Source: Mycobacterium sp. UM_CSW
GTDB lineage: Bacteria; Actinomycetota; Actinomycetes; Mycobacteriales; Mycobacteriaceae
Reading direction: 5' to 3'
Length of the DNA: 64,000 nt
Assembly: GCF_000455205.1 (NCBI RefSeq)
Contig: NZ_AUWQ01000011.1
Coordinates: 55,848-119,847 of the forward strand
The notes beneath the pieces were generated by a model. The model was not told the DNA's origin, did no database searches, and worked only from the letters and a program-made list of their open reading frames with translations. Shown here one piece after another: positions 1 through 64,000 of this stretch (position 1 is the first letter of the stretch; the number at the start of each line of letters is the position of its first letter). The translations under genes and the position numbers were made by a program.

Positions 1-75
1 CGCAAAGACGACGAGGACGCCGACACGCTGCGTCAGCCGGCGCTGACCGGCCATTCACTGGACGACGTGTCGTGA
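1..75 (+). CDS. C-terminal tail of an upstream gene, cut by the window edge
   Basis: Reading from base 1 gives 24 codons of an acidic, unstructured tail ending LTGHSLDDVS and a TGA at 73-75. The stop overlaps the GTG of the downstream DNA ligase in a GTGA arrangement, so the two genes are translationally coupled and the missing gene probably belongs to the same repair cassette. I do not recognise the family from this tail. Confidence 0.6.
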   Translation, partial: RKDDEDADTLRQPALTGHSLDDVS

Positions 76-1070
76 CCGACGTCGCCGCCCTGCCCGCACC
101 GGTGCGCGCGGCGCTGCACGACGAACCGGTGCCCGACTGGCGACCTCCCACGCTGGCCACGCTGACCGACCGGCGGTTCTCCGATCCGCAGTGGATATTC
201 GAGCGCAAATTCGACGGGATGCGCTGCCTTGGCTTTCGCGACGGTGACCGGGTGCGGCTGCTGTCGCGAAATCGGCAGCCGCTCAACGGAACCTATCCCG
301 AGCTCGTCGACGCGCTGGGCGCCCAGCGCACCACGCGGTTCGTGGTGGACGGCGAGGTGGTGGCGTTCGCCGGCCGACGCACCAGCTTCGAACGGTTGCA
401 GGGCCGGCTGGGCATTACCGACCCCGAGGTGGCCCGCGCGTCACCGGTCCGCGTCTTCTACTACCTGTTCGACCTGCTGCACGTCGACGGCAAGTCGACC
501 ACCGATGTGCCGCAGCTGTGGCGAAAGAAACTGCTGCGCAAGGCGATTGACTTCGGTGATCCGCTGAGGTTCGCGGTGCATCGGGTCGAGGACGGGATCG
601 GCGCCTACGAGGCGGCATGTAAACGCGGCGACGAGGGCGTGATCGCCAAGCGGACCGACGCCACGTACGAAGGCGGCCGGTCGAAGAACTGGCTGAAGTT
701 CAAATGCGTTCGCGACCAGGAATTCGTCGTCGGCGGCTACACCAGCCCGAAGGGCAGCCGCATCGAGTTGGGGGCGCTGCTGCTCGGCTACCACGACGGT
801 CGCGACCTGGTCTACGCCGGCAAGGTGGGAACCGGGTTCGACGAACCCACGCTCCGGAGCCTGCACGAGCGGCTGTCCCCCCTCGAGCAGGACGAGCCAC
901 CGTTCACTCGGGGCCTGGTGCGCGAGAACGGCGCCCACTGGGTGCGCCCCGAGCTGGTGGCCCAGATCGGGTTCGCCGAGTGGACCCGCGACGGCAAGCT
1001 GCGTCACCCGCGATACCAGGGGCTGCGCACCGACAAGGACGCGTCCGACGTGGTGCGGGAGACGCGGTGA
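72..1070 (+). CDS. ATP-dependent DNA ligase (LigC/LigD-ligase type)
   Basis: A 332-residue ATP-dependent polynucleotide ligase of the small bacterial type used in end joining and gap repair. The adenylation motif I is KFDGMR with the nucleophilic lysine at K46; motif IV is DEGVIAKR and motif V ends WLKFK (K209/K211). The C-terminal OB domain finishes with a motif-VI-like stretch (LRHPRYQGLRTDK). There is no N-terminal polymerase or nuclease domain, so it is a stand-alone ligase like mycobacterial LigC. The GTG start overlaps the upstream stop, and its own stop overlaps the next start (GTGA), so it sits in a tight operon with a primase-polymerase and a glycosylase. Confidence 0.92.
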   Translation: MTDVAALPAPVRAALHDEPVPDWRPPTLATLTDRRFSDPQWIFERKFDGMRCLGFRDGDRVRLLSRNRQPLNGTYPELVDALGAQRTTRFVVDGEVVAFAGRRTSFERLQGRLGITDPEVARASPVRVFYYLFDLLHVDGKSTTDVPQLWRKKLLRKAIDFGDPLRFAVHRVEDGIGAYEAACKRGDEGVIAKRTDATYEGGRSKNWLKFKCVRDQEFVVGGYTSPKGSRIELGALLLGYHDGRDLVYAGKVGTGFDEPTLRSLHERLSPLEQDEPPFTRGLVRENGAHWVRPELVAQIGFAEWTRDGKLRHPRYQGLRTDKDASDVVRETR

Positions 1071-1954
1071 CGCCGCGCGTCGAGGTCACCCACCCGGACC
1101 GGGTGATGTTCCCCAAGGACGGCATCACCAAGGGCGAGCTGGTCGACTACTACGGCGAGGTGGCCGACGCGATGCTGCCGCACCTGCGGGACCGGGCGCT
1201 CACCGTGCAGCGGTTCCCACGAGGCATCGGCGAACAAGGTTGGGTGCAACAGGATTTCGCGGATTCGTTGCCCGACTGGATGGGCCGGGTGGAGGTCGGC
1301 AAAGAGGGCGGCACCGTGGTGCATCCCGTGGCGGAGCGCCCCGAGGCGCTGCGCTGGCTGGCCAACCAGAACTGCGTCACGCTGCACGTGTGGCAGTCGC
1401 GGCGGGACCGGCTGCACAAGCCCGACCGGCTGGTGTTCGACCTCGACCCCTCCGACAGCGACTTCGCGGTGGTGCGGGCGACGGCCCACGCGGCGGCCGG
1501 GGTCCTGGACGACCTCGGACTGGCGCGCTATGTGCAGACCACCGGGTCGCGCGGGTTGCACGTGGTGGTGCCGCTGCGTCCCGACACCGATTTCGACACC
1601 GTGCGCGAATTCGCCCGCGAGGTCGCCGAGGTGGTGGTGGCCGACGACCCCGCGCATCGCACCCTGGAAGCCCGCAAGGACAACCGCGGCGACCGCGTGT
1701 ACCTCGACATCATGCGAAACGCCTACGCGCAGACGGCGGTTGCACCGTATTCGGTGCGGGCCCGGGCGGGCGCGCCGGTGGCGACCCCGCTGGAGTGGGA
1801 CGAGCTGGACATGCGGGGCCTGCGGGCGGACCGATTCACCATCCGCGATCTCCCCAAACGGCTTGCCGGGCAGGGCGATCCGTGGGCCGGCATGTACCGG
1901 CACGCTCGCTCGCTGAAGGGTCCCGCGCAGCGGGTGGCCAAGCTTCGTGCCTGA
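1067..1954 (+). CDS. LigD-type primase-polymerase (PolD)
   Basis: Stand-alone archaeo-eukaryotic primase-type polymerase, 295 residues, the same fold as the POL domain of LigD. It would fill gaps and add nucleotides at broken ends before ligation. The metal-binding DxD motif is D125-L-D127, followed by PSDSD; the nucleotide-binding SRGLHVVVPL motif and the downstream LEARKDNRGDRVYLD segment are present. The start is a GTG at 1067 overlapping the ligase stop by 4 bp. In M. tuberculosis a LigC/PolD pair is also adjacent, but away from coaE, so the location here is different. The 3' end overlaps the glycosylase gene by 8 bp. Confidence 0.9.
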   Translation: MTPRVEVTHPDRVMFPKDGITKGELVDYYGEVADAMLPHLRDRALTVQRFPRGIGEQGWVQQDFADSLPDWMGRVEVGKEGGTVVHPVAERPEALRWLANQNCVTLHVWQSRRDRLHKPDRLVFDLDPSDSDFAVVRATAHAAAGVLDDLGLARYVQTTGSRGLHVVVPLRPDTDFDTVREFAREVAEVVVADDPAHRTLEARKDNRGDRVYLDIMRNAYAQTAVAPYSVRARAGAPVATPLEWDELDMRGLRADRFTIRDLPKRLAGQGDPWAGMYRHARSLKGPAQRVAKLRA

Positions 1955-2726
1955 ACTGCCCGACGTGGAGGGCTTTCGGCGCGAGCTGGCCGACGCGCTG
2001 CCCGGCCGGCGGATCCGGGGCGTGCAGGTCCGCGATCCGGGCATCCTGCGAAACACCACCGCCGACGCGCTCGGCCGTCGGCTCGACGGCCGCCGCTTCG
2101 ATCGCCCACGCCGGCACGGCAAGTGGCTGATGCTGCCGACGGACGGCCCGACGCTGCTGGTGCACAGCGGGATGACCGGGCATCCGTACTACGCCGCCGA
2201 CGGCGCCGAGCGCGAGCCATACGAGCGGCTGGTGATCGCGCTGGATCGCGGCGAACTGCGCTATGTCGACCTGCGCAAGCTGCGCGGGGTGTGGCTGGCC
2301 GACGACGACGAGGACGTCGTGCACGTGACGGGCCCGCAGGGCCCCGACGCGCTGGGCCTCGGCCTGCCGGCGTTCCGCGAGGCGCTGCGCGGCCGGTCCG
2401 GGCGGCTGAAGCCGACGCTGATGGACCAGGCGGTGATCGCGGGCCTCGGCAACCTGCTCACCGACGAGATCTGCTGGCGGGCCCGGATCGCGCCGGCCCG
2501 CCCCATCCCACAACTCGAGGCCGACGACGTCAAGCGCCTGCACGCCGCGATGACGCAGGTGCTGCGCACGGCGGTGCCGCACGGTCGGGTGCCCGGCCTG
2601 CCGCGGTGGCTCACCCGGGTTCGCGACGACCCCGACCCGTCCTGTCCACGCTGCGGCACCCGCCTCGCGCGGGCAAAGGTCGCCGGACGGACGTCGTTGT
2701 GGTGCCCGCGCTGTCAGGCCGGGTAA
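1947..2726 (+). CDS. Fpg/Nei family DNA glycosylase/AP lyase
   Basis: 259-residue base-excision glycosylase. It begins with the family signature PELPDVE after the initiator: P2 is the Schiff-base nucleophile and E3 the general acid. The beta-hairpin lysine is K59 (RHGKW). The helix-two-turn-helix segment contains LGNLLTDE, and a C-terminal zinc finger has two CPRC pairs. Length and motifs are complete, unlike the truncated second Fpg-like protein of M. tuberculosis. Whether it prefers oxidised purines (Fpg) or pyrimidines (Nei) cannot be told from the motifs. The 8-bp overlap with the polymerase gene indicates a repair operon. Confidence 0.9.
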   Translation: MPELPDVEGFRRELADALPGRRIRGVQVRDPGILRNTTADALGRRLDGRRFDRPRRHGKWLMLPTDGPTLLVHSGMTGHPYYAADGAEREPYERLVIALDRGELRYVDLRKLRGVWLADDDEDVVHVTGPQGPDALGLGLPAFREALRGRSGRLKPTLMDQAVIAGLGNLLTDEICWRARIAPARPIPQLEADDVKRLHAAMTQVLRTAVPHGRVPGLPRWLTRVRDDPDPSCPRCGTRLARAKVAGRTSLWCPRCQAG

Positions 2727-2729
2727 TCT
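2724..2729 (+). promoter_or_regulatory. candidate -10 box, TAATCT, 8 nt before the ATG at 2738
   Basis: TAATCT fits the mycobacterial TANNNT -10 pattern and overlaps the glycosylase stop codon. Its position would give a leaderless or near-leaderless message for the secreted protein, independent of the repair operon. Confidence 0.4.
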
Positions 2730-2737
2730 CGGCTGCT

Positions 2738-3154
2738 ATGAGCCCCAGCAACCACCGATGGATGGCAATCACTGCCTTGACCGTCATCGCGGCCGGGTCC
2801 CAGCTAAGCCCGGCAACCGCGCGAGCGGACTTGCACAACATCACCTACCGCGCCCGGATCGACGCGCTGACCACCGGCAGTCAGGCCATTTTCGTGATCA
2901 ATGGCAACCGGGCGAACAGCACCAACCTTCCGTCGATGCCGGGCAACGTGTTCGAGGCCAACACGGTGTTGCCCGATCCGCAGCAGGCCGGAATGCAGAT
3001 CGTGCTGCATTTCCCCTACTCGGCGAATGTGCACTGCGAGATCGACGTGGACGACAACGTTTTCACGCAGCTCGATCAGTTCGTCAGACCAACGCCCGGT
3101 AATTCCGATCCCAAGAACGGCATGCTGCAGTGCGGCGCGCCCATACCCGCCTAA
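2738..3154 (+). CDS. small secreted protein, function unknown
   Basis: 138 residues. An N-terminal hydrophobic stretch (AITALTVIAAGSQLSPATARA) ends in a type-I signal peptidase site (ARA before DLHN), so the mature protein is about 107 residues and exported. It has two cysteines in the mature part that could form a disulfide, and a hydrophilic, proline/asparagine-rich sequence with no motif I recognise. An alternative ATG at 2762 would still leave a full signal peptide. It follows the glycosylase gene by 11 bp but has its own candidate -10 box. I cannot name a family; it resembles other short mycobacterial exported proteins only in organisation. Confidence 0.75.
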   Translation: MSPSNHRWMAITALTVIAAGSQLSPATARADLHNITYRARIDALTTGSQAIFVINGNRANSTNLPSMPGNVFEANTVLPDPQQAGMQIVLHFPYSANVHCEIDVDDNVFTQLDQFVRPTPGNSDPKNGMLQCGAPIPA

Positions 3155-3207
3155 CCGCGGGAATTACATCCGCCACACAAGCCTCTCCGCCGAACCATTG
3201 CCCGTTG

Positions 3208-3253
3208 TGTCCACCTCGTAGCGACAAGCGGATTAGTCGCTATGAGGTGGACA
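3208..3253. repeat. 18-bp inverted repeat (bidirectional terminator candidate)
   Basis: Arms TGTCCACCTCGTAGCGAC and GTCGCTATGAGGTGGACA pair over 18 bp with a single non-Watson-Crick position around a 10-nt loop. It sits between the convergent secreted-protein gene and coaE, the expected place for a terminator serving both strands. Confidence 0.7.
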
Positions 3254-3305
3254 TGACGCGTACCACCTCCCCCGGAGGCGCGTGGGGCTGTTGTGAAAGT
3301 TGGCG

Positions 3306-4520
3306 CTAGGGCTGCCATCCGGTTGAGTCGGCCCACTTCCAGGCCCGCCGGTAGGCCTCGGCAAACCATGGTTCCTTGGCGTCGACATAGCGCGAGATGT
3401 CACCGCCCGCGGCCTGTTCGGCCTTGAGCTTGACGGCCAGGTAGTCGGCGCGGGCGCCGACGTCGGCCCGCAGCCAGGCTACGAACAACAGGGCGAATTG
3501 CTGTCCCGGCCAGCCTTCCACCCTGACGTGCACATTGGTTGGCCGGCCGGGGTCAGCGGAGGCGTGAATCCGCTTGTGCCACAGGCCGGGATCGTCGCTG
3601 TGGTCGTAGCGCTCGACGGTGCTGCGCGCGTCGGTCCGGGCGGTGTCCTCGGTGATGTGCTCCAAGCGCGGGTAGCCGGCCGCCAACAACGGTTCGGCGA
3701 GTTCGTCGGCGACCGCGAGCGATTCGACGGTGATCTGCATGTCGATCACGTCCTTGGCGTCCAAGGCGGGCAGCGCGGTGGAGCCGATGTGGTCGACGCG
3801 AATTGCCCGGTGGCCGCACGCGGTCTGCAGCCGACCCGCGATCCGCCGCGCCTGGTCCGGCCAGCTCGGGTCGGCCGGCACGAGACGCACGGGCGCCTTT
3901 GCGATCTGGCGCGCGCTCAGGTTGTGGGCGAACGGCAGGATGCGGTCGTTCCAGACGTCGCGGGCCCGCTGCGCCAGCTCCTCCGGGCTGCCCGAGTTGT
4001 CCAGCCAGACATCGGCGACGGCGCGGCGCTGCTCGTCGTCGGCCTGCGCGGCGATCCGCGCGCGGGCGTCGTCCTCGGGCATGCCGCGTTGGTCGACCAG
4101 CCGTCGCACCCGCACCTCGACGTCGGCGTGCACGACCACGACGAGCGGGAACAGCGGCGCCATCCCCGACTCCACCAACAGCGGAATGTCCTCGACGACA
4201 ACCGAATCCGCGGGCACCGACGCGATGATCTCGGAACGCCGCTTGCCCACCAGCGGATGCACGATCCCGTTGAGCTTCTGGCGCGCCTCGTCGTCACGAA
4301 AGGCCTTGGCGGCCAACGCGGGACGATCGAGCGACCCGTCGGGCGACAGGATGTCGTCGCCGAACGCCTCGACGAGCGCCTTCAGGCCCTCGGTGCCCGG
4401 CTCGACCACCTCGCGCGCGATGACGTCCCCGTCGACGATGACGGCACCGCACTTCGCAAAGGTCGACGAGACTGCCGACTTGCCGGCGCCGATGCCACCG
4501 GTCAACCCGATGCGCAGCAT
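3306..4520 (-). CDS. coaE: dephospho-CoA kinase fused to a GrpB (UPF0157) domain
   Basis: 404 residues. The N-terminal ~200 residues are the P-loop dephospho-CoA kinase that phosphorylates the ribose 3'-OH in the last step of CoA synthesis; the Walker A motif is GGIGAGKS with K14. The C-terminal ~190 residues, beginning near PVRLVPADPSWP, are a GrpB/nucleotidyltransferase-like domain. This two-domain layout and length match mycobacterial CoaE (about 407 residues in M. tuberculosis). The gene lies 12 bp downstream of rpsA on the same strand, the usual mycobacterial order polA-rpsA-coaE. The role of the GrpB domain is not settled. Confidence 0.96.
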   Translation of the reverse strand: MLRIGLTGGIGAGKSAVSSTFAKCGAVIVDGDVIAREVVEPGTEGLKALVEAFGDDILSPDGSLDRPALAAKAFRDDEARQKLNGIVHPLVGKRRSEIIASVPADSVVVEDIPLLVESGMAPLFPLVVVVHADVEVRVRRLVDQRGMPEDDARARIAAQADDEQRRAVADVWLDNSGSPEELAQRARDVWNDRILPFAHNLSARQIAKAPVRLVPADPSWPDQARRIAGRLQTACGHRAIRVDHIGSTALPALDAKDVIDMQITVESLAVADELAEPLLAAGYPRLEHITEDTARTDARSTVERYDHSDDPGLWHKRIHASADPGRPTNVHVRVEGWPGQQFALLFVAWLRADVGARADYLAVKLKAEQAAGGDISRYVDAKEPWFAEAYRRAWKWADSTGWQP

Positions 4521-4532
4521 CCCTGAACGCCG

Positions 4533-5978
4533 CTAGGCGTTGCCGGCGAGCTTTTCCCGCAGGGCCGCCAACTGGGCGTCGCTGGCGAGCGATCCACCCG
4601 CCGCCTTCTCCGACGACGCGCCGTTGCCCGGCGCCGAGTCGCCGGCGGTGTGGGCGGCCGACTCGGCCGCGGCGAACTTCTCCATCTGCGCGGTGTGCAT
4701 CTTGTGCCGGCGCTCCGCCTCGGCGTAGCGCGCCTCCCATTCGTTGCGCTGCGCGTCGAACCCCTCGAGCCATTCGTTGGTCTCGGAGTCGAAGCCCTCG
4801 GGGAAGATGTAGTTGCCCTGCTCGTCGTAGCTGTCGGCCATGCCGTACTTCGCCGGGTCGAATTCCTCGGTGTAGTCCTCGTTGGCCTGCTTGAGCGACA
4901 ACGAGATTCGGCGGCGCTCCAGGTCGATGTCGATGACCTTGACCATCGCGTCGTCGCCGACGGCGACCACCTGGTCGGGCACCTCGACGTGCCGCTCGGC
5001 CAGCTCGGAGATGTGCACCAGGCCCTCGATGCCCTCCTCGACGCGGACGAACGCGCCGAACGGAACCAGCTTGGTGACCTTGCCGGGCACGATCTGGCCG
5101 ATGGCGTGCGTGCGGGCGAAGTGGCGCCACGGGTCTTCCTGGGTCGCCTTGAGCGACAACGAAACCCGCTCGCGGTCCATGTCGACGTCGAGCACCTCGA
5201 CGGTGACCTCGTCGCCGACCTGCACCACCTCGGACGGGTGGTCGATGTGCTTCCAGGACAGCTCGGAGACGTGCACCAGGCCGTCCACCCCACCGAGGTC
5301 GACGAACGCGCCGAAGTTGACGATGGACGAGACCACACCCTTGCGGATGCTGCCCTTCTGCAGCTGGTTGAGGAACTCGCTGCGCACCTCGGACTGGGTC
5401 TGCTCGAGCCAGGCCCGGCGGGACAGCACCACGTTGTTGCGGTTCTTGTCCAGCTCGATGATCTTGGCCTCGATCTCCTTGCCGATGTACGGCTGCAGGT
5501 CGCGGACGCGGCGCATCTCGACGAGCGAGGCGGGCAGGAAGCCGCGCAATCCGATGTCGAGGATCAGGCCGCCCTTGACGACCTCGATGACGGTGCCCTT
5601 GACGGCCTCGTCCTTCTCCTTGAGCGCCTCGATGGTGCCCCAGGCGCGCTCGTACTGTGCGCGCTTCTTGGACAGGATCAGCCGGCCCTCTTTGTCCTCT
5701 TTGGTGAGAACCAGGGCTTCGACCTCATCGCCGACGGAAACGACCTCGTTGGGGTCGACGTCGTGCTTGATGGAGAGCTCGCGGGCGGGGATGACCCCTT
5801 CGGTCTTGTAGCCGATGTCGAGGAGCACCTCGTCCCGGTCAACTTTGACGATCGTGCCCTCGACGATGTCGCCATCGTTGAAGTACTTGATCGTTTTGTC
5901 TATTGCGGCGAGAAAATCCTCGCTCGAGCCAATGTCGTTGACGGCTACTTGCGGCGAGGTGACGGCGGGACTCGGCAT
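4533..5978 (-). CDS. rpsA: 30S ribosomal protein S1
   Basis: 481 residues containing four consecutive S1 RNA-binding OB domains (roughly residues 35-105, 123-192, 209-278 and 295-364), followed by a charged, alanine-rich tail of about 115 residues. S1 binds mRNA on the small subunit and helps initiation on structured leaders; mycobacterial S1 has also been discussed as a pyrazinoic-acid target. The four-domain form is typical of actinobacteria (six in E. coli). The ATG at 5978 precedes MPSPAVTS. About 200 bp separate it from polA upstream, room for its own promoter. Confidence 0.97.
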   Translation of the reverse strand: MPSPAVTSPQVAVNDIGSSEDFLAAIDKTIKYFNDGDIVEGTIVKVDRDEVLLDIGYKTEGVIPARELSIKHDVDPNEVVSVGDEVEALVLTKEDKEGRLILSKKRAQYERAWGTIEALKEKDEAVKGTVIEVVKGGLILDIGLRGFLPASLVEMRRVRDLQPYIGKEIEAKIIELDKNRNNVVLSRRAWLEQTQSEVRSEFLNQLQKGSIRKGVVSSIVNFGAFVDLGGVDGLVHVSELSWKHIDHPSEVVQVGDEVTVEVLDVDMDRERVSLSLKATQEDPWRHFARTHAIGQIVPGKVTKLVPFGAFVRVEEGIEGLVHISELAERHVEVPDQVVAVGDDAMVKVIDIDLERRRISLSLKQANEDYTEEFDPAKYGMADSYDEQGNYIFPEGFDSETNEWLEGFDAQRNEWEARYAEAERRHKMHTAQMEKFAAAESAAHTAGDSAPGNGASSEKAAGGSLASDAQLAALREKLAGNA

Positions 5979-6181
5979 GTTGTTGGGTTGCTCCGGACAG
6001 GTTGGGTCGTAGGGACAAAATGGATTTACCTGTTGAGGCTACTCGACAGGGCACTAGCTGGACAAACTCGGCCGCCACCAAGGCGACGCAAATGTAACGC
6101 CACGGCGAATTTTCGGCCGAATTTTCGCCCTCAACGTTACACCGGGCGGGCCTTAGTGCGCGGCCGTGTCCGATCGCCGCG
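5979..6181. other. rpsA upstream region
   Basis: 203 bp between the polA stop and the rpsA start, both genes on the minus strand. No gene is seen. It presumably carries the rpsA promoter and leader, but I could not pick a convincing -10 box or leader structure. Confidence 0.5.
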
Positions 6182-8923
6182 CTAGTGCGCGGCCGCATCC
6201 CAGCTGCGGCCGTAGCCGACCGAGACCTCGAGCGGGACGTCGAGCGGGTAGGCGCCGCCCATCTTCTCGCGCGCCAGCGCCTCAAGGACCTCTCGCTCAC
6301 CAGGCGCGACTTCGAACAACAGTTCGTCGTGCACCTGCAGCAGCATCCGGGAAGCCAGCCCGGCCTGCTTGATGGCCTTGTCGACCTCGATCATGGCGAC
6401 CTTGATGATGTCGGCCGCGCTGCCCTGGATGGGCGCGTTGAGCGCGGCCCGCTCGGCGGCCTCCCGGACCTGGCGATTGCTGCTGTCCAGCTCGGGCAGG
6501 TAGCGGCGGCGGCCCAGCACCGTGGAGGTGTAGCCGTCCTTACGCGCCTGCTCCACGACGTCCATCAGGTAGTCACGCACGCCTCCGAACCGGGCGAAGT
6601 AGGCGTCCATCTGGTCCTTGGCTTCCTCGGTGGAGATCTTCAATTGCTGCGACAGCCCGTAGGCGCTCAAGCCGTAGGCCAGCCCGTACGACATCGCCTT
6701 GACCCGCCGGCGCAGCTCGGCGGTGACCTCCTCGATCGGCACGCCGAACGCTCGGGATGCGACGAACGAGTGCAGGTCCTCCCCGGTGTTGAACGCCTCG
6801 ATCAGGCCTTCGTCCCGCGACAGGTGCGCCATGATCCGCATCTCGATCTGGCTGTAGTCCGCCGTCATCAGCTCGGCATAGCCCTTGCCGACGACGAACC
6901 CGTCCCGGATCTGCCGGCCTTCCTCGGTGCGGATCGGGATGTTCTGCAGGTTGGGCTCCGTCGACGACAGCCGGCCGGTCGCCGCGATGGTCTGGTTAAA
7001 CGTGGTGTGGATGCGCCCGTCGGCGGCGACCGAGTTCAGCAGCCCGTCGACGGTGACCTTGAGCCGGGTGACGTCGCGGTGGGCCAGCAGGTGCTGCAGG
7101 AACGGGTGCCCGGTCTTGTCGAACAGCGACTGCAGGGCGTCGGCGTCGGTGGTGTAGCCCGTCTTGGTCCGCTTGGTCTTCGGCATCCCGAGCTCGTCGA
7201 ACAGCACCACCTGCAACTGCTTGGGCGAGCCCAGGTTGATCTGCTTGCCGATCACGGCGTCGGCCGCCTCGGCGGCGTCGCGGATCTGGTCGGCGAACTG
7301 GCTCTGCAGCTCGCCCAGCAGGCGCAGATCGACGGCGATGCCGGCACTTTCCATTTCGGCCAGCACGTGCTGCACCGGCAGCTCCATCTCGCCCAGCAGC
7401 GCGGTGGAGTCGATGCGATCCAGCTCGGCGTCCAGCGCGTCGGCGAGGTCGACGACGGCCCGGGCCCGCAGGATCAAGGTCGCGACGGCCTGCTCGTCCA
7501 CCCCCTCCATGTCGTCGAGCAACGAAAGCTGTTGCTGCTCAGGGGTTTCCGCGCGCAGTTCGCGGCGCAGGTAGCGCAGCGACAGGTCGTCGAGGGTGAA
7601 GCTGCGCTGCCCGGGGCGCACCAGGTAGGCGGCCAGCGCGGTGTCGGAGGTGACGCCGTTCAACGTCCAGCCGCGGCCCGCCAGGTCGTGGATGGCGAGC
7701 TTGGCCTCGTGCAGCGCTTTGGGTTTCGAGGGGTCGGCCAGCCAGGCCGCCAGCGCGGCGTCGTCGTCGGGGGTCAGCGTCGCGGTGTCGATGTAGGCGC
7801 CGTCGCCGTCGGCGGCGGCGATGCCCAGCCCGGTGGCGTCCCCGCCGTGCGGCAGGTGGGTGCCCGCGACGGCCAGCCCCGCCCGGCGCCCGTCGCCGGC
7901 GTGCGCGGCCAGCCATTGCCCGACGGTGCCGGGCTCGAGCGCGTCGCCGCGCACGTCGAAGCCCTCGTCGACCTCGGGCTCGACGGCGACCAGGGTCTCG
8001 AACAGCCGGTCGCGCAGCACCCGGAACTCCAGGTCGTCGAACAGCCGGTGGATCTGGTCGCGGTCCCAGGGCTGCAGCCGCAGCGTGTCCGGGGTTTGGG
8101 CCAGCGGCACGTCTTTGACGAGATCGGTGAGCTCGCGGTTGCGGATGACGCTGGCCAAGTTGGCGCGCAGCGCGTCGCCCACCTTGCCGCGGACCGAGTC
8201 GACGTTGTCGACCAGCGCCTGCAGGGAGCCGTATTCGGCGATCCACTTCGAGGCGGTCTTCTCCCCCACCCCGGGAATGCCGGGCAGGTTGTCGCTGGGA
8301 TCACCGCGCAGCGCCGCGAAGTCGGGGTACTGCCGCGGGGTCAGCCCGTACTTTTCCACGACGGCCTCGGGCGTGAAGCGGGTCAGTTCGCTGACGCCCT
8401 TGCGCGGATACAGCACCGTGACGTCGTCACTGACGAGTTGCAGGGAGTCGCGATCACCGCTGACCACCAGCACGCGGTAGCCCTCGTTCTCGGCCTGGGT
8501 GGCCAGCGTCGCGATGAGGTCGTCGGCCTCGAATCCCGGCTCCGAGAGCACCGTGATGCCCAGCGCGTTGAGCACTTCCTTGGTGATGTCGATCTGGCCG
8601 TGGAATTCGTCCGGCGTCGACGATCGGTTGGCCTTGTACTCGGGGTATCGCTCGGAGCGGAAAGTCTGCCGCGACACGTCGAACGCCGCGGCGATGTGCG
8701 TCGGCGCCTCGTCGCGCAGCAGGTTGATCAGCATGGCGGTGAAGCCGTAGACCGCGTTCGTGGTCAGCCCGCCGCGGGTCTTGAAGTTCTCGGCCGGCAG
8801 CGCGTAGAACGCCCGGAACGCCAGCGAATTGCCGTCCAGCAGCATCAGAGTCGGCTTGATTTGGTCCTCGGTGGCGAGGGCTGCGGAATCTGCCTTGTCG
8901 CCGGCGGTCCTTGCTGGGCTCAC
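6182..8923 (-). CDS. polA: DNA polymerase I
   Basis: 913 residues from a GTG at 8923 (reading MSPARTAGDKA). The N-terminal 5' nuclease domain (about residues 25-310) keeps its acidic metal ligands, for example LDGNSLAFRAF. A middle 3'-5' exonuclease-like domain lacks proofreading signatures, as in other mycobacterial PolA. The polymerase domain has motif A DYSQIEMRI and motif C QVHDELLFE. A longer start (ATG at 8941) is open, but a TAGAGT -10 box 7 nt before the GTG and family alignment favour 8923. It repairs gaps and processes Okazaki fragments, and heads the polA-rpsA-coaE run. Confidence 0.96.
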   Translation of the reverse strand: MSPARTAGDKADSAALATEDQIKPTLMLLDGNSLAFRAFYALPAENFKTRGGLTTNAVYGFTAMLINLLRDEAPTHIAAAFDVSRQTFRSERYPEYKANRSSTPDEFHGQIDITKEVLNALGITVLSEPGFEADDLIATLATQAENEGYRVLVVSGDRDSLQLVSDDVTVLYPRKGVSELTRFTPEAVVEKYGLTPRQYPDFAALRGDPSDNLPGIPGVGEKTASKWIAEYGSLQALVDNVDSVRGKVGDALRANLASVIRNRELTDLVKDVPLAQTPDTLRLQPWDRDQIHRLFDDLEFRVLRDRLFETLVAVEPEVDEGFDVRGDALEPGTVGQWLAAHAGDGRRAGLAVAGTHLPHGGDATGLGIAAADGDGAYIDTATLTPDDDAALAAWLADPSKPKALHEAKLAIHDLAGRGWTLNGVTSDTALAAYLVRPGQRSFTLDDLSLRYLRRELRAETPEQQQLSLLDDMEGVDEQAVATLILRARAVVDLADALDAELDRIDSTALLGEMELPVQHVLAEMESAGIAVDLRLLGELQSQFADQIRDAAEAADAVIGKQINLGSPKQLQVVLFDELGMPKTKRTKTGYTTDADALQSLFDKTGHPFLQHLLAHRDVTRLKVTVDGLLNSVAADGRIHTTFNQTIAATGRLSSTEPNLQNIPIRTEEGRQIRDGFVVGKGYAELMTADYSQIEMRIMAHLSRDEGLIEAFNTGEDLHSFVASRAFGVPIEEVTAELRRRVKAMSYGLAYGLSAYGLSQQLKISTEEAKDQMDAYFARFGGVRDYLMDVVEQARKDGYTSTVLGRRRYLPELDSSNRQVREAAERAALNAPIQGSAADIIKVAMIEVDKAIKQAGLASRMLLQVHDELLFEVAPGEREVLEALAREKMGGAYPLDVPLEVSVGYGRSWDAAAH

Positions 8924-8930
8924 GGCCCTA

Positions 8931-8936
8931 ACTCTA
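8931..8936 (-). promoter_or_regulatory. -10 box TAGAGT for leaderless polA
   Basis: TAGAGT on the minus strand lies 7 nt upstream of the GTG at 8923, the spacing of a mycobacterial leaderless promoter. It falls inside the alternative longer reading frame, which argues against the ATG at 8941. Confidence 0.55.
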
Positions 8937-8952
8937 GGCATCCCTCATGACA

Positions 8953-9240
8953 TCAAGTCAGCGGCCGCTCGGCGCCCACGTCGTACTCGGAAACCGACGC
9001 GCGAACGATCGAACCCTGTTGTTCATCGCTGGGCCCGGCGCCGCGGAATGCATCGACGGCCGCCCGCGACTCCCAGCGTTCGAAGATGTCGATGCGACTC
9101 GGATCGAGCAGGTCGGCGCTGATCGCGAAGTCGAGGCAGCCCGGGGTTCGGCGGGCTTGCTGCACCACTGCCCTACATCCGGTCAGATAACTGTCTCGCC
9201 GAAGTGGCTCCACGACAAGGTAACCCGCGACGATCACCAT
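8953..9240 (-). CDS. antibiotic-biosynthesis-monooxygenase (ABM) fold protein
   Basis: 95 residues with the small alpha-beta barrel pattern of ABM/dimeric ferredoxin-like proteins: an initial strand (MVIVAGYLVV), a middle RRTPGCLDFAIS segment, and a FERWESRAAVDAFR helix. These proteins act as small cofactor-free mono-oxygenases, heme-degrading enzymes or stress proteins; the substrate cannot be told here. The ATG at 9240 is preceded by AAAGGAG, which decides against an upstream in-frame start at 9291. It ends 29 bp before polA and shares its strand, but polA has its own promoter. Confidence 0.8.
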   Translation of the reverse strand: MVIVAGYLVVEPLRRDSYLTGCRAVVQQARRTPGCLDFAISADLLDPSRIDIFERWESRAAVDAFRGAGPSDEQQGSIVRASVSEYDVGAERPLT

Positions 9241-9326
9241 TTGACGCTCCTTTCGTTGCATCAAAGCTCTGCCCGATTTGACCGTCGACACCCGCCAAAG
9301 TCATCGGTGCAACGCCGCGGCGGAAC

Positions 9327-9340
9327 TGCAACACGTTTCA
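9327..9340. promoter_or_regulatory. KstR-type operator
   Basis: TGCAACACGTTTCA matches the TNNAACNNGTTNNA pattern recognised by the cholesterol-catabolism repressor KstR, and the symmetry extends to ACTG...CAGT on both sides. It lies 20 nt upstream of the -10 box of the DUF35-thiolase pair. From memory, the M. tuberculosis orthologues Rv1628c-Rv1627c are listed in the KstR regulon. Confidence 0.7.
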
Positions 9341-9359
9341 GTTTTGTATTGGGGCTGGG

Positions 9360-9365
9360 TAGTCT
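9360..9365 (+). promoter_or_regulatory. -10 box TAGTCT, leaderless promoter of the DUF35-thiolase operon
   Basis: TAGTCT is followed by 6 nt and then the GTG at 9372, the geometry of a leaderless mycobacterial promoter. The KstR-type operator sits just upstream, overlapping the expected -35 region. Confidence 0.55.
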
Positions 9366-9371
9366 GGCCGG

Positions 9372-9815
9372 GTGCCCGAGGTCACCAGCCAACAACCCGC
9401 GATCGACGGATGGTTCGCCACCGACGACGCCGGTAATGCCCATTTGATCGGCAGCAAGTGCCCCGAGTGCGGCACGTATGTCTTCCCGCCGCGCGAGAAC
9501 AACTGCCCCAACCCGGCGTGCGCCAGCGACACGCTGGAGCCGGTCGCGTTGTCGACCCGGGGGACGCTGTGGAGCTATACCGAGAACCGGTATCCGCCGC
9601 CGGCGCCCTACCCCGCCCCGGACCCCTTCGAGCCGTTCGCCATCGCGGCGGTGGAGCTGGCCGAGGAGGGGCTGATCGTGCTGGGCAAGGTCGTCGAGGG
9701 CACGCTGGCCGAGGATTTGAAGGTCGGCATGGAGATGGAGCTGACCACGATGCCGTTGTACACCGACGACGACGGCGTGCAGCGCCTCGTCCATGCGTGG
9801 AGGATCTCGTCATGA
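9372..9815 (+). CDS. DUF35 OB-fold/zinc-ribbon acyl-CoA-binding partner of thiolase
   Basis: 147 residues. The N-terminal rubredoxin-like zinc ribbon has CPEC (residues ~36-39) and CPNPAC (~54-59), followed by an OB fold (LSTRGTLWSYTENRYPPP onward). DUF35 proteins pair with thiolase-like or hydratase subunits and supply an acyl-CoA-binding surface, notably in steroid side-chain degradation. The orthologue of Rv1628c. The stop overlaps the ATG of the thiolase gene by 4 bp (ATGA), indicating a stoichiometric partner. A KstR-type operator precedes it, consistent with sterol metabolism. Confidence 0.9.
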   Translation: MPEVTSQQPAIDGWFATDDAGNAHLIGSKCPECGTYVFPPRENNCPNPACASDTLEPVALSTRGTLWSYTENRYPPPAPYPAPDPFEPFAIAAVELAEEGLIVLGKVVEGTLAEDLKVGMEMELTTMPLYTDDDGVQRLVHAWRISS

Positions 9816-11011
9816 GCCCTGAACCGCTGTACATCCTCGGCGCCGGCATGCACCCCTGGGGAAAGTGGGGCCGCGACTTCACCGAATACGGCGTGGTCGC
9901 GGCGCGCGCCGCCCTGGCCGAGGCCGGCCTGGACTGGCGGCAGATCCAGCTCGTCGCCGGGGCAGACACCATCCGCAACGGCTATCCGGGTTTCATCGCC
10001 GGGTCGACGTTCGCGCAGAAGCTGGGCTGGAATGGGGTCCCTGTCAGCTCCAGCTACGCCGCGTGCGCCAGCGGTTCGCAGGCGCTGCAAAGCGCCCGGG
10101 CGCAGATCCTGGCCGGCTTCTGCGACGTCGCGCTGGTGATCGGCGCCGACACCACCCCGAAGGGCGCCTTCGCCCCCGTCGGCGGCGAGCGCAAGAACGA
10201 CCCGGACTGGCAGCGGTTCCACCTCATCGGGGCGATGAACCCGGTCTACTTCGCGCTGCTCGCCCGGCGCCGGATGGACCTCTACGGCGCCACGCCCGAG
10301 GACTTCGCACAGGTCAAGGTGAAGAACTCCCGGCACGGCCTGCAGAACCCAAATGCCCGCTACCGCAAGGAATCCTCGGTCGACGACGTGTTTGCCAGCC
10401 CCGTGGTGGCCGACCCGCTGCGGCAGCTCGACATCTGCGCCACGTCCGACGGCGCCGCCGCGCTGATCGTGGCCAGCGCCGAATTCGCCCGCAAGCACCT
10501 CGGCTCGCTCGACGGCGTCCCGTCGGTGCGCGCGGTCAGCACCGTGACGCCTCGCTACCCGCAGCACCTGCCCGAATTGCCCGATATCGCAACGGATTCC
10601 ACCGCGGCGGTGCCCGCGCCGGAGCGGGTGTTCAAGGACCAGATCCTCGACGCCGCGTACGCCGAGGCGGGCATCGGACCCGAAGACGTCAGCCTGGCCG
10701 AGGTCTATGACCTGTCCACCGCGCTGGAGCTCGACTGGTACGAACACCTGGGCCTGTGCGCCAAGGGCGAGGCCGAGGCGCTGCTGCGCAGCGGCGCCAC
10801 CACCATCGGCGGCAAGGTCCCGGTCAACCCGTCCGGCGGGCTGGCGTGCTTCGGGGAGGCCATTCCCGCCCAGGCGATCGCGCAGGTCTGCGAGTTGACC
10901 TGGCAGCTGCGCGGCCAGGCCACCGGCCGGCAGGTGGAGGGCGCGACCGTCGGCGTCACGGCCAACCAGGGCCTGTTCGGCCACGGCTCGTCGGTGATCG
11001 TCGCCCGCTAG
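9812..11011 (+). CDS. thiolase-fold lipid-transfer/SCP2-type enzyme
   Basis: 399 residues of the SCPx/lipid-transfer branch of the thiolase superfamily, orthologue of Rv1627c (402 residues). The nucleophile region is SSYAACASGSQAL, and the C-terminal NPSGGLACFGEAIPA and GVTANQGLFGHGSS segments carry the remaining active-site loops. With its coupled DUF35 partner it probably acts as an aldolase or thiolase on a sterol-derived acyl-CoA rather than a generic beta-oxidation thiolase; the exact substrate is inferred from family and operator, not shown. Confidence 0.9.
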   Translation: MSPEPLYILGAGMHPWGKWGRDFTEYGVVAARAALAEAGLDWRQIQLVAGADTIRNGYPGFIAGSTFAQKLGWNGVPVSSSYAACASGSQALQSARAQILAGFCDVALVIGADTTPKGAFAPVGGERKNDPDWQRFHLIGAMNPVYFALLARRRMDLYGATPEDFAQVKVKNSRHGLQNPNARYRKESSVDDVFASPVVADPLRQLDICATSDGAAALIVASAEFARKHLGSLDGVPSVRAVSTVTPRYPQHLPELPDIATDSTAAVPAPERVFKDQILDAAYAEAGIGPEDVSLAEVYDLSTALELDWYEHLGLCAKGEAEALLRSGATTIGGKVPVNPSGGLACFGEAIPAQAIAQVCELTWQLRGQATGRQVEGATVGVTANQGLFGHGSSVIVAR

Positions 11012-11023
11012 TTCGGTCCGTTT

Positions 11024-11088
11024 GCGCCGAGACTGCAACAAGAGCGTCGAATCCGCCCAAATTCGCGATCTGAGCGCAGTCTCGGCGC
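11024..11088. repeat. 13-bp inverted repeat with inner stem
   Basis: GCGCCGAGACTGC (11024-11036) and GCAGTCTCGGCGC (11076-11088) pair perfectly. A partial inner stem (GTCGAAT against ATTCGCGA) lies in the loop. It is the first of two palindromes filling the convergent junction between the thiolase gene and pdtaR. Confidence 0.75.
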
Positions 11089-11101
11089 GGTTGGCCGTCG
11101 C

Positions 11102-11191
11102 GTGTGAACTGACGGTTTTCGGTGTGTACTCAGGGCGGGATTTGAGCGGTTTTATCGCCCTGGATACCCACGCAAAGCCGTCACCGCACAC
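11102..11191. repeat. nested palindrome, family A copy 1
   Basis: Outer GTGTG/CACAC, a middle GACGGTTTTCG against AAAGCCGTC, and inner CAGGGCG/CGCCCTG form a nested hairpin of about 90 bp. Similar modules recur at 45160, 54690 and 60721, always between convergent genes, so this is both a terminator candidate and a member of a dispersed repeat family. Confidence 0.7.
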
Positions 11192-11204
11192 TCAAGGCGC
11201 GGCG

Positions 11205-11834
11205 CTACTCCGAAGCGGCGTCCTTCTTCTCGTCGCCCAGGGTCTCGAGCACCACCTCGGCTACCCGCTTCATGGTGGTCCGCCGGTCCATGGCCGCGCG
11301 CTGGATCCACTTGAACGCCTCGGGCTCGGTCATGCCCTGCTTGGTCTGCAGCAGGCCCTTGGCGCGCTCGACGAGCTTGCGGGTCTCCAGCCGGTCGGAC
11401 AGCGTCGCCACTTCGCGTTCCAGCTCGGTGATCTCGGCGAACCGGCTGACCGCCAATTCGATGGCCGGGATCAGGTCGCTGATCGTGAACGGCTTAACCA
11501 GGTAGGCCATCGCGCCGGCGTCGCGGGCGCGCTCCACCAGGTCGCGCTGGCTGAACGCGGTCAGCACCACGATCGGCGCGATGCGCTTACTGGCTATCTC
11601 CGAGGCCGCGTCGATGCCGTCGCGGCGTGGCATCTTCACGTCCATGATCACCAGGTCGGGCTTATGCCGCTCGGCCAGCTCGACGGCCTCCTGGCCGTCG
11701 CCCGCCTCGCCGACGATCTCGTAGCCCTCCTCTCGGAGCATCTCGGCCAGGTCCAGCCGGATGAGCGCTTCGTCTTCCGCGATCAGGACCCGGCGCGGCA
11801 CAGCGGCGTCGGTGTCGGTCTTGGGGCCTGTCAT
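11205..11834 (-). CDS. pdtaR: two-component response regulator with ANTAR RNA-binding domain
   Basis: 209 residues, near-identical in layout to M. tuberculosis Rv1626. Residues 1-130 are a receiver domain (acidic pocket E20/D21, phospho-acceptor D65 in VIMDVKM, conserved lysine in YLVKPF). A short coiled coil and a C-terminal ANTAR domain follow (RKLVERAKGLLQ, then AFKWIQRAAMDRRTTMKRVA). ANTAR regulators bind paired RNA hairpins to control transcription antitermination; the partner kinase PdtaS is encoded elsewhere. The ATG at 11834 (MTGPKTD) is preferred over in-frame starts at 11864 and 11843 because it matches the family N-terminus. Confidence 0.95.
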   Translation of the reverse strand: MTGPKTDTDAAVPRRVLIAEDEALIRLDLAEMLREEGYEIVGEAGDGQEAVELAERHKPDLVIMDVKMPRRDGIDAASEIASKRIAPIVVLTAFSQRDLVERARDAGAMAYLVKPFTISDLIPAIELAVSRFAEITELEREVATLSDRLETRKLVERAKGLLQTKQGMTEPEAFKWIQRAAMDRRTTMKRVAEVVLETLGDEKKDAASE

Positions 11835-11928
11835 GACGGACATTGTGTCGTGCACCCCCGCCACCAGCGAACTCGGGGGCGGTGAGAACAGATCGGCGCA
11901 CCGATCCTCTATGGTGGGAGGCTGCCCA

Positions 11929-12002
11929 GCCCTCGTATCCCAACTGGCAGAGGAAACGGACTCAAAACCCGTCCAGTGTGGGTTCGAATCCCACCGAGGG
12001 CA
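11929..12002 (+). tRNA. tRNA with CAA anticodon (tRNA-Leu) and a short variable loop
   Basis: Cloverleaf of 74 nt: acceptor stem GCCCTCG/CGAGGGC, D arm with the AACTGGCAG loop, anticodon arm ACGGA-CTCAAAA-CCCGT (anticodon CAA, one A-C mismatch at the top of the stem), 5-nt variable loop CCAGT, T arm GTGGG-TTCGAAT-CCCAC, discriminator A. No CCA is encoded. The anticodon reads UUG (leucine), but leucine tRNAs normally have a long variable arm. M. tuberculosis, as I recall, has a leucine tRNA (leuV) in this same location. A TATGGT -10 candidate lies at 11910-11915. Confidence 0.88.
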
Positions 12003-12012
12003 CTCCTCTCAA

Positions 12013-12525
12013 ATGCTGTACACCATCGGCCACGGCGCCAAAACCGCCGACGAACTGACCGCAGCGCTTCTCAGGCACGCCATCACGCTGCTGGTCGACG
12101 TGCGCAGTTTCCCGGGCTCGCGGCGCAACCCCGACGTGTCCAAGGACGCGATGCCGGGCTGGCTGAACGCCGCTGGGATCGCCTATCGCCACGAACCGGA
12201 TCTCGGTGGGCGACGCAAGCCGCCGGCCACCCGGCTACCGCGCGACCAGTGGTGGGAGAACCCGGCGTTCGCCAACTACGCAGCGCATACCCGCACGCCG
12301 GAGTTCCGGGCGGCATACCAGCGGTTGCTGCACGACGCCGAGGCCGGCGACGTGGCCATCATGTGCGGCGAGCCGACCTGGTGGCGCTGTCACCGGCGCA
12401 TAATCGCCGACCTGGCCACCCGCGACGGGCACCCGGTGCGGCACATCATGCCCAACGGCTCGCTGGCGCCACACCCGCTATCGGACTGGCTCATCGCCGA
12501 TGTTGACCGGGCACCCGACAAATGA
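12013..12525 (+). CDS. DUF488 family protein
   Basis: 170 residues with the DUF488 signature: MLYTIGHG at the N-terminus, LVDVRSFPGSRRNP, and the cysteine motif MCGEPTWWRCHR near residue 120. DUF488 proteins are small, widespread and without a firmly assigned activity; the CxE...CHR motif suggests a metal or thiol function. The ATG lies only 10 nt after the tRNA 3' end with no Shine-Dalgarno sequence, so the message may be created by tRNA processing. I do not recall this gene between pdtaR and cya in M. tuberculosis. Confidence 0.85.
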   Translation: MLYTIGHGAKTADELTAALLRHAITLLVDVRSFPGSRRNPDVSKDAMPGWLNAAGIAYRHEPDLGGRRKPPATRLPRDQWWENPAFANYAAHTRTPEFRAAYQRLLHDAEAGDVAIMCGEPTWWRCHRRIIADLATRDGHPVRHIMPNGSLAPHPLSDWLIADVDRAPDK

Positions 12526-12538
12526 CGAGGTCGACGGT

Positions 12539-12544
12539 TAGGCT
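12539..12544 (+). promoter_or_regulatory. -10 box TAGGCT, leaderless cya promoter
   Basis: TAGGCT lies 6 nt upstream of the GTG at 12551 and identifies that GTG, rather than the TTG at 12545, as the likely start of the adenylate cyclase. Confidence 0.5.
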
Positions 12545-12550
12545 TTGAGC

Positions 12551-13879
12551 GTGGGCGCGAAGAAATGCGGAGCCCCACCCCGGTCAGAAGGCTCGTCGAA
12601 CAGCCCGGACTGCGTCGCCGCGGTGCGGGCGCAGACGCGCGACCGCAATCAGCACTACGCCGCCAGCGCCGCGCGCCGGGGCCGGATCCTCATGATCACC
12701 TCGTGGCTGGCCGTGATGGTCAGCGTCAGCTTCGTGCTGGTGCAGATCGCGACCGATTCCTGGACCTGGCAGGTCAGCTCGATCAACATCGCCGGCGCCA
12801 TGATCTTCGCGATGGTGCCTTGGCTGCAGCGATTCGGGGAACTGGTTGCGCCGCTTACCTTTATCGGCGCCGCCTACGTCTCCATCTTCGCCAGCTGCCT
12901 GGACGTCGGCACGGGTTCCGGATCACAGTTCTTCTTCCTGGTCGGCGCCTGCATCGTGGTGCTGCTGCTGGGGATCGAACGCATCGTGTTGGCGTCGGCG
13001 CTGGCGGCCATCGCCGCCGGCCTGATCATCGCGGTGGAATTCCTGGTCCCGCGCAACACCGGCTTGCAGCCGGCATGGGCGACGTCGACGGGCTTCGTCG
13101 TCACCGCCGTCTCCAGCGTCGTGATGGTGGTCGTGACGGTGTGGTTCGCGCTGCGCGACACCGCCCGCGCCGAGGCGGTCATGGAAGCCCAGTACGAACG
13201 CTCCGAGACGCTGCTGGAAAACATGTTGCCCGCCAGCATCGCCGAGCGCCTCAAGGAACCCGACCGCAGCGTCATCGCCGACAAGTACGACGACGCCTCG
13301 GTGCTGTTCGCCGACATCGTCGGGTTTACCGAGCGCGCCAGCAGCACGCCGCCCGCCGACCTGGTGCGTTTCCTCGACCGCCTCTACGGCGCGTTCGACG
13401 CCCTCGTCGACAAGCACGGCCTGGAGAAGATCAAAGTCAGCGGCGACTCGTACATGGTGGTCAGCGGCGTGCCGCGGTCACGGCCGGACCATTCCCGTGC
13501 CCTGGCGGATTTCGCGCTCGACATGGCCAATGTCGCAGCGGCACTGAGGGATCCGCACGGTGAGCCGATTCCACTGCGGGTGGGCATGGCCTGCGGGCCG
13601 GTGGTCGCCGGTGTCGTCGGCTCGCGCCGGTTCTTCTACGACGTGTGGGGCGACGCGGTCAACGTCGCCTCCCGGATGGAATCCACCGACTCGGTGGGCC
13701 GCATCCAGGTGCCCGAGGCGATGTACGAGCGCCTCAAAGACGAGTTCGTGCTGCAGGAGCGAGGCAGCATCGAGGTCAAGGGCAAGGGCCCGATGCGGAC
13801 TTGGTATCTGATCGGGCGCAAGGCAACCGAGGAGCCCACTGACCTGTCCGCCGAGGAACCGCGCACCGCGCGCGTCTGA
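12551..13879 (+). CDS. cya: membrane-anchored class III adenylate cyclase
   Basis: 442 residues, orthologue of the mammalian-like cyclase Rv1625c. Six transmembrane helices fill roughly residues 45-205. A signalling helix (ERSETLLENMLPASIAERL) leads to a C-terminal class III cyclase domain. The catalytic set is complete: metal aspartates in FADIVGF and SGDSYM, the adenine-selecting lysine in EKIKVSGD, and D/N/R in YDVWGDAVNVASRME. It makes cAMP from ATP as a homodimer. The GTG start gives VGAKKCGAPP, matching the family N-terminus. It faces the same way as the tRNA/DUF488 pair but has its own -10 box. Confidence 0.95.
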   Translation: MGAKKCGAPPRSEGSSNSPDCVAAVRAQTRDRNQHYAASAARRGRILMITSWLAVMVSVSFVLVQIATDSWTWQVSSINIAGAMIFAMVPWLQRFGELVAPLTFIGAAYVSIFASCLDVGTGSGSQFFFLVGACIVVLLLGIERIVLASALAAIAAGLIIAVEFLVPRNTGLQPAWATSTGFVVTAVSSVVMVVVTVWFALRDTARAEAVMEAQYERSETLLENMLPASIAERLKEPDRSVIADKYDDASVLFADIVGFTERASSTPPADLVRFLDRLYGAFDALVDKHGLEKIKVSGDSYMVVSGVPRSRPDHSRALADFALDMANVAAALRDPHGEPIPLRVGMACGPVVAGVVGSRRFFYDVWGDAVNVASRMESTDSVGRIQVPEAMYERLKDEFVLQERGSIEVKGKGPMRTWYLIGRKATEEPTDLSAEEPRTARV

Positions 13880-13927
13880 GCCGAAAGTCCCTATCCCCCG
13901 GTCCGCGGTTTGTGCCAGACTTCGGCC

Positions 13928-14521
13928 ATGCAAACCACGCCTGGAACCGTCCCTGTCCCAAGCTTGTTGCCGCACTTGTGGAAATCCACGCTGGTCTCCG
14001 GAATCCTGTCGATCATCGTCGGCGCCGTGATCCTGGCCTGGCCCGGAATCTCCATTCTCGCTGCCGCGGTCGCGTTCGGCATCTATCTGTTGATCACCGG
14101 CGCAGCGCAGGTCGTTTTCGCGTTCAGCCTGCACGTCTCGGCGGGAAGCCGGATCTTGTTGTTCATCAGCGGCGCGGCGTCACTCATCCTGGCGGTCTTG
14201 GCATTTCGTCATTTCGGTCAGGGATACGCAGTCCTGTTGCTGGCCATCTGGATTGGCATCGGGTTCATCTTCCGCGGGGTGGCCACGACGGTCTCGGCAA
14301 TCAGCGATCCGGTGCTACCGGGGCGGGCCTGGTCGATCTTCATCGGCGTGATCAGCCTGCTCGCCGGAATCGTCGTCCTGGCGTCGCCGTTCGACTCGAT
14401 CGTCACCCTGGCGATCGTGGTCGGCGTCTGGTTCGTGGTAATCGGCGTTTTCGAGATCGTGTCGTCATTCGGCATCCGCAAGGCTTCCAAAGAACTGGGG
14501 CGTGGCGCCAGCGCCACATAA
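13928..14521 (+). CDS. DUF308 (HdeD-like) six-helix membrane protein
   Basis: 197 residues, almost entirely hydrophobic, with about six transmembrane helices in three similar hairpins, the DUF308/HdeD pattern. Orthologue of Rv1624c, which also precedes cydA in M. tuberculosis. Function is unknown; HdeD of enteric bacteria is linked to acid stress. The ATG at 13928 is preferred over a GTG at 13910 because the extra residues are not hydrophobic and have no family match. Only 43 bp separate it from cydA. Confidence 0.85.
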   Translation: MQTTPGTVPVPSLLPHLWKSTLVSGILSIIVGAVILAWPGISILAAAVAFGIYLLITGAAQVVFAFSLHVSAGSRILLFISGAASLILAVLAFRHFGQGYAVLLLAIWIGIGFIFRGVATTVSAISDPVLPGRAWSIFIGVISLLAGIVVLASPFDSIVTLAIVVGVWFVVIGVFEIVSSFGIRKASKELGRGASAT

Positions 14522-14540
14522 CTACTACACTGCGTCGTAG
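14522..14540. promoter_or_regulatory. imperfect 9-1-9 palindrome upstream of cydA (BlaI-like operator candidate)
   Basis: CTACTACAC and GCGTCGTAG are inverted around one base, 7 of 9 positions pairing. The TACTAC/GTAG core resembles the BlaI-type operator of mycobacteria (TACTACA-N-TGTAGTA). It lies 24 nt before the cydA start, within the only gap between the DUF308 gene and the cytochrome bd operon. Confidence 0.3.
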
Positions 14541-14564
14541 ATACCCGCAGTAGGGAGATGACAG

Positions 14565-16031
14565 ATGAATGTCGTCGATATTTCGCGGTGGCAGTTCGGT
14601 ATCACCACCGTGTACCACTTCATCTTCGTGCCGCTCACCATCGGCTTGGCTCCCCTGCTAGCCGTCATGCAGACGGTGTGGGTGGCAACCGGCAACACCG
14701 CCTGGTACCGGCTGACCAAGTTCTTCGGCAAGCTGTTCCTGATCAACTTCGCCATCGGCGTAGCCACCGGCATCGTCCAGGAATTTCAGTTCGGGATGAA
14801 CTGGAGCGAGTACTCGCGCTTCGTCGGCGACATCTTCGGCGCCCCGCTTGCGATGGAGGGTCTGTTCGCCTTCTTCTTCGAATCCACCTTCATCGGGTTG
14901 TGGATCTTCGGCTGGAGCCGGCTGCCGCGGCTGCTACACCTGGCCTGCATCTGGATCGTCGCGATCAGTGTCAACGTGTCCGCGTTCTTCATCATCGTGG
15001 CGAACTCGTTCATGCAGCACCCGGTCGGCGCGCACTACAACCCGACGACGCACCGCGCCGAGCTGAACAGCATCTTCGCGCTGCTGTCCAATAACACCGC
15101 GCTGGCAGCGTTTTCGCACACGGTGACAGGGGCGCTGCTAACCGCCGGAACTTTCGTCGCCGCCGTCAGCGCGTGGTGGCTGATCCGTTCGCGCAATCCG
15201 GCATCCGCCCTTTCCGAAGCCGACGCCCGCAACGTGTTTCGCCCCGCGGCCATCCTGGGCTGCTGGGTGGTGCTGCTCGCCGCAGTCGGGCTGTTCTTCA
15301 CCGGGGACCGCCAGGGCAAGCTGATGTTCGTTCAGCAGCCGATGAAGATGGCGTCTGCGGAATCGTTGTGCAGCACCGAATCCGATCCGAACTTCTCGAT
15401 CCTGACCGTCGGCACCCACAACAACTGCGACAGCATCACCCGCGTGATCGAGGTGCCGTACGTGTTGCCGTTCCTGGCCGAGGGCAAGACCAGCGGTGTC
15501 ACGTTGCAAGGTGTGCGCAACATCCAGCAGGACTTCGAGCACCGATTCGGGCCGAACGATTACCGGCCCAACCTTTTCGTCACATATTGGTCATTCCGCG
15601 CGATGATCGGATTCCTCGCCATTCCGGTGCTGTTCGCGCTCGCGACGTTGTGGTTCACCCGCGGCGACCGGGCGCCCAACCAGCGCTGGTTCTCGTGGTT
15701 TGCGCTGCTGACCATTCCAACGCCGTTCCTGGCCAACATCTCCGGGTGGGTGTTCACCGAAATGGGCCGCCAGCCCTGGATCGTCGTCCCGAACCCGACC
15801 GGCGATCAACAGGTGAGGTTCACCGTTCACGAAGCCGTCTCCAACCACGCTCCCGGAATGGTGGTCACATCCCTGGTGACCTTCACGCTGGTCTACGCGG
15901 TGCTCGCGGTCATCTGGTTCTACCTGCTCAGGCGCTACGTCGCTGCGGGCCCACAGGAACACGACGCCGAACCGGCACCGCCCCAAGCGCCCAGCGAGGA
16001 CGACGTGGCGCCACTTTCGTTCGCGTACTAA
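14565..16031 (+). CDS. cydA: cytochrome bd ubiquinol/menaquinol oxidase subunit I
   Basis: 488 residues, the heme-bearing subunit of the high-affinity terminal oxidase that reduces oxygen without pumping protons. H18 (TTVYHF) and a later histidine in AAFSHTVTGALL are the expected heme ligands, and the GRQPW motif near the methionine ligand is intact (FTEMGRQPWIV). The quinol loop is short, as in other actinobacteria. A Shine-Dalgarno GGGAG precedes the ATG. It leads cydABDC, which runs without internal promoters that I can see. Confidence 0.97.
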   Translation: MNVVDISRWQFGITTVYHFIFVPLTIGLAPLLAVMQTVWVATGNTAWYRLTKFFGKLFLINFAIGVATGIVQEFQFGMNWSEYSRFVGDIFGAPLAMEGLFAFFFESTFIGLWIFGWSRLPRLLHLACIWIVAISVNVSAFFIIVANSFMQHPVGAHYNPTTHRAELNSIFALLSNNTALAAFSHTVTGALLTAGTFVAAVSAWWLIRSRNPASALSEADARNVFRPAAILGCWVVLLAAVGLFFTGDRQGKLMFVQQPMKMASAESLCSTESDPNFSILTVGTHNNCDSITRVIEVPYVLPFLAEGKTSGVTLQGVRNIQQDFEHRFGPNDYRPNLFVTYWSFRAMIGFLAIPVLFALATLWFTRGDRAPNQRWFSWFALLTIPTPFLANISGWVFTEMGRQPWIVVPNPTGDQQVRFTVHEAVSNHAPGMVVTSLVTFTLVYAVLAVIWFYLLRRYVAAGPQEHDAEPAPPQAPSEDDVAPLSFAY

Positions 16032-16042
16032 GGAGCTGACCG

Positions 16043-17083
16043 GTGGCATTGCAACAGTTGTGGTTCGGCATCATCGGGATGCTGTTCCTCGGTTTCTTCA
16101 TCCTTGAGGGCTTCGACTTCGGCGTGGGCATGCTGATGGAACCGTTCGCCCGCTTCGGCGTTGGCGACCCGGAGCTACATCGCCGCACGGCGCTCAACAC
16201 CATCGGGCCGGTGTGGGACGGCAACGAGGTCTGGCTGATCACGGCCGGCGCGGCGATGTTCGCCGCCTTTCCCGGCTGGTATGCCACCGTGTTCTCCACG
16301 CTGTACCTGCCGCTGCTGGCGATCCTGTTCGGCATGATCGTGCGCTCCGTGTCGATCGAATGGCGCGGCAAGATCGACGACACGAAATGGCGCCGCTGGG
16401 CCGATTTCGGGATCGCCGCCGGGTCGTGGCTGCCCGCCATCCTGTGGGGCGTTGCCTTCGCCATCCTGGTCCGCGGGCTGCCGGTGGACGCAGCCGGCCA
16501 GGTCAACCCGTCGATCACCGATGTGCTCAACCCTTACACGCTGCTGGGCGGCCTGGCCACCGCCGGGCTGTTCCTGCAGTACGGCGCGGTGTTCGTCGGG
16601 TTGAAGACCTCGGGCACCATCCGGGACGAAGCGCACCGGTTCGCGGTGTGGTTGTCGTTGCCGGCCACGGGACTGGTTGCGGCCTTTGGGCTTTGGACGC
16701 AGCTGGCGCACGGCAAGGGCTGGACCTGGATCGTGCTGGGGGTCGCGGTCGTCGCCCAGCTGGCGGCCGTGCTGCTGGTGTGGCGGCGCGCGTCGGAGGG
16801 CTGGGCCTTCGCCAGTACCGCCCTGGTGGTGGCGGCCGTGGTGATTCTGTTGTTCGGCTCGTTGTACCCGAACCTGGTGCCCTCGACGCTGAACAGCCAG
16901 TGGAGCGTGACGATCTACAACGCCTCGTCGACCCCCTACACCCTGAAGATCATGACCTGGGTGACGGCGATCATGGCTCCGCTGACGGTCGTATACCAGG
17001 CATGGACGTATTGGGTGTTCCGGCAACGGATCTCGTCCGAGCGGATACCGGCCCCCGTCGGCCTGGCGAGGCGTGCGTCCTGA
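16043..17083 (+). CDS. cydB: cytochrome bd oxidase subunit II
   Basis: 346 residues with eight to nine transmembrane helices; starts LQQLWFGIIGMLF and contains the conserved GFDFGVGML and WDGNEVWLIT segments of CydB, which partners CydA. A GTG start follows AAGGAG by 6 nt, 11 bp after cydA. The stop TGA at 17081 overlaps the most likely cydD start. Confidence 0.97.
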   Translation: MALQQLWFGIIGMLFLGFFILEGFDFGVGMLMEPFARFGVGDPELHRRTALNTIGPVWDGNEVWLITAGAAMFAAFPGWYATVFSTLYLPLLAILFGMIVRSVSIEWRGKIDDTKWRRWADFGIAAGSWLPAILWGVAFAILVRGLPVDAAGQVNPSITDVLNPYTLLGGLATAGLFLQYGAVFVGLKTSGTIRDEAHRFAVWLSLPATGLVAAFGLWTQLAHGKGWTWIVLGVAVVAQLAAVLLVWRRASEGWAFASTALVVAAVVILLFGSLYPNLVPSTLNSQWSVTIYNASSTPYTLKIMTWVTAIMAPLTVVYQAWTYWVFRQRISSERIPAPVGLARRAS

Positions 17084-18753
17084 GCGCAACCGCATCACGA
17101 GCGCCGCTGGACCCGCGGCTGTGGCGGGCGTCGACCGCGTTGCGGCGCTACCTGGTCGCCGCGGTGGCTTGCGGGGTGGTGATCTCCGGCTGCGCGATCG
17201 GCTCGGCGATCGTCCTGGCCGGCGTCGTGGCCCGCGTCGTCGGCGATCACCCGGCACGTGGCTTGCGCGCCTGGCTGGGTCCCCTGTCAATCCTGTTGGC
17301 GCTGTGGGTCCTTCGCACGGTGACGCACTGGCTGCAGGCCCGATTGGGGCAGCGCGGGGCCGGCGCGGTCATCGCCGACCTCAACGGGCAGGTGCTGGCC
17401 GCAGTGACCGCCCGGCAACCGGCAGAACTCGCCGCGCAGCGCGATGCCGCCGCCGTCGTGGTGACGCGCGGCCTCGACGGGTTGCGGCCCTACTTCACCG
17501 GATACCTGCCCACCTTGCTGCTCGCCGCGATCTTGACCCCGGCGACCGTCGCCGTGATCGCGCTCTACGACCCGAAATCGATGGTGATCGTGGTGATCAC
17601 CCTGCCGCTGATACCGGTCTTCATGGTGCTGATCGGGCTCGCGACCGCCGACCGATCGGCCGCGGCGCTGGAGGCCATGACGACCCTGCAGGCCCGGCTG
17701 CTGGACCTGATCGCCGGCATCCCGACGCTGCGCGCGCTGGGCCGGGGCCGCGGCCCGGAACACCGGATCGCCGAACTGGCTGCCGCCCACCGACGTTCGG
17801 CGATGGCGACACTGCGGATCGCCTTCCTGTCGGCGCTGGTGCTCGAATTGCTGGCCACACTCGGTGTGGCCCTGATCGCGGTCGGCATCGGCCTTCGCCT
17901 GCTGTTCGGCGAGATGACCCTGACCACCGGCCTGACCGTGCTGCTGCTGGCGCCCGACGTCTACTGGCCACTTCGACGCATCGGCGTGGAATTCCATGCC
18001 GCGCAGGAGGGCAGGACCGCCGCCGACAAGGCGTTCGCCCTCATCGGCGAGCCCGCCGACACGACGGTGCGAAGCCAGACGGTGGGCGCCCGGGGCAAGC
18101 AGATCCGCATCGAGGACCTCAGCGTGCTGGGCCGCGACGGCCACGCGCCCCGCGACCTGACCGCGGTGCTCGAGCCCGGTGCGGTCACGGTGCTGACCGG
18201 GCACAACGGCGCCGGCAAGAGCACCACGCTGCAGGTGGTCGCCGGCCTCACCGCGCCGTCCGCCGGCCGGATCACCGTGGCCGGGGTCGACGTCGCCGAC
18301 CTGGACCGCGCCGCGTGGTGGCGACAGCTATCTTGGCTGCCGCAGCGGCCGGTCCTCGTCCCGGGCACCGTGCGGGAGAACCTGAACCTGCTGGGAATGC
18401 TCGACGACCTCGACGAGGCCTGCGCCGCATCGGGTTTCGATGCGGTGCTGGCCGACCTGCCCGACGGGATGGATAGCGTGCTCGGCCGCGGCGGCGTCGG
18501 GTTGTCGCTGGGCCAGCGCCAACGGCTCGGCCTGGCCCGGGCGCTCGGCTCGGGGGCCCCCGTGCTGCTGCTCGACGAGCCGACCGCGCACCTGGACGCG
18601 CGCACCGAACGGCTTGTGCTGCGGGCAATCGTCGAGCGCGCGCGCTCCGGTGCGACGGTGGTGGTCGTCGGGCACCGCGAACCCGTCGTCGCCATCGGTG
18701 ACCGGGTCGTCGAGGTGGCCGCCGACGCGGAGGTCCGCCATGCCGCGGTCTGA
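17080..18753 (+). CDS. cydD: CydD, ABC exporter subunit for cytochrome bd assembly
   Basis: About 557 residues: six transmembrane helices, then an ABC ATPase with Walker A GHNGAGKST, signature LSLGQRQRLGLARAL and Walker B VLLLDEPTAHLD. With CydC it exports glutathione/cysteine-type thiols or a heme-related substrate needed for bd oxidase assembly. The start is unusual: no ATG, GTG or TTG lies at the expected N-terminus. A CTG at 17080 overlaps the cydB stop (CTGA) and follows a GGCGAGG sequence; the nearest in-frame ATG is at 17002, inside cydB. Internal GTG at 17164 would remove part of the first helix. Confidence 0.88.
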   Translation: MSATASRAPLDPRLWRASTALRRYLVAAVACGVVISGCAIGSAIVLAGVVARVVGDHPARGLRAWLGPLSILLALWVLRTVTHWLQARLGQRGAGAVIADLNGQVLAAVTARQPAELAAQRDAAAVVVTRGLDGLRPYFTGYLPTLLLAAILTPATVAVIALYDPKSMVIVVITLPLIPVFMVLIGLATADRSAAALEAMTTLQARLLDLIAGIPTLRALGRGRGPEHRIAELAAAHRRSAMATLRIAFLSALVLELLATLGVALIAVGIGLRLLFGEMTLTTGLTVLLLAPDVYWPLRRIGVEFHAAQEGRTAADKAFALIGEPADTTVRSQTVGARGKQIRIEDLSVLGRDGHAPRDLTAVLEPGAVTVLTGHNGAGKSTTLQVVAGLTAPSAGRITVAGVDVADLDRAAWWRQLSWLPQRPVLVPGTVRENLNLLGMLDDLDEACAASGFDAVLADLPDGMDSVLGRGGVGLSLGQRQRLGLARALGSGAPVLLLDEPTAHLDARTERLVLRAIVERARSGATVVVVGHREPVVAIGDRVVEVAADAEVRHAAV

Positions 18754-20389
18754 TCTCCTCCTCGCCACCGCCGGCCTGTTGCGCCCGCGGGTGCCGCGAA
18801 TGCTCGCGGCCGTCGGGCTGGGCGTGCTGTCACTGGGCAGCGCCCTTGCGCTGGCGGGGGTTTCGGCCTGGCTGATCACGCGGGCCTGGCAGATGCCGCC
18901 CGTGGTGGACCTGTCGGTTGCCGTCGTGGCCGTGCGCACGTTCGCGATCTCGCGGGGCGTGCTGCACTACTGCGAGCGGCTGGCCACCCACGACACCGCG
19001 CTGCGGGCGGCCGGGACTGCGCGGGCGCAGATCTATCACCGGCTCGCACGTGGCCCCGCGGCGGCCGCCGTCCGGCTGCACAGCGGTGAGCTGGTGGCCA
19101 GGGTGGGCTCCGACGTCGACGAGCTGGCCAACGTGCTGGTGCGCGCGGTGGTGCCGATTTCCGTCGCCGCGGTGCTCGCGCTGGCGGCGACGGCGGTCGT
19201 CGCGGCCATCTCGCTGCCGGCCGCGGCGGTGCTGGCGGCGTGCCTGCTGATCGCCGGCTACGTTGCGCCACGGCTAGCGGGCAAGGCCGCCGCGACGCAG
19301 GAAGAGGTTGCCCGCCAACACCATTCCGACCGTGATACGTCGGCGATGGTCGCCCTCGAACACGCCCCGGAGCTGCGCGTCGCGGGCGCCCTGCCCGGCG
19401 TCATCGCCGATGCGCAACGCCGCCACCGCGCCTGGGCCGACGCCCTCGACGCCGCGGCGCGACCGGCGGCCATCGCCGAGGCGATGCCTACGGCGGCGAT
19501 CGGGGCCAGCGTGCTGGGCGCGGTGGTGGCCGGGATCGGGTTGGCGCACACGGTCGCGCCCACCACGTTGGCCGTCCTGATGTTGTTGCCGCTGTCCGCG
19601 TTCGAGGCGACGACGGCGCTGCCGACCGCCGCCGTCCAGCTGACCCGGTCGCGGATCGCGGCACGCCGCCTGCTCGACCTGGCTCCCCCGGACCAACCCA
19701 AGGATGGCGGCGAGCCGGTGCCCGCCCGCACCGGCGCCCTGGAAGCCGATGTCAGTTACGGCCACCCGAACGCGGTCCGGCTCACCCGGGTGGAGCTCGG
19801 GCTGCCGCCGGGCGCCCGGCTGGCCGTCACGGGCCCCAGTGGTTCGGGCAAGACGACGTTGCTGATGACGCTGGCCGGGCTGCTCCCCCCGCTCGACGGG
19901 CGAGTGCTGCTGGGCGGCACCGACATCGCCCGCTTCGACGAAGACGAATTGCACAGGGCGGTGAGCTTTTTCGCCGAGGACGCGCACGTCTTCGCCACTA
20001 CCGTCCGGGACAACCTGCTGGTCGCCCGCGGGGACTGCCGCGACGAGGAACTGACCGCGGCGCTCGAGGCGGTCGGCCTCGGCGGCTGGCTCGCCGGGCT
20101 GCCCGACGGCCTGTCCACTGTGTTGACCGGTGGCGCGCAGGCGCTTTCGGCCGGTCAGCGCCGACGGCTGTTGTTGGCCCGCGCCATGATCTCACCCGCC
20201 CGGATCGTGTTGCTCGACGAGCCCACCGAGCACCTCGACGCGGCCGACGCCGAACGGGTCCTGCGAGATCTGTTGGGCCCGAATGGCCTCATGTCCGCCG
20301 ACCGGACGGTGGTGGTGGCTACTCACCACTTGCCCAACGGGATTGGCTGTCGCGAGCTGTCACTTACAGGTGTCGCCGGCGCGGCGTGA
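18740..20389 (+). CDS. cydC: CydC, ABC exporter subunit for cytochrome bd assembly
   Basis: 549 residues. N-terminal six-helix membrane domain, then an ABC ATPase with Walker A GPSGSGKTT, signature LSAGQRRRLLLARAM and Walker B IVLLDEPTEHLD. Forms the heterodimeric CydDC exporter. The ATG at 18740 overlaps cydD by 14 bp. Its 3' end overlaps the opposite-strand DUF2156 gene by 26 bp, so the two transcripts converge inside coding sequence and no terminator separates them. Confidence 0.95.
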   Translation: MPRSDLLLATAGLLRPRVPRMLAAVGLGVLSLGSALALAGVSAWLITRAWQMPPVVDLSVAVVAVRTFAISRGVLHYCERLATHDTALRAAGTARAQIYHRLARGPAAAAVRLHSGELVARVGSDVDELANVLVRAVVPISVAAVLALAATAVVAAISLPAAAVLAACLLIAGYVAPRLAGKAAATQEEVARQHHSDRDTSAMVALEHAPELRVAGALPGVIADAQRRHRAWADALDAAARPAAIAEAMPTAAIGASVLGAVVAGIGLAHTVAPTTLAVLMLLPLSAFEATTALPTAAVQLTRSRIAARRLLDLAPPDQPKDGGEPVPARTGALEADVSYGHPNAVRLTRVELGLPPGARLAVTGPSGSGKTTLLMTLAGLLPPLDGRVLLGGTDIARFDEDELHRAVSFFAEDAHVFATTVRDNLLVARGDCRDEELTAALEAVGLGGWLAGLPDGLSTVLTGGAQALSAGQRRRLLLARAMISPARIVLLDEPTEHLDAADAERVLRDLLGPNGLMSADRTVVVATHHLPNGIGCRELSLTGVAGAA

Positions 20390-21758
20390 ACTCCAGCGTC
20401 AACAACACGAACACCAACTGGACCAGCTGGGTCATCGAGATCACCGCGTACCGCCGCGCGTCCATCGCGTGGAACTTGCGCACGTAGCGGTACAGCGATT
20501 CGAGCGCGATCAGCGGGTCGAGCACGTGGATCAACCGGTAGAATACCCGCTGCACCCGGCCGCGGTCCTTGTCTTCGAAGATTTCCGGGAATGCCGCGAA
20601 CGACAGCGATACGCGTTGCGCGCCAGCTTCTTTCGCAGCCATGATCATGTCGACGCTGAGCCGTTCGTCGATGCCGTTGGGGGCCCCGCGGCGACGCCAC
20701 GGCACATCGAGGCTGACGTCGCTGCCGCCGCCGGCGGTCGCGTACCGATGGAAGCCCTGCACCCGCCCCGATGCGTCGCGGGCGATGATCAGCTGTATCC
20801 CGGGGAACCGGCCCTCCAGCACGCCATCGAGGTTCATGTAGAAGCCGCGGTCGGCGTGGGCCCCGCTGGGTGACGCGCGCACCACGTCGGTCAGCTCGGC
20901 GAGCAGCTTGTCGTCGAGCTCCTGCTCGGCCACGATCTCGGTGGTAATGCCGCAGTTGTGGGTGCGCTTCACGGCCTGCCGCAGATTGCGGAACTTGCGT
21001 CCCACCATCTCGAAACTCGCCACGTCGACGACGACGTCGCGGCCGATCGGTATGGCGCGCAACTTCCGTCCAATGACCACGGGGTCGCGCCACAGGTCGA
21101 GTCGCCGCTCGCTGCAACCCACCACCGCGATCCGCCAACCGTGGGCGTGGCACATAGCGGCGAAGTCGGCGACCAACTCGGGGAACTTCTTCTCGTTCCC
21201 GACGGGGTCCCCGCCGACCGCCGCGTATCCCAGCCGGGTCCGGTACGCGAGCGCGGCGGTGCCGTCCGCGGTGAAGTGGTAGCACTTGCCCGTCTGCATG
21301 GCGAACGGTGCCAGCGGGTCGTCGGCGCTGGCATTGATCAGCCCCCAAATGCGGGGCAGGTCTTCGGGTCGCGGGTGCGCCGTCGTCGGCCACATCAGCG
21401 CAACCCCGGAGCCGACGATCAGCAGGTCTCCGAGCAGGTCGAAGGACAGCACGTGTGCGCCGAGGCCCGCCACCACGAAAATCGCGGCGACGACGGCATG
21501 CACGGCCGTCACCGGACGACCCAGGAAGATCCCGCGTGCGATGAACGCCACCGCGCCCAGAACCGTCAGCGACCAGCCCAGTCGGTCGGCGTAATGCCAG
21601 TACGGCTGTTCGTGATGCCGGGCCAATATGACGATCAGCCAGCCCGCGGCGCAGAGCAGGGCCAACGCCCCGATCCAGCGGGCCGCCAGCGAATCGACGT
21701 GGACGACAACGCGTTCCCGCGCGCGCGACTTGGCCGCGACGTCGACCGGTCCGTCCAC
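20364..21758 (-). CDS. DUF2156 (MprF/LysX-like) membrane protein
   Basis: 464 residues, orthologue of Rv1619. Four transmembrane helices occupy the first ~150 residues (for example AVHAVVAAIFVVAGLGAHVL); the rest is a DUF2156 domain, the cytoplasmic aminoacyl-phosphatidylglycerol synthase fold of MprF. Segments such as KCYHFTADG, AYRTRLGYAAVGGDPVG and GSDVSLDVPWRRR follow the family pattern. It may transfer an amino acid to a lipid head group, but no tRNA synthetase domain is attached and the substrate is unknown. GTG at 21758 is chosen for the GGGAGG six nt upstream; 21764 is possible. Confidence 0.85.
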   Translation of the reverse strand: MDGPVDVAAKSRARERVVVHVDSLAARWIGALALLCAAGWLIVILARHHEQPYWHYADRLGWSLTVLGAVAFIARGIFLGRPVTAVHAVVAAIFVVAGLGAHVLSFDLLGDLLIVGSGVALMWPTTAHPRPEDLPRIWGLINASADDPLAPFAMQTGKCYHFTADGTAALAYRTRLGYAAVGGDPVGNEKKFPELVADFAAMCHAHGWRIAVVGCSERRLDLWRDPVVIGRKLRAIPIGRDVVVDVASFEMVGRKFRNLRQAVKRTHNCGITTEIVAEQELDDKLLAELTDVVRASPSGAHADRGFYMNLDGVLEGRFPGIQLIIARDASGRVQGFHRYATAGGGSDVSLDVPWRRRGAPNGIDERLSVDMIMAAKEAGAQRVSLSFAAFPEIFEDKDRGRVQRVFYRLIHVLDPLIALESLYRYVRKFHAMDARRYAVISMTQLVQLVFVLLTLEFTPRRRHL

Positions 21759-21907
21759 TGTCACCTCCCGATGCGAAAGTCCAGCTCGGGCGGCTTGTTT
21801 CCACCCCTCGCACCGAATACCCGGCTGATTGGAACTTACGCCCGATCGCGGCCCTGGTGGGCGTAAATCTGGCCGTTTTCCTGCGGGTATGCCGTACTGT
21901 GACCTGT

Positions 21908-22789
21908 CTATCGTCCGGAGGCCGGGAAATATAACAGCACGCCCTCCTGCACCACCGTGGCGACGACCTGCCCGGAGCGGTCGAAGAAATGGCCGGTGCC
22001 GAGCCCGCGGGAATCCGCGGCCACCGGCGAGGACGTCGAGTACAGCACCCAGTTGTTGAAATCGACCTGTCGGTGGAACCACACCGAATGGTTGGCGGAC
22101 GCCGCGAAGATGCGGTCAAAGCCCCAGGACAGCCCGTGCGTGGTGATGGCCGAGTCCAGCACCGTGGTGTCCGAGGAGAACAACATGGTCGCGGTGTGCA
22201 GCACCGGGTCGTCGGGCAACGCACCCAGCGCCTTCATCCAGACTCTGTTGTGCGGCAGCCGCTCGCCCTTGTCGCGCATAACCCACGAGGGATCGTTGGT
22301 GAAGCGCCATTCGATCGGCTGCAGGGCATTGACGAAGTGCGGCACGATCTTTTCGTAGCCGCGCAACAGCTCGGCGAGCGACGGCTGCGCGTGCGGCGAG
22401 GCGACCTGCGGCGGGTCGACGCCGTGCTCGAGGCCGGGGCCGCCCGACATGTAGGAGATCAGCGCCGTGGACAGCAGGATCCCGTCCTGCACGGCGTCGA
22501 CGCGCCGGTTGGCGAAGCGCCGCTCGTCGCGCAGGCGGGTCACGTGGAATTCGATGTCCTTCGTGATGTCGCCGCCGTTGATGAAGTGCACCGAGAGCGC
22601 GCTGGGCGGCAGGTCGTCCAGAGCCAGCGTGCGGCTGCTGGCGACGAACGACTGCGCCATGAGCTGGCCGCCGAACGTGCGCATCGGGTTCTTGCTGGGA
22701 TGGGAGCCGACGAACTGATTTTCGGAGATGCAGTTCAGATCGAGCAGGGCTAGCAGTTCCTCGAAATCGTTGCCAGCCGGCACGGGCAC
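21908..22789 (-). CDS. tesB: acyl-CoA thioesterase II
   Basis: 293 residues, double hot-dog thioesterase that hydrolyses medium/long-chain acyl-CoA. The N-terminal hot-dog contains SHPSKNPMRTFGGQLMAQS, and the C-terminal one contains the HGLSWGFDR and NHSVWFHR segments with the usual Asp/Gln/Thr catalytic environment. Orthologue of TesB1 (Rv1618). A GTG start is preceded by AAGGAG and lies 11 bp after the pyk stop, so it is probably cotranscribed with pyruvate kinase. Confidence 0.93.
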   Translation of the reverse strand: MPVPAGNDFEELLALLDLNCISENQFVGSHPSKNPMRTFGGQLMAQSFVASSRTLALDDLPPSALSVHFINGGDITKDIEFHVTRLRDERRFANRRVDAVQDGILLSTALISYMSGGPGLEHGVDPPQVASPHAQPSLAELLRGYEKIVPHFVNALQPIEWRFTNDPSWVMRDKGERLPHNRVWMKALGALPDDPVLHTATMLFSSDTTVLDSAITTHGLSWGFDRIFAASANHSVWFHRQVDFNNWVLYSTSSPVAADSRGLGTGHFFDRSGQVVATVVQEGVLLYFPASGR

Positions 22790-22800
22790 TCCTCAGCTCC

Positions 22801-24219
22801 TTAGACGTCGTCCTCCCCGATCCGGTGCACATGGATCAGGTTGGTCGAGCCTACTGTGCCCGGCGGCGCGCCGGCGACGATGACCACCAGGTCGCCGCGC
22901 TTGTAGCGACCGAGCTCGAGCAGCGACTTGTCGACCTGGCGGATCATGCCGTCGGTCGAGGTCATCATCGGGACGATGAACGTCTCGGTACCCCAGGTCA
23001 TCGCGAGTTGGCTGCGCACCTCGGGCCACGCGGTGAAGGCGAGCAGCGGCAGCGGGGTGTGCAGCCGCGCCAACCGCTTCACGGTGTCGCCGGATTGGGT
23101 GAATGCGACAAGCGCCTTGGCGTCCAGGCGCTCGCCGATGTCGCGGGCGGCGTAGGAGATCACTCCCCGCTTGGTGCGCGGCACGTGCGCCAACGGCGGG
23201 GCGGCGGTGGAATTCTCCTCCACCGCGCAGATGATGCGCGCCATCGTGCGGACCGCCGCCAGCGGATACTTGCCCACCGACGTCTCGCCGGACAGCATCA
23301 CTGCGTCGGTGCCGTCGAGCACGGCGTTGGCGACGTCGGACGCCTCGGCGCGGGTGGGGCGCGAGCTTTCGATCATCGAGTCCAGCATCTGGGTCGCCAC
23401 GATGACGGGTTTGGCGTTCTCCCTGGCGATCTGGATGGCCCGCTTCTGCACCAGCGGCACCTCTTCCAGCGGCAGCTCGACGCCCAGGTCGCCGCGGGCC
23501 ACCATGATGGCGTCGAAGGCCAGCACGATGGCTTCCAGGTTGTCGACGGCCTCGGGCTTCTCCAGCTTGGCGATCACCGGTACCCGCCGCCCGATCTGAT
23601 CCATTACCTCGTGCACCAGTTCGACGTCGGACGGCGAGCGCACGAACGACAGCGCGACCAGGTCGACGCCCAGGTTCAGCGCGAACGTCAGATCCTCGAT
23701 GTCCTTCTCGGACAAGGCGGGGGCGGAGACGTTCATGCCGGGCAGCGAGATGCCCTTGTTATTGCTGACCGGGCCGCCCTCGACGACGGTGCAGACGACG
23801 TCGTCGCCGTCAATGGCGTCGACGACGAGGCCCACCTTGCCGTCGTCGATCAGGACGCGGTCACCGACCTTGGCGTCCTGGGCCAACTTCTTGTAGGTGG
23901 TCGAGACCCGGTCGTGGGTGCCTTCGCAGTCCGCGACGGTGATCCGGACCGTTTCCCCGTCGGCCCAGAACGTCGATCCCGTCGCGAAGCGCCCGAGCCT
24001 GATCTTCGGGCCCTGCAGGTCGGCGAGCACGCCGACCGCGCGCCCGGTGGTGTCCGAGGCGGCCCGTACGCGGTCGTAGGCAGCCTTGTGGTCGGCGTAA
24101 TCGCCGTGGCTGAAGTTCATTCGGGCGACGTCCATTCCGGCCTCCACCAGCGCCAGAATCATCTCGTCCGAGTTGGTTGCAGGGCCAAGGGTGCAGACGA
24201 TCTTCCCGCGTCTACTCAC
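22801..24219 (-). CDS. pyk: pyruvate kinase
   Basis: 472 residues, last step of glycolysis (PEP + ADP to pyruvate + ATP). The N-terminal RRGKIVCTLGPATNS, the catalytic-lysine region VPVIAKLEKPEAVDN, and MVARGDLGVELP are intact, as is the C-terminal regulatory domain (AFTQSGDTVKRLA). Orthologue of PykA (Rv1617). The GTG start is 8 nt after a TATGCT -10 box, so the message is probably leaderless or nearly so. The tesB gene follows 11 bp downstream. Confidence 0.97.
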   Translation of the reverse strand: MSRRGKIVCTLGPATNSDEMILALVEAGMDVARMNFSHGDYADHKAAYDRVRAASDTTGRAVGVLADLQGPKIRLGRFATGSTFWADGETVRITVADCEGTHDRVSTTYKKLAQDAKVGDRVLIDDGKVGLVVDAIDGDDVVCTVVEGGPVSNNKGISLPGMNVSAPALSEKDIEDLTFALNLGVDLVALSFVRSPSDVELVHEVMDQIGRRVPVIAKLEKPEAVDNLEAIVLAFDAIMVARGDLGVELPLEEVPLVQKRAIQIARENAKPVIVATQMLDSMIESSRPTRAEASDVANAVLDGTDAVMLSGETSVGKYPLAAVRTMARIICAVEENSTAAPPLAHVPRTKRGVISYAARDIGERLDAKALVAFTQSGDTVKRLARLHTPLPLLAFTAWPEVRSQLAMTWGTETFIVPMMTSTDGMIRQVDKSLLELGRYKRGDLVVIVAGAPPGTVGSTNLIHVHRIGEDDV

Positions 24220-24227
24220 GGCGACCC

Positions 24228-24233
24228 AGCATA
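24228..24233 (-). promoter_or_regulatory. -10 box TATGCT of pyk
   Basis: TATGCT on the minus strand, 8 nt upstream of the pyk GTG, within the 63-bp gap to the DUF2752 gene. Confidence 0.45.
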
Positions 24234-24282
24234 GTCGTGCTAGGCGATCGCAGCCCGAGTTAACCGACTCGACGGACTGCGG

Positions 24283-24711
24283 CTACCCGCTGAGGACGGT
24301 CGGCACCAACGGGAAACCCGGAAGATTGCGCAGTACCGTCCAGGCGATCGCCGCGACCACGACGGTCACCACCGCCGGCATCGGCAGGACCGACCGGCCG
24401 TTGCGGCGGCGAAGCAGGATCCATCCGGCCAGCATCGGGATACCGAACAGCAGGAAGACGTTGTCGTTGATGGTGGCCATCAGGTCACCGTGCAGCAGGT
24501 CGTGCGTCATGCGCAGGCCACCGCAGAGGGGGCAATTCCAGCCGGTGAGCCACTTGAACGGGCACAGCGGATACACCGAATTCACGTTGTGTGGGTCGAC
24601 CAGGCCGACATAGCCGAGCGCGCCGGCCAGCAACACCCCGGTGCCCGCCGCGACGGCGGTCCGGTGACGGTGCGTGGTCTCCGGCACGCCCGATGAGGAA
24701 TCAGGTGCCAT
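24283..24711 (-). CDS. DUF2752 membrane protein
   Basis: 142 residues, three transmembrane helices. The DUF2752 motif is present: CPFKWLTGWNCPLCGGLRMTHDLLHGD, here seen as CPFK, CPLCGG and the following R-x-x-H (three cysteines, possible metal or disulfide site). Orthologue of Rv1616. Function unknown. The start overlaps the upstream TM2 gene by 11 bp, so the two are translationally coupled. Confidence 0.85.
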   Translation of the reverse strand: MAPDSSSGVPETTHRHRTAVAAGTGVLLAGALGYVGLVDPHNVNSVYPLCPFKWLTGWNCPLCGGLRMTHDLLHGDLMATINDNVFLLFGIPMLAGWILLRRRNGRSVLPMPAVVTVVVAAIAWTVLRNLPGFPLVPTVLSG

Positions 24712-25102
24712 CGCGCAGCGGGCGTCCCTGTGAGTCGGGGACGTTGCCGGTCAACATCAGAATCGCGTCGACGATCGGCCAGATCAGTCCGATTCCACAG
24801 GTGAGCCAGCCCACCAGCAGCTGTGCGACGCCGATCCCGATGTCACCGATGTAGAAGCGCCCGATGCCGCCGACGCCGATCAGGCTGAGCAGCTGCAGCA
24901 GGCCCGCGACGGTTTTTGATTTGTCCGAAAACGGTTGCCCGGTCACCGGATGCCGGCCATAGGGCGCCGACGGGTCGTAGTAAGGGCCAGCCGCGGGATA
25001 TTGCGGGTACTGCGGCGGATATCCGGGCTGATATCCCGGCTGCTGCGGCGGCGGGCCCGACGGGGTGGCGTCGTTCGCGCCGTTCCGAGGCCGGTCAGTC
25101 AC
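24701..25102 (-). CDS. TM2-domain protein
   Basis: 133 residues. A proline/tyrosine/glutamine-rich N-terminal tail of about 60 residues (repeats of PGYQPGYPPQYPQYP type) precedes a TM2 domain: two transmembrane helices with the GGIGRFYIGD turn and a final DAILMLTGN. Orthologue of Rv1615. TM2 proteins have no agreed role. It sits 49 bp downstream of lgt and overlaps the DUF2752 gene. Confidence 0.87.
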   Translation of the reverse strand: MTDRPRNGANDATPSGPPPQQPGYQPGYPPQYPQYPAAGPYYDPSAPYGRHPVTGQPFSDKSKTVAGLLQLLSLIGVGGIGRFYIGDIGIGVAQLLVGWLTCGIGLIWPIVDAILMLTGNVPDSQGRPLRDGT

Positions 25103-25151
25103 GTTTTCAGCATGCCAGATCCGGTGCCCGCCCGCCGAAGAGTTTTGGCTA

Positions 25152-27002
25152 TTAGCCGCGGCGTCGGGTCCTCAGCCGGAAGTTCAGCCGCCGCCGGGTT
25201 GAACCGGTGTCATCGGCGGGGGTTTCGTCGGCGTCCGTCGCGGGCTCGGCCTGCTGCTCCTCGGCCGCAGGTTCGTCCGGCTCGGGCGACTCCGAATCAC
25301 CTTGCGGCTCTTCGACTTCGGGCTCGTCGGCCTCCGATTCCTCGGCTTCCGGTTCCTCCTCGGCCTCGGGTTCCGCGGATTCACTTTCGACGGCCTCCGG
25401 TTCGAGCTCTTCAGCCTCGGGCTCCTCGACTTCGGCGTCCGCGGCCTCGGTCGCGACGGCCTCATCCTCCGCATCCTCCGCGGCCTCGGGCTCCGCGGAT
25501 TCACTTTCGACCGCCTCCGCCACGGCGGCCTCCGCGTCCGCGACCTCTGCCTCGTCGGCCTCTTCGACCTCGGCCTCCGCGGTCTCAGTCTCCGGGGTTT
25601 CGGGCTCTTCGGTCTCGGCTTCTTCGGTTTCGGCTTCGGCGGTTTCGGGCTCTTCGGTCGCGGCCTCTTCGGCCCCGACTTCTTCGGCTTCTGCCTCGGC
25701 CTCTTCCGTCTCGGCTTCTTCGGCTTCCGGCTCAGCGACTTCGGTCTCGGCGACCTCGGCCTCTGCAGTTTCGGGCTCTTCGGTCTCGACCTCTTCGGCT
25801 TCCGGCTCAGCGACTTCGGCTTCCGCGACCTCTTCCTCAGCGACTTCGGTCTCCGCGACTTCGGCCTCAACGGTTCCCGGCTCTTCGACCGTCGGCTCGG
25901 CGGTCTCCGCTTTCACGGTCTCGGCCTCGGCGGCTTCTGCCTCGTCGGCCTCCAGTGGACCCGACCGCCTCCGCGGTATCAGCCGTTTCGTCGCCTTCCC
26001 CGCCGCAAGGACCGCGGCCACTCCGGCCGCCGGCAATACCCGCAAGCCGGTGATCGGCTCGAGTTCGGGCTCGGCTTCCGGCTCGCGCTCAGGCTTGGGT
26101 GCCGGCTTGGGCTGTGGCGCTTCCTCGGCGCCGTGATCGGTGCCGTGCAGGGTCGCGGGGTCTTCGCGGCCCTTGGGCGCCAGGATGATGTAGACGACGG
26201 CCCCGATGAACACGAAAGTTGCTGTGAAGACGTTGATCCGGATCCCGGCGATCTGCGTGGCCGTGTCATTGCGCAGCAGTTCGACGCCGAAGCGCCCGAC
26301 GCAGTAGGCGGCGACGTAGAGCGCGAAGAGCCGCCCATGGCCGAAGTTGAACCGCCGATCGATGTAGATCAATGCGACGAAAACCAGCAGGTTCCAAAGC
26401 AATTCGTACAGGAACGTGGGTTGTACGACGAGCGCGACCTGACCCGTCGAGACGCCGTCGAGCGAATGCGGGTCGACGTATCCGGAAGGGTCACGCCGGT
26501 AGAAGATCTCCAAACCCCACGGCAGGGTGGTGTCCCGGCCGTAGAGCTCCTGGTTGAAGTAGTTTCCCAGCCGGCCGATCGCCTGCGCCAAGATGATTCC
26601 CGGCGCTATCGCGTCGCCGAAGGCCGGCAACGGAATTCCATGACGCCGGCAGCCTATCCACGCGCCAACGGCGCCGAGGGCCACCGCACCCCAGATGCCC
26701 AGGCCGCCGTCCCAAATGCGCAGCGCCGCCATGGAACCGGCGCCACCCGGACCCCAATAGGTCCGCCAGTCGGTGGCCAGGTGATAGAGCCTGCCGCCCA
26801 CCAAGCCGAACGGCACTGCCCACAGCGCGATGTCATAGATCACGCCGCGCTGACCGCCGCGCGCCTCCCAGCGCCGGTCGCCGATCATCAGCGCCGCCAC
26901 GATGCCGGCGATGATGAACAGGGCATAGGCCCGAATGGGCACCGGCCCCAGGTGCCACACGCCCTGCGGCGGGCTGGGGATGTAGGCGAGCAGATGCGTC
27001 AC
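25152..27002 (-). CDS. lgt: prolipoprotein diacylglyceryl transferase with a long acidic repeat tail
   Basis: 616 residues. The first ~280 are Lgt, the seven-helix enzyme that attaches diacylglycerol to the lipobox cysteine; signature GRLGNYFNQELYG lies near residues 141-155, and GGLGIWGAV is present. After the last helix comes a proline-rich linker, a basic patch (KRLIPRRRS) near residue 335, and then ~250 residues of E/A/T/V repeats (units such as AEVAETEVAE, EETEEPETAE) ending in a basic tail RRRLNFRLRTRRRG. M. tuberculosis Lgt is 468 residues, so this tail is much longer. GTG start overlaps the trpA stop by 4 bp. Confidence 0.95.
   Translation of the reverse strand: MTHLLAYIPSPPQGVWHLGPVPIRAYALFIIAGIVAALMIGDRRWEARGGQRGVIYDIALWAVPFGLVGGRLYHLATDWRTYWGPGGAGSMAALRIWDGGLGIWGAVALGAVGAWIGCRRHGIPLPAFGDAIAPGIILAQAIGRLGNYFNQELYGRDTTLPWGLEIFYRRDPSGYVDPHSLDGVSTGQVALVVQPTFLYELLWNLLVFVALIYIDRRFNFGHGRLFALYVAAYCVGRFGVELLRNDTATQIAGIRINVFTATFVFIGAVVYIILAPKGREDPATLHGTDHGAEEAPQPKPAPKPEREPEAEPELEPITGLRVLPAAGVAAVLAAGKATKRLIPRRRSGPLEADEAEAAEAETVKAETAEPTVEEPGTVEAEVAETEVAEEEVAEAEVAEPEAEEVETEEPETAEAEVAETEVAEPEAEEAETEEAEAEAEEVGAEEAATEEPETAEAETEEAETEEPETPETETAEAEVEEADEAEVADAEAAVAEAVESESAEPEAAEDAEDEAVATEAADAEVEEPEAEELEPEAVESESAEPEAEEEPEAEESEADEPEVEEPQGDSESPEPDEPAAEEQQAEPATDADETPADDTGSTRRRLNFRLRTRRRG
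25200..25965 (-). repeat. Glu/Ala/Thr repeat tract inside lgt
   Basis: About 765 bp of tandem, imperfect 15-bp units (GAGGTCGCCGAAACCGAAGT-like) encoding Glu-Ala/Val-Glu pentapeptides. The regularity suggests expansion by replication slippage, and the repeat number probably varies among strains. On the opposite strand it produces long artefactual reading frames. Confidence 0.8.
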
Positions 27003-27814
27003 GACGCGGCCACCCTGAGCCGCACACCGGCGGCCAGTTCTGCCGTCAGCGCGCGCAGCGCGGGCAATCCGCCGTCGCCCAGCGCCGACACCAACGCGGA
27101 CCCGACGATCACCCCGTCGGCGTAGCTGCCGATCTGCGCGGCCTGCTCCCGCGAGCGGACCCCGAGGCCGACGCCGACGGGGATGTCGGACACCTCTTTG
27201 ACCCGGCGCACCAATTCGGGCGCCGCCTGCGACACCGCGTCACGCGCGCCCGTCACCCCCATGGTCGAAGCGGCGTAGACGAATCCCCGCGACGCCTCGA
27301 CCGTCGTGACCAACCGCTGCGGGGTCGAGGACGGCGCCACCAGGAAGATGCGGTCCAACCGATGCTCTTCGGACGCCGCCAGCCACTGCCCGGCTTCGTC
27401 GGGAATGAGGTCGGGGGTGATCAGGCCGTGCCCGCCCGCCGCGGCCAGGTCGCGCGCGAAGGCGTCAACGCCGTAGCGCAGCACCGGGTTCCAGTACGTC
27501 ATCACCACCGCGCGCCCGCCTGCCGCGCTGATCGCCTCGACGGCGGCCAGCGTGTCGCGGACCCGCACTCCCCCGTGCAGCGCCGCCTCGGTGGCCCGGG
27601 CGATAGTGGGGCCGTCCATGCCCGGATCCGAATACGGCACGCCGACTTCGATGATGTCGCAACCGGATTCGACGAGAGCGATCATCGCTTCCCGCGAAGT
27701 GGCCACGTCGGGATAACCGGTGGGCAGATAACCGATGAGCGCCGCGCGATTGTCCTTAAGGCAGGCATCGAAGGTCGGCCCCAGCCGGCTTGCTTGGCTC
27801 TGTTCGACAGTCAC
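26999..27814 (-). CDS. trpA: tryptophan synthase alpha subunit
   Basis: 271 residues, TIM barrel that releases indole from indole-3-glycerol phosphate. The catalytic glutamate is in [10 protein letters not shown], with the aspartate in LPTGYPD nearby and the phosphate loop [11 protein letters not shown] toward the end. The GTG at 27814 overlaps the trpB stop (GTGA); its own stop overlaps the lgt start, so lgt follows the trp genes in one transcript, as in M. tuberculosis. Confidence 0.97.
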
Positions 27815-29079
27815 TTGTCGCCGGACCCCAACAGGCCGAACCACTTCGCGGCCGTCTCGACGTCCTTGTCGCCGCGCCCCGACAGGTTCACGACGATGAC
27901 CGCACCCTTGCCCAGCTCGGCGCCGAGCTGCACGGCGCCGGCCACCGCGTGCGCGGATTCGATGGCCGGGATGATGCCCTCGGTGCGGCACAGCAGCCCG
28001 AACGCGTCCATCGCCTCGGCGTCGGTGATGGGCCGGTATTCGGCGCGTCCGGTTTCCCGCAGCCACGCGTGTTCGGGGCCCACGCCCGGGTAGTCCAGAC
28101 CGGCTGAGATGGAATGGGATTCGATGGTCTGGCCGTCCTCGTCCTGCAACAGGTACGAGTACGACCCCTGGAATGCCCCCGGGGAACCGCCGGTGAACGT
28201 CGCCGCGTGCCGGCCGGTCTCGACGCCGTCCCCGGCCGCCTCGAACCCGATCAGCCGCACGTTCGGATCGTCGATGAAGGCGTGGAAGATCCCGATGGCG
28301 TTGGATCCGCCGCCGATGCACGCGGTGACCGCGTCGGGCAACCGGCCGGCCTGCGCCTGGATCTGAGCGCGGGCCTCCAGGCCGATGACGCGCTGAAAGT
28401 CGCGCACCATGGTCGGGAACGGGTGTGGGCCCGCCGCGGTGCCGAAGCAGTAGTAGGTGTTGTCGGCGTTGGTGACCCAGTCGCGGAACGCCTCGTTGAT
28501 GGCGTCCTTGAGCGTTTGCGAGCCGCTGTCGACGGAGACGACCTCGGTACCCAGCAGCCGCATCCGCGCCACGTTGAGCGCCTGGCGCGCGGTGTCCACG
28601 GCGCCCATGTAGACCACGCACTCGAGCCCGAGCAATGCGCACGCGGTGGCGGTGGCCACGCCGTGCTGGCCGGCCCCCGTCTCGGCGATGACCCGGGTCT
28701 TGCCCATCCTCTTGGCCAGTAGAGCCTGGCCCAGCACATTGTTGATCTTGTGAGAACCGGTGTGGTTCAAGTCTTCTCGCTTGAGGAAGATCCGCGCCGA
28801 ACCGGCGTGCTCGGACAGCCTGGTGGCCTCGTACAGCGGCGAGGGCCGGCCCGCGTAGTTGGCCTGCAGGTCGTCGAGGGTGTCCAGGAAGTCGGGGTTG
28901 ACGCGTTCCTTTTCGTAGGCGGCGGTGACTTCCTCGATCACCGCCATCAGCGCCTCGGCGACGTAGCGGCCGCCGTACACGCCGAAATGACCACCCGGAT
29001 CGGGATCGTGACGGGTGGGTTCGGCGATGGCCGCACTCGAAAGCGGAAGCTCCGGGCGGGACAGGTCTACCATCACCAA
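27811..29079 (-). CDS. trpB: tryptophan synthase beta subunit
   Basis: 422 residues, PLP enzyme that joins indole to serine. The PLP lysine is in [11 protein letters not shown], the catalytic glutamate in [11 protein letters not shown], and the phosphate-binding loop is GGGSNAIG. Starts at ATG GTG ATG (29079); a start two codons later is possible. 30 bp separate it from trpC. Confidence 0.97.
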
Positions 29080-29109
29080 TTCTCGACGCGGGGACGGCTC
29101 ATCGGCGTC

Positions 29110-29928
29110 CTAGCGAGATGGTTTCGGGCAGGACGGGTGGGTGCCCGCGGTGACCAGATCGGCAACCGCCGCGCGGGGGTCACCGGCTTTGACCAGTCCT
29201 TCACCGACCAGCACGGCGTCGGCGCCGGCGCCGGCGTAGGCCAGCAGGTCCCCGGTGCCGCGGACGCCGGATTCGGCGATCCTGATCACGTTGCTGGGCA
29301 GCCCCGGAGCGATGCGCGCGAAGCAATCCCGGTCCACGTTCAGCGTGGTGAGATCGCGCGCGTTCACGCCGATCACGTTGGCCCCCGCCTTCAAAGCCCG
29401 GTCGGCCTCTTCCTCGGTGTGCACCTCGACGAGCGCGGTCATACCGAGCGACTCGGTGCGGTCGAGCATCGACACCAGCGCCGACTGCTCCAGCGCGGCG
29501 ACGATGAGCAACAGCATGTCCGCACCGTGCGCGCGCGCCTCGTGTATCTGATAGGGCTGCACCACAAAGTCTTTGCGCAGGACGGGAATTGAGACCGCGG
29601 CGCGCACCGCGTCGAGGTCGTCGAGCGAGCCGTTGAAACGCCGTTCCTCGGTCAGGACGCTGATGATGCGGGCGCCACCGTCTTCGTAGGCCCGGGCCAG
29701 CTTGGCCGGATCGGCAATCGGCGCTAGTGAACCCGCGGACGGGCTGGCGCGCTTGACCTCGGCGATGACGCCGATACCGGGCTCGCGCAACGCTGCCATG
29801 ACGTCCAAGGGTGGGGGCGCCGCGGCGGCGGCCGCTTTGATCTCGCTCAGGCTGACAACGGCTTCGCGCGCGGCAACGTCGGCTCGGACTCCCTCGAGGA
29901 TGGAGTCAAGCACGGATGCCGGACTCAT
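29110..29928 (-). CDS. trpC: indole-3-glycerol phosphate synthase
   Basis: 272 residues, TIM barrel that closes the indole ring. Family motifs visible: [12 protein letters not shown] (catalytic glutamate and lysine), [13 protein letters not shown] with the second catalytic lysine, and the C-terminal ESGVRGTGD loop. Orthologue of Rv1611. 99 bp separate it from the upstream membrane-protein gene. Confidence 0.97.
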
Positions 29929-30027
29929 GCCTGTCGTTCCCTTCCCACTGCCATCCCACTGTCACTCGGTTACTCAGCCGATTTCGATGACGTCAATGAA
30001 GGGTAGCGACCGTCGCCTCACGGCTCA

Positions 30028-30687
30028 TCACCGACCCTCGCTGTCTGACCCACCGGCCCGATCGGTCGGGTCGTGTCCCTCGTCAAGCGCATCCCAAATC
30101 ATCCGCTCCGACATCTCCGGCTGCTGCTGCCCCTCCAGCATCGCCCCGCGATCGGTTTCGCGTAGCGCATTCGAACGGCGGGTCGCGGGCGCCGCGTATT
30201 TCGTTGCGCTTTCCCGCGGCAGCCCACCGGACCGCATCAACAAGACGGCCGCGATCAGCGTGCACACGGCCGCGGCCACCGCGACCCCGGAGCCGACGTA
30301 CCGCCGTTCGCTCCCGACCAGGAACATCAGCGGGACATGCGCCAGTTCGGCGCCGCGCGCGGCCACCTCCGGAAGCACCCACAGGCTGATCCCCAGATAG
30401 CCGACCGCCAGGCTGGCCGCGGCCAGCAGCACGGCCAGGATCCGCAGGGGCAAGCCGCGCACCCCGAGCGCCGCGACGGCGGTGGCCAGCATCAGCAGCG
30501 CCAACGGCAGCAGCGCCGTCGACCAGGAGCCGCCGGACAACGTCACCTGCTTCGGGGGGCCCAGCCCGTCGAACGAGCGGATCACCACCCACGGCAGCCG
30601 CGACGCCACCCACAGCGCGACCGCGGCCACCACCAGCAGCAGTTGGGCGACGACGATCGGGAGCCGGGACCGGCGGGAATCAGCCAT
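30028..30687 (-). CDS. Trp-operon-associated membrane protein
   Basis: 219 residues with four transmembrane helices in the first ~150 residues and a charged C-terminal tail (YAAPATRR..., then [19 protein letters not shown]). It belongs to the actinobacterial family found between trpE and trpC (Rv1610 in M. tuberculosis). Function unknown; a role in tryptophan or precursor transport or in anchoring has been supposed from position only. Its start overlaps trpE by 8 bp. Confidence 0.85.
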
Positions 30688-32218
30688 CGCGGCCCGGCGG
30701 CGGCGCGGTCAGCGTCTCCGCGGCCGCGATCGCGTTGAGCACCGCCCGCGCCTTGTTGGAGGCCTCGGTGTACTCGTAGGGGCCGTTGGAATCGGCCACC
30801 ACCCCGCCCCCGGCCTGAACGTAGGCGGTGCCGTCGCGCATCAGCGCGGTGCGGATGGCGATCGCGAAGTCGGCGTTGCCCGCGAAGTCGAGGTACCCGA
30901 CCACGCCGCCGTAGAGGCCGCGGCGGGTCTTCTCCACCTCCTCGATGAGCTCCATCGCCCGCACCTTGGGCGCGCCCGAGAGCGTGCCGGCCGGGAAGCA
31001 GGCCGTCACCGCGTCCAGCGCGGTGCGGCCCTCGCCGAGCATCCCGGTCACCGTCGACACCAGGTGCATGACGTGGCTGTAGCGCTCGATGTGGCTGTAG
31101 TCGTCGACGCGGACGGTGCCAGGGGTGCAGACCCGGCCGAGGTCGTTGCGGCCCAGGTCGACGAGCATCAGGTGCTCGGCGCGTTCCTTGTCGTCGGCCA
31201 GCAGTTCCTTTTCCAGCAGCTGATCCTCTTCGTCGGTGTCCCCGCGCCAGCGGGTCCCGGCAATGGGGTGCGTGGTGGCCCAGCCGTCGGCGACGGTGAC
31301 CAGCGCCTCCGGGCTGGACCCGACGATCGAAAAGTCCGTTGCCCCAGCGCTATTGGGCACGTGCACCAGGTACATGTAGGGGCTCGGGTTGGTGGCCCGC
31401 AGCATCCGGTACACGTCGATGGGGTCGACGTCGGTGTCCATCTCGAAGCGCTGCGAGGGCACCACCTGGAACGCCTCGCCCGCCGCGATCTGGTCGACGA
31501 GGTAGTCGACTATCTTGCCGTATTCCTCGACGGTGCGCTGCGAGCGGTGCCGCGGTTCGGGCCGAGCGAACGTGGCGACGGTCGACGGCAGCGGCTGGCC
31601 CAGCGCGGCGGTCATCACGTCGAGGCGAGCCACCGCGTCGTCGTAGGCCTCGTCGACGCGCTCGTCGGTGCCGTTCCAGTTCACGGCGTTGGCGATCAGC
31701 GTGATGGTGCCCTCGTGGTGGTCCACGGCCGCCAGGTCGGTGGCCAGGAGCAGCAGCATGTCGGGCAGGTGCAGGTCGTCGACGGCCAGTTCGGGCAGGC
31801 GCTCCAGTCGTCGCACCAGGTCGTAGGCGAAAAAGCCGACCATGCCGCCCGACAGCGGCGGCAACCCGGGCATGGCGGCGGTGGCCAGCAGCTCGAGGGT
31901 GGCACGCAGCGCCCGCAGCGGGTCGCCGCCCGTCGGCGCGTCCTGCGGCACCGCGCCCAGCCACACCGCTTCGCCGTCGCGCACGGTCAGCGCCGACGGC
32001 GCCCCGGCCCCGATGAAGGACCACCGCGACCAGGATCGCCCGTTTTCCGCGGACTCCAGCAAAAACGTGCCGGGCCGGTTGTCGGCGAGCTTGCGGTAGG
32101 CCGACAGCGGAGTTTCGCTGTCGGCCAAGACCTTGCGGGTCACCGGGACCACACGGTGCTCCGCGGCGAGGTGGCGGAACTCCTCCCGTGAGGTGCCGGA
32201 GGCGAGGTGGGCGTGCAC
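30680..32218 (-). CDS. trpE: anthranilate synthase component I
   Basis: 512 residues, chorismate-utilising enzyme that makes anthranilate with a separately encoded glutamine amidotransferase. The N-terminal feedback site has LLES, and the catalytic C-terminal half shows [50 protein letters not shown] and [18 protein letters not shown] start with GGGAAG upstream. It heads the trpE-membrane protein-trpC-trpB-trpA-lgt series. Confidence 0.97.
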
Positions 32219-32249
32219 CGACCCATCTTCCCAGACGTGCGTCGGCGGC

Positions 32250-32311
32250 CCGCGAGCGTAACGTGGCTGCGATTTCAGGGCCCGCTTTTCGCACTGCCGT
32301 TACGCTCGCGG
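32250..32311. repeat. perfect 14-bp inverted repeat in the trpE/bcpB divergent promoter region
   Basis: CCGCGAGCGTAACG (32250-32263) and CGTTACGCTCGCGG (32298-32311) are perfect complements, with an inner TGCGA/TCGCA pair. Unlike the other palindromes here, it lies between two start codons, overlapping the upstream promoter zones, so it could be an operator or a leader hairpin as well as a repeat. Confidence 0.75.
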
Positions 32312-32317
32312 CACGCG

Positions 32318-32323
32318 TAGCGT
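32318..32323 (+). promoter_or_regulatory. -10 box TAGCGT, leaderless bcpB promoter
   Basis: TAGCGT lies 7 nt before the ATG at 32331 and immediately after the right arm of the 14-bp palindrome. Confidence 0.5.
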
Positions 32324-32330
32324 GACGCGC

Positions 32331-32795
32331 ATGAAACCTGGTGACACCGTGGCCGACTTCGAGCTCCCCGACCAGACGGGAACGCCGCGCAAGCTGAGCG
32401 CCCTGCTTGCCGACGGCCCCGTGGTGCTGTTCTTCTACCCCGCCGCGATGACGCCCGGCTGCACCAAGGAGGCCTGCCACTTCCGCGACCTGGCCTCGGA
32501 ATTCGCCGCCGTCGGCGCCAACCGGGTCGGCATCAGCGCCGACCCCGTCGAGAAGCAGGCCAAGTTCGCCGACCTGCGCAAGTTCGACTACCCGCTGCTG
32601 TCGGACACCGAGGGCACCGTCGCCGCGCAGTTCGGCGTCAAGCGCGGCCTGCTCGGCAAGCTGATGCCGGTCAAGCGCACGACGTTCGTCATCGACACAG
32701 ACCGCACGGTGCTCGACGTGATCGCCAGCGAATTCAGCATGGACACCCACGCCGACAAGGCGCTGGAGACGCTGCGGGCACGGTCCTCGGCGTAG
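32331..32795 (+). CDS. bcpB: bacterioferritin-comigratory-type peroxiredoxin
   Basis: 154 residues, thioredoxin-fold peroxiredoxin that reduces hydroperoxides. The peroxidatic cysteine is in MTPGCTKEACHFRD, with a second cysteine five residues later as in Bcp/PrxQ. Exact length match to BcpB (Rv1608c). The ATG at 32331 is chosen over a GTG at 32322 because of the leaderless -10 spacing and length. Confidence 0.95.
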   Translation: MKPGDTVADFELPDQTGTPRKLSALLADGPVVLFFYPAAMTPGCTKEACHFRDLASEFAAVGANRVGISADPVEKQAKFADLRKFDYPLLSDTEGTVAAQFGVKRGLLGKLMPVKRTTFVIDTDRTVLDVIASEFSMDTHADKALETLRARSSA

Positions 32796-32807
32796 CTCGA
32801 TTCCCCT

Positions 32808-32869
32808 CGCGAACAGACGCAAAATCGCCCTAAATCGTGTCGTTTTGGGCGATTTTGTGTCTTCTCGCG
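32808..32869. terminator. long hairpin between bcpB and chaA, family B
   Basis: CGCGAACAGACGCAAAATCGCCC and its inverted partner GGGCGATTTTGTGTCTTCTCGCG pair at 20 of 23 positions around a 16-nt loop. The AAAA/TTTT within the stem gives U-rich 3' sides on both strands, a good bidirectional terminator for the convergent bcpB and chaA genes. Confidence 0.75.
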
Positions 32870-32877
32870 GTGCTTAA

Positions 32878-33981
32878 TCAGGGGATGATCGCCAAAAACA
32901 CGTAGGCGGCGAGCAGCACCAGGTGCACTTCGCCCTGCAGCCGGGTGGCGCGGCCGGGCACCACGGTCAGCATGCTGATCACCACGGTCAGGGCCAGCAG
33001 CACCAACTGAGTGGGCGCCAGGCCGAGCACCAGCGGCCCCTTCAGCCAGATGCTCGCCAGCGCGATGGCGGGGATCGTGAGCCCGATGCTGGCCATCGCG
33101 GAGCCGTAGGCCAGATTGAGGCTGGTCTGGATCCGCCCGCGCCGGGCCGCGCGCACCGCCGCGAGCGTCTCGGGCAGCAGCACCAGCATCGCGATCACCA
33201 CGCCGACGAACGACTGGGGGAACCCGGCCGCCGTCACCAGGCGTTCGACGGCCGGCGACTCCTGTTCGGCCAGGCCCACCACAGCCACCAGCGCGACGAG
33301 CAGCAACACCAGGCTGACCAGCGCCGCACGCGCGCTCGGCGGGTCGGCGTGGTTCTCGTCCTCCTCGAAAAGCCGCTTCTGGCCCTTCTGCGCGACCGGC
33401 AGGAAGAAGTCGCGATGCCGGACGGTCTGGGTGAACACGAACAGCAGGTACAGCAGGAGCGAGATCACCGCCGTGAAGATGAGCTGGCCCGGCGAGAACT
33501 CCTTGCCGGGATGGCTGATGGTGAACGCGGGCAGCGCGAGGCTCAGCGTCGCCAATGTCGTCAGCGTGGCCAAGGCGGCTCCGCTGCCCTCGGCGTTGAA
33601 CAACGTCACGCCGTAGCGCCGGGAACCCCACGACAGCGACAAACCCGCGATCCCGTTGGTGGTGATCATGAACGCGGCGAACGCGGTGTCCCGGGCGAGC
33701 GTGGCCGCCTCGTTGCCGCCCGACGCCATCAACTCGACGATCAGGGCCACCTCGATGATCGTCACCGCGCCCGCGAGCACCAGCGACCCGAACGGCTCGC
33801 CGACGCGGGCCGCGACCACCTCGGCGTGCTGGACGGCCGCCAGCACGGCACCGATCAACAGCACGGCCTGTAGCACGATCAGCACCGGCCCGAGGTGCTC
33901 GCCCCAGGTGGCGGTCAGCACGAAGACGGCGATCACCGGCACCGCTGTGGTCCAAGAGGCCCAGGACAGCCATTTGCGCAT
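32878..33981 (-). CDS. chaA: Ca2+/H+ or K+/H+ antiporter
   Basis: 367 residues with about eleven transmembrane helices; the two inverted repeats each carry the acidic ion-binding motif of the CaCA family (GAVTIIEVALIVE and ALLVLLPETLAAVRA). Orthologue of Rv1607. Exchanges cytoplasmic cations for protons across the inner membrane. No other gene shares its transcript clearly: 64 bp separate it from the methyltransferase upstream. Confidence 0.93.
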   Translation of the reverse strand: MRKWLSWASWTTAVPVIAVFVLTATWGEHLGPVLIVLQAVLLIGAVLAAVQHAEVVAARVGEPFGSLVLAGAVTIIEVALIVELMASGGNEAATLARDTAFAAFMITTNGIAGLSLSWGSRRYGVTLFNAEGSGAALATLTTLATLSLALPAFTISHPGKEFSPGQLIFTAVISLLLYLLFVFTQTVRHRDFFLPVAQKGQKRLFEEDENHADPPSARAALVSLVLLLVALVAVVGLAEQESPAVERLVTAAGFPQSFVGVVIAMLVLLPETLAAVRAARRGRIQTSLNLAYGSAMASIGLTIPAIALASIWLKGPLVLGLAPTQLVLLALTVVISMLTVVPGRATRLQGEVHLVLLAAYVFLAIIP

Positions 33982-34045
33982 CGCCCGCCATTCTCGCCGA
34001 TGACACGCACCGGCGCCCGACGGGTGCGCCCGCGTCAGACCGGGT

Positions 34046-34870
34046 TCATGACTTGGTCGCCACCACGAAGTAGCCGCGCGGCACCCCGGGCACGTCCATC
34101 GGGACGACGGGGTGCTCCCAGCGGTGCCACCGACTCCCGGGTTCGGCCACGTCGGTGACCACGGTGGTCCAGCCGCGGCCCTCGACGAGGGCGCCGGGCG
34201 CGTCGGTGCCGAACACCCAAGGCGCGCCGAGCCGCCGCATGAATTCCTGCGTCGAGGCCAGGAACGGCGCCTCCAACAGCGTCTGGCCGATCACGTTGTA
34301 GAGCAACACGTGTCCCGGGGCCGACAGCGCGTCGATGCGCGCGAAAAGGGTGTCGACGGCCGGCGCCTCGATGTACTGCAGCAGTCCTTCCACCAGCCAC
34401 GCCGTCTTTGCCGACGACGAATATCCTTGGCGAACAAGCGCTTCCGGCCAATCGTCGGACAGGTCGATGCCGACCGCGACGCGGCGGCACCCGGGTGTAG
34501 CACCGGCCAGTCGCTCGTCCTTGGTCGCGATCACCTGCGGCTGGTCCACCTCGTACACCGTCGCGCCGGGACGCCACTGCAGGCGGTATGCGCGGGCGTC
34601 CATGCCGGCGGCCAGGATCACCACCTGCGACGCGCCGTCGCGCTGGGCGTCAAGCAGCGCCTCGTCGAAAAAGCGTGTGCGAATGGCGATCTCCGCCGGC
34701 GACTGTCCGGTCGCCGCGACGGCGTCGGCCAGCAACCGTCGGCCGTCGTCACCGGCCAGCCGTTCGGCGAACGGGTCGGTGAAGAGCGGCTCGTCGCGCC
34801 CTGCTTCCTCGGCGCGCACCGCCGCTGCGAGCAATCCGGTGGCCGCTACCGCTTGTCTGGTGTTGTCCAT
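34046..34870 (-). CDS. SAM-dependent O-methyltransferase of the LCM/TIGR00027 family
   Basis: 274 residues. SAM-binding motif VVILAAGMDARAYRL (near residue 75), followed by TVYEVDQPQVIATKDERL, is typical of the large mycobacterial family related to leucine carboxymethyltransferase; WLVEGLLQYI marks the post-II region. Substrate unknown. It starts 7 bp after the AraC-type regulator on the same strand, so the two form an operon. I do not recall either gene between chaA and hisI in M. tuberculosis. Confidence 0.88.
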   Translation of the reverse strand: MDNTRQAVAATGLLAAAVRAEEAGRDEPLFTDPFAERLAGDDGRRLLADAVAATGQSPAEIAIRTRFFDEALLDAQRDGASQVVILAAGMDARAYRLQWRPGATVYEVDQPQVIATKDERLAGATPGCRRVAVGIDLSDDWPEALVRQGYSSSAKTAWLVEGLLQYIEAPAVDTLFARIDALSAPGHVLLYNVIGQTLLEAPFLASTQEFMRRLGAPWVFGTDAPGALVEGRGWTTVVTDVAEPGSRWHRWEHPVVPMDVPGVPRGYFVVATKS

Positions 34871-34877
34871 GTCCCGA

Positions 34878-35735
34878 TCATGACGCCGCCGGCGCGGGCG
34901 GTATTGGATTTTTGTGCCGCATGACGGGGACGTGGCTGGGCAACACGAGCGACTGCCGACCGTATTGTGTCGGCGTCATCGCGGTGAACGAGCGGAACTC
35001 GCGAACGAAGTGCGCCTGATCGAAATAGCCGGTGTCCGCGGCGATGCGCGCACCGCAGGCCGTGCCCGCCCCGAGCTGGCGCAGCGCCGCCTGCAGGCGG
35101 CGCACCCGCGCGTAGGCCTTCGGCGCCAACCCGACCTCGGCCCGGAACAACGCGATCATCCGCTTGGTCGACAGACCCGTCCGGCGACGCAGGTCCGCCA
35201 TCCGGACGGACGGGTTGGCCTCGACGGCCGCCAGCGCTGCGGCGACGCCGGGCTCGCGGCGCACGGAGAACCGGGCCCGCGACAGCAAGAAGTCTTCGAG
35301 GATGCCGAACCGGGCGGCGACCGACGGGGCGGCGATCAACCGCTCGTGCAGCTCGCGACCGCCGTGCCCCCAGATGTCGTCGAGGCCCACGGCGACGTCC
35401 TGCAGGTCGCCGAGCGGGATCCCGAGAAACGGAAACGCGCCCCCGGGCCAGAAGTGAACGGCCATGGCGGGCTCGTCGGCCGCGATGTCGGTGATGTACG
35501 CCGCGCGGTGCGCGCCGGTCACAACCGCGGGCGGAACGCTCAGACGGGTGCGGCCGTCGGCGCCGTAAAAGTCCAGGCGCTGTCGCCGCCCGACGTCGAA
35601 GACGATGGTCACCGCGCCGCGGGGCAACGCCCGGCTTCGGTAGGTGGGCCCGCGGTGTCGCCAATGACCGAAGAACTCGACGTGCTCGGCCAGGGGCTGC
35701 GCGGGCCGGTACAGCGCGGGTCGGGCCGACACCAT
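34878..35735 (-). CDS. AraC-family transcriptional regulator
   Basis: 285 residues. N-terminal beta-rich sensing domain (starting [17 protein letters not shown], as in AraC proteins of the DUF6597 type) and a C-terminal double helix-turn-helix ([20 protein letters not shown], then [24 protein letters not shown]). ATG at 35735 with AAGGAG six nt upstream. Its neighbour, the methyltransferase, is the obvious first target, and it is divergent from the kinase gene 56 bp away. Confidence 0.88.
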
Positions 35736-35779
35736 GGGCAGCTCCTTGCGATTACGGCTTTGCGTGTCCGCTGGCTCAG

Positions 35780-35785
35780 TACCAT
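35780..35785 (+). promoter_or_regulatory. -10 box TACCAT, leaderless kinase promoter
   Basis: TACCAT is 6 nt upstream of the ATG at 35792 in the 56-bp gap to the divergent AraC gene. Confidence 0.5.
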
Positions 35786-35791
35786 GCTCAC

Positions 35792-37318
35792 ATGCCAGAA
35801 AGCGGTGCCCGCAGCGCAGGCCTGACCGAGGGGCAGGTTTTCGCCGGGTACACGATCATTCGGCGTCTGGGGACCGGCGGCATGGGCCAGGTGTATCTGG
35901 CGCAGCACCCACGGCTGCCGCGCCGCGACGCCCTGAAGATCCTGCCCAGCGAGCTGACCGCGAACGACGAATTCCGCCAGCGCTTCAACCGCGAGGCCGA
36001 CCTTGCGGCCAGCCTGTACAACGAGCACATCGTCGGCATCCACGACCGCGGGGAATACGACGGGCAGCTGTGGATCTCGATGGACTACGTGGAGGGAACC
36101 GACGCGGCGAAGCTGCTGCGGACTCAGTACCCGTCCGGGATGCCGAAAGCCGATGTGGTCGAGATCATTTCGGCCGTCGCCGACGCGCTCGACTACGCCC
36201 ACTCGCGCGGGCTGCTGCATCGCGACGTCAAGCCGGCCAACATCCTGCTGACCGACGCAAGCCCGCGACGGCGAGTTCTGCTCGCCGACTTCGGGATTGC
36301 CCGCGAGCTCGGCGACATCAGCGGCCTGACCGCGACCAACATGTTGGTGGGCACCACCGCGTACTGCGCGCCCGAGCAGCTGCAGGGCCTCGACGTGGAC
36401 GGGCGGGCCGACCAATACGCGCTGGGCTGCACCGCGTTCGACCTGCTGGCCGGGTCCGCCCCGTTTCGCCACTCCAACCCGGCGGTGGTCATCACCCAGC
36501 ACCTGTCCGCACCGCCGCCGAACATCAGCGAGCGCAGGCCCGAGCTGGCCGACCTCGACGGCGCCATCGCCAAGGCCCTGGCGAAGAAACCCGAAGACCG
36601 CTACCCGACGTGCGCCGACTTCGCCGCGGCGCTGGGCGGCCAGGTCGCCACCGCCGCGTCAGAAGTGACCGCCGGCCCGACCACGGTCATTGCGGCGCCG
36701 ACCGCGGTGATCCCAAAGCCGAAGAGCGCGCCGCCGCCCGTGCCCAAGGCGCGCGGCGGGCGGGGACCGGTCGTGGCGATCGCCGCCCTCGTCGCAATCG
36801 CGGTGGTCGCCGGCGGCGCCTACTTCGGGGTCCGCGCCCTGGGCACCCGAAGCCACCGGCACAACCCCGCCGCGTCGTCGGCGTCGGTCGCGCCGTCGCC
36901 GTCCGGCAACGCCGCTACAACCCCGGCGCCGATCCAGCTCTCCGGACAGATCACCGATCAGTCGGGCGTGCTGGGCCCGCTCGAGTACGACGCGGTGAAC
37001 CGGGCGCTCACCAACCTGTACAACGGGCGCGGCACCCGACTGTGGGTGGTGTACGTGCCGAGCTTCGGCGGCCTCAAGCCGTTCAAGTGGGCCGAAAACG
37101 TCATGGTCGCAAACCATTTCACCGATAGCGATGCCATCCTGGCGGTGGCCACCGGCGAAACCGCGTTTTCCTTCCGGGTGCCCAACGCGGCGCTCACCGG
37201 AAAGGCCATCGACTTGGAGATGATCCGCCGTGATCGCATCGCGCCGGCCGTGTTCCGCCACGAATGGGCGCGCGCCGCGATCGCCGCGGCCACCGGGTTG
37301 GACGTCGCGCCGAGCTAG
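35792..37318 (+). CDS. receptor-type Ser/Thr protein kinase with an extracytoplasmic TPM domain
   Basis: 508 residues. The cytoplasmic Hanks-type kinase domain covers ~20-285: P-loop GTGGMGQV, K49, catalytic D145 in HRDVKPAN, D166 in DFG, and APEQ in the activation segment. A proline-rich linker leads to one transmembrane helix (about 326-348). The outside part, after a Ser/Ala-rich stretch, is about residues 382-508 and reads as a TPM domain: [38 protein letters not shown] and SFRVPN. TPM domains occur in photosystem-repair phosphatases and membrane proteins. As a kinase sensor domain this is unusual. The 3' end overlaps hisI by 4 bp. Confidence 0.88.
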
Positions 37319-37662
37319 GTTTCAGGCCCCAGCAGCTGGTCGGCGTCGAAGCAACTGTGATCGCCGGTGTGGCAGGCGGCGCCGACCTGGTCGACGGTCA
37401 GCAGCACGGTGTCGCCGTCGCAGTCCAGGCGCACCGAGTGGACGTGCTGGGTGCGGCCCGAGGTCGCCCCCTTGATCCACTGTTCGCCGCGGGATCGCGA
37501 ATAGTACGTGGCCTCACGGGTTTCCAGGGTACGGGCCAGCGCGTCGTCGTCCATCCAGGCGACCATGAGCACGTCGCCGCTGCCGCGCTCCTGTACGACG
37601 GCGGTGACGAGCCCTTCGGCGTTGCGCTTCAGCCGCGCGGCGATGTTCGGGTCGAGCGTCAT
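37315..37662 (-). CDS. hisI: phosphoribosyl-AMP cyclohydrolase
   Basis: 115 residues, third step of histidine synthesis; exact length of the M. tuberculosis orthologue. Zinc-binding cysteines in [11 protein letters not shown] and [12 protein letters not shown], and the catalytic [13 protein letters not shown] and [12 protein letters not shown] segments are present. The ATG overlaps the hisF stop (ATGA). It ends the his operon and overlaps the convergent kinase gene. Confidence 0.97.
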
Positions 37663-38444
37663 CGGACCGTGATCTGTTCTGCCGCCATCGCGGCCTTCAC
37701 CTGCCCGATGGTCAACTCGCGGAAGTGAAAGACGCTGGCCGCCAAGACCGCATCCGCACCGGCGGCGACGGCGGGCGCGAAGTGCTCCACCGCCCCCGCG
37801 CCCCCGCTGGCGATCACCGGCACCGTGACCGCCGCGCGGACCGCGCGCAGCATCGGCAGGTCGAAGCCCGCCTTGGTGCCGTCGGCGTCCATCGAGTTGA
37901 GCAGGATCTCCCCCACCCCGAGTTCGGCGCCGCGGGCCGCCCATTCGACGGCGTCGATGCCGGTGCCCCGCCGCCCGCCGTGGGTGGTGACCTCCCAGCC
38001 CGACGGCGTCGGCGCCGATCCGGCGGGCACCTTGCGGGCGTCGACGGACAACACGATGCACTGGGAGCCGAATTGGGTTGCCATTTCGGCGAGCAGGTCG
38101 GGCCGCGCGATCGCGGCGGTGTTGACGGAGACCTTGTCGGCGCCCGCGCGCAACAGGGTGTCGACGTCGGCCACGGTGCGCACCCCGCCGCCGACCGTGA
38201 GCGGGATGAACACCTGCTCGGCTGTGCGGCGCACCACGTCGAGCATGGTCGCCCTGCCCGACGACGACGCCGTCACGTCCAGGAAGGTCAGCTCGTCGGC
38301 GCCCTCGGTGTCGTAGGCCGCGGCCAGCTCGACCGGATCGCCGGCGTCGCGGAGGTTTTCGAAGTTGACGCCCTTGACCACCCGCCCGGCGTCGACGTCC
38401 AGGCAGGGGATCACCCGCACGGCAAGGCCGGTATCCGCGTACAT
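37659..38444 (-). CDS. hisF: imidazole glycerol phosphate synthase, cyclase subunit
   Basis: 261 residues, beta-alpha barrel that uses ammonia from HisH to make IGP and AICAR. Catalytic aspartates are in [14 protein letters not shown] and [11 protein letters not shown], with phosphate loops GGGVRT and SGGAGA. ATG at 38444 gives the family N-terminus MYAD; a longer open frame upstream overlaps impA and is ignored. One base separates it from impA. Confidence 0.97.
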
Positions 38445-38445
38445 C

Positions 38446-39258
38446 TCAGTAGTCCTCCGGATCGCCGACGGCACGCAGGATCTCGAGGACCTCGCCGTGC
38501 GCCCCGGGCGCCGCGGCCAGCACCGAGTCCGACTTGGGCGTCCACGGCTTGCCGGCCAGGTCGGTGACGATGCCACCCGCGGACCTCACCTGCGCCACCC
38601 CGGCGGCGTGATCCCACACGTGTCCGCCGAAACTTATTGCGGCGCCGAGTATTCCGTCGGCGACGTAGACGAGGTCGATGCCGGTGGAACCGTGCATGCG
38701 CAGCCGCGACGAGACCCGGCTCAGGTTCTCCAGCAGGGCAATCCGGTAGCGCCCCGGGAACCGGCCGCGCGAGTCGGCGCTGAACGTTCCGACCGCGAGG
38801 AGGTTGTCGGCGAGCTGCGTGGTTTCCAGGGACGGTTGCGGCGCACCGTTTTTGACCAGCGGGCCGCCCGCGATGGCGGTGTAGCGCTCGCCGACGAACG
38901 GCAGCCAGGTCAGGCCCGCGACCGGCTCGCCGTCGTGCAGCAGGGCCAGCAGGATCGCGGCCATCGGCGACCCGGCGGCGTAATTGAACGTGCCGTCGAC
39001 GGGATCCAGCACCCACACCCACGGCGAGTCCACGTCGGTGCCGCCGAATTCCTCGCCGTGCACGCCGATCCCAGTGGTGGCCTGCAGCGCGGTGACGACC
39101 TGCCGCTCGATCGCGAGGTCGATCTCGGTGGCGAAGTCGTTGCCCTTCTTGGCAACCGCCGAATCGGCGCGGTGGCCCTCCAGGAAGCGCGGCACCGCGG
39201 CGTCGAGGATGACGGTCGCCTTGTCGACCAAGGGCGACACCATCGCGTTGAGGTCCAT
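38446..39258 (-). CDS. impA: inositol monophosphatase-family phosphatase, probable histidinol-phosphatase
   Basis: 270 residues with the lithium-sensitive phosphatase motifs: metal site in [16 protein letters not shown] and [15 protein letters not shown]. The orthologue of Rv1604 (ImpA). Its position inside the his operon, which otherwise lacks a histidinol-phosphate phosphatase, makes it a good HisN candidate; an inositol-phosphate role cannot be excluded. It lies 4 bp downstream of hisA. Confidence 0.93.
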
Positions 39259-39262
39259 GTGG

Positions 39263-39994
39263 CTAGGCCCTCACCGCGGCCAGGGCCTGCGGCAGGGTGA
39301 ACCGCCCGGCGTACAGCGCCTTGCCCACGATGGCGCCCTCGACCCCTCGGTCGGTGAGTGTGGTGATGGCGCGCAGGTCGTCCAGGCTCGACACGCCGCC
39401 CGACGCGATCACCGGGGCCTTGGTGCGGTCGGCCACGGCGCCCAGCAGCTCCAGGTTGGGGCCGCCCAGGGTTCCGTCCTTGGTGACGTCGGTGACGACG
39501 TACCGCGAACACCCTTGGCCGTCAAGGCGTTCCAGCACTTCCCAGAGGTCGCCGCCGTCGGTCTCCCAGCCGCGTCCGCGCAGCCGATGCCGGCCGTCAA
39601 CGATCTGCACGTCGAGCCCGACGGCCACCTTGTCACCGTGTTCGTCGATCGCCCGCGCGCACCATTGCGGGTTCTCCAAAGCGGCCGTGCCGAGGTTGAC
39701 CCGCGCGCAACCGGTGGCCAGCGCGGCGGCCAGCGAGTCGTCGTCGCGGATCCCGCCGGACAGTTCCACCTGCACGTCGAGCTTGCCCACCACCTCGGCG
39801 AGCAGCTCACGGTTGGAGCCGCGGCCGAACGCGGCGTCCAGGTCGACCAGATGGATCCACTCGGCGCCGTCGCGCTGCCAGCCCAGCGCGGCGTCCAGCG
39901 CCGAGCCGTACTCGGTTTCGCTGCCGGCTTTGCCTTGCACCAGGCGCACGGCCCGGCCCTCGACCACGTCGACGGCCGGTAACAGAATCAGCAC
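39263..39994 (-). CDS. hisA: phosphoribosylformimino-AICAR-ribotide isomerase
   Basis: 243 residues, beta-alpha barrel sister of HisF. The catalytic aspartates are in [14 protein letters not shown] and [12 protein letters not shown], with phosphate loops SGGIRD and SGGVSS. In actinobacteria lacking trpF this enzyme (PriA) also performs the phosphoribosylanthranilate isomerase step of tryptophan synthesis; no trpF is seen beside the trp genes here, consistent with a PriA role. GTG at 39994 follows GGGAGGG by 4 nt. Confidence 0.96.
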
Positions 39995-40010
39995 AGTCCC
40001 TCCCGCGCGT

Positions 40011-40067
40011 CGAAAGTGCAACTGGCGACGCCTCTTCTCGGCGTTTGCGTCGGCAGTTGCACTTTCG
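40011..40067. repeat. 14-bp inverted repeat between hisH and hisA
   Basis: CGAAAGTGCAACTG (40011-40024) and CAGTTGCACTTTCG (40054-40067) are perfect complements, with a further CGACGC pairing inside. It lies within the his operon, between hisH and hisA on the same strand, so as a hairpin it could attenuate or stabilise the mRNA at this point. Confidence 0.75.
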
Positions 40068-40076
40068 CGACGTTGT

Positions 40077-40690
40077 TCACAGTCCCTCAACCCAATTGCT
40101 CAGCACGGCCGCTCCGGCGTCGCCACTCTTCTCCGGGTGGAATTGAGTGGCGGACAGGGGCCCGTCCTCGACCGCGGCCAGGAACGGCACCTGGTGCGTC
40201 GCCCACGTCAACAACGCCGCGTCCGAACCCTCCCAGCGCTGCGCGGCGTAGGAGTGCACGAAGTAGAACCGATCCAGGGCGTCCAGCCCCTTGAACAGCA
40301 CGCTGCCGGGCGCGGCGTTGACCACGTTCCAGCCCATGTGCGGGATCACCGGGGCGTCCAGCCGCGTGACGGACCCCGGCCACTGGCCGCAGCCCCTGGT
40401 CTCGACCCCGAATTCCACCCCGCGGGCGAACAGGATCTGCATGCCCACACATACGCCCAGCACGGGGCGCCCGGCGGCCACCCGCTCGGCGATGATGCGA
40501 TCTCCCCCGACCTTCCGCAGGCCCGTCATGCACGCCTCGAAGGCGCCGACCCCCGGCACCACCAGCCCGTCGGCGGCCGCCGCGGCGCCCGCGTCGGCGG
40601 TCACCTCGACCGACGCGCCGACCCGCTGCAGCGCGCGTTGCGCCGACCGCAGGTTGCCCGAGCCGTAGTCGAGCACCACGATTGATTTCG

Positions 40691-40694
<4 letters not shown>
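40077..40694 (-). CDS. hisH: imidazole glycerol phosphate synthase, glutaminase subunit
   Basis: 205 residues, class I glutamine amidotransferase that feeds ammonia to HisF. The nucleophile is in [11 protein letters not shown], and the catalytic His-x-Glu is in [11 protein letters not shown]. Starts at GTG/ATG overlap with hisB (4 bp). The 76-bp gap to hisA is the longest within the operon and holds the palindrome. Confidence 0.96.
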
Positions 40695-43787
<3,093 letters not shown>

Positions 43788-43855
43788 GTTCTCCATTGTC
43801 CCTGATGGGAGCAACCGCATTTGCTCTCGGGGTTCGGGACCGCGCGAATCGGCGT

Positions 43856-44533
43856 TCAGCTGCCGAACGCGTTGCTTCCCATGACCAGTGCCGCGGTCCC
43901 GCCGTACAGATATCCCACCTCGACCGCCTCGGTGACCTCCGGTTCGGTGGCGCCCGCCGCCCGGGCGTTGTCGGCCAGCATCCGGACACCATCCGGGTGC
44001 GCAGCGATGGCATCGGTGACCATGCCGATGAGCAGCTTGTACTTGGCGGGGATCGCGCCGTCCTTCAGGATTCGCTCACGCATGGCCAGGTAAGAGTCGG
44101 CGAACTGGGGATCGCGACGCTCGATCACCGACAGCCACGGCGGTTTGGGAGGGCCGGCCTGCGGTGGCGGATCCGCGACGGGCGCGCCGGGCTGGATGCA
44201 GCCACCCGGCGCTGCCGGGGCACCGCCGGCGTCGCCGCACACATCGGCCCGGACGGGTGAGGCGGTTTGGATCAGCATGGCTGCGCCGACCATCATGGCC
44301 GCCGCCCACAGGATCAGGTAAATCCGCAGCGTCCGGGCCCGCGGGGCGTCGGCGCCAACGGATCGTCGGATCTCGACCGCCTCGGCGATCTCTGCTTCCG
44401 AGGCGCCGGCCGCGCGAGCTTCGGCGGCGAATGCCCTCACACCGTCGGGACGCGCGGCGGCCATGGCCATGAGAAATCTGTACTTTGCCGGGATAGCGCC
44501 TACTTTCGGCATGGACTCGCACGCGTTGGTCAT
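43856..44533 (-). CDS. membrane protein with duplicated carboxymuconolactone-decarboxylase-like segments
   Basis: 225 residues. Residues ~10-60 and ~155-215 repeat the same pattern ([13 protein letters not shown] / [21 protein letters not shown] / [24 protein letters not shown] / [16 protein letters not shown]). A hydrophobic segment around residues 75-95 ([20 protein letters not shown]) followed by ASPVRA and a Cys-x10-Cys linker separates them. The segments resemble half of an AhpD/CMD domain but lack its CxxC. Either the protein spans the membrane once, or the real gene is the exported second half with its own start at the AMM methionines. Confidence 0.6.
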
Positions 44534-44729
44534 AGGCAAACCGTACGCCCGCAACCTCACCGACGGCAAAACGAAATCCCTTGTGCGGCTTGGCTTATTG
44601 CGGTGGGGCAACGACGAAGCGTCATCACGCAAGTCCCAGATCAGCTCGCGTCGATACCGGACCGGTACAGTGCCGGTGAAAGGCCGGGTAAGACCGGTTA
44701 GGGCCCGCAGAGTTGCTCAAGGAGCCGTC
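44534..44729. other. divergent intergenic region
   Basis: 196 bp between the CMD-like gene (-) and the deazaflavin reductase (+). It contains several CCGG-rich short inverted repeats around 44660-44695 and a TACAGT at about 44664 as a possible -10 box. No clear gene or riboswitch is seen. Confidence 0.4.
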
Positions 44730-45143
44730 ATGTCCACAAAGAATCACCCGAACAACGCCCCCGGCGTCCCGATGGTGTTCCCGGTCTGGTTCGAGCGCTT
44801 TCAGATCAAGTACTTCAACCCGGCGGTGAAGCCGATCGCGCGTTTTCTGCCCGGGACCGCGACCATCAAGCACCGCGGCCGCACCTCGGGCAAGCAGTAC
44901 GAGACCATCATCACGCCCTACCGCAAGGGCAACTTGCTCGCGATCGCGCTGGCCCACGGCAAGACGAACTGGGTCAAGAACGTGCTGGCCGCCGGCGAGG
45001 CCGACGTCGAGTACGGCCGCAACCGCGTGGTGCACATCACCAACCCGCGGATCCTGCCCGCCGGTTCCGACGGCGAGGGCCTGCCCCGGATGGTCCGCGC
45101 GCAGCTGGGCCGGGTCGGGGTGTTCGTCGCCGACATCGCCTGA
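44730..45143 (+). CDS. F420-dependent (Ddn-type) nitroreductase family protein
   Basis: 137 residues, split-barrel flavin/deazaflavin reductase family to which Ddn belongs. The family markers GRTSGKQYETIITPYRKG (cofactor phosphate loop) and VKNVLAAGEADVEYGR are clear. Such proteins reduce quinones, nitroimidazoles or other substrates using reduced F420. Probable orthologue of Rv1598c. The ATG at 44730 is preceded by AAGGAG, which rules out the longer upstream frame. Confidence 0.9.
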   Translation: MSTKNHPNNAPGVPMVFPVWFERFQIKYFNPAVKPIARFLPGTATIKHRGRTSGKQYETIITPYRKGNLLAIALAHGKTNWVKNVLAAGEADVEYGRNRVVHITNPRILPAGSDGEGLPRMVRAQLGRVGVFVADIA

Positions 45144-45159
45144 CGCTTCGGGGCATTGC

Positions 45160-45249
45160 GTGTGAACTGACGGCTTTTCGCGTGTACTGGCGGCGGGATT
45201 TCGTCGATTTTCCCGCCCTACACTCACACGCAAAGCCCCAGGTTCACAC
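45160..45249. repeat. nested palindrome, family A copy 2
   Basis: Outer GTGTGAAC (45160) / GTTCACAC (45242), middle GCTTTTCGCGTGT / ACACGCAAAGC, inner GGCGGGA (45192) / TCCCGCC (45211). Lies between the convergent deazaflavin reductase and dehydrogenase genes. Closest in sequence to the copy at 11102. Confidence 0.75.
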
Positions 45250-45257
45250 CCAACGCC

Positions 45258-46286
45258 CTAGGCCCGCGTGAAGACCGTTTTACCCGTCATCGCCGGCCAG
45301 GCCGACGGGGCGTCTTCCCAGGCAACAACGCGGTCGACGGCCGGGGACAGGTCCAGGCCACCGGCGAGCAGTTCGAGCACGCGTGGGATGACCGTGCGCG
45401 CGCTGACGCGTCCGGTGATGAACCGCACGCCGCGGGTGTACATCGGCAACAGCGGCATCTCGACCTTGTATTCGGGGTAGATCCCCGTGTCGGTGCACAC
45501 GCCGTCCGGCCAGGTCGCGCGCAGCGTCGCCGATAGCGACGCGGCGTCGCCGGTGGTGTGCACGGTGACCGGGTACGAGCCCCAAGACTTGTCGGGTTTG
45601 GTGACGTCGTGGACCGCCGCGCCGAGCTTCTCGGCGGCGGCCAGCCGCTGCGGGTCGGTGTCGACGTAGTCGACGTGAGCGCCCAGCGCCACGCCGAAGG
45701 CGGCCGCATACAACCCGATCGAAAGTCGCCCTAGCACCAGGACCCGGCGATCGGCCGGATCGAGCGCGCTCAGTTCGTCGGCGAACGGCCCGACGGTGCG
45801 CCAGCCGTCGGGAATGTTGTCCGACAGGGACGCGATGGAGACGGGGTCGACCGGGTCGGGAAAAGGGATCAGCATCGCGTCGGCGTAGGGCACCAGCACC
45901 AGATCCGACATGAACCCGCCGCCGTCCAGCCCGGCGATCGGCGCCATCCCATACATCGCCATAAGTGGCCCCGAGCCGCACGAACCCGTCATGCCGCGAC
46001 GGCATTCGCGGCACGTCCCGCAGCTGATCTGAAAAGGCACCACCACCTGGTCGCCCACCCGAACGCCTTTGACGTCGTCACCGACCGCCACTACCTCGGC
46101 CAACCCCTCGTGGCCGACCGCGTACGCCGGCGGCAACGGCAGCCTGCCTTGGCAGACCGCGACGTCGAGGTCGCAACACGCCACCGCCAGCGGCCGGACC
46201 AGCGCCTGCTCTGGCGCGGCGAGCTGCGGTTCGGGCACCTCGCGCCACGCGTATAGCCCAGTCTCTTCGTAGGTCAGCTGCCTCAT
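45258..46286 (-). CDS. zinc-dependent alcohol dehydrogenase (MDR superfamily)
   Basis: 342 residues. The catalytic zinc site has CCDLDV (C38 region), the GHEG motif, and the structural zinc lobe has four cysteines in CGTCRECRRGMTGSC. The Rossmann segment is RVLVLGRLSIGLYAAAFG, somewhat unlike the usual GxGxxG. NAD(P)-dependent alcohol/aldehyde oxidation; substrate unknown. It is divergent from a TetR gene across a 40-bp gap holding an 18-bp operator, so it is very likely the regulator's target. Confidence 0.9.
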   Translation of the reverse strand: MRQLTYEETGLYAWREVPEPQLAAPEQALVRPLAVACCDLDVAVCQGRLPLPPAYAVGHEGLAEVVAVGDDVKGVRVGDQVVVPFQISCGTCRECRRGMTGSCGSGPLMAMYGMAPIAGLDGGGFMSDLVLVPYADAMLIPFPDPVDPVSIASLSDNIPDGWRTVGPFADELSALDPADRRVLVLGRLSIGLYAAAFGVALGAHVDYVDTDPQRLAAAEKLGAAVHDVTKPDKSWGSYPVTVHTTGDAASLSATLRATWPDGVCTDTGIYPEYKVEMPLLPMYTRGVRFITGRVSARTVIPRVLELLAGGLDLSPAVDRVVAWEDAPSAWPAMTGKTVFTRA

Positions 46287-46295
46287 CCCTGCATT

Positions 46296-46313
46296 CTTGA
46301 GTGATCATTCAAG
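46296..46313. promoter_or_regulatory. 18-bp TetR-type operator between the dehydrogenase and tetR genes
   Basis: CTTGAGTGATCATTCAAG is a near-perfect palindrome centred on GATC (one asymmetric pair). It lies directly upstream of the TAAAGT -10 box of the tetR gene and 10 bp before the dehydrogenase start, positioned to repress both. Confidence 0.8.
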
Positions 46314-46319
46314 TAAAGT
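46314..46319 (+). promoter_or_regulatory. -10 box TAAAGT, leaderless tetR promoter
   Basis: TAAAGT follows the operator directly and is 7 nt from the ATG at 46327. Confidence 0.55.
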
Positions 46320-46326
46320 CAATAGC

Positions 46327-46893
46327 ATGCCGAGACCGGATCGCAGCCGCCCCGCGCTGATCGACAAGGCCGCCACCCTGTTTCGCCGCCAGGGCTACGC
46401 GGCGACCGGGCTCAACCAGATCCTCGACGAGGCCGGCGTCAAGCCCGGTTCGCTGTATCACCACTTTCCGCAGGGCAAGCAACAGTTGGCGGCGGCGGTC
46501 GTCGAGACGCAGGGAAGCGGCATCGAGCACCTGCTGCGCCGGTTGCTGGCAACGGGCCGGCCGGTGGCCGACATCGTCGATCGGTGGATCGACCTGCTGG
46601 CCGCGGGCTTGGCGGGCGATCGGCGCGACGGCTGCCCCATCGAACCGATCGCCACCGAGTCCGTGCACGCGAGCCCGCTGGTGCGCGAGGCGTCGGCACG
46701 CGCCTTCGCAGGATGGTGCGCGGCGCTCGAGGAGCGGCTGCGCTCCGACGGGTGGGGTGCGGCGGAGGCGAAACAGGTTGGGCTGGCGGTGATTTCACTG
46801 ATCGAGGGGGCACTGATCCTGTCCCGGATCTCCGGCGACGCGGGCGCGCTCGAGGCGGCCAAGCCCGCGGCGCGCACGCTACTGCGCGGCTAG
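46327..46893 (+). CDS. TetR-family repressor (YxaF/LmrA type)
   Basis: 188 residues. N-terminal helix-turn-helix (LIDKAATLFRRQGYAATGLNQILDEAGVKPGSLYHHFPQGKQQL) of the YxaF/LmrA branch; the C-terminal ligand domain includes DGCPIEPIATES. Ligand unknown, but the divergent dehydrogenase suggests an alcohol, aldehyde or ketone inducer. The gene's 3' end overlaps the convergent SRPBCC gene by 15 bp. Confidence 0.92.
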   Translation: MPRPDRSRPALIDKAATLFRRQGYAATGLNQILDEAGVKPGSLYHHFPQGKQQLAAAVVETQGSGIEHLLRRLLATGRPVADIVDRWIDLLAAGLAGDRRDGCPIEPIATESVHASPLVREASARAFAGWCAALEERLRSDGWGAAEAKQVGLAVISLIEGALILSRISGDAGALEAAKPAARTLLRG

Positions 46894-47292
46894 CTCGCCT
46901 TCGAGGCTGGCCTTGATCGCCTGGGCGGCGTGCTCCATCGCGGCGTGCAGCCGACCCGCGAGCTCGTCCGGCAGAACGTCCCTGGTCCAGATGAAGCGGC
47001 ACCGGCGCGCGCCGTCGGGCACGATCTGCATCGCGGTGTTGTCGTGTTCGGGTCGCGCCGTGTCGCCGATGAGCGAGTAGACGATGCGGCGCGCGGATTC
47101 GTCTCGCGCGATGAGCCGTTCCCGGGCGACATTGCCGTTCGCGAACGTCACCACGCGAACGTCGCCGTCGGCCTGCGCCGACACCACGTAACCGCGCGCC
47201 ATGCCAACCGGGCCGTCGGCCCAGTCCCCGATCACTTGCCATACGCGGTCGGCGTCGACGTCGATTTGGAACTCGGTGCGTATTGATGCCAT
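46879..47292 (-). CDS. SRPBCC (START-like) ligand-binding protein
   Basis: 137 residues with the polyketide-cyclase/START-like pattern: initial TEFQIDVDADRVWQVIGDW, then FANGNVARERLIARDE, RRIVYSLIG, and a final amphipathic helix (LAGRLHAAMEHAAQAIKASLEG). Such proteins bind hydrophobic molecules; no specific activity can be assigned. ATG at 47292 is chosen; a longer frame to 47352 has no family similarity. It is divergent from an AraC regulator 82 bp away. Confidence 0.83.
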   Translation of the reverse strand: MASIRTEFQIDVDADRVWQVIGDWADGPVGMARGYVVSAQADGDVRVVTFANGNVARERLIARDESARRIVYSLIGDTARPEHDNTAMQIVPDGARRCRFIWTRDVLPDELAGRLHAAMEHAAQAIKASLEGELAAQ

Positions 47293-47362
47293 GAAGGCAG
47301 CTTCGCGTCCGGATGCCGCGCGGTCTTGAACATCCTTGCGGCCGGCTGTCACCCTGCGGCGC

Positions 47363-47368
47363 TAGCCT
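47363..47368 (+). promoter_or_regulatory. -10 box TAGCCT, leaderless araC-type promoter
   Basis: TAGCCT lies 6 nt before the GTG at 47375. Confidence 0.45.
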
Positions 47369-47374
47369 GGCGGC

Positions 47375-48178
47375 GTGCTGTCGATGGTCACCCTCGCCGC
47401 CCGGCCCCACTTCAGCCTGCAGGCCTGGACATGCCGTCCCGACGGCTCGAGCTGGTCGGCGATTGAGCGCCCGATCGACGGACGGCTGGTCTTGGTCAGG
47501 TCCGGCCGGTTTCAGCGGCGAGGCTCAGACGGGCCGGTCAATCTCGATCCGACGGTCGGCTACGTCGGCGGCCCTGGCGAGGAAGACCAATTCGCACATC
47601 CCCACGGCGGTGACGTGTGCACCTCGGTGCGGCTGAACGCGGCGTCGTGGCGGCGGCTGGTCGGCGATGCCGGTCGACTGCGACACTCGACCTTCTACGT
47701 CGACGCTCGGCTGGAGCTCGCGCACCGGCGTTTGTTGGCCGGCGGCGAAATCGACTATCAGCTCGCCGAGAACGTCGTCGCGCTCATAGCCAGGGCGGTA
47801 CGAGCGGTAACCGACCGACACACGCCGCTGGCGGATCGGCCGGGTCCCGCCGACGCACTTCTCGTGCGGCGAGCGCGCGCGGCCATCCACGACGACGACC
47901 CGGCGGCGTGCGGCCTGTTCCCGCTGGCGGAGCTGCTGGGCACGTCGCCATACCGGTTGAGTAGGGCGTTCCCGCGCGAGCTGGGCGTATCGCTCACTCG
48001 GTATCGCAACCGCGTCCGGGTGAGCCGGGCGCTCGACCGGCTCGAGCGCGGTGAGTCGACGCTGGCCACCGTCGCCGCTGAACTCGGATTCGCCGACCAG
48101 GCGCACTTCACCCGCGTTGTTCGCCAACATGTGGCCCAGACCCCGGCGGCGATCCGCCGCGAGCTGTCTCCGCATTGA
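47375..48178 (+). CDS. AraC-family transcriptional regulator
   Basis: 267 residues. N-terminal sensing domain with a cupin-like start (RPHFSLQAWTCRPDG, and GRFQRRG), C-terminal double helix-turn-helix (LAELLGTSPYRLSRAFPRELG and VAAELGFADQAHFTRVVRQHVAQTP). Target unknown; the divergent SRPBCC gene is the nearest candidate. GTG start fixed by the -10 box spacing. Confidence 0.87.
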   Translation: MLSMVTLAARPHFSLQAWTCRPDGSSWSAIERPIDGRLVLVRSGRFQRRGSDGPVNLDPTVGYVGGPGEEDQFAHPHGGDVCTSVRLNAASWRRLVGDAGRLRHSTFYVDARLELAHRRLLAGGEIDYQLAENVVALIARAVRAVTDRHTPLADRPGPADALLVRRARAAIHDDDPAACGLFPLAELLGTSPYRLSRAFPRELGVSLTRYRNRVRVSRALDRLERGESTLATVAAELGFADQAHFTRVVRQHVAQTPAAIRRELSPH

Positions 48179-48482
48179 GTGTGCGCTGACGGCTTTCGGT
48201 GTGAAGGGAGGGCTCACACGCAAGCGGAAGTCCTACAAGTCCAGGCCGATAAGGACGCTAGCCGCCTGCGCCGCAACGGTCTGAGATCCAGTGGTCGCAT
48301 GTGTCAGACCGCTGATGAAGCGCACACCACGGAACGCCGACGCGACGCGGTCTCGCAAGCCGAGAACCGATGATCGCCATGCCCCAGCCGGACCAAGGAC
48401 TTAGGGCCCTACGCCCACGCGCCGGTGCAGCGCAACAATTGCAGCTGCACATCAATCAGCCTCAGGCAGAAGGGATCTTGCA
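48179..48482. other. 304-bp intergenic region with a decayed family-A palindrome and a DosR-like box
   Basis: The first ~50 bp are a shortened copy of the dispersed palindrome (GGCTTTCGGTGTGA at 48191 against TCACACGCAAGC at 48214, inner part lost). The middle ~170 bp show nothing I recognise. A DosR-like box lies at 48393-48412. An AAGGGA Shine-Dalgarno precedes the ATG at 48483. No credible gene is present. Confidence 0.6.
48393..48412. promoter_or_regulatory. DosR-like (dormancy) box
   Basis: CCAAGGACTTAGGGCCCTAC agrees with the DosR consensus TTSGGGACTWWAGTCCCNAA at about 13 of 20 positions, including the GGACT and CCC cores. It is 71 bp upstream of the coiled-coil protein gene, a workable activator distance. 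Confidence 0.45.
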
Positions 48483-48911
48483 ATGGCTGACAACGACCTG
48501 ACCACTCAATTCGAAAAGCTCTCCGCCGCGGTCAAGGAGGCGAACGAAAAGGTACGCGCCGCGGGGCAGCAGGCCCGAGAACAGGTCCAGGCCGACGCGG
48601 CTCGCGCGCGCGACCGGGCATCCAAGGCCGCCGACCACCTACAGGACCGAGCCGACGCCGCCCACGACGAGGCATCCAAGCACTGGCAGGAGCTGGCCGG
48701 CAATTGGAAGCACCACGTCGACAAGATTCGCAATGACATGGCGGAAAAGAGGGCCGCGCACGAAGCCAAAGAGATGGACGTCTATGCCAACATGGCCATC
48801 AGCTATGCGCTTGACGCGATCGATTTCGCGGAGTCCGCTGTTTACGAAGCGGAATATGCAGTGCTCGACGCGCTTTCGGCCCGTTCGGCGGCCGACGCCA
48901 TGGCCACCTGA
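48483..48911 (+). CDS. small helical coiled-coil protein, function unknown
   Basis: 142 residues, almost wholly alpha-helical: residues 5-95 have heptad-like Ala/Glu/Lys/Arg spacing (KLSAAVKEANEKVRAAGQQA, ARARDRASKAADHLQDRADA), then a less charged C-terminal helix (MAISYALDAIDFAESAVYEA). No signal peptide or membrane helix. It resembles apolipoprotein-like or stress-linked structural proteins in composition only. ATG at 48483 follows AAGGGA. The DosR-like box upstream suggests induction by hypoxia or nitric oxide. Confidence 0.8.
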   Translation: MADNDLTTQFEKLSAAVKEANEKVRAAGQQAREQVQADAARARDRASKAADHLQDRADAAHDEASKHWQELAGNWKHHVDKIRNDMAEKRAAHEAKEMDVYANMAISYALDAIDFAESAVYEAEYAVLDALSARSAADAMAT

Positions 48912-48931
48912 GGGCGACGAGCGGGCGAGGA

Positions 48932-49792
48932 CTACATGTCCAGGCCGATGTCGAGCACGCGCACCGAGTGGGTCAGCGCGCCGACGGCCAGGTAGTCCAC
49001 GCCGGTCGCGGCGTAGGTCGCCGCGTTCTCCAGGCTGAGTCCCCCGGACGATTCGAGCAGCACTGCGGGTGCCCGGGCGTCGCGGCGCTGTACGGCGGTC
49101 TGCGTCTGCCACACCGGGAAGTTGTCCAGCAGGATCAGCTCGGGCTTTTCCGGCAGCACCTCGTCGAGCTGCTCGAGCGAATCCACCTCGACCTCGCAGG
49201 GCAGGTCGGGGGCCGCTTCGCGCACCGCGCGCAGCGCCTCGACCACCGATCCGGCGGCGGCGACGTGGTTGTCCTTGATCAGGGCCGCGTCGCCGAGCCC
49301 CAGGCGGTGGTTGACGCCGCCGCCGACGCGAACCGCGTATTTCTGCAGCGCCCGCAGGCCGGGCAGGGTCTTGCGGGTGTCGCGGACCTTGGCCTTGGTG
49401 CCGTGCACCGCGTCGACCCAGGCCGCGGTGGCGGTGGCGATTCCGGACAGGTGGCAGATGAGGTTCAGCGCGGTCCGCTCCGCGGTCAGCAGGCCGCGGG
49501 TCTGCGCCCGGACCGTCAGCAGCGGCTCGCCCGGCCGCAGCCGGGCGCCGTCGTCGACGCGATCGAGCACCTGATAGCCGCCCGCGCCGAGGACCTCGTC
49601 GAGGACCAGCAACGCGACGTCCACCCCGGCGATCACGCCCGGCTCGCGGGGCACCATCGAGGCGGTGGCCACCGCCGCGGCCGGGACCGTGGCCTGCGTG
49701 GTGACGTCGGGCCCGTAGCGCAGATCCTCCTGCAGAGCGCGCCGGATCAGGTCCCGGGCGGTGTCGAGTTCGCCGTCGGACAGCATCGTCAC
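48932..49792 (-). CDS. nadC: nicotinate-nucleotide pyrophosphorylase
   Basis: 286 residues, converts quinolinate and PRPP to NaMN. Substrate-binding residues occur in KVRDTRKTLPGLRALQKYAV and GGGVNHRLGLGDAALIKDNH; CEVEVDSLEQLDEVL and ESSGGLSLENAATYA complete the barrel. GTG at 49792 overlaps the nadB stop; an ATG two codons later is possible. Last gene of nadABC. Confidence 0.96.
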   Translation of the reverse strand: MTMLSDGELDTARDLIRRALQEDLRYGPDVTTQATVPAAAVATASMVPREPGVIAGVDVALLVLDEVLGAGGYQVLDRVDDGARLRPGEPLLTVRAQTRGLLTAERTALNLICHLSGIATATAAWVDAVHGTKAKVRDTRKTLPGLRALQKYAVRVGGGVNHRLGLGDAALIKDNHVAAAGSVVEALRAVREAAPDLPCEVEVDSLEQLDEVLPEKPELILLDNFPVWQTQTAVQRRDARAPAVLLESSGGLSLENAATYAATGVDYLAVGALTHSVRVLDIGLDM

Positions 49793-51363
49793 CCCACCGC
49801 CGCCAGCGCCTCCACCAGCACCGAGTTCTGGTCGTCGGCCAGCCGGAGCACGCTGCTGCGGGCTTGTTCGGGCGCCGCGTCCGGGTACTCCGCGCGGTGG
49901 TGACACCCGCGGCTTTCGGTGCGCGCCAGGGCGCCCGCGGTCACCGCCCGGGCGGCCAGCGTCAACGCGATGTCCTCGAAGTCGCGCCGGCCGGTGATGT
50001 CGCGGATGGGCGCCCCGGATAGCTTGTCGGACAACCGGTTCAGCCCGGCGGCGTCGCGCACCACCGAGGCGTCGCGGCTCATGGCCCGGTGCAGGTCGCC
50101 GCGCGATGCGGCGGTGTGGGCGACGAGTTCGGGCGCGAGCGCGCGGGTCGGCCCGGCCGCCGACGCGTGCGCGGCCGCGGCCCTGCCGGCGCGACCGCCC
50201 ACCACCAGCCCCTCGAGCAAGCTGTTGGACGCCAAGCGGTTTGCGCCGTGCATCCCGGTGCGGGCCACCTCGCCGGCGGCGAACAGCCCGGGCAACTCGG
50301 TCTGCCCGTGCACGTCGGTGACGACGCCGCCGCAGCTGTAGTGCGCGCCGGGGACGACCGGAATGGGTTGGCGGACGGGGTCGATCCCGGCCTCCCGGCA
50401 CGCGGCGGTGACGGTCGGGAACCGCGCCTCGAAGCCCGCGATGCAGCGCGCGTCGAGGAAGACGCACGGGTCGCCGGTCTCCCGCAGCCGCGCGTCGATG
50501 GCCGCCGCGACGACGTCACGGGGAGCCAGGTCGCCCATCGGGTGAACGCCGGCGGTGACCGAATTGCCTTGGGAATCAAGCAGTATCGCACCCTCGCCGC
50601 GGATCGCCTCGGTGACCAGCGGACGGCGCCCGCCGCCACCTCCGAAAAGCATCGTCGGGTGGAACTGGATGAACTCGAGATCGCTGACCGGCACCCCGGC
50701 CCACAGCGCCAGCGCGATGCCGTCTCCGGTGGAGCCGTCGGGATTGGTGGTCGCCCCGTACAGGTGCCCGAGCCCGCCGGACGCGAGGATCACCGAGGGC
50801 GCGCTGATGACGCCGTAGCCGTCCGGGTTGCCCGCCCACACGCCGGTCACCGCGGCCCCGTCGTGCAGCACCCGCAGGGCCACGTGGCCGGTGCGGATGT
50901 CGAGCGTGGCCGCCGCGTGGTCGAGCGCGCGCTGGACCTCGGCGCCGGTGGCGTCGCCGCCGGCGTGCACGATGCGCCGCCGCGAGTGTCCGCCCTCGCG
51001 CGTCACGTCCCACCGGCCGGGCACGGCCTCGTCGAATCGCGCTCCGTCACCGACCAATTCGGACACGGCGCGGTAGCCGTCGGCGACGATCGAGCAGACG
51101 GCGTCGGGGTCGCACAGGCCGGCACCGGCGGCCAAGGTGTCGGCGACGTGGGCCTCGACCGAGTCGTCGTTGCCCGGCAACACCACCGCGATGCCGCCCT
51201 GCGCGTAGTGCGTCGCGGTCACCCCGCGCGCATCGTGCGCCTTGGACAGCACCACAACGCTGCGGCCGGCGCGATGCGCGGCCAGCGCCGCGGCCAAACC
51301 CGCTACGCCGGTTCCGATTACAACGACATCGGCGGAATGGGTCCAATCCGGACGGGTGATCAT
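49789..51363 (-). CDS. nadB: L-aspartate oxidase
   Basis: 524 residues, FAD enzyme making iminoaspartate. FAD-binding [13 protein letters not shown] near the N-terminus; substrate region [11 protein letters not shown] and the [18 protein letters not shown] and [14 protein letters not shown] motifs are intact. ATG overlaps the nadA stop (ATGA). Confidence 0.97.
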
Positions 51364-52409
51364 TCGCCGCCGCCCGGCTGCCCGATCTCGATCATTCGCT
51401 GCACGCTGCGCCGGCCCGCCGCGGCGATCTCGGGGTCGACGTGGACTTCGTCGGCCCCCTCGACCAGGCAGCGCAGCAGCGCGGCCGGGGTGATCATCTT
51501 CATGTACTTGCAGGAGGCCCGGTCGTTGACGGCGCGGAAGTCGACTTGCGGTGCGGCGCGGCGCAATTGGTGCAACATGCCGACCTCGGTGGCGACCAGG
51601 ACCTTGCGCGCCTTCGTCTCGTGGGCGGCATCGAGCATGCCGCCGGTGGACAGGATCTTCACCCGCTCCGCCGGGAACGCGCCCTCGCCGGCGAGGTACA
51701 AAGCCGAAGTGGCGCAGCCACATTCGGGGTGCACATAGAGTTCGGCGTCGGGGTTTGCGCGCGCCTGCTCGGAGAGCTCGTCGCCGTTGATGCCGGCGTG
51801 CACGTGGCATTCGCCGGCCCACACGTGCAGGTTCTTACGCCCCGTCACGCGCCGAACGTGGGCGCCGAGGAATTGGTCCGGGCAGAACAGCACCTCGCGG
51901 TCGGGGTCGATGGACTCGACGACGTCGACCGCGTTGGACGACGTGCAGCAGATGTCCGTCAGCGCCTTCACCGCGGCGGTGGTGTTGACGTAGGAGACGA
52001 CGACGGCACCGGGGTGCTCGTCCTTCCAGGCGCGCAGTTCGTCGGGGGTGATGGAATCGGCCAGCGAGCAGCCGGCCCGCTGGTCCGGAATGAGCACGGT
52101 CTTGTCCGGGCTGAGGATCTTGGCGGTCTCGGCCATGAAGTGCACACCGCAGAACACGATGGTGTCCTCGGGCGCATCGGCGGCGATCCGCGACAGCGCC
52201 AGCGAATCGCCCACGTGGTCGGCGACGTCCTGGATGGCGGGCAGCTGGTAGTTGTGCGCGAGCAGCGTGGCGCCGCGCAGCGTGGCCAGCCGGCGAACCT
52301 CGGCGGCCCACTGCTCGTCTCCGTCCAGGCCGGTGTATCCGGCGGGGGTGTCGGTGATGCGGGCACTCAGGTCGTCCGCGAGGGTGTCCATGCCAATCGA
52401 AACCGTCAC
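51360..52409 (-). CDS. nadA: quinolinate synthase
   Basis: 349 residues, 4Fe-4S enzyme that condenses iminoaspartate with DHAP. The three cluster cysteines are in [26 protein letters not shown] and the C-terminal CKYMKM, with HNYQ at the substrate site. GTG at 52409 is preceded by AAAGGAA and gives the exact M. tuberculosis length; a longer frame to 52472 runs through the operator and is rejected. It leads nadABC, divergent from the NrtR-type regulator. Confidence 0.97.
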
Positions 52410-52432
52410 AGCGGTTCCTTTCGTCCCGGGAG

Positions 52433-52455
52433 GTTTTCGACTTACAATCGAAAAC
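52433..52455. promoter_or_regulatory. NrtR-type operator covering the regulator's own -10 box
   Basis: GTTTTCGA and TCGAAAAC are perfect 8-bp arms around a 7-bp spacer, ending one base before the ATG at 52456. The spacer contains the TACAAT -10 box, and nadA starts 24 bp to the other side, so binding would shut both divergent genes. Confidence 0.85.
52443..52448 (+). promoter_or_regulatory. -10 box TACAAT, leaderless nrtR promoter
   Basis: TACAAT lies inside the operator spacer, 7 nt before the ATG at 52456. Confidence 0.6.
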
Positions 52456-53163
52456 ATGGGCCATACTAGCACTGAACACGAGGTGCTTGCCGTCGTGTTC
52501 CAGGTTCGTCAGGTAACGGCGGCCCCCCGTAGACAGAAACCCCAGTTGAACGTCCTGTTATGGCAACGCGCCCGGGAACCGCAGAAGGGCGCCTGGTCGC
52601 TGCCGGGCGGCCGGCTGCGCACCGACGAGGACATGACCACCTCGGTTCGCCGCCAGCTGGCCGAGAAGGTCGACCTACGAGAGCTGGCTCACTTGGAGCA
52701 GCTCGCTGTGTTTTCCGACCCACACCGGGTCCCCGGTGCCCGGGTGATCGCCTCGACGTTCCTGGGCCTGGTGCCCTCCCCCGCCACCCCGGAACTGCCC
52801 CCGGACACCCGCTGGCATCCGGTGGATTCGCTGCCGCCCATGGCGTTCGACCACGGCCCGATGGTGGCCCACGCCCAAACCAGGCTGGCCGCCAAGATGT
52901 CCTACACCAACATCGGATTCGCTTTAGCCCCAAGGGAATTCGCGCTGTCCGCGTTGCGCGATATCTACGGCGCCGCGCTGGGCTACCAGGTCGACGCGAC
53001 GAACCTGCAGCGCGTGCTGGTCCGGCGCGGGGTCATCAGCCAGACCGGCACCATCGCGCAGTCCGGCCGCAGCGGCGGACGGCCGGCGGCGCTTTATCAC
53101 TTCACCGACTCCCAGCTAAGGGTCACCGACGAATTCGCCGCGTTCCGGCCGCCCGGCGTTTAA
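52456..53163 (+). CDS. Nudix-related transcriptional regulator of NAD synthesis (NrtR type)
   Basis: 235 residues, orthologue of Rv1593c. The N-terminal Nudix domain is degenerate: the box reads GGRLRTDE ... [10 protein letters not shown], where two catalytic glutamates are replaced, as in NrtR regulators that bind ADP-ribose or NAD-related ligands without hydrolysing them. A winged-helix domain follows from about residue 155 ([30 protein letters not shown]). It is divergent from nadABC over a perfect operator, so it probably represses de novo NAD synthesis when the pool is full. Literature on M. smegmatis NrtR describes such a role, from memory. Confidence 0.92.
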
Positions 53164-53319
53164 CGCCCCGCCCGCCGCGACACGCCGGTACATTGGGCAG
53201 AACACCTTTCGCCCGTGAGCTGGGGGGACCACGAGAACTGGCTCACAACGCGGCGATTACGTTTTGGTCACCGTCCGTTCATGCGCGAGAATGCCGGATG
53301 GCCAAGGAGGGATCTGCGA

Positions 53320-54660
53320 ATGGTTGAGCTCGGCAATCTCGCGGGAACGCGTGGCGCTCAGTGGATCGGACGGCCGCACCACGAGGACCTGCAGCGCAAG
53401 GTCCGGCCGCTGCTGCCCTCGGACGACCCGTTCTACCAGCCGCCGCCCGGCTACCAGCACGCCGAGCCCGGCACGGTGCTGCGCTCGCGCGACGTCGAGC
53501 TGGCGTTTTTAGGTCTGGTGCCCCAGCCCGTCAAGGCCGTCCAGCTGCTGTACCGCACGATGGACATGAATGGCCAGCCCGAGGCGACGGCGACCACCGT
53601 GATCGTCCCGGCTCAGCTGGCTCCGGGGCAGAGCTGCCCGGTGTTGTCGTACCAGTGCGCGATCGACGCGATGACGTCGCGTTGCTTTCCGTCCTACGCG
53701 CTGAGGCGCCGGGCCAAGGCCCTCGGGTCGCTCAGCCAGTTCGAGTTCTTGCTGATCACCGCCGCCGTCGCCGAGGGCTGGGCCGTGTCGGTGCCCGACC
53801 ACGAGGGCATCCACGGTTCGTGGGGCGCGCCGTACGAGCCCGGTTACCGCGTGCTGGACGGCATCCGCGCCGCGCTGAGCTCGGAACGGCTCGGGCTGTC
53901 ACCGTCGGCGCCGATCGGGCTGTGGGGCTACTCCGGCGGTGGCCTGGCCAGCGCGTGGGCCGCGGAGATGTGCGGCGATTACGCCCCGGAACTGGACATC
54001 GTCGGCGCGGTGCTGGGCTCGCCCGTCGGCGACCTCGGCCACACGTTTCGCCGGCTCAACGGGAGCTTCCTCGCCGGCCTGCCCGCGCTGGTGGTGGCGG
54101 CGCTGGCCAAGATCTACCCCGACCTGGACCGGATCATCAAGGAGCACACCAACGAGGAGGGTCGCGCCCTGCTCGACTCGCTGCACGACATGACGACCGT
54201 GGAGGCCGTCCTGAGGATGGCCGGCAAGAACATGGGCGACTATCTCGACGAGCCGCTCGAAGAGATCCTGTCGACCCCCGAGGTCACCTACGTCTTCGAC
54301 AGCATCAAGCTGGGTGCGGCGGTGCCGACGCCGCCGGTGCTGATCGTGCAGGCGGTGCACGACTACCTGATCGACGTGCACGACATCGACGAGCTCGCCG
54401 ACGCCTATTCGGCCGGCGGCGCCCGGGTCACCTACCACCGGGACGCGTTCAACGAACACATCTGCCTGCACCCGCTGTCCGCGCCGATGACCCTGCGCTG
54501 GCTCACCGACCGGTTCGCCGGCCGGCCGCTGACCGAGCACCTGATCCGCACCACGTGGCCGACGATGTTCAACCCGATGACCTACGTCGGCATGGCGCGA
54601 CTGGTCAAGATCGCGGCCAAGGTCATCACCGGCCGAAAGATCCCGCACCGTCCGCTCTAA
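53320..54660 (+). CDS. secretory-lipase-type alpha/beta hydrolase
   Basis: 446 residues, exact length of Rv1592c. The nucleophile elbow [14 protein letters not shown] is typical of the fungal-type secretory lipase (LIP) family; the later [20 protein letters not shown] carries the catalytic histidine, and an aspartate in [15 protein letters not shown] completes the triad. Hydrolyses acylglycerol or wax-type esters, probably cell-associated since no signal peptide is visible. ATG at 53320 follows AAGGAGG; an earlier frame to 53215 crosses a GTGAGC/GCTCAC hairpin and has no family match. Confidence 0.93.
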
Positions 54661-54689
54661 GGTCCCTGGACGTCGCGATCGGCACCCGC

Positions 54690-54793
54690 GTGTTGAGTGT
54701 GTGTCCTGGGCTTTGCGCGTGAATCCACGGCGGAAAAATCGCCCAGATCTCGCCGTGGGTTCACACCGAAAGCCGTGAATTCACACTCGACAC
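54690..54793. repeat. nested palindrome, family A copy 3
   Basis: Outer GTGTTGAGTGTG (54690) / CACACTCGACAC (54782), middle GGCTTTGCGCGTGAA against the TTCACACCGAAAGCC copy, inner CCACGGCG (54725) / CGCCGTGG (54751). Lies between the convergent lipase and DUF2567 genes; the best-preserved copy of the family. Confidence 0.8.
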
Positions 54794-54804
54794 GGCTGCG
54801 ACGC

Positions 54805-55464
54805 CTACGAGACGGCGGCCTCCGGGGCCTCGGGCTCCATCGGCAGCGCGCCGGAAGGCCGACCGGCCACCGGAAGACCACCCAGGTCGTCGCGGGCGTC
54901 GGCCGCCGCGAGAAGCGCGCACACCAGCGCGGCGATCCCCGCGGGCCAGGCCAGCGTCACCGCCACCTGCGGCAGGTGGAGGGCGAAGAACACCGGCGGC
55001 GCCTGGGTGACATAGGCGACCGGCGGGGTGCCCGAGACCGCGACCGCATCGAAGTTCAGCGCGCCGTAGCGCAGCCGAACCAGCAGCGCACCCGTCCCCG
55101 CAGCCACCGCCGCGGCGACCAGCATGCCGAGCGACAACCCCAGAACCATCGCGGGCCCGCGGTGCTCGCGCCGCTGCCACACCAGCACCGCGCCCACCAC
55201 CGCCAGCGCCGTCAACAGGCCCAGCAGCATGGCTGGCGCGATGAAGAAGTGCTCGGACTCGGTGCCCAGATAGTCGTGGACCCGCTCGCCGGCCCGCGTG
55301 ATCGCCACGACCGCGCGAATCGGTGGCGCGATCCAGGCCCACAGCGCGCCGATCGCGACACCGGTCGCGGTCACCCCCAGCACCGCGACGAGGACCGCGC
55401 GCGCCCGCGCCTTGCGGGGCACGCCCGCGGGTTCGAAGGGCGCGGGTTCGGCGTGCTCGGTCAC
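54805..55464 (-). CDS. DUF2567 membrane protein
   Basis: 219 residues, orthologue of Rv1591. Four transmembrane helices (for example [20 protein letters not shown] and [20 protein letters not shown]) and a hydrophilic N-terminal tail. Actinobacterial family with no assigned function. GTG at 55464 overlaps the bsaP stop, so it is the third gene of the bioB transcript. Confidence 0.85.
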
Positions 55465-55688
55465 CGCTGTGCCTCCATGTCCGCAGAGTCGACCTCGCCG
55501 TGCCGCGAGCACCGCGCCCGCCAGCCGTCGGGCCGCACCTGGACCACCATGCGGCGTCCGCATTGGGCGCAGAACCGGGGCGGCTCGAGGCCCAGCTCGG
55601 CGGCCGTCGGCACGGCCGTGCCGCCCTGCTCCCCGGTGTAGACGTTGTAGACGCCGGCGCTGACCGGGGCGCCCAATTCCCGAACCAC
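55461..55688 (-). CDS. bsaP: biotin synthase auxiliary protein
   Basis: 75 residues, orthologue of Rv1590. A short N-terminal segment ([18 protein letters not shown]) precedes a zinc-ribbon-like half site FCAQCGRRM and a later [11 protein letters not shown] protein with this layout, encoded next to bioB, has been reported as an auxiliary factor that mycobacterial BioB needs for turnover (from memory, BsaP). GTG at 55688, 13 bp after bioB; the stop overlaps the DUF2567 gene. Confidence 0.82.
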
Positions 55689-55701
55689 GGTCTCCAGTCT
55701 C

Positions 55702-56742
55702 TTACAGGCTGGCGTTGAGCGCCTTGATCGGCATCTGCAAATCCTGCAGCAGTTCCAGATCCGCCTCGGCGGGGCGCCCGAGCGTGGTCAGGTAGTTCCC
55801 GACGATCACCGCGTTGATGCCGCCTAGGATGCCCTGCTTGGCGCCGAGATCACCCAGCGTGATCTCGCGCCCGCCGGCAAAGCGCAGCATCGTGCGCGGC
55901 AACGCCAGCCGGAAGGCGGCGACCGACTTCAATGCCTCGCTGACCGGCAGCACTTCCAGGTCGCCGAACGGGGTGCCCGGCCGCGGGTTCAGGAAGTTCA
56001 GTGGCACCTCGTCGGGCCCGAGCTCGGCCAGGTCGGCCGCGAACTCCGCGCGCTGCTCCAGGGTTTCGCCCATGCCGAGGATGCCGCCGCAGCACACCTC
56101 CATGCCGGCGTCGCGCACCATCGACAGCGTCTCCCAGCGCTCTTCCCAGGTGTGGGTCGTCACGACGTTGGGGAAGAACGAGCGGGCCGTCTCCAGGTTG
56201 TGGTTGTAGCGGTGCACGCCCATCGCCGAGAGCTGCTCCACCTGCTCGGCGCTCAGCATCCCCAGCGAGCAGGCGATGTTGATCTCGACCTCGTCGCGGA
56301 TCGCCTCGATGCCGGCCGCGACCTGCGCCATCAACCTCTCGTCGGGGCCGCGGACCGCGGCCACGATGCAGAACTCGGTGGCGCCCGACTTGGCCGTCTG
56401 CTTCGCCGCCTCGACCAGGCTGGGGATGTCGAGCCGCGCGCTGCGCACCGGCGACGAGAACAGCCCGGACTGGGAGCAGAAGTGGCAATCCTCCGGGCAC
56501 CCGCCGGTCTTGAGGCTGATGATGCCCTCGACCTCGACCTCGGGGCCGCACCAGCGCATCCGCACCTCGTGGGCCAACGCCAGCAGCTCCTCGAGCCGAT
56601 CGTCGGGCAGCTGCAGCACCCGCAGCACCTGGTCGCGGGTCAGGCCCTCGCCGCCGTCGAGCACCTGCCGGCGGGCCACCGCGAGGATGTCGTCGTTCGA
56701 GTCGTCGGCGTCGGTCGTCGGCCGAGTTGCCGCTTGAGTCAC
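55702..56742 (-). CDS. bioB: biotin synthase
   Basis: 346 residues, radical-SAM enzyme that inserts sulfur into dethiobiotin. The 4Fe-4S cluster motif is CPEDCHFC (CxxxCxxC); [12 protein letters not shown] and the conserved arginine/cysteine positions of the 2Fe-2S site ([27 protein letters not shown]) are present. GTG at 56742 follows GGGGAG. It leads bioB-bsaP-DUF2567 and is divergent from a membrane-protein operon. Confidence 0.97.
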
Positions 56743-56806
56743 CAGGTACTCCCCTGCATCTTTTTGCGTGCGCGCGCACCCGCACCTGCCATTCGTGATG
56801 GCAGCC

Positions 56807-56822
56807 TGAACAAATCGGTTCA
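56807..56822. promoter_or_regulatory. TGAAC-N6-GTTCA inverted repeat upstream of bioB
   Basis: TGAACAAATCGGTTCA, 65 bp before the bioB start and 62 bp before the membrane operon. It resembles the TGAAC...GTTCA operator of BioQ-type biotin repressors of corynebacteria and mycobacteria, but with a longer spacer than I recall. Confidence 0.4.
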
Positions 56823-56883
56823 AAGTAGGGTAACGGCCTCCGAGGGAGGGGACAGACGGGGTCCGCCGGGGTATGTCTGATCA

Positions 56884-57075
56884 ATGACTGTTTGGGAGGC
56901 CCAGGCGCACGTCGAGTACCTGGCCCACCACATGCTGCTGCTGGCGATCCCCGCCTTCCTGCCGGCGATCGTGGTGGTCGGCGTCATCCTGTACGTCGCG
57001 CTGAGAGACCGCCGCAACGGCGGCGACGCTGGTGTGAACCAGCAAAGCGACGCCGCCGACAAAAAGCGTGATTGA
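56884..57075 (+). CDS. small single-pass membrane protein
   Basis: 63 residues: a short amphipathic N-terminus (MTVWEAQAHVEYLAHHMLLL), one transmembrane helix (LAIPAFLPAIVVVGVILYVAL) and a charged tail rich in Arg, Asp and Lys. Three histidines lie just before the helix. It is 78 bp before the large membrane protein and runs in the same direction, so it is probably a small accessory subunit of that complex. No family is recognised. Confidence 0.7.
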   Translation: MTVWEAQAHVEYLAHHMLLLAIPAFLPAIVVVGVILYVALRDRRNGGDAGVNQQSDAADKKRD

Positions 57076-57153
57076 CGGGCCCTGGATCGGGGCATTCCGG
57101 TTCCTGCGAGCTGCATCACAGCTCGCCAGGCTGCGGTGCAGGAGGGTTTGACG

Positions 57154-58992
57154 ATGAAATCGGCGGAACTCACTTTTGTGGCCGAGGCGCCGGCGCGCGG
57201 CGCCGGCCTCAACCAGGTGATCGGACTGTCGATCGCCGCCGTGGTGATCGGCGCGGCCATGCTGTGGATCGGTTATGCGCACCGCACCCACCGCATCGAG
57301 TGGTTGACCCGCATCGCCGACAAGATGGGCGAAAAGTTCCACCGCCCCAACTGGGTGGCCCTACCGGTCCTGATCTTCACCACGTTCATCATCTGCGCCC
57401 TGTTCGGGTTCATCTGGGACGTCAGCTGGCACATCGGCAACGGCCGCGACCCCGGCCCGCTGGCGAACCCGGCGCACTACTTCATCATCATCGGCCTGTT
57501 CGGGATCTTTGTCGCGGGCATGTTGGCGATCGTGCTGCCGTTCGACCGGCCCGGCCCGGCGGCGGTGCGCATCACGCGTAACTGGTATGCGCCGGTCGGC
57601 GGGATTTTGATGGCGGGCTGCGGGTTGTACGCGATGATCGGGTTTCCGCTCGACGACATTTGGCACCGCATCTTCGGGCAAGACGTAACCCTTTGGGGCC
57701 CAACGCATTTGATGATGATCGGCGGAGCTTGCTTTTCCCTTTTCTCGGTGCTGATCCTGGAGCGCGAGGGCGAGGCCCACGAGGGCGCGGAGGTCTTCCA
57801 CGGCCCGTTCATCACATTCCTGCGCTACCTGTCCTTCGGCGGTCTGTTCATCGGGCTGTCCGTCTATCAGATCGAATTCGACTTCGGCGTCCCGCAATTC
57901 CGGCTGGTATTCCAGCCGATGCTGATCGCCGCGGCGTCCGCGCTGGCGGCGGTTGCCGCCCGGCTGACCATGGGGCGCGGCGGCGCGGTAATCGGGGCCT
58001 TGTTCGCCGTCGCGCTGCGGGGCCTGGTCGCGTTGCTGGTCGGGCCCATCCTGGGCGCGCCGATCAACTGGTTCCCGCTCTATGTGGGTCCGGCGCTGGT
58101 CGTCGAGCTGGTGGCGCTGACACCACTCCTCAAGCGCCCCATCGCTTTTGGTGCCGTCTCCGGCCTCGGCGTGGCGACCGTCGGGCTGTGGCTGGAGTCG
58201 CTGTGGATCGGCGCGGTGTACCACTACCCGTGGCCGACGAGGATGTGGGGCGAGGCGCTGGCGATGTCGGTGCCCGTGGCCGTGCTGACCGGGGTGTGCG
58301 GAGCGATGTTCGGGATGGTGCTCACCGGACAGCGGCTGCCGGGGCGCCGGGTCGGCATCGCCGCGGTGGTGTTGACGGTGTTGGTGATCGGCGCCGCGGT
58401 GGCCAACGGTTTGCACATCTTGGTCCCGAGCCACAACACCGCCACCGTCACGCTGACCGACCAGCCCAGCCAACCGGGGCGGCGGATGGTCTCGGCGGAC
58501 GTGCAGCTCACCCCGCCGTTCGTCAGCGACCATCCGGAGTGGCTGACGATCCTGTCCTGGCAGGGCCGCATGGAGAACAACCGCGGCCTGATGATCGACC
58601 GACTGGAGAAGGTCGGTCCGGGGCACTACCGGTCGACCCAGCCGGTCCCCGTGTGGGGCGAGTGGAAGACGCTGCTGCGGGTGCAGGACGGCCGCACGAT
58701 GACGGCCGTGCCGATCTGGGAGCCCGCGGACGACGCCATTCCGGCACCCGAGGTTCCCGCGCTGGCGCAAAGCGTGCGGCCGTTCGTCCTGGAGGTCACG
58801 ATCCTGCAGCGCGAACGCGACCAGAGCGCGCCGGCCTGGTTGTTCACCGCGGGCGGCATCGTGGTGCTGATCCTGACCCTGATGGTGATCAGCGCGCTGA
58901 CGTGGGGCGCCGGCCGGCTGAACAACAGCGAGAAATCGCCGGAGCCGGTCGAGGAAAAGCAGCCCGTGCCGGGCGCTCCCAGGGCGGCCTAG
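57154..58992 (+). CDS. polytopic membrane protein with a duplicated D-x3-H ... P-x-H motif and a C-terminal outer domain
   Basis: 612 residues, roughly ten to eleven transmembrane helices. Two helix-loop-helix units carry the same pattern: D89-VSW-H93 ... R98-D99 ... P106-A-H108 and D167-DIW-H171 ... Q176-D177 ... P183-T-H185. After the helices, about residues 420-545 form an outside domain (PFVSDHPEWLTILSWQGRME, GHYRSTQPVPVWGEWKTLLR) of YtkA/FixH-like appearance, then a final helix and charged tail. The His/Asp clusters suggest metal binding. No family is recognised; function unknown. ATG at 57154 follows GGAGGG; a GTG at 57136 is possible. Confidence 0.75.
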   Translation: MKSAELTFVAEAPARGAGLNQVIGLSIAAVVIGAAMLWIGYAHRTHRIEWLTRIADKMGEKFHRPNWVALPVLIFTTFIICALFGFIWDVSWHIGNGRDPGPLANPAHYFIIIGLFGIFVAGMLAIVLPFDRPGPAAVRITRNWYAPVGGILMAGCGLYAMIGFPLDDIWHRIFGQDVTLWGPTHLMMIGGACFSLFSVLILEREGEAHEGAEVFHGPFITFLRYLSFGGLFIGLSVYQIEFDFGVPQFRLVFQPMLIAAASALAAVAARLTMGRGGAVIGALFAVALRGLVALLVGPILGAPINWFPLYVGPALVVELVALTPLLKRPIAFGAVSGLGVATVGLWLESLWIGAVYHYPWPTRMWGEALAMSVPVAVLTGVCGAMFGMVLTGQRLPGRRVGIAAVVLTVLVIGAAVANGLHILVPSHNTATVTLTDQPSQPGRRMVSADVQLTPPFVSDHPEWLTILSWQGRMENNRGLMIDRLEKVGPGHYRSTQPVPVWGEWKTLLRVQDGRTMTAVPIWEPADDAIPAPEVPALAQSVRPFVLEVTILQRERDQSAPAWLFTAGGIVVLILTLMVISALTWGAGRLNNSEKSPEPVEEKQPVPGAPRAA

Positions 58993-58996
58993 CTCG

Positions 58997-59359
58997 ATGA
59001 CGGTTCGCCGTGCCCTCGTCACCGCGTGGGCGGCCGCGCTGACGTGCGGGCTCGTCGCCTGCGGCGGTTCGCAGCCCCAGTCGCCCGCCGCGGCCCCCGT
59101 CGTGGACGTCACCATCGCCAAGGGCCAGGTCACCCCGACCAACGCCACGCTGCAGGCCAAGGTGCACCAGCAAATCACCCTGCGGGTCACCAGCGACGCG
59201 CCCGACGAGTTACACGTGCACTCGACGCCCGACCACAAGTTCCCGGTCGCGGCCGCGGCCGGCCAAACCTTCCAGTTCAGCGTTGACGTCCCGGGAAACG
59301 TCGAGGTCGAACTGCATCACCTGGACCGCACGATCGCGACGATCCAAGTCCAGCCGTGA
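58997..59359 (+). CDS. cupredoxin-like lipoprotein
   Basis: 120 residues. A signal peptide ends in the lipobox LVAC (C22), so the mature protein is lipid-anchored outside the inner membrane. The remainder reads as a cupredoxin beta sandwich: KVHQQITLRVTSDAPDELHVHS, FQFSVDVPGNVEVELHHL and IATIQVQP. Histidines in ELHVH and ELHHL could bind copper; no cysteine ligand is seen, so it is not a classic blue copper site. It starts 4 bp after the large membrane protein and overlaps the next gene (GTGA). Confidence 0.82.
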   Translation: MTVRRALVTAWAAALTCGLVACGGSQPQSPAAAPVVDVTIAKGQVTPTNATLQAKVHQQITLRVTSDAPDELHVHSTPDHKFPVAAAAGQTFQFSVDVPGNVEVELHHLDRTIATIQVQP

Positions 59360-60720
59360 GCGCCGCCGGCGCGACGACGGTGCTCGCGCACGGCCTGGGC
59401 GGCTCAGGCGACCTCCCGGTGCCGTACCTGTACGCGATGGTCGGGGCGGCGTGGGCCCTGACGTTCACGTTCGCGCTGGTCGCGTTCGCGTGGCGGCGGC
59501 CCCGGTTCGATCCGGACAAGCCCGGCCGCCCGCTGCCGTCGGCGCTGACCTCGTTTGTCGACGCCCGGGCGACCCGCTGGACGGCGGCCGGGCTGGCGTT
59601 GGCGTTCGCGGTGTGGGTGGTGTCGGCCGGGCTGTGGGGTCCGCGGTCGGAGTCCAACGCCCTGCTCGGGGCGTTCTACGTGCTGCTGTGGGTCGGGCTG
59701 GTGGCGGTGTCGTTGTTATTCGGCCCGGTATGGCGAGTGATCTCGCCGATGCGCACGGTGTATCTGCTGCTGCGGCGCGTGATGCCGGCGCGCCTCGGCC
59801 GGCCGCGGTGGTCCTACCCCGAGGGCTGGGGCTATCGGCCGGCGGCGCTGGGCCTGTTCGCGTTCGTGTGGATGGAGCTGGCCAGCCCCAACTCGGCGTC
59901 GCTGCCGCTGGTCCGGGCGTGGCTGGCGACCTATGCGGCGCTGATGCTGGTCGGGGCGTGGCTGTGCGGGCAGCGGTGGCTGGCCCGGGCCGACCCGTTC
60001 GGCGTGTACAGCATGGCGGTTTCCCGGCTCTGCCCGTTTCGGCGCCGCCCGGCCACCGGCGAGATCGTCGTCGGGAATCCGCTCGACCACCTGCCGTCGC
60101 TGCCCGTGCGGCCCGGGGTGGTCGTGCTGCTGGCGGTGCTGCTCGGGTCGACGGCGTTCGACAGCTTCTCGTCGTCGCCGACGTGGCGGGGATTCGCCGA
60201 CGAGGTTTCGCGTGGCTTCGGCCTGGCGCCGACGCTGTCGTCGTCCCTATTGCGCACGGTCGGGCTGATCGTGTTCATTTCCGTTGTGGCGGTGACGTTT
60301 TCACTTGCGGCGCGCGCCACCGGCGGCGTCGACCGCGAGCAACGCCGCGCCCTGCCCGGGCGGATGGCGCATTCGCTGATCCCGATCGTGGTGGGCTACA
60401 TCTTCGCGCACTACCTGTCCTACCTCGTCGAGCGCGGCCAGCAGGCGGTGTTCGCCCTGGCCGATCCGTTCGGCCGCGGCTGGAACCTGTTGGGGCTGGC
60501 GCATTGTCACGTCGCGTACGTGCTGTCGGCGCATCCCCCGCTGCTCGCCGGCATCAAGGTGGCATCGGTGGTGACCGGGCACATCGTGGCGGTGGTCGCC
60601 GCCCACGACCGCGCCCTGCGGCTGCTGCCGGCCGGCCATCAGCTCACGGGGCAGCTGACCATGATGCTGGTCATGGTCGGCTACACGTTCACCGGCCTGT
60701 ATCTGCTGTTCGGCGGTTAG
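59356..60720 (+). CDS. histidine-rich polytopic membrane protein
   Basis: 454 residues with about ten to eleven transmembrane helices. Histidines cluster in the last third: H339, H352 (AHYLSYLVERGQ), H383-C384-H385, H393, H409, H417 and H428. Several fall within or at the ends of helices, a heme- or metal-binding pattern. GTG at 59356 overlaps the lipoprotein stop, so these are obligate partners. I do not recognise the family; a cytochrome-like or copper-handling role is the working idea. Confidence 0.75.
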   Translation: MSAAGATTVLAHGLGGSGDLPVPYLYAMVGAAWALTFTFALVAFAWRRPRFDPDKPGRPLPSALTSFVDARATRWTAAGLALAFAVWVVSAGLWGPRSESNALLGAFYVLLWVGLVAVSLLFGPVWRVISPMRTVYLLLRRVMPARLGRPRWSYPEGWGYRPAALGLFAFVWMELASPNSASLPLVRAWLATYAALMLVGAWLCGQRWLARADPFGVYSMAVSRLCPFRRRPATGEIVVGNPLDHLPSLPVRPGVVVLLAVLLGSTAFDSFSSSPTWRGFADEVSRGFGLAPTLSSSLLRTVGLIVFISVVAVTFSLAARATGGVDREQRRALPGRMAHSLIPIVVGYIFAHYLSYLVERGQQAVFALADPFGRGWNLLGLAHCHVAYVLSAHPPLLAGIKVASVVTGHIVAVVAAHDRALRLLPAGHQLTGQLTMMLVMVGYTFTGLYLLFGG

Positions 60721-60810
60721 TGTGAGCCCACGCCTTTCGATGGGAACCCACGGCGGGATCTGGGCGATTTTTGCGCCGTGGCGTCAGACGCGAAGCCCAG
60801 GATGCACACG
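60721..60810. repeat. nested palindrome, family A copy 4
   Basis: Inner CCACGGCG (60748) / CGCCGTGG (60774), flanked by GCCTTTCGATGGGAA and TCAGACGCGAAGCC and outer TGTGAG/CACAC remnants. Lies between the convergent membrane-protein and phosphoesterase genes; closest to the copy at 54690. Confidence 0.75.
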
Positions 60811-60823
60811 CGAACACCACGCC

Positions 60824-61330
60824 CTACAGCGGGTGTTCGACCTTCTTGCTGCCGTCCCAGCGGCGCAGGCCGGCGAAGCGGCCGTCGAGCTGCGACGGCC
60901 GGCCCGCGACGCGCAGCGCACGGCCGAGCTGGTGGCCACCGACGCGGCGCGCCATGGTCACGTGCGCGGTCCATTGGCCGGGCAGGCTGTTCGACATCGG
61001 CGCCGGCTCGAAATGCGGACCGCACAGCCGGTGCACTTCGGCATGCAGCGCCAGCAGTTCGCTGGTCGGCACGATCAGCCGGGCGAACACGACGTTCGCC
61101 CGCCCGAACAGCACCGGCGCGCCGATCGCCGCGTCCAGCGGGAGCCGTCGGGCAAACGGACCCAGCAGCCCGTCGACGCACGGATCGATGCGTTCGGCGA
61201 CGGCCAGCGTCACGTGCGGCCGGCTGGCCGGCGCCTGGCTGGGGATGCCGGCGGCGGCCAACTCCCGCCAGATGCCACGGATGGCCTCTTCGGTGTCCGG
61301 GTCGAAGACCAGCTCGATGGAATGGACCAT
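60824..61330 (-). CDS. 2H (2'-5' RNA ligase-like) phosphoesterase
   Basis: 168 residues, orthologue of Rv1571 (169). Two HxT motifs, PHVTLAV and AHVTMAR, mark the 2H phosphoesterase fold, which hydrolyses 2',3'-cyclic phosphates or joins RNA. The start shares one base with the bioD stop (TGATG), so it is cotranscribed with bioD/bioF, though no biotin role is known. Confidence 0.85.
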   Translation of the reverse strand: MVHSIELVFDPDTEEAIRGIWRELAAAGIPSQAPASRPHVTLAVAERIDPCVDGLLGPFARRLPLDAAIGAPVLFGRANVVFARLIVPTSELLALHAEVHRLCGPHFEPAPMSNSLPGQWTAHVTMARRVGGHQLGRALRVAGRPSQLDGRFAGLRRWDGSKKVEHPL

Positions 61331-62004
61331 CAGCGCACCAGCGCGGTCACCCAGTCGCGGTCGAACGCGTCGGCGCTCATGGCCGCGAAGTCGGGCCTGG
61401 ATGCCGCGCCGGCGGGCAGCGCGGCCCGCACCGGGGCCAGCATAGCCAGCGCCGACCGGTTCGACGTCTCCACCAGGCCAGGCCGGGCCGGCCAGCTCCC
61501 GATGACCAGCCCGGCGCACGGAACGCGTTGCGCGGCAAGCGCTTCCACGGTTAGCGCGGTGTGGTTGAGGGTGCCCAGCTCGGCGCCGACCACGACCAGC
61601 GCCGCGGCGCCCAGCCTGACGGCCAGGTCGCGCAGCGTGACGCCGGGGTCGGCGAGTTGGACCAGCAGGCCGCCCGCGCCTTCGACCAGCGTCAACCGGC
61701 CGGGGCGGTCCAGGTCGCCGATGAGCCGCAGCACTTGTTCGCCGGTGGGCAGCGCCGTCCCGGCCTGCTCGGCCGCGGCGGCCGGCGCCATGGGCAGCGG
61801 GTAGCGCGCCAGCCCGACGAGTTCGGTCACCCCGGACAGCCGGCCCACCTCGGCGAGGTCGTCGTCGCCGGCGTCGGTGCCGGTCTGGACCGGCTTGCAC
61901 ACCGCCACGTCGAGGCCGGCCTGACGGGCGTGGCAGGCCAGGGCAGCGGTGACGACCGTCTTGCCGACCCCGGTGCCGGTGCCGGTGACGACCAGAACGG
62001 TCAA
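61330..62004 (-). CDS. bioD: dethiobiotin synthetase
   Basis: 224 residues, ATP-dependent carboxylation/ring closure of DAPA. P-loop GTGTGVGKT, the DAPA-binding [14 protein letters not shown], and [11 protein letters not shown] are intact. TTG start at 62004 overlaps the bioF stop (TTGA); this rare start is supported by exact alignment of the N-terminus to the family ([12 protein letters not shown]). Confidence 0.95.
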
Positions 62005-63161
62005 CGGCGCGCCACGCCGAGCACGTCCGTCAGCACCCGGCGCGCGGTCTCGAGGTCGTCGGCGTCCAGCGACGCGCGCGCCGACAGGCGCAGCCGCGAC
62101 GTCCCGGCGGGCACGGTAGGGGGCCGGAAGCAGCCCACCTTGACGCCGGCGTCCAGGCAGGCGGTCGCGGCGGCCAGCGCGACTTCCGGATCGCCCAGGA
62201 TCACCGACACCACCGCCGACGCCGGCACTTCCGGCACGCCGCACGTCTCGGCCAGGAAGCGGGCGTGGCGAAGCACCGCGTCCGGCCGCCACGCGTCGCC
62301 CTGCAGCACCTGCAGCGCGGCCCGCGCGGCGCCCACCGCCGCCGGCGCCAGGCCGGTGTCGAAGATGAACGGCCGGGCCGCGTCGATCAGGTGCGCGCGC
62401 ACCGCCGCCGGGCCGAGCACCACCCCGCCCTGGCTGCCGAGCGCCTTGGACAGCGTCGTGGTCATCACGATGTCGGGCGCGCCCGCGAGGCCGAGCTCGT
62501 GCAGCAGCCCGCGTCCGCCGCCGCGCACCCCGAGGCCATGCGCCTCGTCGACGATGAGCAGCGCGCGGTGGCGGCGGCACACCTCGTGCAGTTCGCGCAC
62601 CGGGGCCAGCGAGCCGTCGGCGCTGAAGACGGAGTCGGTGATGACGACGGCGCGCTCCTCGTCGCGGGAGGCCAGGGCCGCGTCGACGGCGGTCACGTCG
62701 CGGTGCGGCGTCACCCGCACCCGGGCGCGCGACAGCCGGCACGCGTCCACCAGCGAGGCGTGCGAAAGGGCGTCGGACACCAGCAGCGAACCGGGGCCGG
62801 ACAGGCCGACGACGGCCCCCAGGTTGGCGGTGTATCCGGAGGAGAACAGCAAGCCCGTGGCGGCGCCGACGAACCCGGCGAGCTCGGACTCGAATTCCTG
62901 GTGCAGCTCGGTGTCGCCGGTGACCAGGCGCGAGCCGGTGGCCCCGGCGCCCCACATGCGCAGGGCCGCAACGCCCCCCTCGATCACGTCGGGGTGCTGG
63001 GACAGCCCGAGATAGTCGTTGGAAGCCAGGTCCAGCTCCGTCGTGACCGCGGGCCGCGGGCGAAGCGAGCGACGCAGCCCGGCCTCGCGGCGCTGCTTCT
63101 CCACCGCGTCCAGCCACGCCAGCGGTGATACCTCGATCGGTGCCCGCGGTAAGGCATTCAT
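62001..63161 (-). CDS. bioF: 8-amino-7-oxononanoate synthase
   Basis: 386 residues, PLP enzyme that condenses pimeloyl thioester with alanine. PLP lysine in [18 protein letters not shown]; substrate pocket [13 protein letters not shown] and [16 protein letters not shown]. Same length as BioF1 (Rv1569). bioA, which precedes it in M. tuberculosis, is absent from its usual side; a PE_PGRS gene lies there instead. Confidence 0.96.
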
Positions 63162-63199
63162 GGGCGTTCAGCCTACGGGGCGGGCGACATCGGCCGTCG

Positions 63200-64000
63200 C
63201 TACGGTGTGATGACCTGCCCGGGGTTGCCGGGGGTCCCGCCGGTGCCGCCGGCCGCGCCGCCCGTTCCGACGGTGGTGTTGCCCGGGGTGATCGCGAAGA
63301 CGTTGCCCCCGTTGCCCCCGTTGCCGCCGGTAGCGCCGCCGCCGCCGGTCCCGCCGGTGCCGCCGATGGAATGTCCCGTCGCCAAGTAGTTCTGCGCGGT
63401 GCCGCCCGTACCGCCGGTACCGCCGACCGTGACGCCGAATCCACCAGTGCCGCCGAGCCCGCCGGTGGCCGTGCCCCACCCGGGCGGGTAGATCGCCAGG
63501 CCGTTGAAAGTGTCGATGGTGAAGTTGTAGGGACCCATGATCGCGCCGCCCCCGTGGCCGCCGTTGCCCCCGGCGCCGACCGTGCCGATGCCGCCATCGC
63601 CGCCGGTCCCGCCAGTGGCGGTTCCCCAGCCCAGGTTGAACGCGACACCGCCCGCGCCGCCGTCGCCGCCGGTGGCGCCCTGGCCACCGGCACCGCCGGT
63701 ACCGCCCAACGTAAAGCCGGCGCCGCCGGCCCCGCCGGTGCCGCCCTGGCCGGTGAGGCTCATGCCGCCCGCCCCGCCGGTACCGCCTTGCGGAACGCCC
63801 ACGCCCAATTCGGCGCCCCCGAGGAAGCCCGTGTTGCCGCCGGCTCCGCCGGTGCCGCCGGTCGCATCGGTTGCGTTCCCGCCCGCGCCACCGGCCCCAC
63901 CGACACCCGACAGGAATCCACCGGGCCCGCCGATGCCGCCGTTACCACCGTTCACCCCCGAGGTGAGGGAGGCCCCGCCGGCACCGCCGGCCCCGCCGTT
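63200..64000 (-). CDS. PE_PGRS family protein, C-terminal part (5' end outside window)
   Basis: At least 266 residues of Gly-Gly-Ala/Gly-Gly-Asn repeats ([22 protein letters not shown]-like) interrupted by spacer segments such as [11 protein letters not shown] and [20 protein letters not shown], ending QVITP and a TAG at 63200-63202. The frame is open to the window edge, so the PE domain lies beyond 64000. PGRS proteins are surface-exposed or secreted through ESX-5 and vary by recombination. Its presence separates this genome from M. avium and M. intracellulare, which have no PGRS genes as far as I recall. Confidence 0.85.

Follow-up and report, generated by a model that had tools for sequence, protein, structure and literature searches.

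A four-gene mycobacterial unit with a main protein resembling a distant, fused CuMMO

Copper membrane monooxygenases (CuMMOs) catalyse the first step by which methane and ammonia are oxidised aerobically, and those known consist of separate subunits C, A and B. A four-gene unit is present in many mycobacteria, and its main membrane protein resembles a very distant, fused CuMMO. In the copy described here, which lies in a 64-kb window (the whole stretch of DNA that was analysed), the 612-aa product of the second gene has two Asp/His/His site motifs, both complete and of the type found in PmoC/AmoC. We propose, with a probability of about 0.55, that this product is a deeply diverged CuMMO relative in a single chain, acting as a membrane oxidase, with genes 3 and 4 as its copper supply and gene 1 as an accessory.

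Organisation and distribution of the unit

In the list of open reading frames of the window, four frames follow one another on the plus strand with intergenic gaps of 78, 4 and −4 bp (Table 1), which bears out the original prediction of four same-strand frames, the last three of them 4 bp apart or overlapping. Gene 2 starts at an ATG with AGGAGG ahead of it, and the operon adjoins bioB.

Table 1. Positions of the four genes and of the parts of the gene 2 product in the window
Feature	Positions	Strand	Details
Gene 1 (P0001)	56884..57075	+	63 aa, one hydrophobic segment
Gene 2 (P0002)	57154..58992	+	612 aa, 12 hydrophobic segments, single-chain CuMMO-like membrane protein
Gene 2 residues 60-216, PmoC/AmoC-like membrane domain	57331..57801	+	hhalign against 10 PmoC
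Gene 2 residues 89-108, CuC-like motif D89-x3-H93-x14-H108 with R98	57418..57477	+	conservation in relatives
Gene 2 residues 167-185, CuD-like motif D167-x3-H171-x13-H185	57652..57708	+	Asp where PmoC has Asn227
Gene 2 residues 217-392, AmoA-like helical bundle	57802..58329	+	predicted fold only
Gene 2 residues 425-552, periplasmic beta domain, FixH/CrdA-like	58426..58809	+	
Gene 2 residues 561-592, C-terminal membrane anchor	58834..58929	+	model helix 561-592, hydropathy
Gene 3 (P0003)	58997..59359	+	120 aa, cupredoxin-like lipoprotein
Gene 4 (P0004)	59356..60720	+	454 aa, polytopic, GTG start

Homologues of genes 2, 3 and 4 are present in 77 of 80 named mycobacterial loci, a count in which gene 4 is cut by a contig end in L086 and broken in L121, and a gene 1 homologue is present in 72 of the 80. 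Gene 1 precedes gene 2 in the window's group; Mycolicibacterium-type loci have it between genes 2 and 3. Across 118 genomes of the genus, gene 4 lies within 4 kb of 79 of the 83 near-full-length gene 2 copies, the two genes occur together in 79 of 79 genomes, and gene 2 has no match in 36. The unit of gene 2 and gene 4 sits in several different chromosomal contexts. Joint conservation, the point at which the original prediction had declared itself open to attack, was checked, and the genes do travel together in mycobacteria. In more distant Actinomycetota, by contrast, the large gene 2 occurs with no other member of the set detectable beside it, and genes 3 and 4 turn up where gene 2 is absent.

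Site motifs and domains of the gene 2 product

The CuC ligands of PmoC are given as Asp156, His160 and His173, with Arg165 as a neighbour, and the CuD ligands as Asn227, His231 and His245, in the account of PMC12576850. In 39 relatives of gene 2, which were grouped by BLAST alone and are mostly long forms, the CuC-like D89, H93 and H108 are kept in 37, 38 and 38, respectively, and R98 in 36. The CuD-like D167, H171 and H185 are kept in 38, 37 and 38, so that Asp replaces the Asn of the CuD site in 38 of 39 while the two histidines are retained. The six ligand positions all fall within the 36 invariant columns of 26 aligned long forms, and in a mixed set of 55 members the twelve invariant columns include them, a count that is partly by construction because 24 of the 55 were chosen through the motif pattern. 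All 10 PmoC sequences carry D-x3-H-x12-H and N-x3-H-x13-H at 71–74 residues from each other. Such a double motif is present in 64 of 66 family ORFs; among the ORFs of 150 aa or more that our own gene caller predicted, none of the 1067 other distinct ones has it.

Profile comparison by hhalign against the 10 PmoC sequences detected homology to subunit C with three sets, namely 5 short relatives (P 3.2e-7), 15 short relatives (P 9.8e-5) and the 39 mostly long ones (P 6.9e-4); the 26 long forms alone gave a weak profile score (P 0.003). A 55-member mix, chosen partly by motif, reached Prob 79.4 and P 1.5e-5 over 147 columns with both motifs in register, and the reversed PmoC control scored Prob 1.1. 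Both motifs are likewise in register across the separately built sets. In Pfam, P0002 has no AmoC match at E 1 (cut-off 26.7 bits), and matches appear in only 2 of 55 relatives, the best at a sub-threshold 15.4 bits; the short relative L063 has a sub-threshold AmoC match (E 0.012) over the two-motif stretch. Foldseek returned no hit for gene 2, and no curated family scored above threshold. A transporter-family match, which the original prediction had named as evidence against itself, was looked for, and none of any strength appeared.

In the predicted model, the stretch behind the PmoC-like domain (residues 217-392) has AmoA chains as the top two of 998 chains (9cl6 chain B and 9pxf chain D), and its sequence-profile similarity to PmoA/AmoA is undetectable. 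The C-like, A-like and beta parts share one reading frame, rather than occupying separate genes, usually in the order C-A-B. No subunit B bearing the CuB histidines and a pair of cupredoxin-like domains was found; specifically, the PmoB profile gave no match to the C-terminal part of gene 2, and Pfam did not name PmoB in any of the four genes. In the short subfamily, 6 of 15 loci have a neighbour composed of a signal peptide, a beta domain, two membrane helices and a further beta domain, which is the PmoB topology.

Copper-side genes and competing readings

Gene 3 has the lipobox LVAC (read by eye) and a weak match to Cupredoxin_1 (PF13473; E 7e-5), at 23.2 bits below the cut-off of 27 bits. 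Its metal-ligand set is conserved, with H73, H75 and E105 in 17 of 17 sequences and H107 in 14 of 17, and this H-x-H...E-x-H arrangement is presumably not a type 1 copper set. In gene 4, H12, H352, H409 and H417 are invariant in 31 of 31 diverse homologues; its description as histidine-rich fails, as its 10 His make up 2.2%, against a mean of 2.5% for 52 window ORFs. Homologues of gene 4, with or without gene 3, lie near SCO1 (L190, L201 and, by BLAST cluster, L193), CtaG (L185, L196 and L204), COX1 (L185) and COX3 (L204), and homologues of genes 3 and 4 also lie near CopC in other genomes. The products of both genes probably handle copper. The earlier suggestion of an enzyme or copper-handling complex thus stands in its broad sense, on the PmoC/AmoC-kind motifs of gene 2 and on the copper-delivery and cytochrome-oxidase neighbours of gene 3 and 4 homologues; it missed the monooxygenase kinship, and the set is not obligate in distant Actinomycetota.

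These neighbourhoods also lend something to a different view, in which the CuMMO-like protein serves copper homeostasis rather than oxygenation, as a membrane store, sensor, relay or cuprous-ion oxidase; its partners in copper import, export or detoxification would be the lipoprotein and the polytopic protein. Relatives on named plasmids, whose surroundings also speak for the single-chain CuMMO reading, adjoin copper or metal genes: heavy-metal P-type ATPases, a metal-sensitive regulator, a four-helix copper-binding protein and a multicopper oxidase in Leifsonia; a cupredoxin protein, an HMA protein and a P-type ATPase in Streptomyces mirabilis; and CopC, COX III and an oxidase assembly protein in M. 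vanbaalenii JOB5. Additionally, the gene 3 and 4 homologues form a general copper-side module. However, no resistance genes were seen near the window operon or in the laid-out mycobacterial loci (families read by eye), no copper genes are in view by the short relatives next to aldolase-like genes, and none are annotated near a weak Rubrobacter match. Two full site motifs, a second-sphere Arg in the long forms and an AmoA-like part also exceed the needs of a store, and we consider homeostasis an unlikely role.

Less probable by a good margin is a role of the operon in assembling a copper respiratory oxidase, whose CuA or CuB would be loaded by genes 3 and 4 together with CtaG and SCO1, while gene 2 would be a subunit that transfers copper. 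The SCO1, CtaG, COX1 and COX3 neighbourhoods of gene 4 fit such a role, but no gene 2 turned up at those loci, and the window operon has bioB rather than oxidase genes beside it. The 36 genomes without a gene 2 match also speak against this role, as an oxidase is a necessity for aerobic mycobacteria. Convergence of the two Asp/His/His motifs in a membrane protein unrelated to the CuMMOs, such as a transporter, is the least probable reading: it could appeal to the weak score of the long form alone against PmoC and to the missing Foldseek and curated-family hits, but it would have to produce motifs in register in separately built sets, a double motif seen in none of the 1067 other ORFs and a predicted AmoA fold directly behind the PmoC-like part.

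Proposed function and comparison with known systems

Taken together, these findings favour the single-chain CuMMO relative. Judged from its sequence, the first part of gene 2 would form a domain resembling PmoC/AmoC, in which the two Asp/His/His metal sites lie at membrane-helix ends; in the predicted model an AmoA-like bundle and a membrane-anchored beta domain follow it. The sites would hold copper, and the protein may activate O2 on a small or lipophilic substrate as a membrane oxidase. The gene 3 lipoprotein would bind copper outside the membrane via H-x-H...E-x-H, and gene 4 may pass copper on, or take it up, via its invariant histidines; in other actinobacteria their relatives may serve cytochrome oxidase, as the neighbourhoods suggest. 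By analogy with the archaeal AmoX/Y/Z described in PMC10030591, gene 1 may be a small single-pass accessory subunit.

More tentatively, the family could represent a separate CuMMO architecture that combines the C, A and periplasmic parts in a single chain, has its own copper-supply pair and, across mycobacteria and many other Actinomycetota, oxidises a substrate so far unassigned to them, such as a trace gas, a short hydrocarbon or a membrane lipid, and the short relatives with separate beta-domain genes could be intermediate stages in building methane and ammonia monooxygenases. Which of CuC and CuD the CuMMOs need is disputed, and the proposed oxidase, if confirmed, would allow the question to be put to a simpler system of one chain. 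Such a branch, widespread and unannotated, with the copper sites of subunit C joined to an A-like part, would also be informative about how CuMMOs arose, and mycobacteria would gain a candidate copper oxidase or copper-handling complex.

Like PmoB/AmoB, gene 2 has a membrane-anchored beta domain, although a single one, and part of the short subfamily has the neighbour of PmoB topology; in contrast, the beta domains resemble FixH/YtkA/CrdA. PmoD, as described in PMC6189053, is likewise a small cupredoxin-like copper protein encoded alongside a membrane complex, whereas P0003, a lipoprotein, has the site H-x-H...E-x-H and does not have the Cx7MxHxnC set given there, because it has no Met past the start and no Cys past the N-terminal leader. 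Unlike PmoA/AmoA, the A-like part of gene 2 is fused to the C-like part. The divergent archaeal proteins of Ca. Angelarchaeales reported in PMC9038741 were accepted as CuMMOs although the identity of their C subunits to known ones is only 14.2% (bacterial) and 20.8% (archaeal); they are encoded by separate C-A-X-B genes with AmoB site histidines, whereas gene 2 is fused and the B subunit is missing. From PmoC/AmoC/HmoC (PF04896), gene 2 differs in the Asp for Asn of its second site, in staying under the Pfam cut-off and in a longer chain that runs on into the AmoA-like part and the beta domain, yet it shares with them the motifs D-x3-H-x12(-14)-H and (N/D)-x3-H-x13-H (71–87 residues apart in the gene 2 family), an Arg five residues past the first His in most gene 2 relatives, and the W-H, R-D and P-x-H flanks.

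Conservation and setting of the four-gene set

The original prediction had described four genes encoded in one direction, all of which were found in the window as described. Gene 3 follows gene 2 after 4 bp and overlaps gene 4 by 4 bp. The genome containing the window comprises 6.39 Mb. Among the matches listed, the locus of Mycobacterium sp. E796 is closest to that in the window (99% in gene 2), next sp. 1245805.9 (96%), followed by M. terramassiliense and M. paraense (91%).

Coordinates of features in the window and at the second gene 4/gene 3 copy
Feature	Coordinates	Strand	Remark
Presumed bioB (name from the original prediction)	55702-56823	minus	divergent, on the other side of the operon
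Gene 2 start	57154	plus	ATG, AGGAGG upstream
L204 (from the genus), second gene 4/gene 3 copy	G011:C1:1343000-1359500, 7494-9666		without gene 2

The genes form a conserved unit. A scan of named genomes for gene-2 relatives gave at least 589 coding stretches; the best 80 of these are all named as Mycobacteriaceae (identity 62-99%), with genes 3 and 4 both present in 77 loci and gene 1 in 72. Of the three loci outside the 77, L096 is truncated at a contig end; L134 and L152 are surplus copies, the full set being present in their assemblies at L098 and L124. In the genus sample, gene 2 was matched in 82/118 genomes (E 0.001) and gene 4 in 88/118 (E 1e-20). With three genomes holding only short relatives or fragments left out, 83 near-full-length gene-2 matches, four with stops within the matched frame, are spread across 79 genomes; gene 4, broken in a few of these (e.g. 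G074, G091), lies within 4 kb of a gene-2 copy in all 79 genomes and for 79 of the 83 copies. Gene 2 is absent nearby at 20 of the 99 gene-4 places. Mycolicibacterium-type loci have the order 2-1-3-4 and neighbour genes different from those beside the set in the window, indicating that the four genes travel together. At L121 (M. genavense), G089:C72, G074:C1 and G091:C200, one or both of genes 2 and 4 are broken or survive only as fragments; G089 is a reduced genome of 3.2 Mb.

In the phylum sample, gene 2 was matched in 35 and gene 4 in 54 of 296 genomes. Genes 2, 3 and 4 occur together in 11 of the 40 loci fetched, of which L039 alone lies outside the family, and genes 2 and 4 were matched at separate places in six further genomes (G162, G171, G196, G235, G254, G385). 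In six distant Actinomycetota loci (L049, L050, L053, L057, L058, L061), a gene of cluster c3 adjoins the gene-2 relative or is found close by; in L050, L057 and L058 this gene resembles a MerR-type regulator by eye. Canonical PmoC genes occur in the Actinomycetota genomes G130, G145 and G158 (L075-L077), with PmoA adjoining in L075 and L077; G145 additionally has a gene-4 homologue.

Putative metal-site motifs of gene 2 and comparison with PmoC

Judged by its sequence, gene 2 carries a PmoC-type double site. PmoC reference proteins, obtained via Pfam AmoC and from named plasmids, have the motifs D-x3-H-x12-H and N-x3-H-x13-H. These correspond to the pMMO CuC ligands Asp156, His160 and His173, with Arg165 nearby, and the CuD ligands Asn227, His231 and His245, according to PMC12576850. 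The counterparts in P0002, the gene-2 protein, are D89, H93, R98 and H108 at the first site and D167, H171 and H185 at the second. PmoC and several short relatives have x12 between the two His of the first motif, long relatives x13-14; distant relatives show two similar patterns, W-D-x2-W-H-x4-R-D...P-x-H and D-x2-W-H-x3-G-x-D...P-x-H. Among 39 BLAST-grouped relatives, the six ligand positions are kept in 37-38 and R98 in 36. All six are among the 36 invariant columns of 26 aligned long forms, and they make up half of the only twelve in a 55-member mix, 24 members of which were picked by motif pattern. Among ORFs from a simple purpose-made gene caller, the double motif occurs in 64/66 of the family and 10/10 PmoC, and in 0/1067 further distinct ORFs (150 aa or longer).

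Profile-profile comparisons with 10 PmoC support homology of gene 2 to PmoC at the sequence level. P was 3.2e-7 for 5 short relatives, 9.8e-5 for 15 short relatives, 6.9e-4 for 39 relatives (mostly long), 4e-4 for a partly motif-picked 20-sequence mix and 1.5e-5 for the 55-member mix with its 24 motif-picked members (Prob 79.4, 147 columns); the 26 long forms gave 0.003 with one motif only aligned. Short and long sets matched each other at P 1.4e-45. As controls, reversed PmoC gave Prob 1.1, and 141 hydrophobic ORFs gave a best P of 0.021 (39-member set) and 0.002 (20-sequence mix). Among 25 membrane-family profiles, the best for the 55- and 39-member sets were two beta-domain partner families (P 0.003-0.007), followed by 0.056 and 0.077; the best for the 15 short relatives was 0.021. 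One partner family, s1, may be genuinely related over gene 2's beta slice, since it aligns with that part (P 0.0025). Pfam AmoC matched L063 (E 0.012) and L064 (E 0.23) over the two-motif stretch, under the Pfam cut-off.

Copper-related neighbourhoods and genes 3 and 4

Six plasmid loci with gene-2 relatives were examined for neighbours. The Leifsonia and Streptomyces mirabilis relatives are surrounded by heavy-metal ATPases and copper proteins, and the M. vanbaalenii JOB5 relative adjoins CopC, COX III and an oxidase assembly protein. TlpA, CcdA and a BlaI/MecI/CopY regulator lie near the M. chubuense NBB4 relative, and a BlaI/MecI/CopY-type regulator and a YHS protein near that of M. aubagnense; the Rubrobacter locus, a weak match (17% of query), showed no such copper-related neighbours. 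These neighbourhoods support copper in the gene-2 protein and fit an enzyme and a homeostasis protein alike. At L237, L239, L243 and L251, a short gene-2 relative stands beside one recurring gene set including an aldolase-like gene (by eye), with copper genes absent from view.

Gene 3 was detected beside gene 4 in 9 of 20 fetched gene-4 loci, L204 being the one from the genus. Whether gene 3 is present or not, the neighbours of gene 4, named with the help of Pfam, include SCO1 (L190, L201; L193 by BLAST cluster), CtaG (L185, L196, L204), COX1 (L185), and COX3 and CopC (L204), which points to copper delivery. The surroundings of L204 also include a TlpA-like gene, and a gene-1-like protein (by eye) accompanies its gene 4/gene 3 copy.

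Counting the window protein, P0003 (gene 3) homologues keep H73, H75 and E105 in 17/17 and H107 in 14/17, and P0004 (gene 4) homologues keep H12, H352, H409 and H417 in 31/31. H12 follows A-H-G, which by eye resembles a signal-peptide end in several relatives. PmoB has a processed N-terminal His, which H12 after the putative signal-peptide end recalls.

Relation to copper membrane monooxygenases

The predicted fold indicates an AmoA-like bundle and a C-A-beta order in gene 2. We infer copper occupancy and an oxidase function for its protein, and likewise the roles of genes 1, 3 and 4. The literature searched contained no description of this gene-2 system. At L080, L081 and L083, amoC lies on Methylocystis and Nitrosomonas plasmids, with amoA/amoB unannotated in the stretch shown of an incomplete plasmid gene table. 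Whereas a copper membrane monooxygenase (CuMMO) has a second-site Asn in subunit C, PmoB and separate genes, the gene-2 system lacks all three and is for this reason not classed as a CuMMO; the gene-2 protein is nevertheless related to CuMMO and may work like one.
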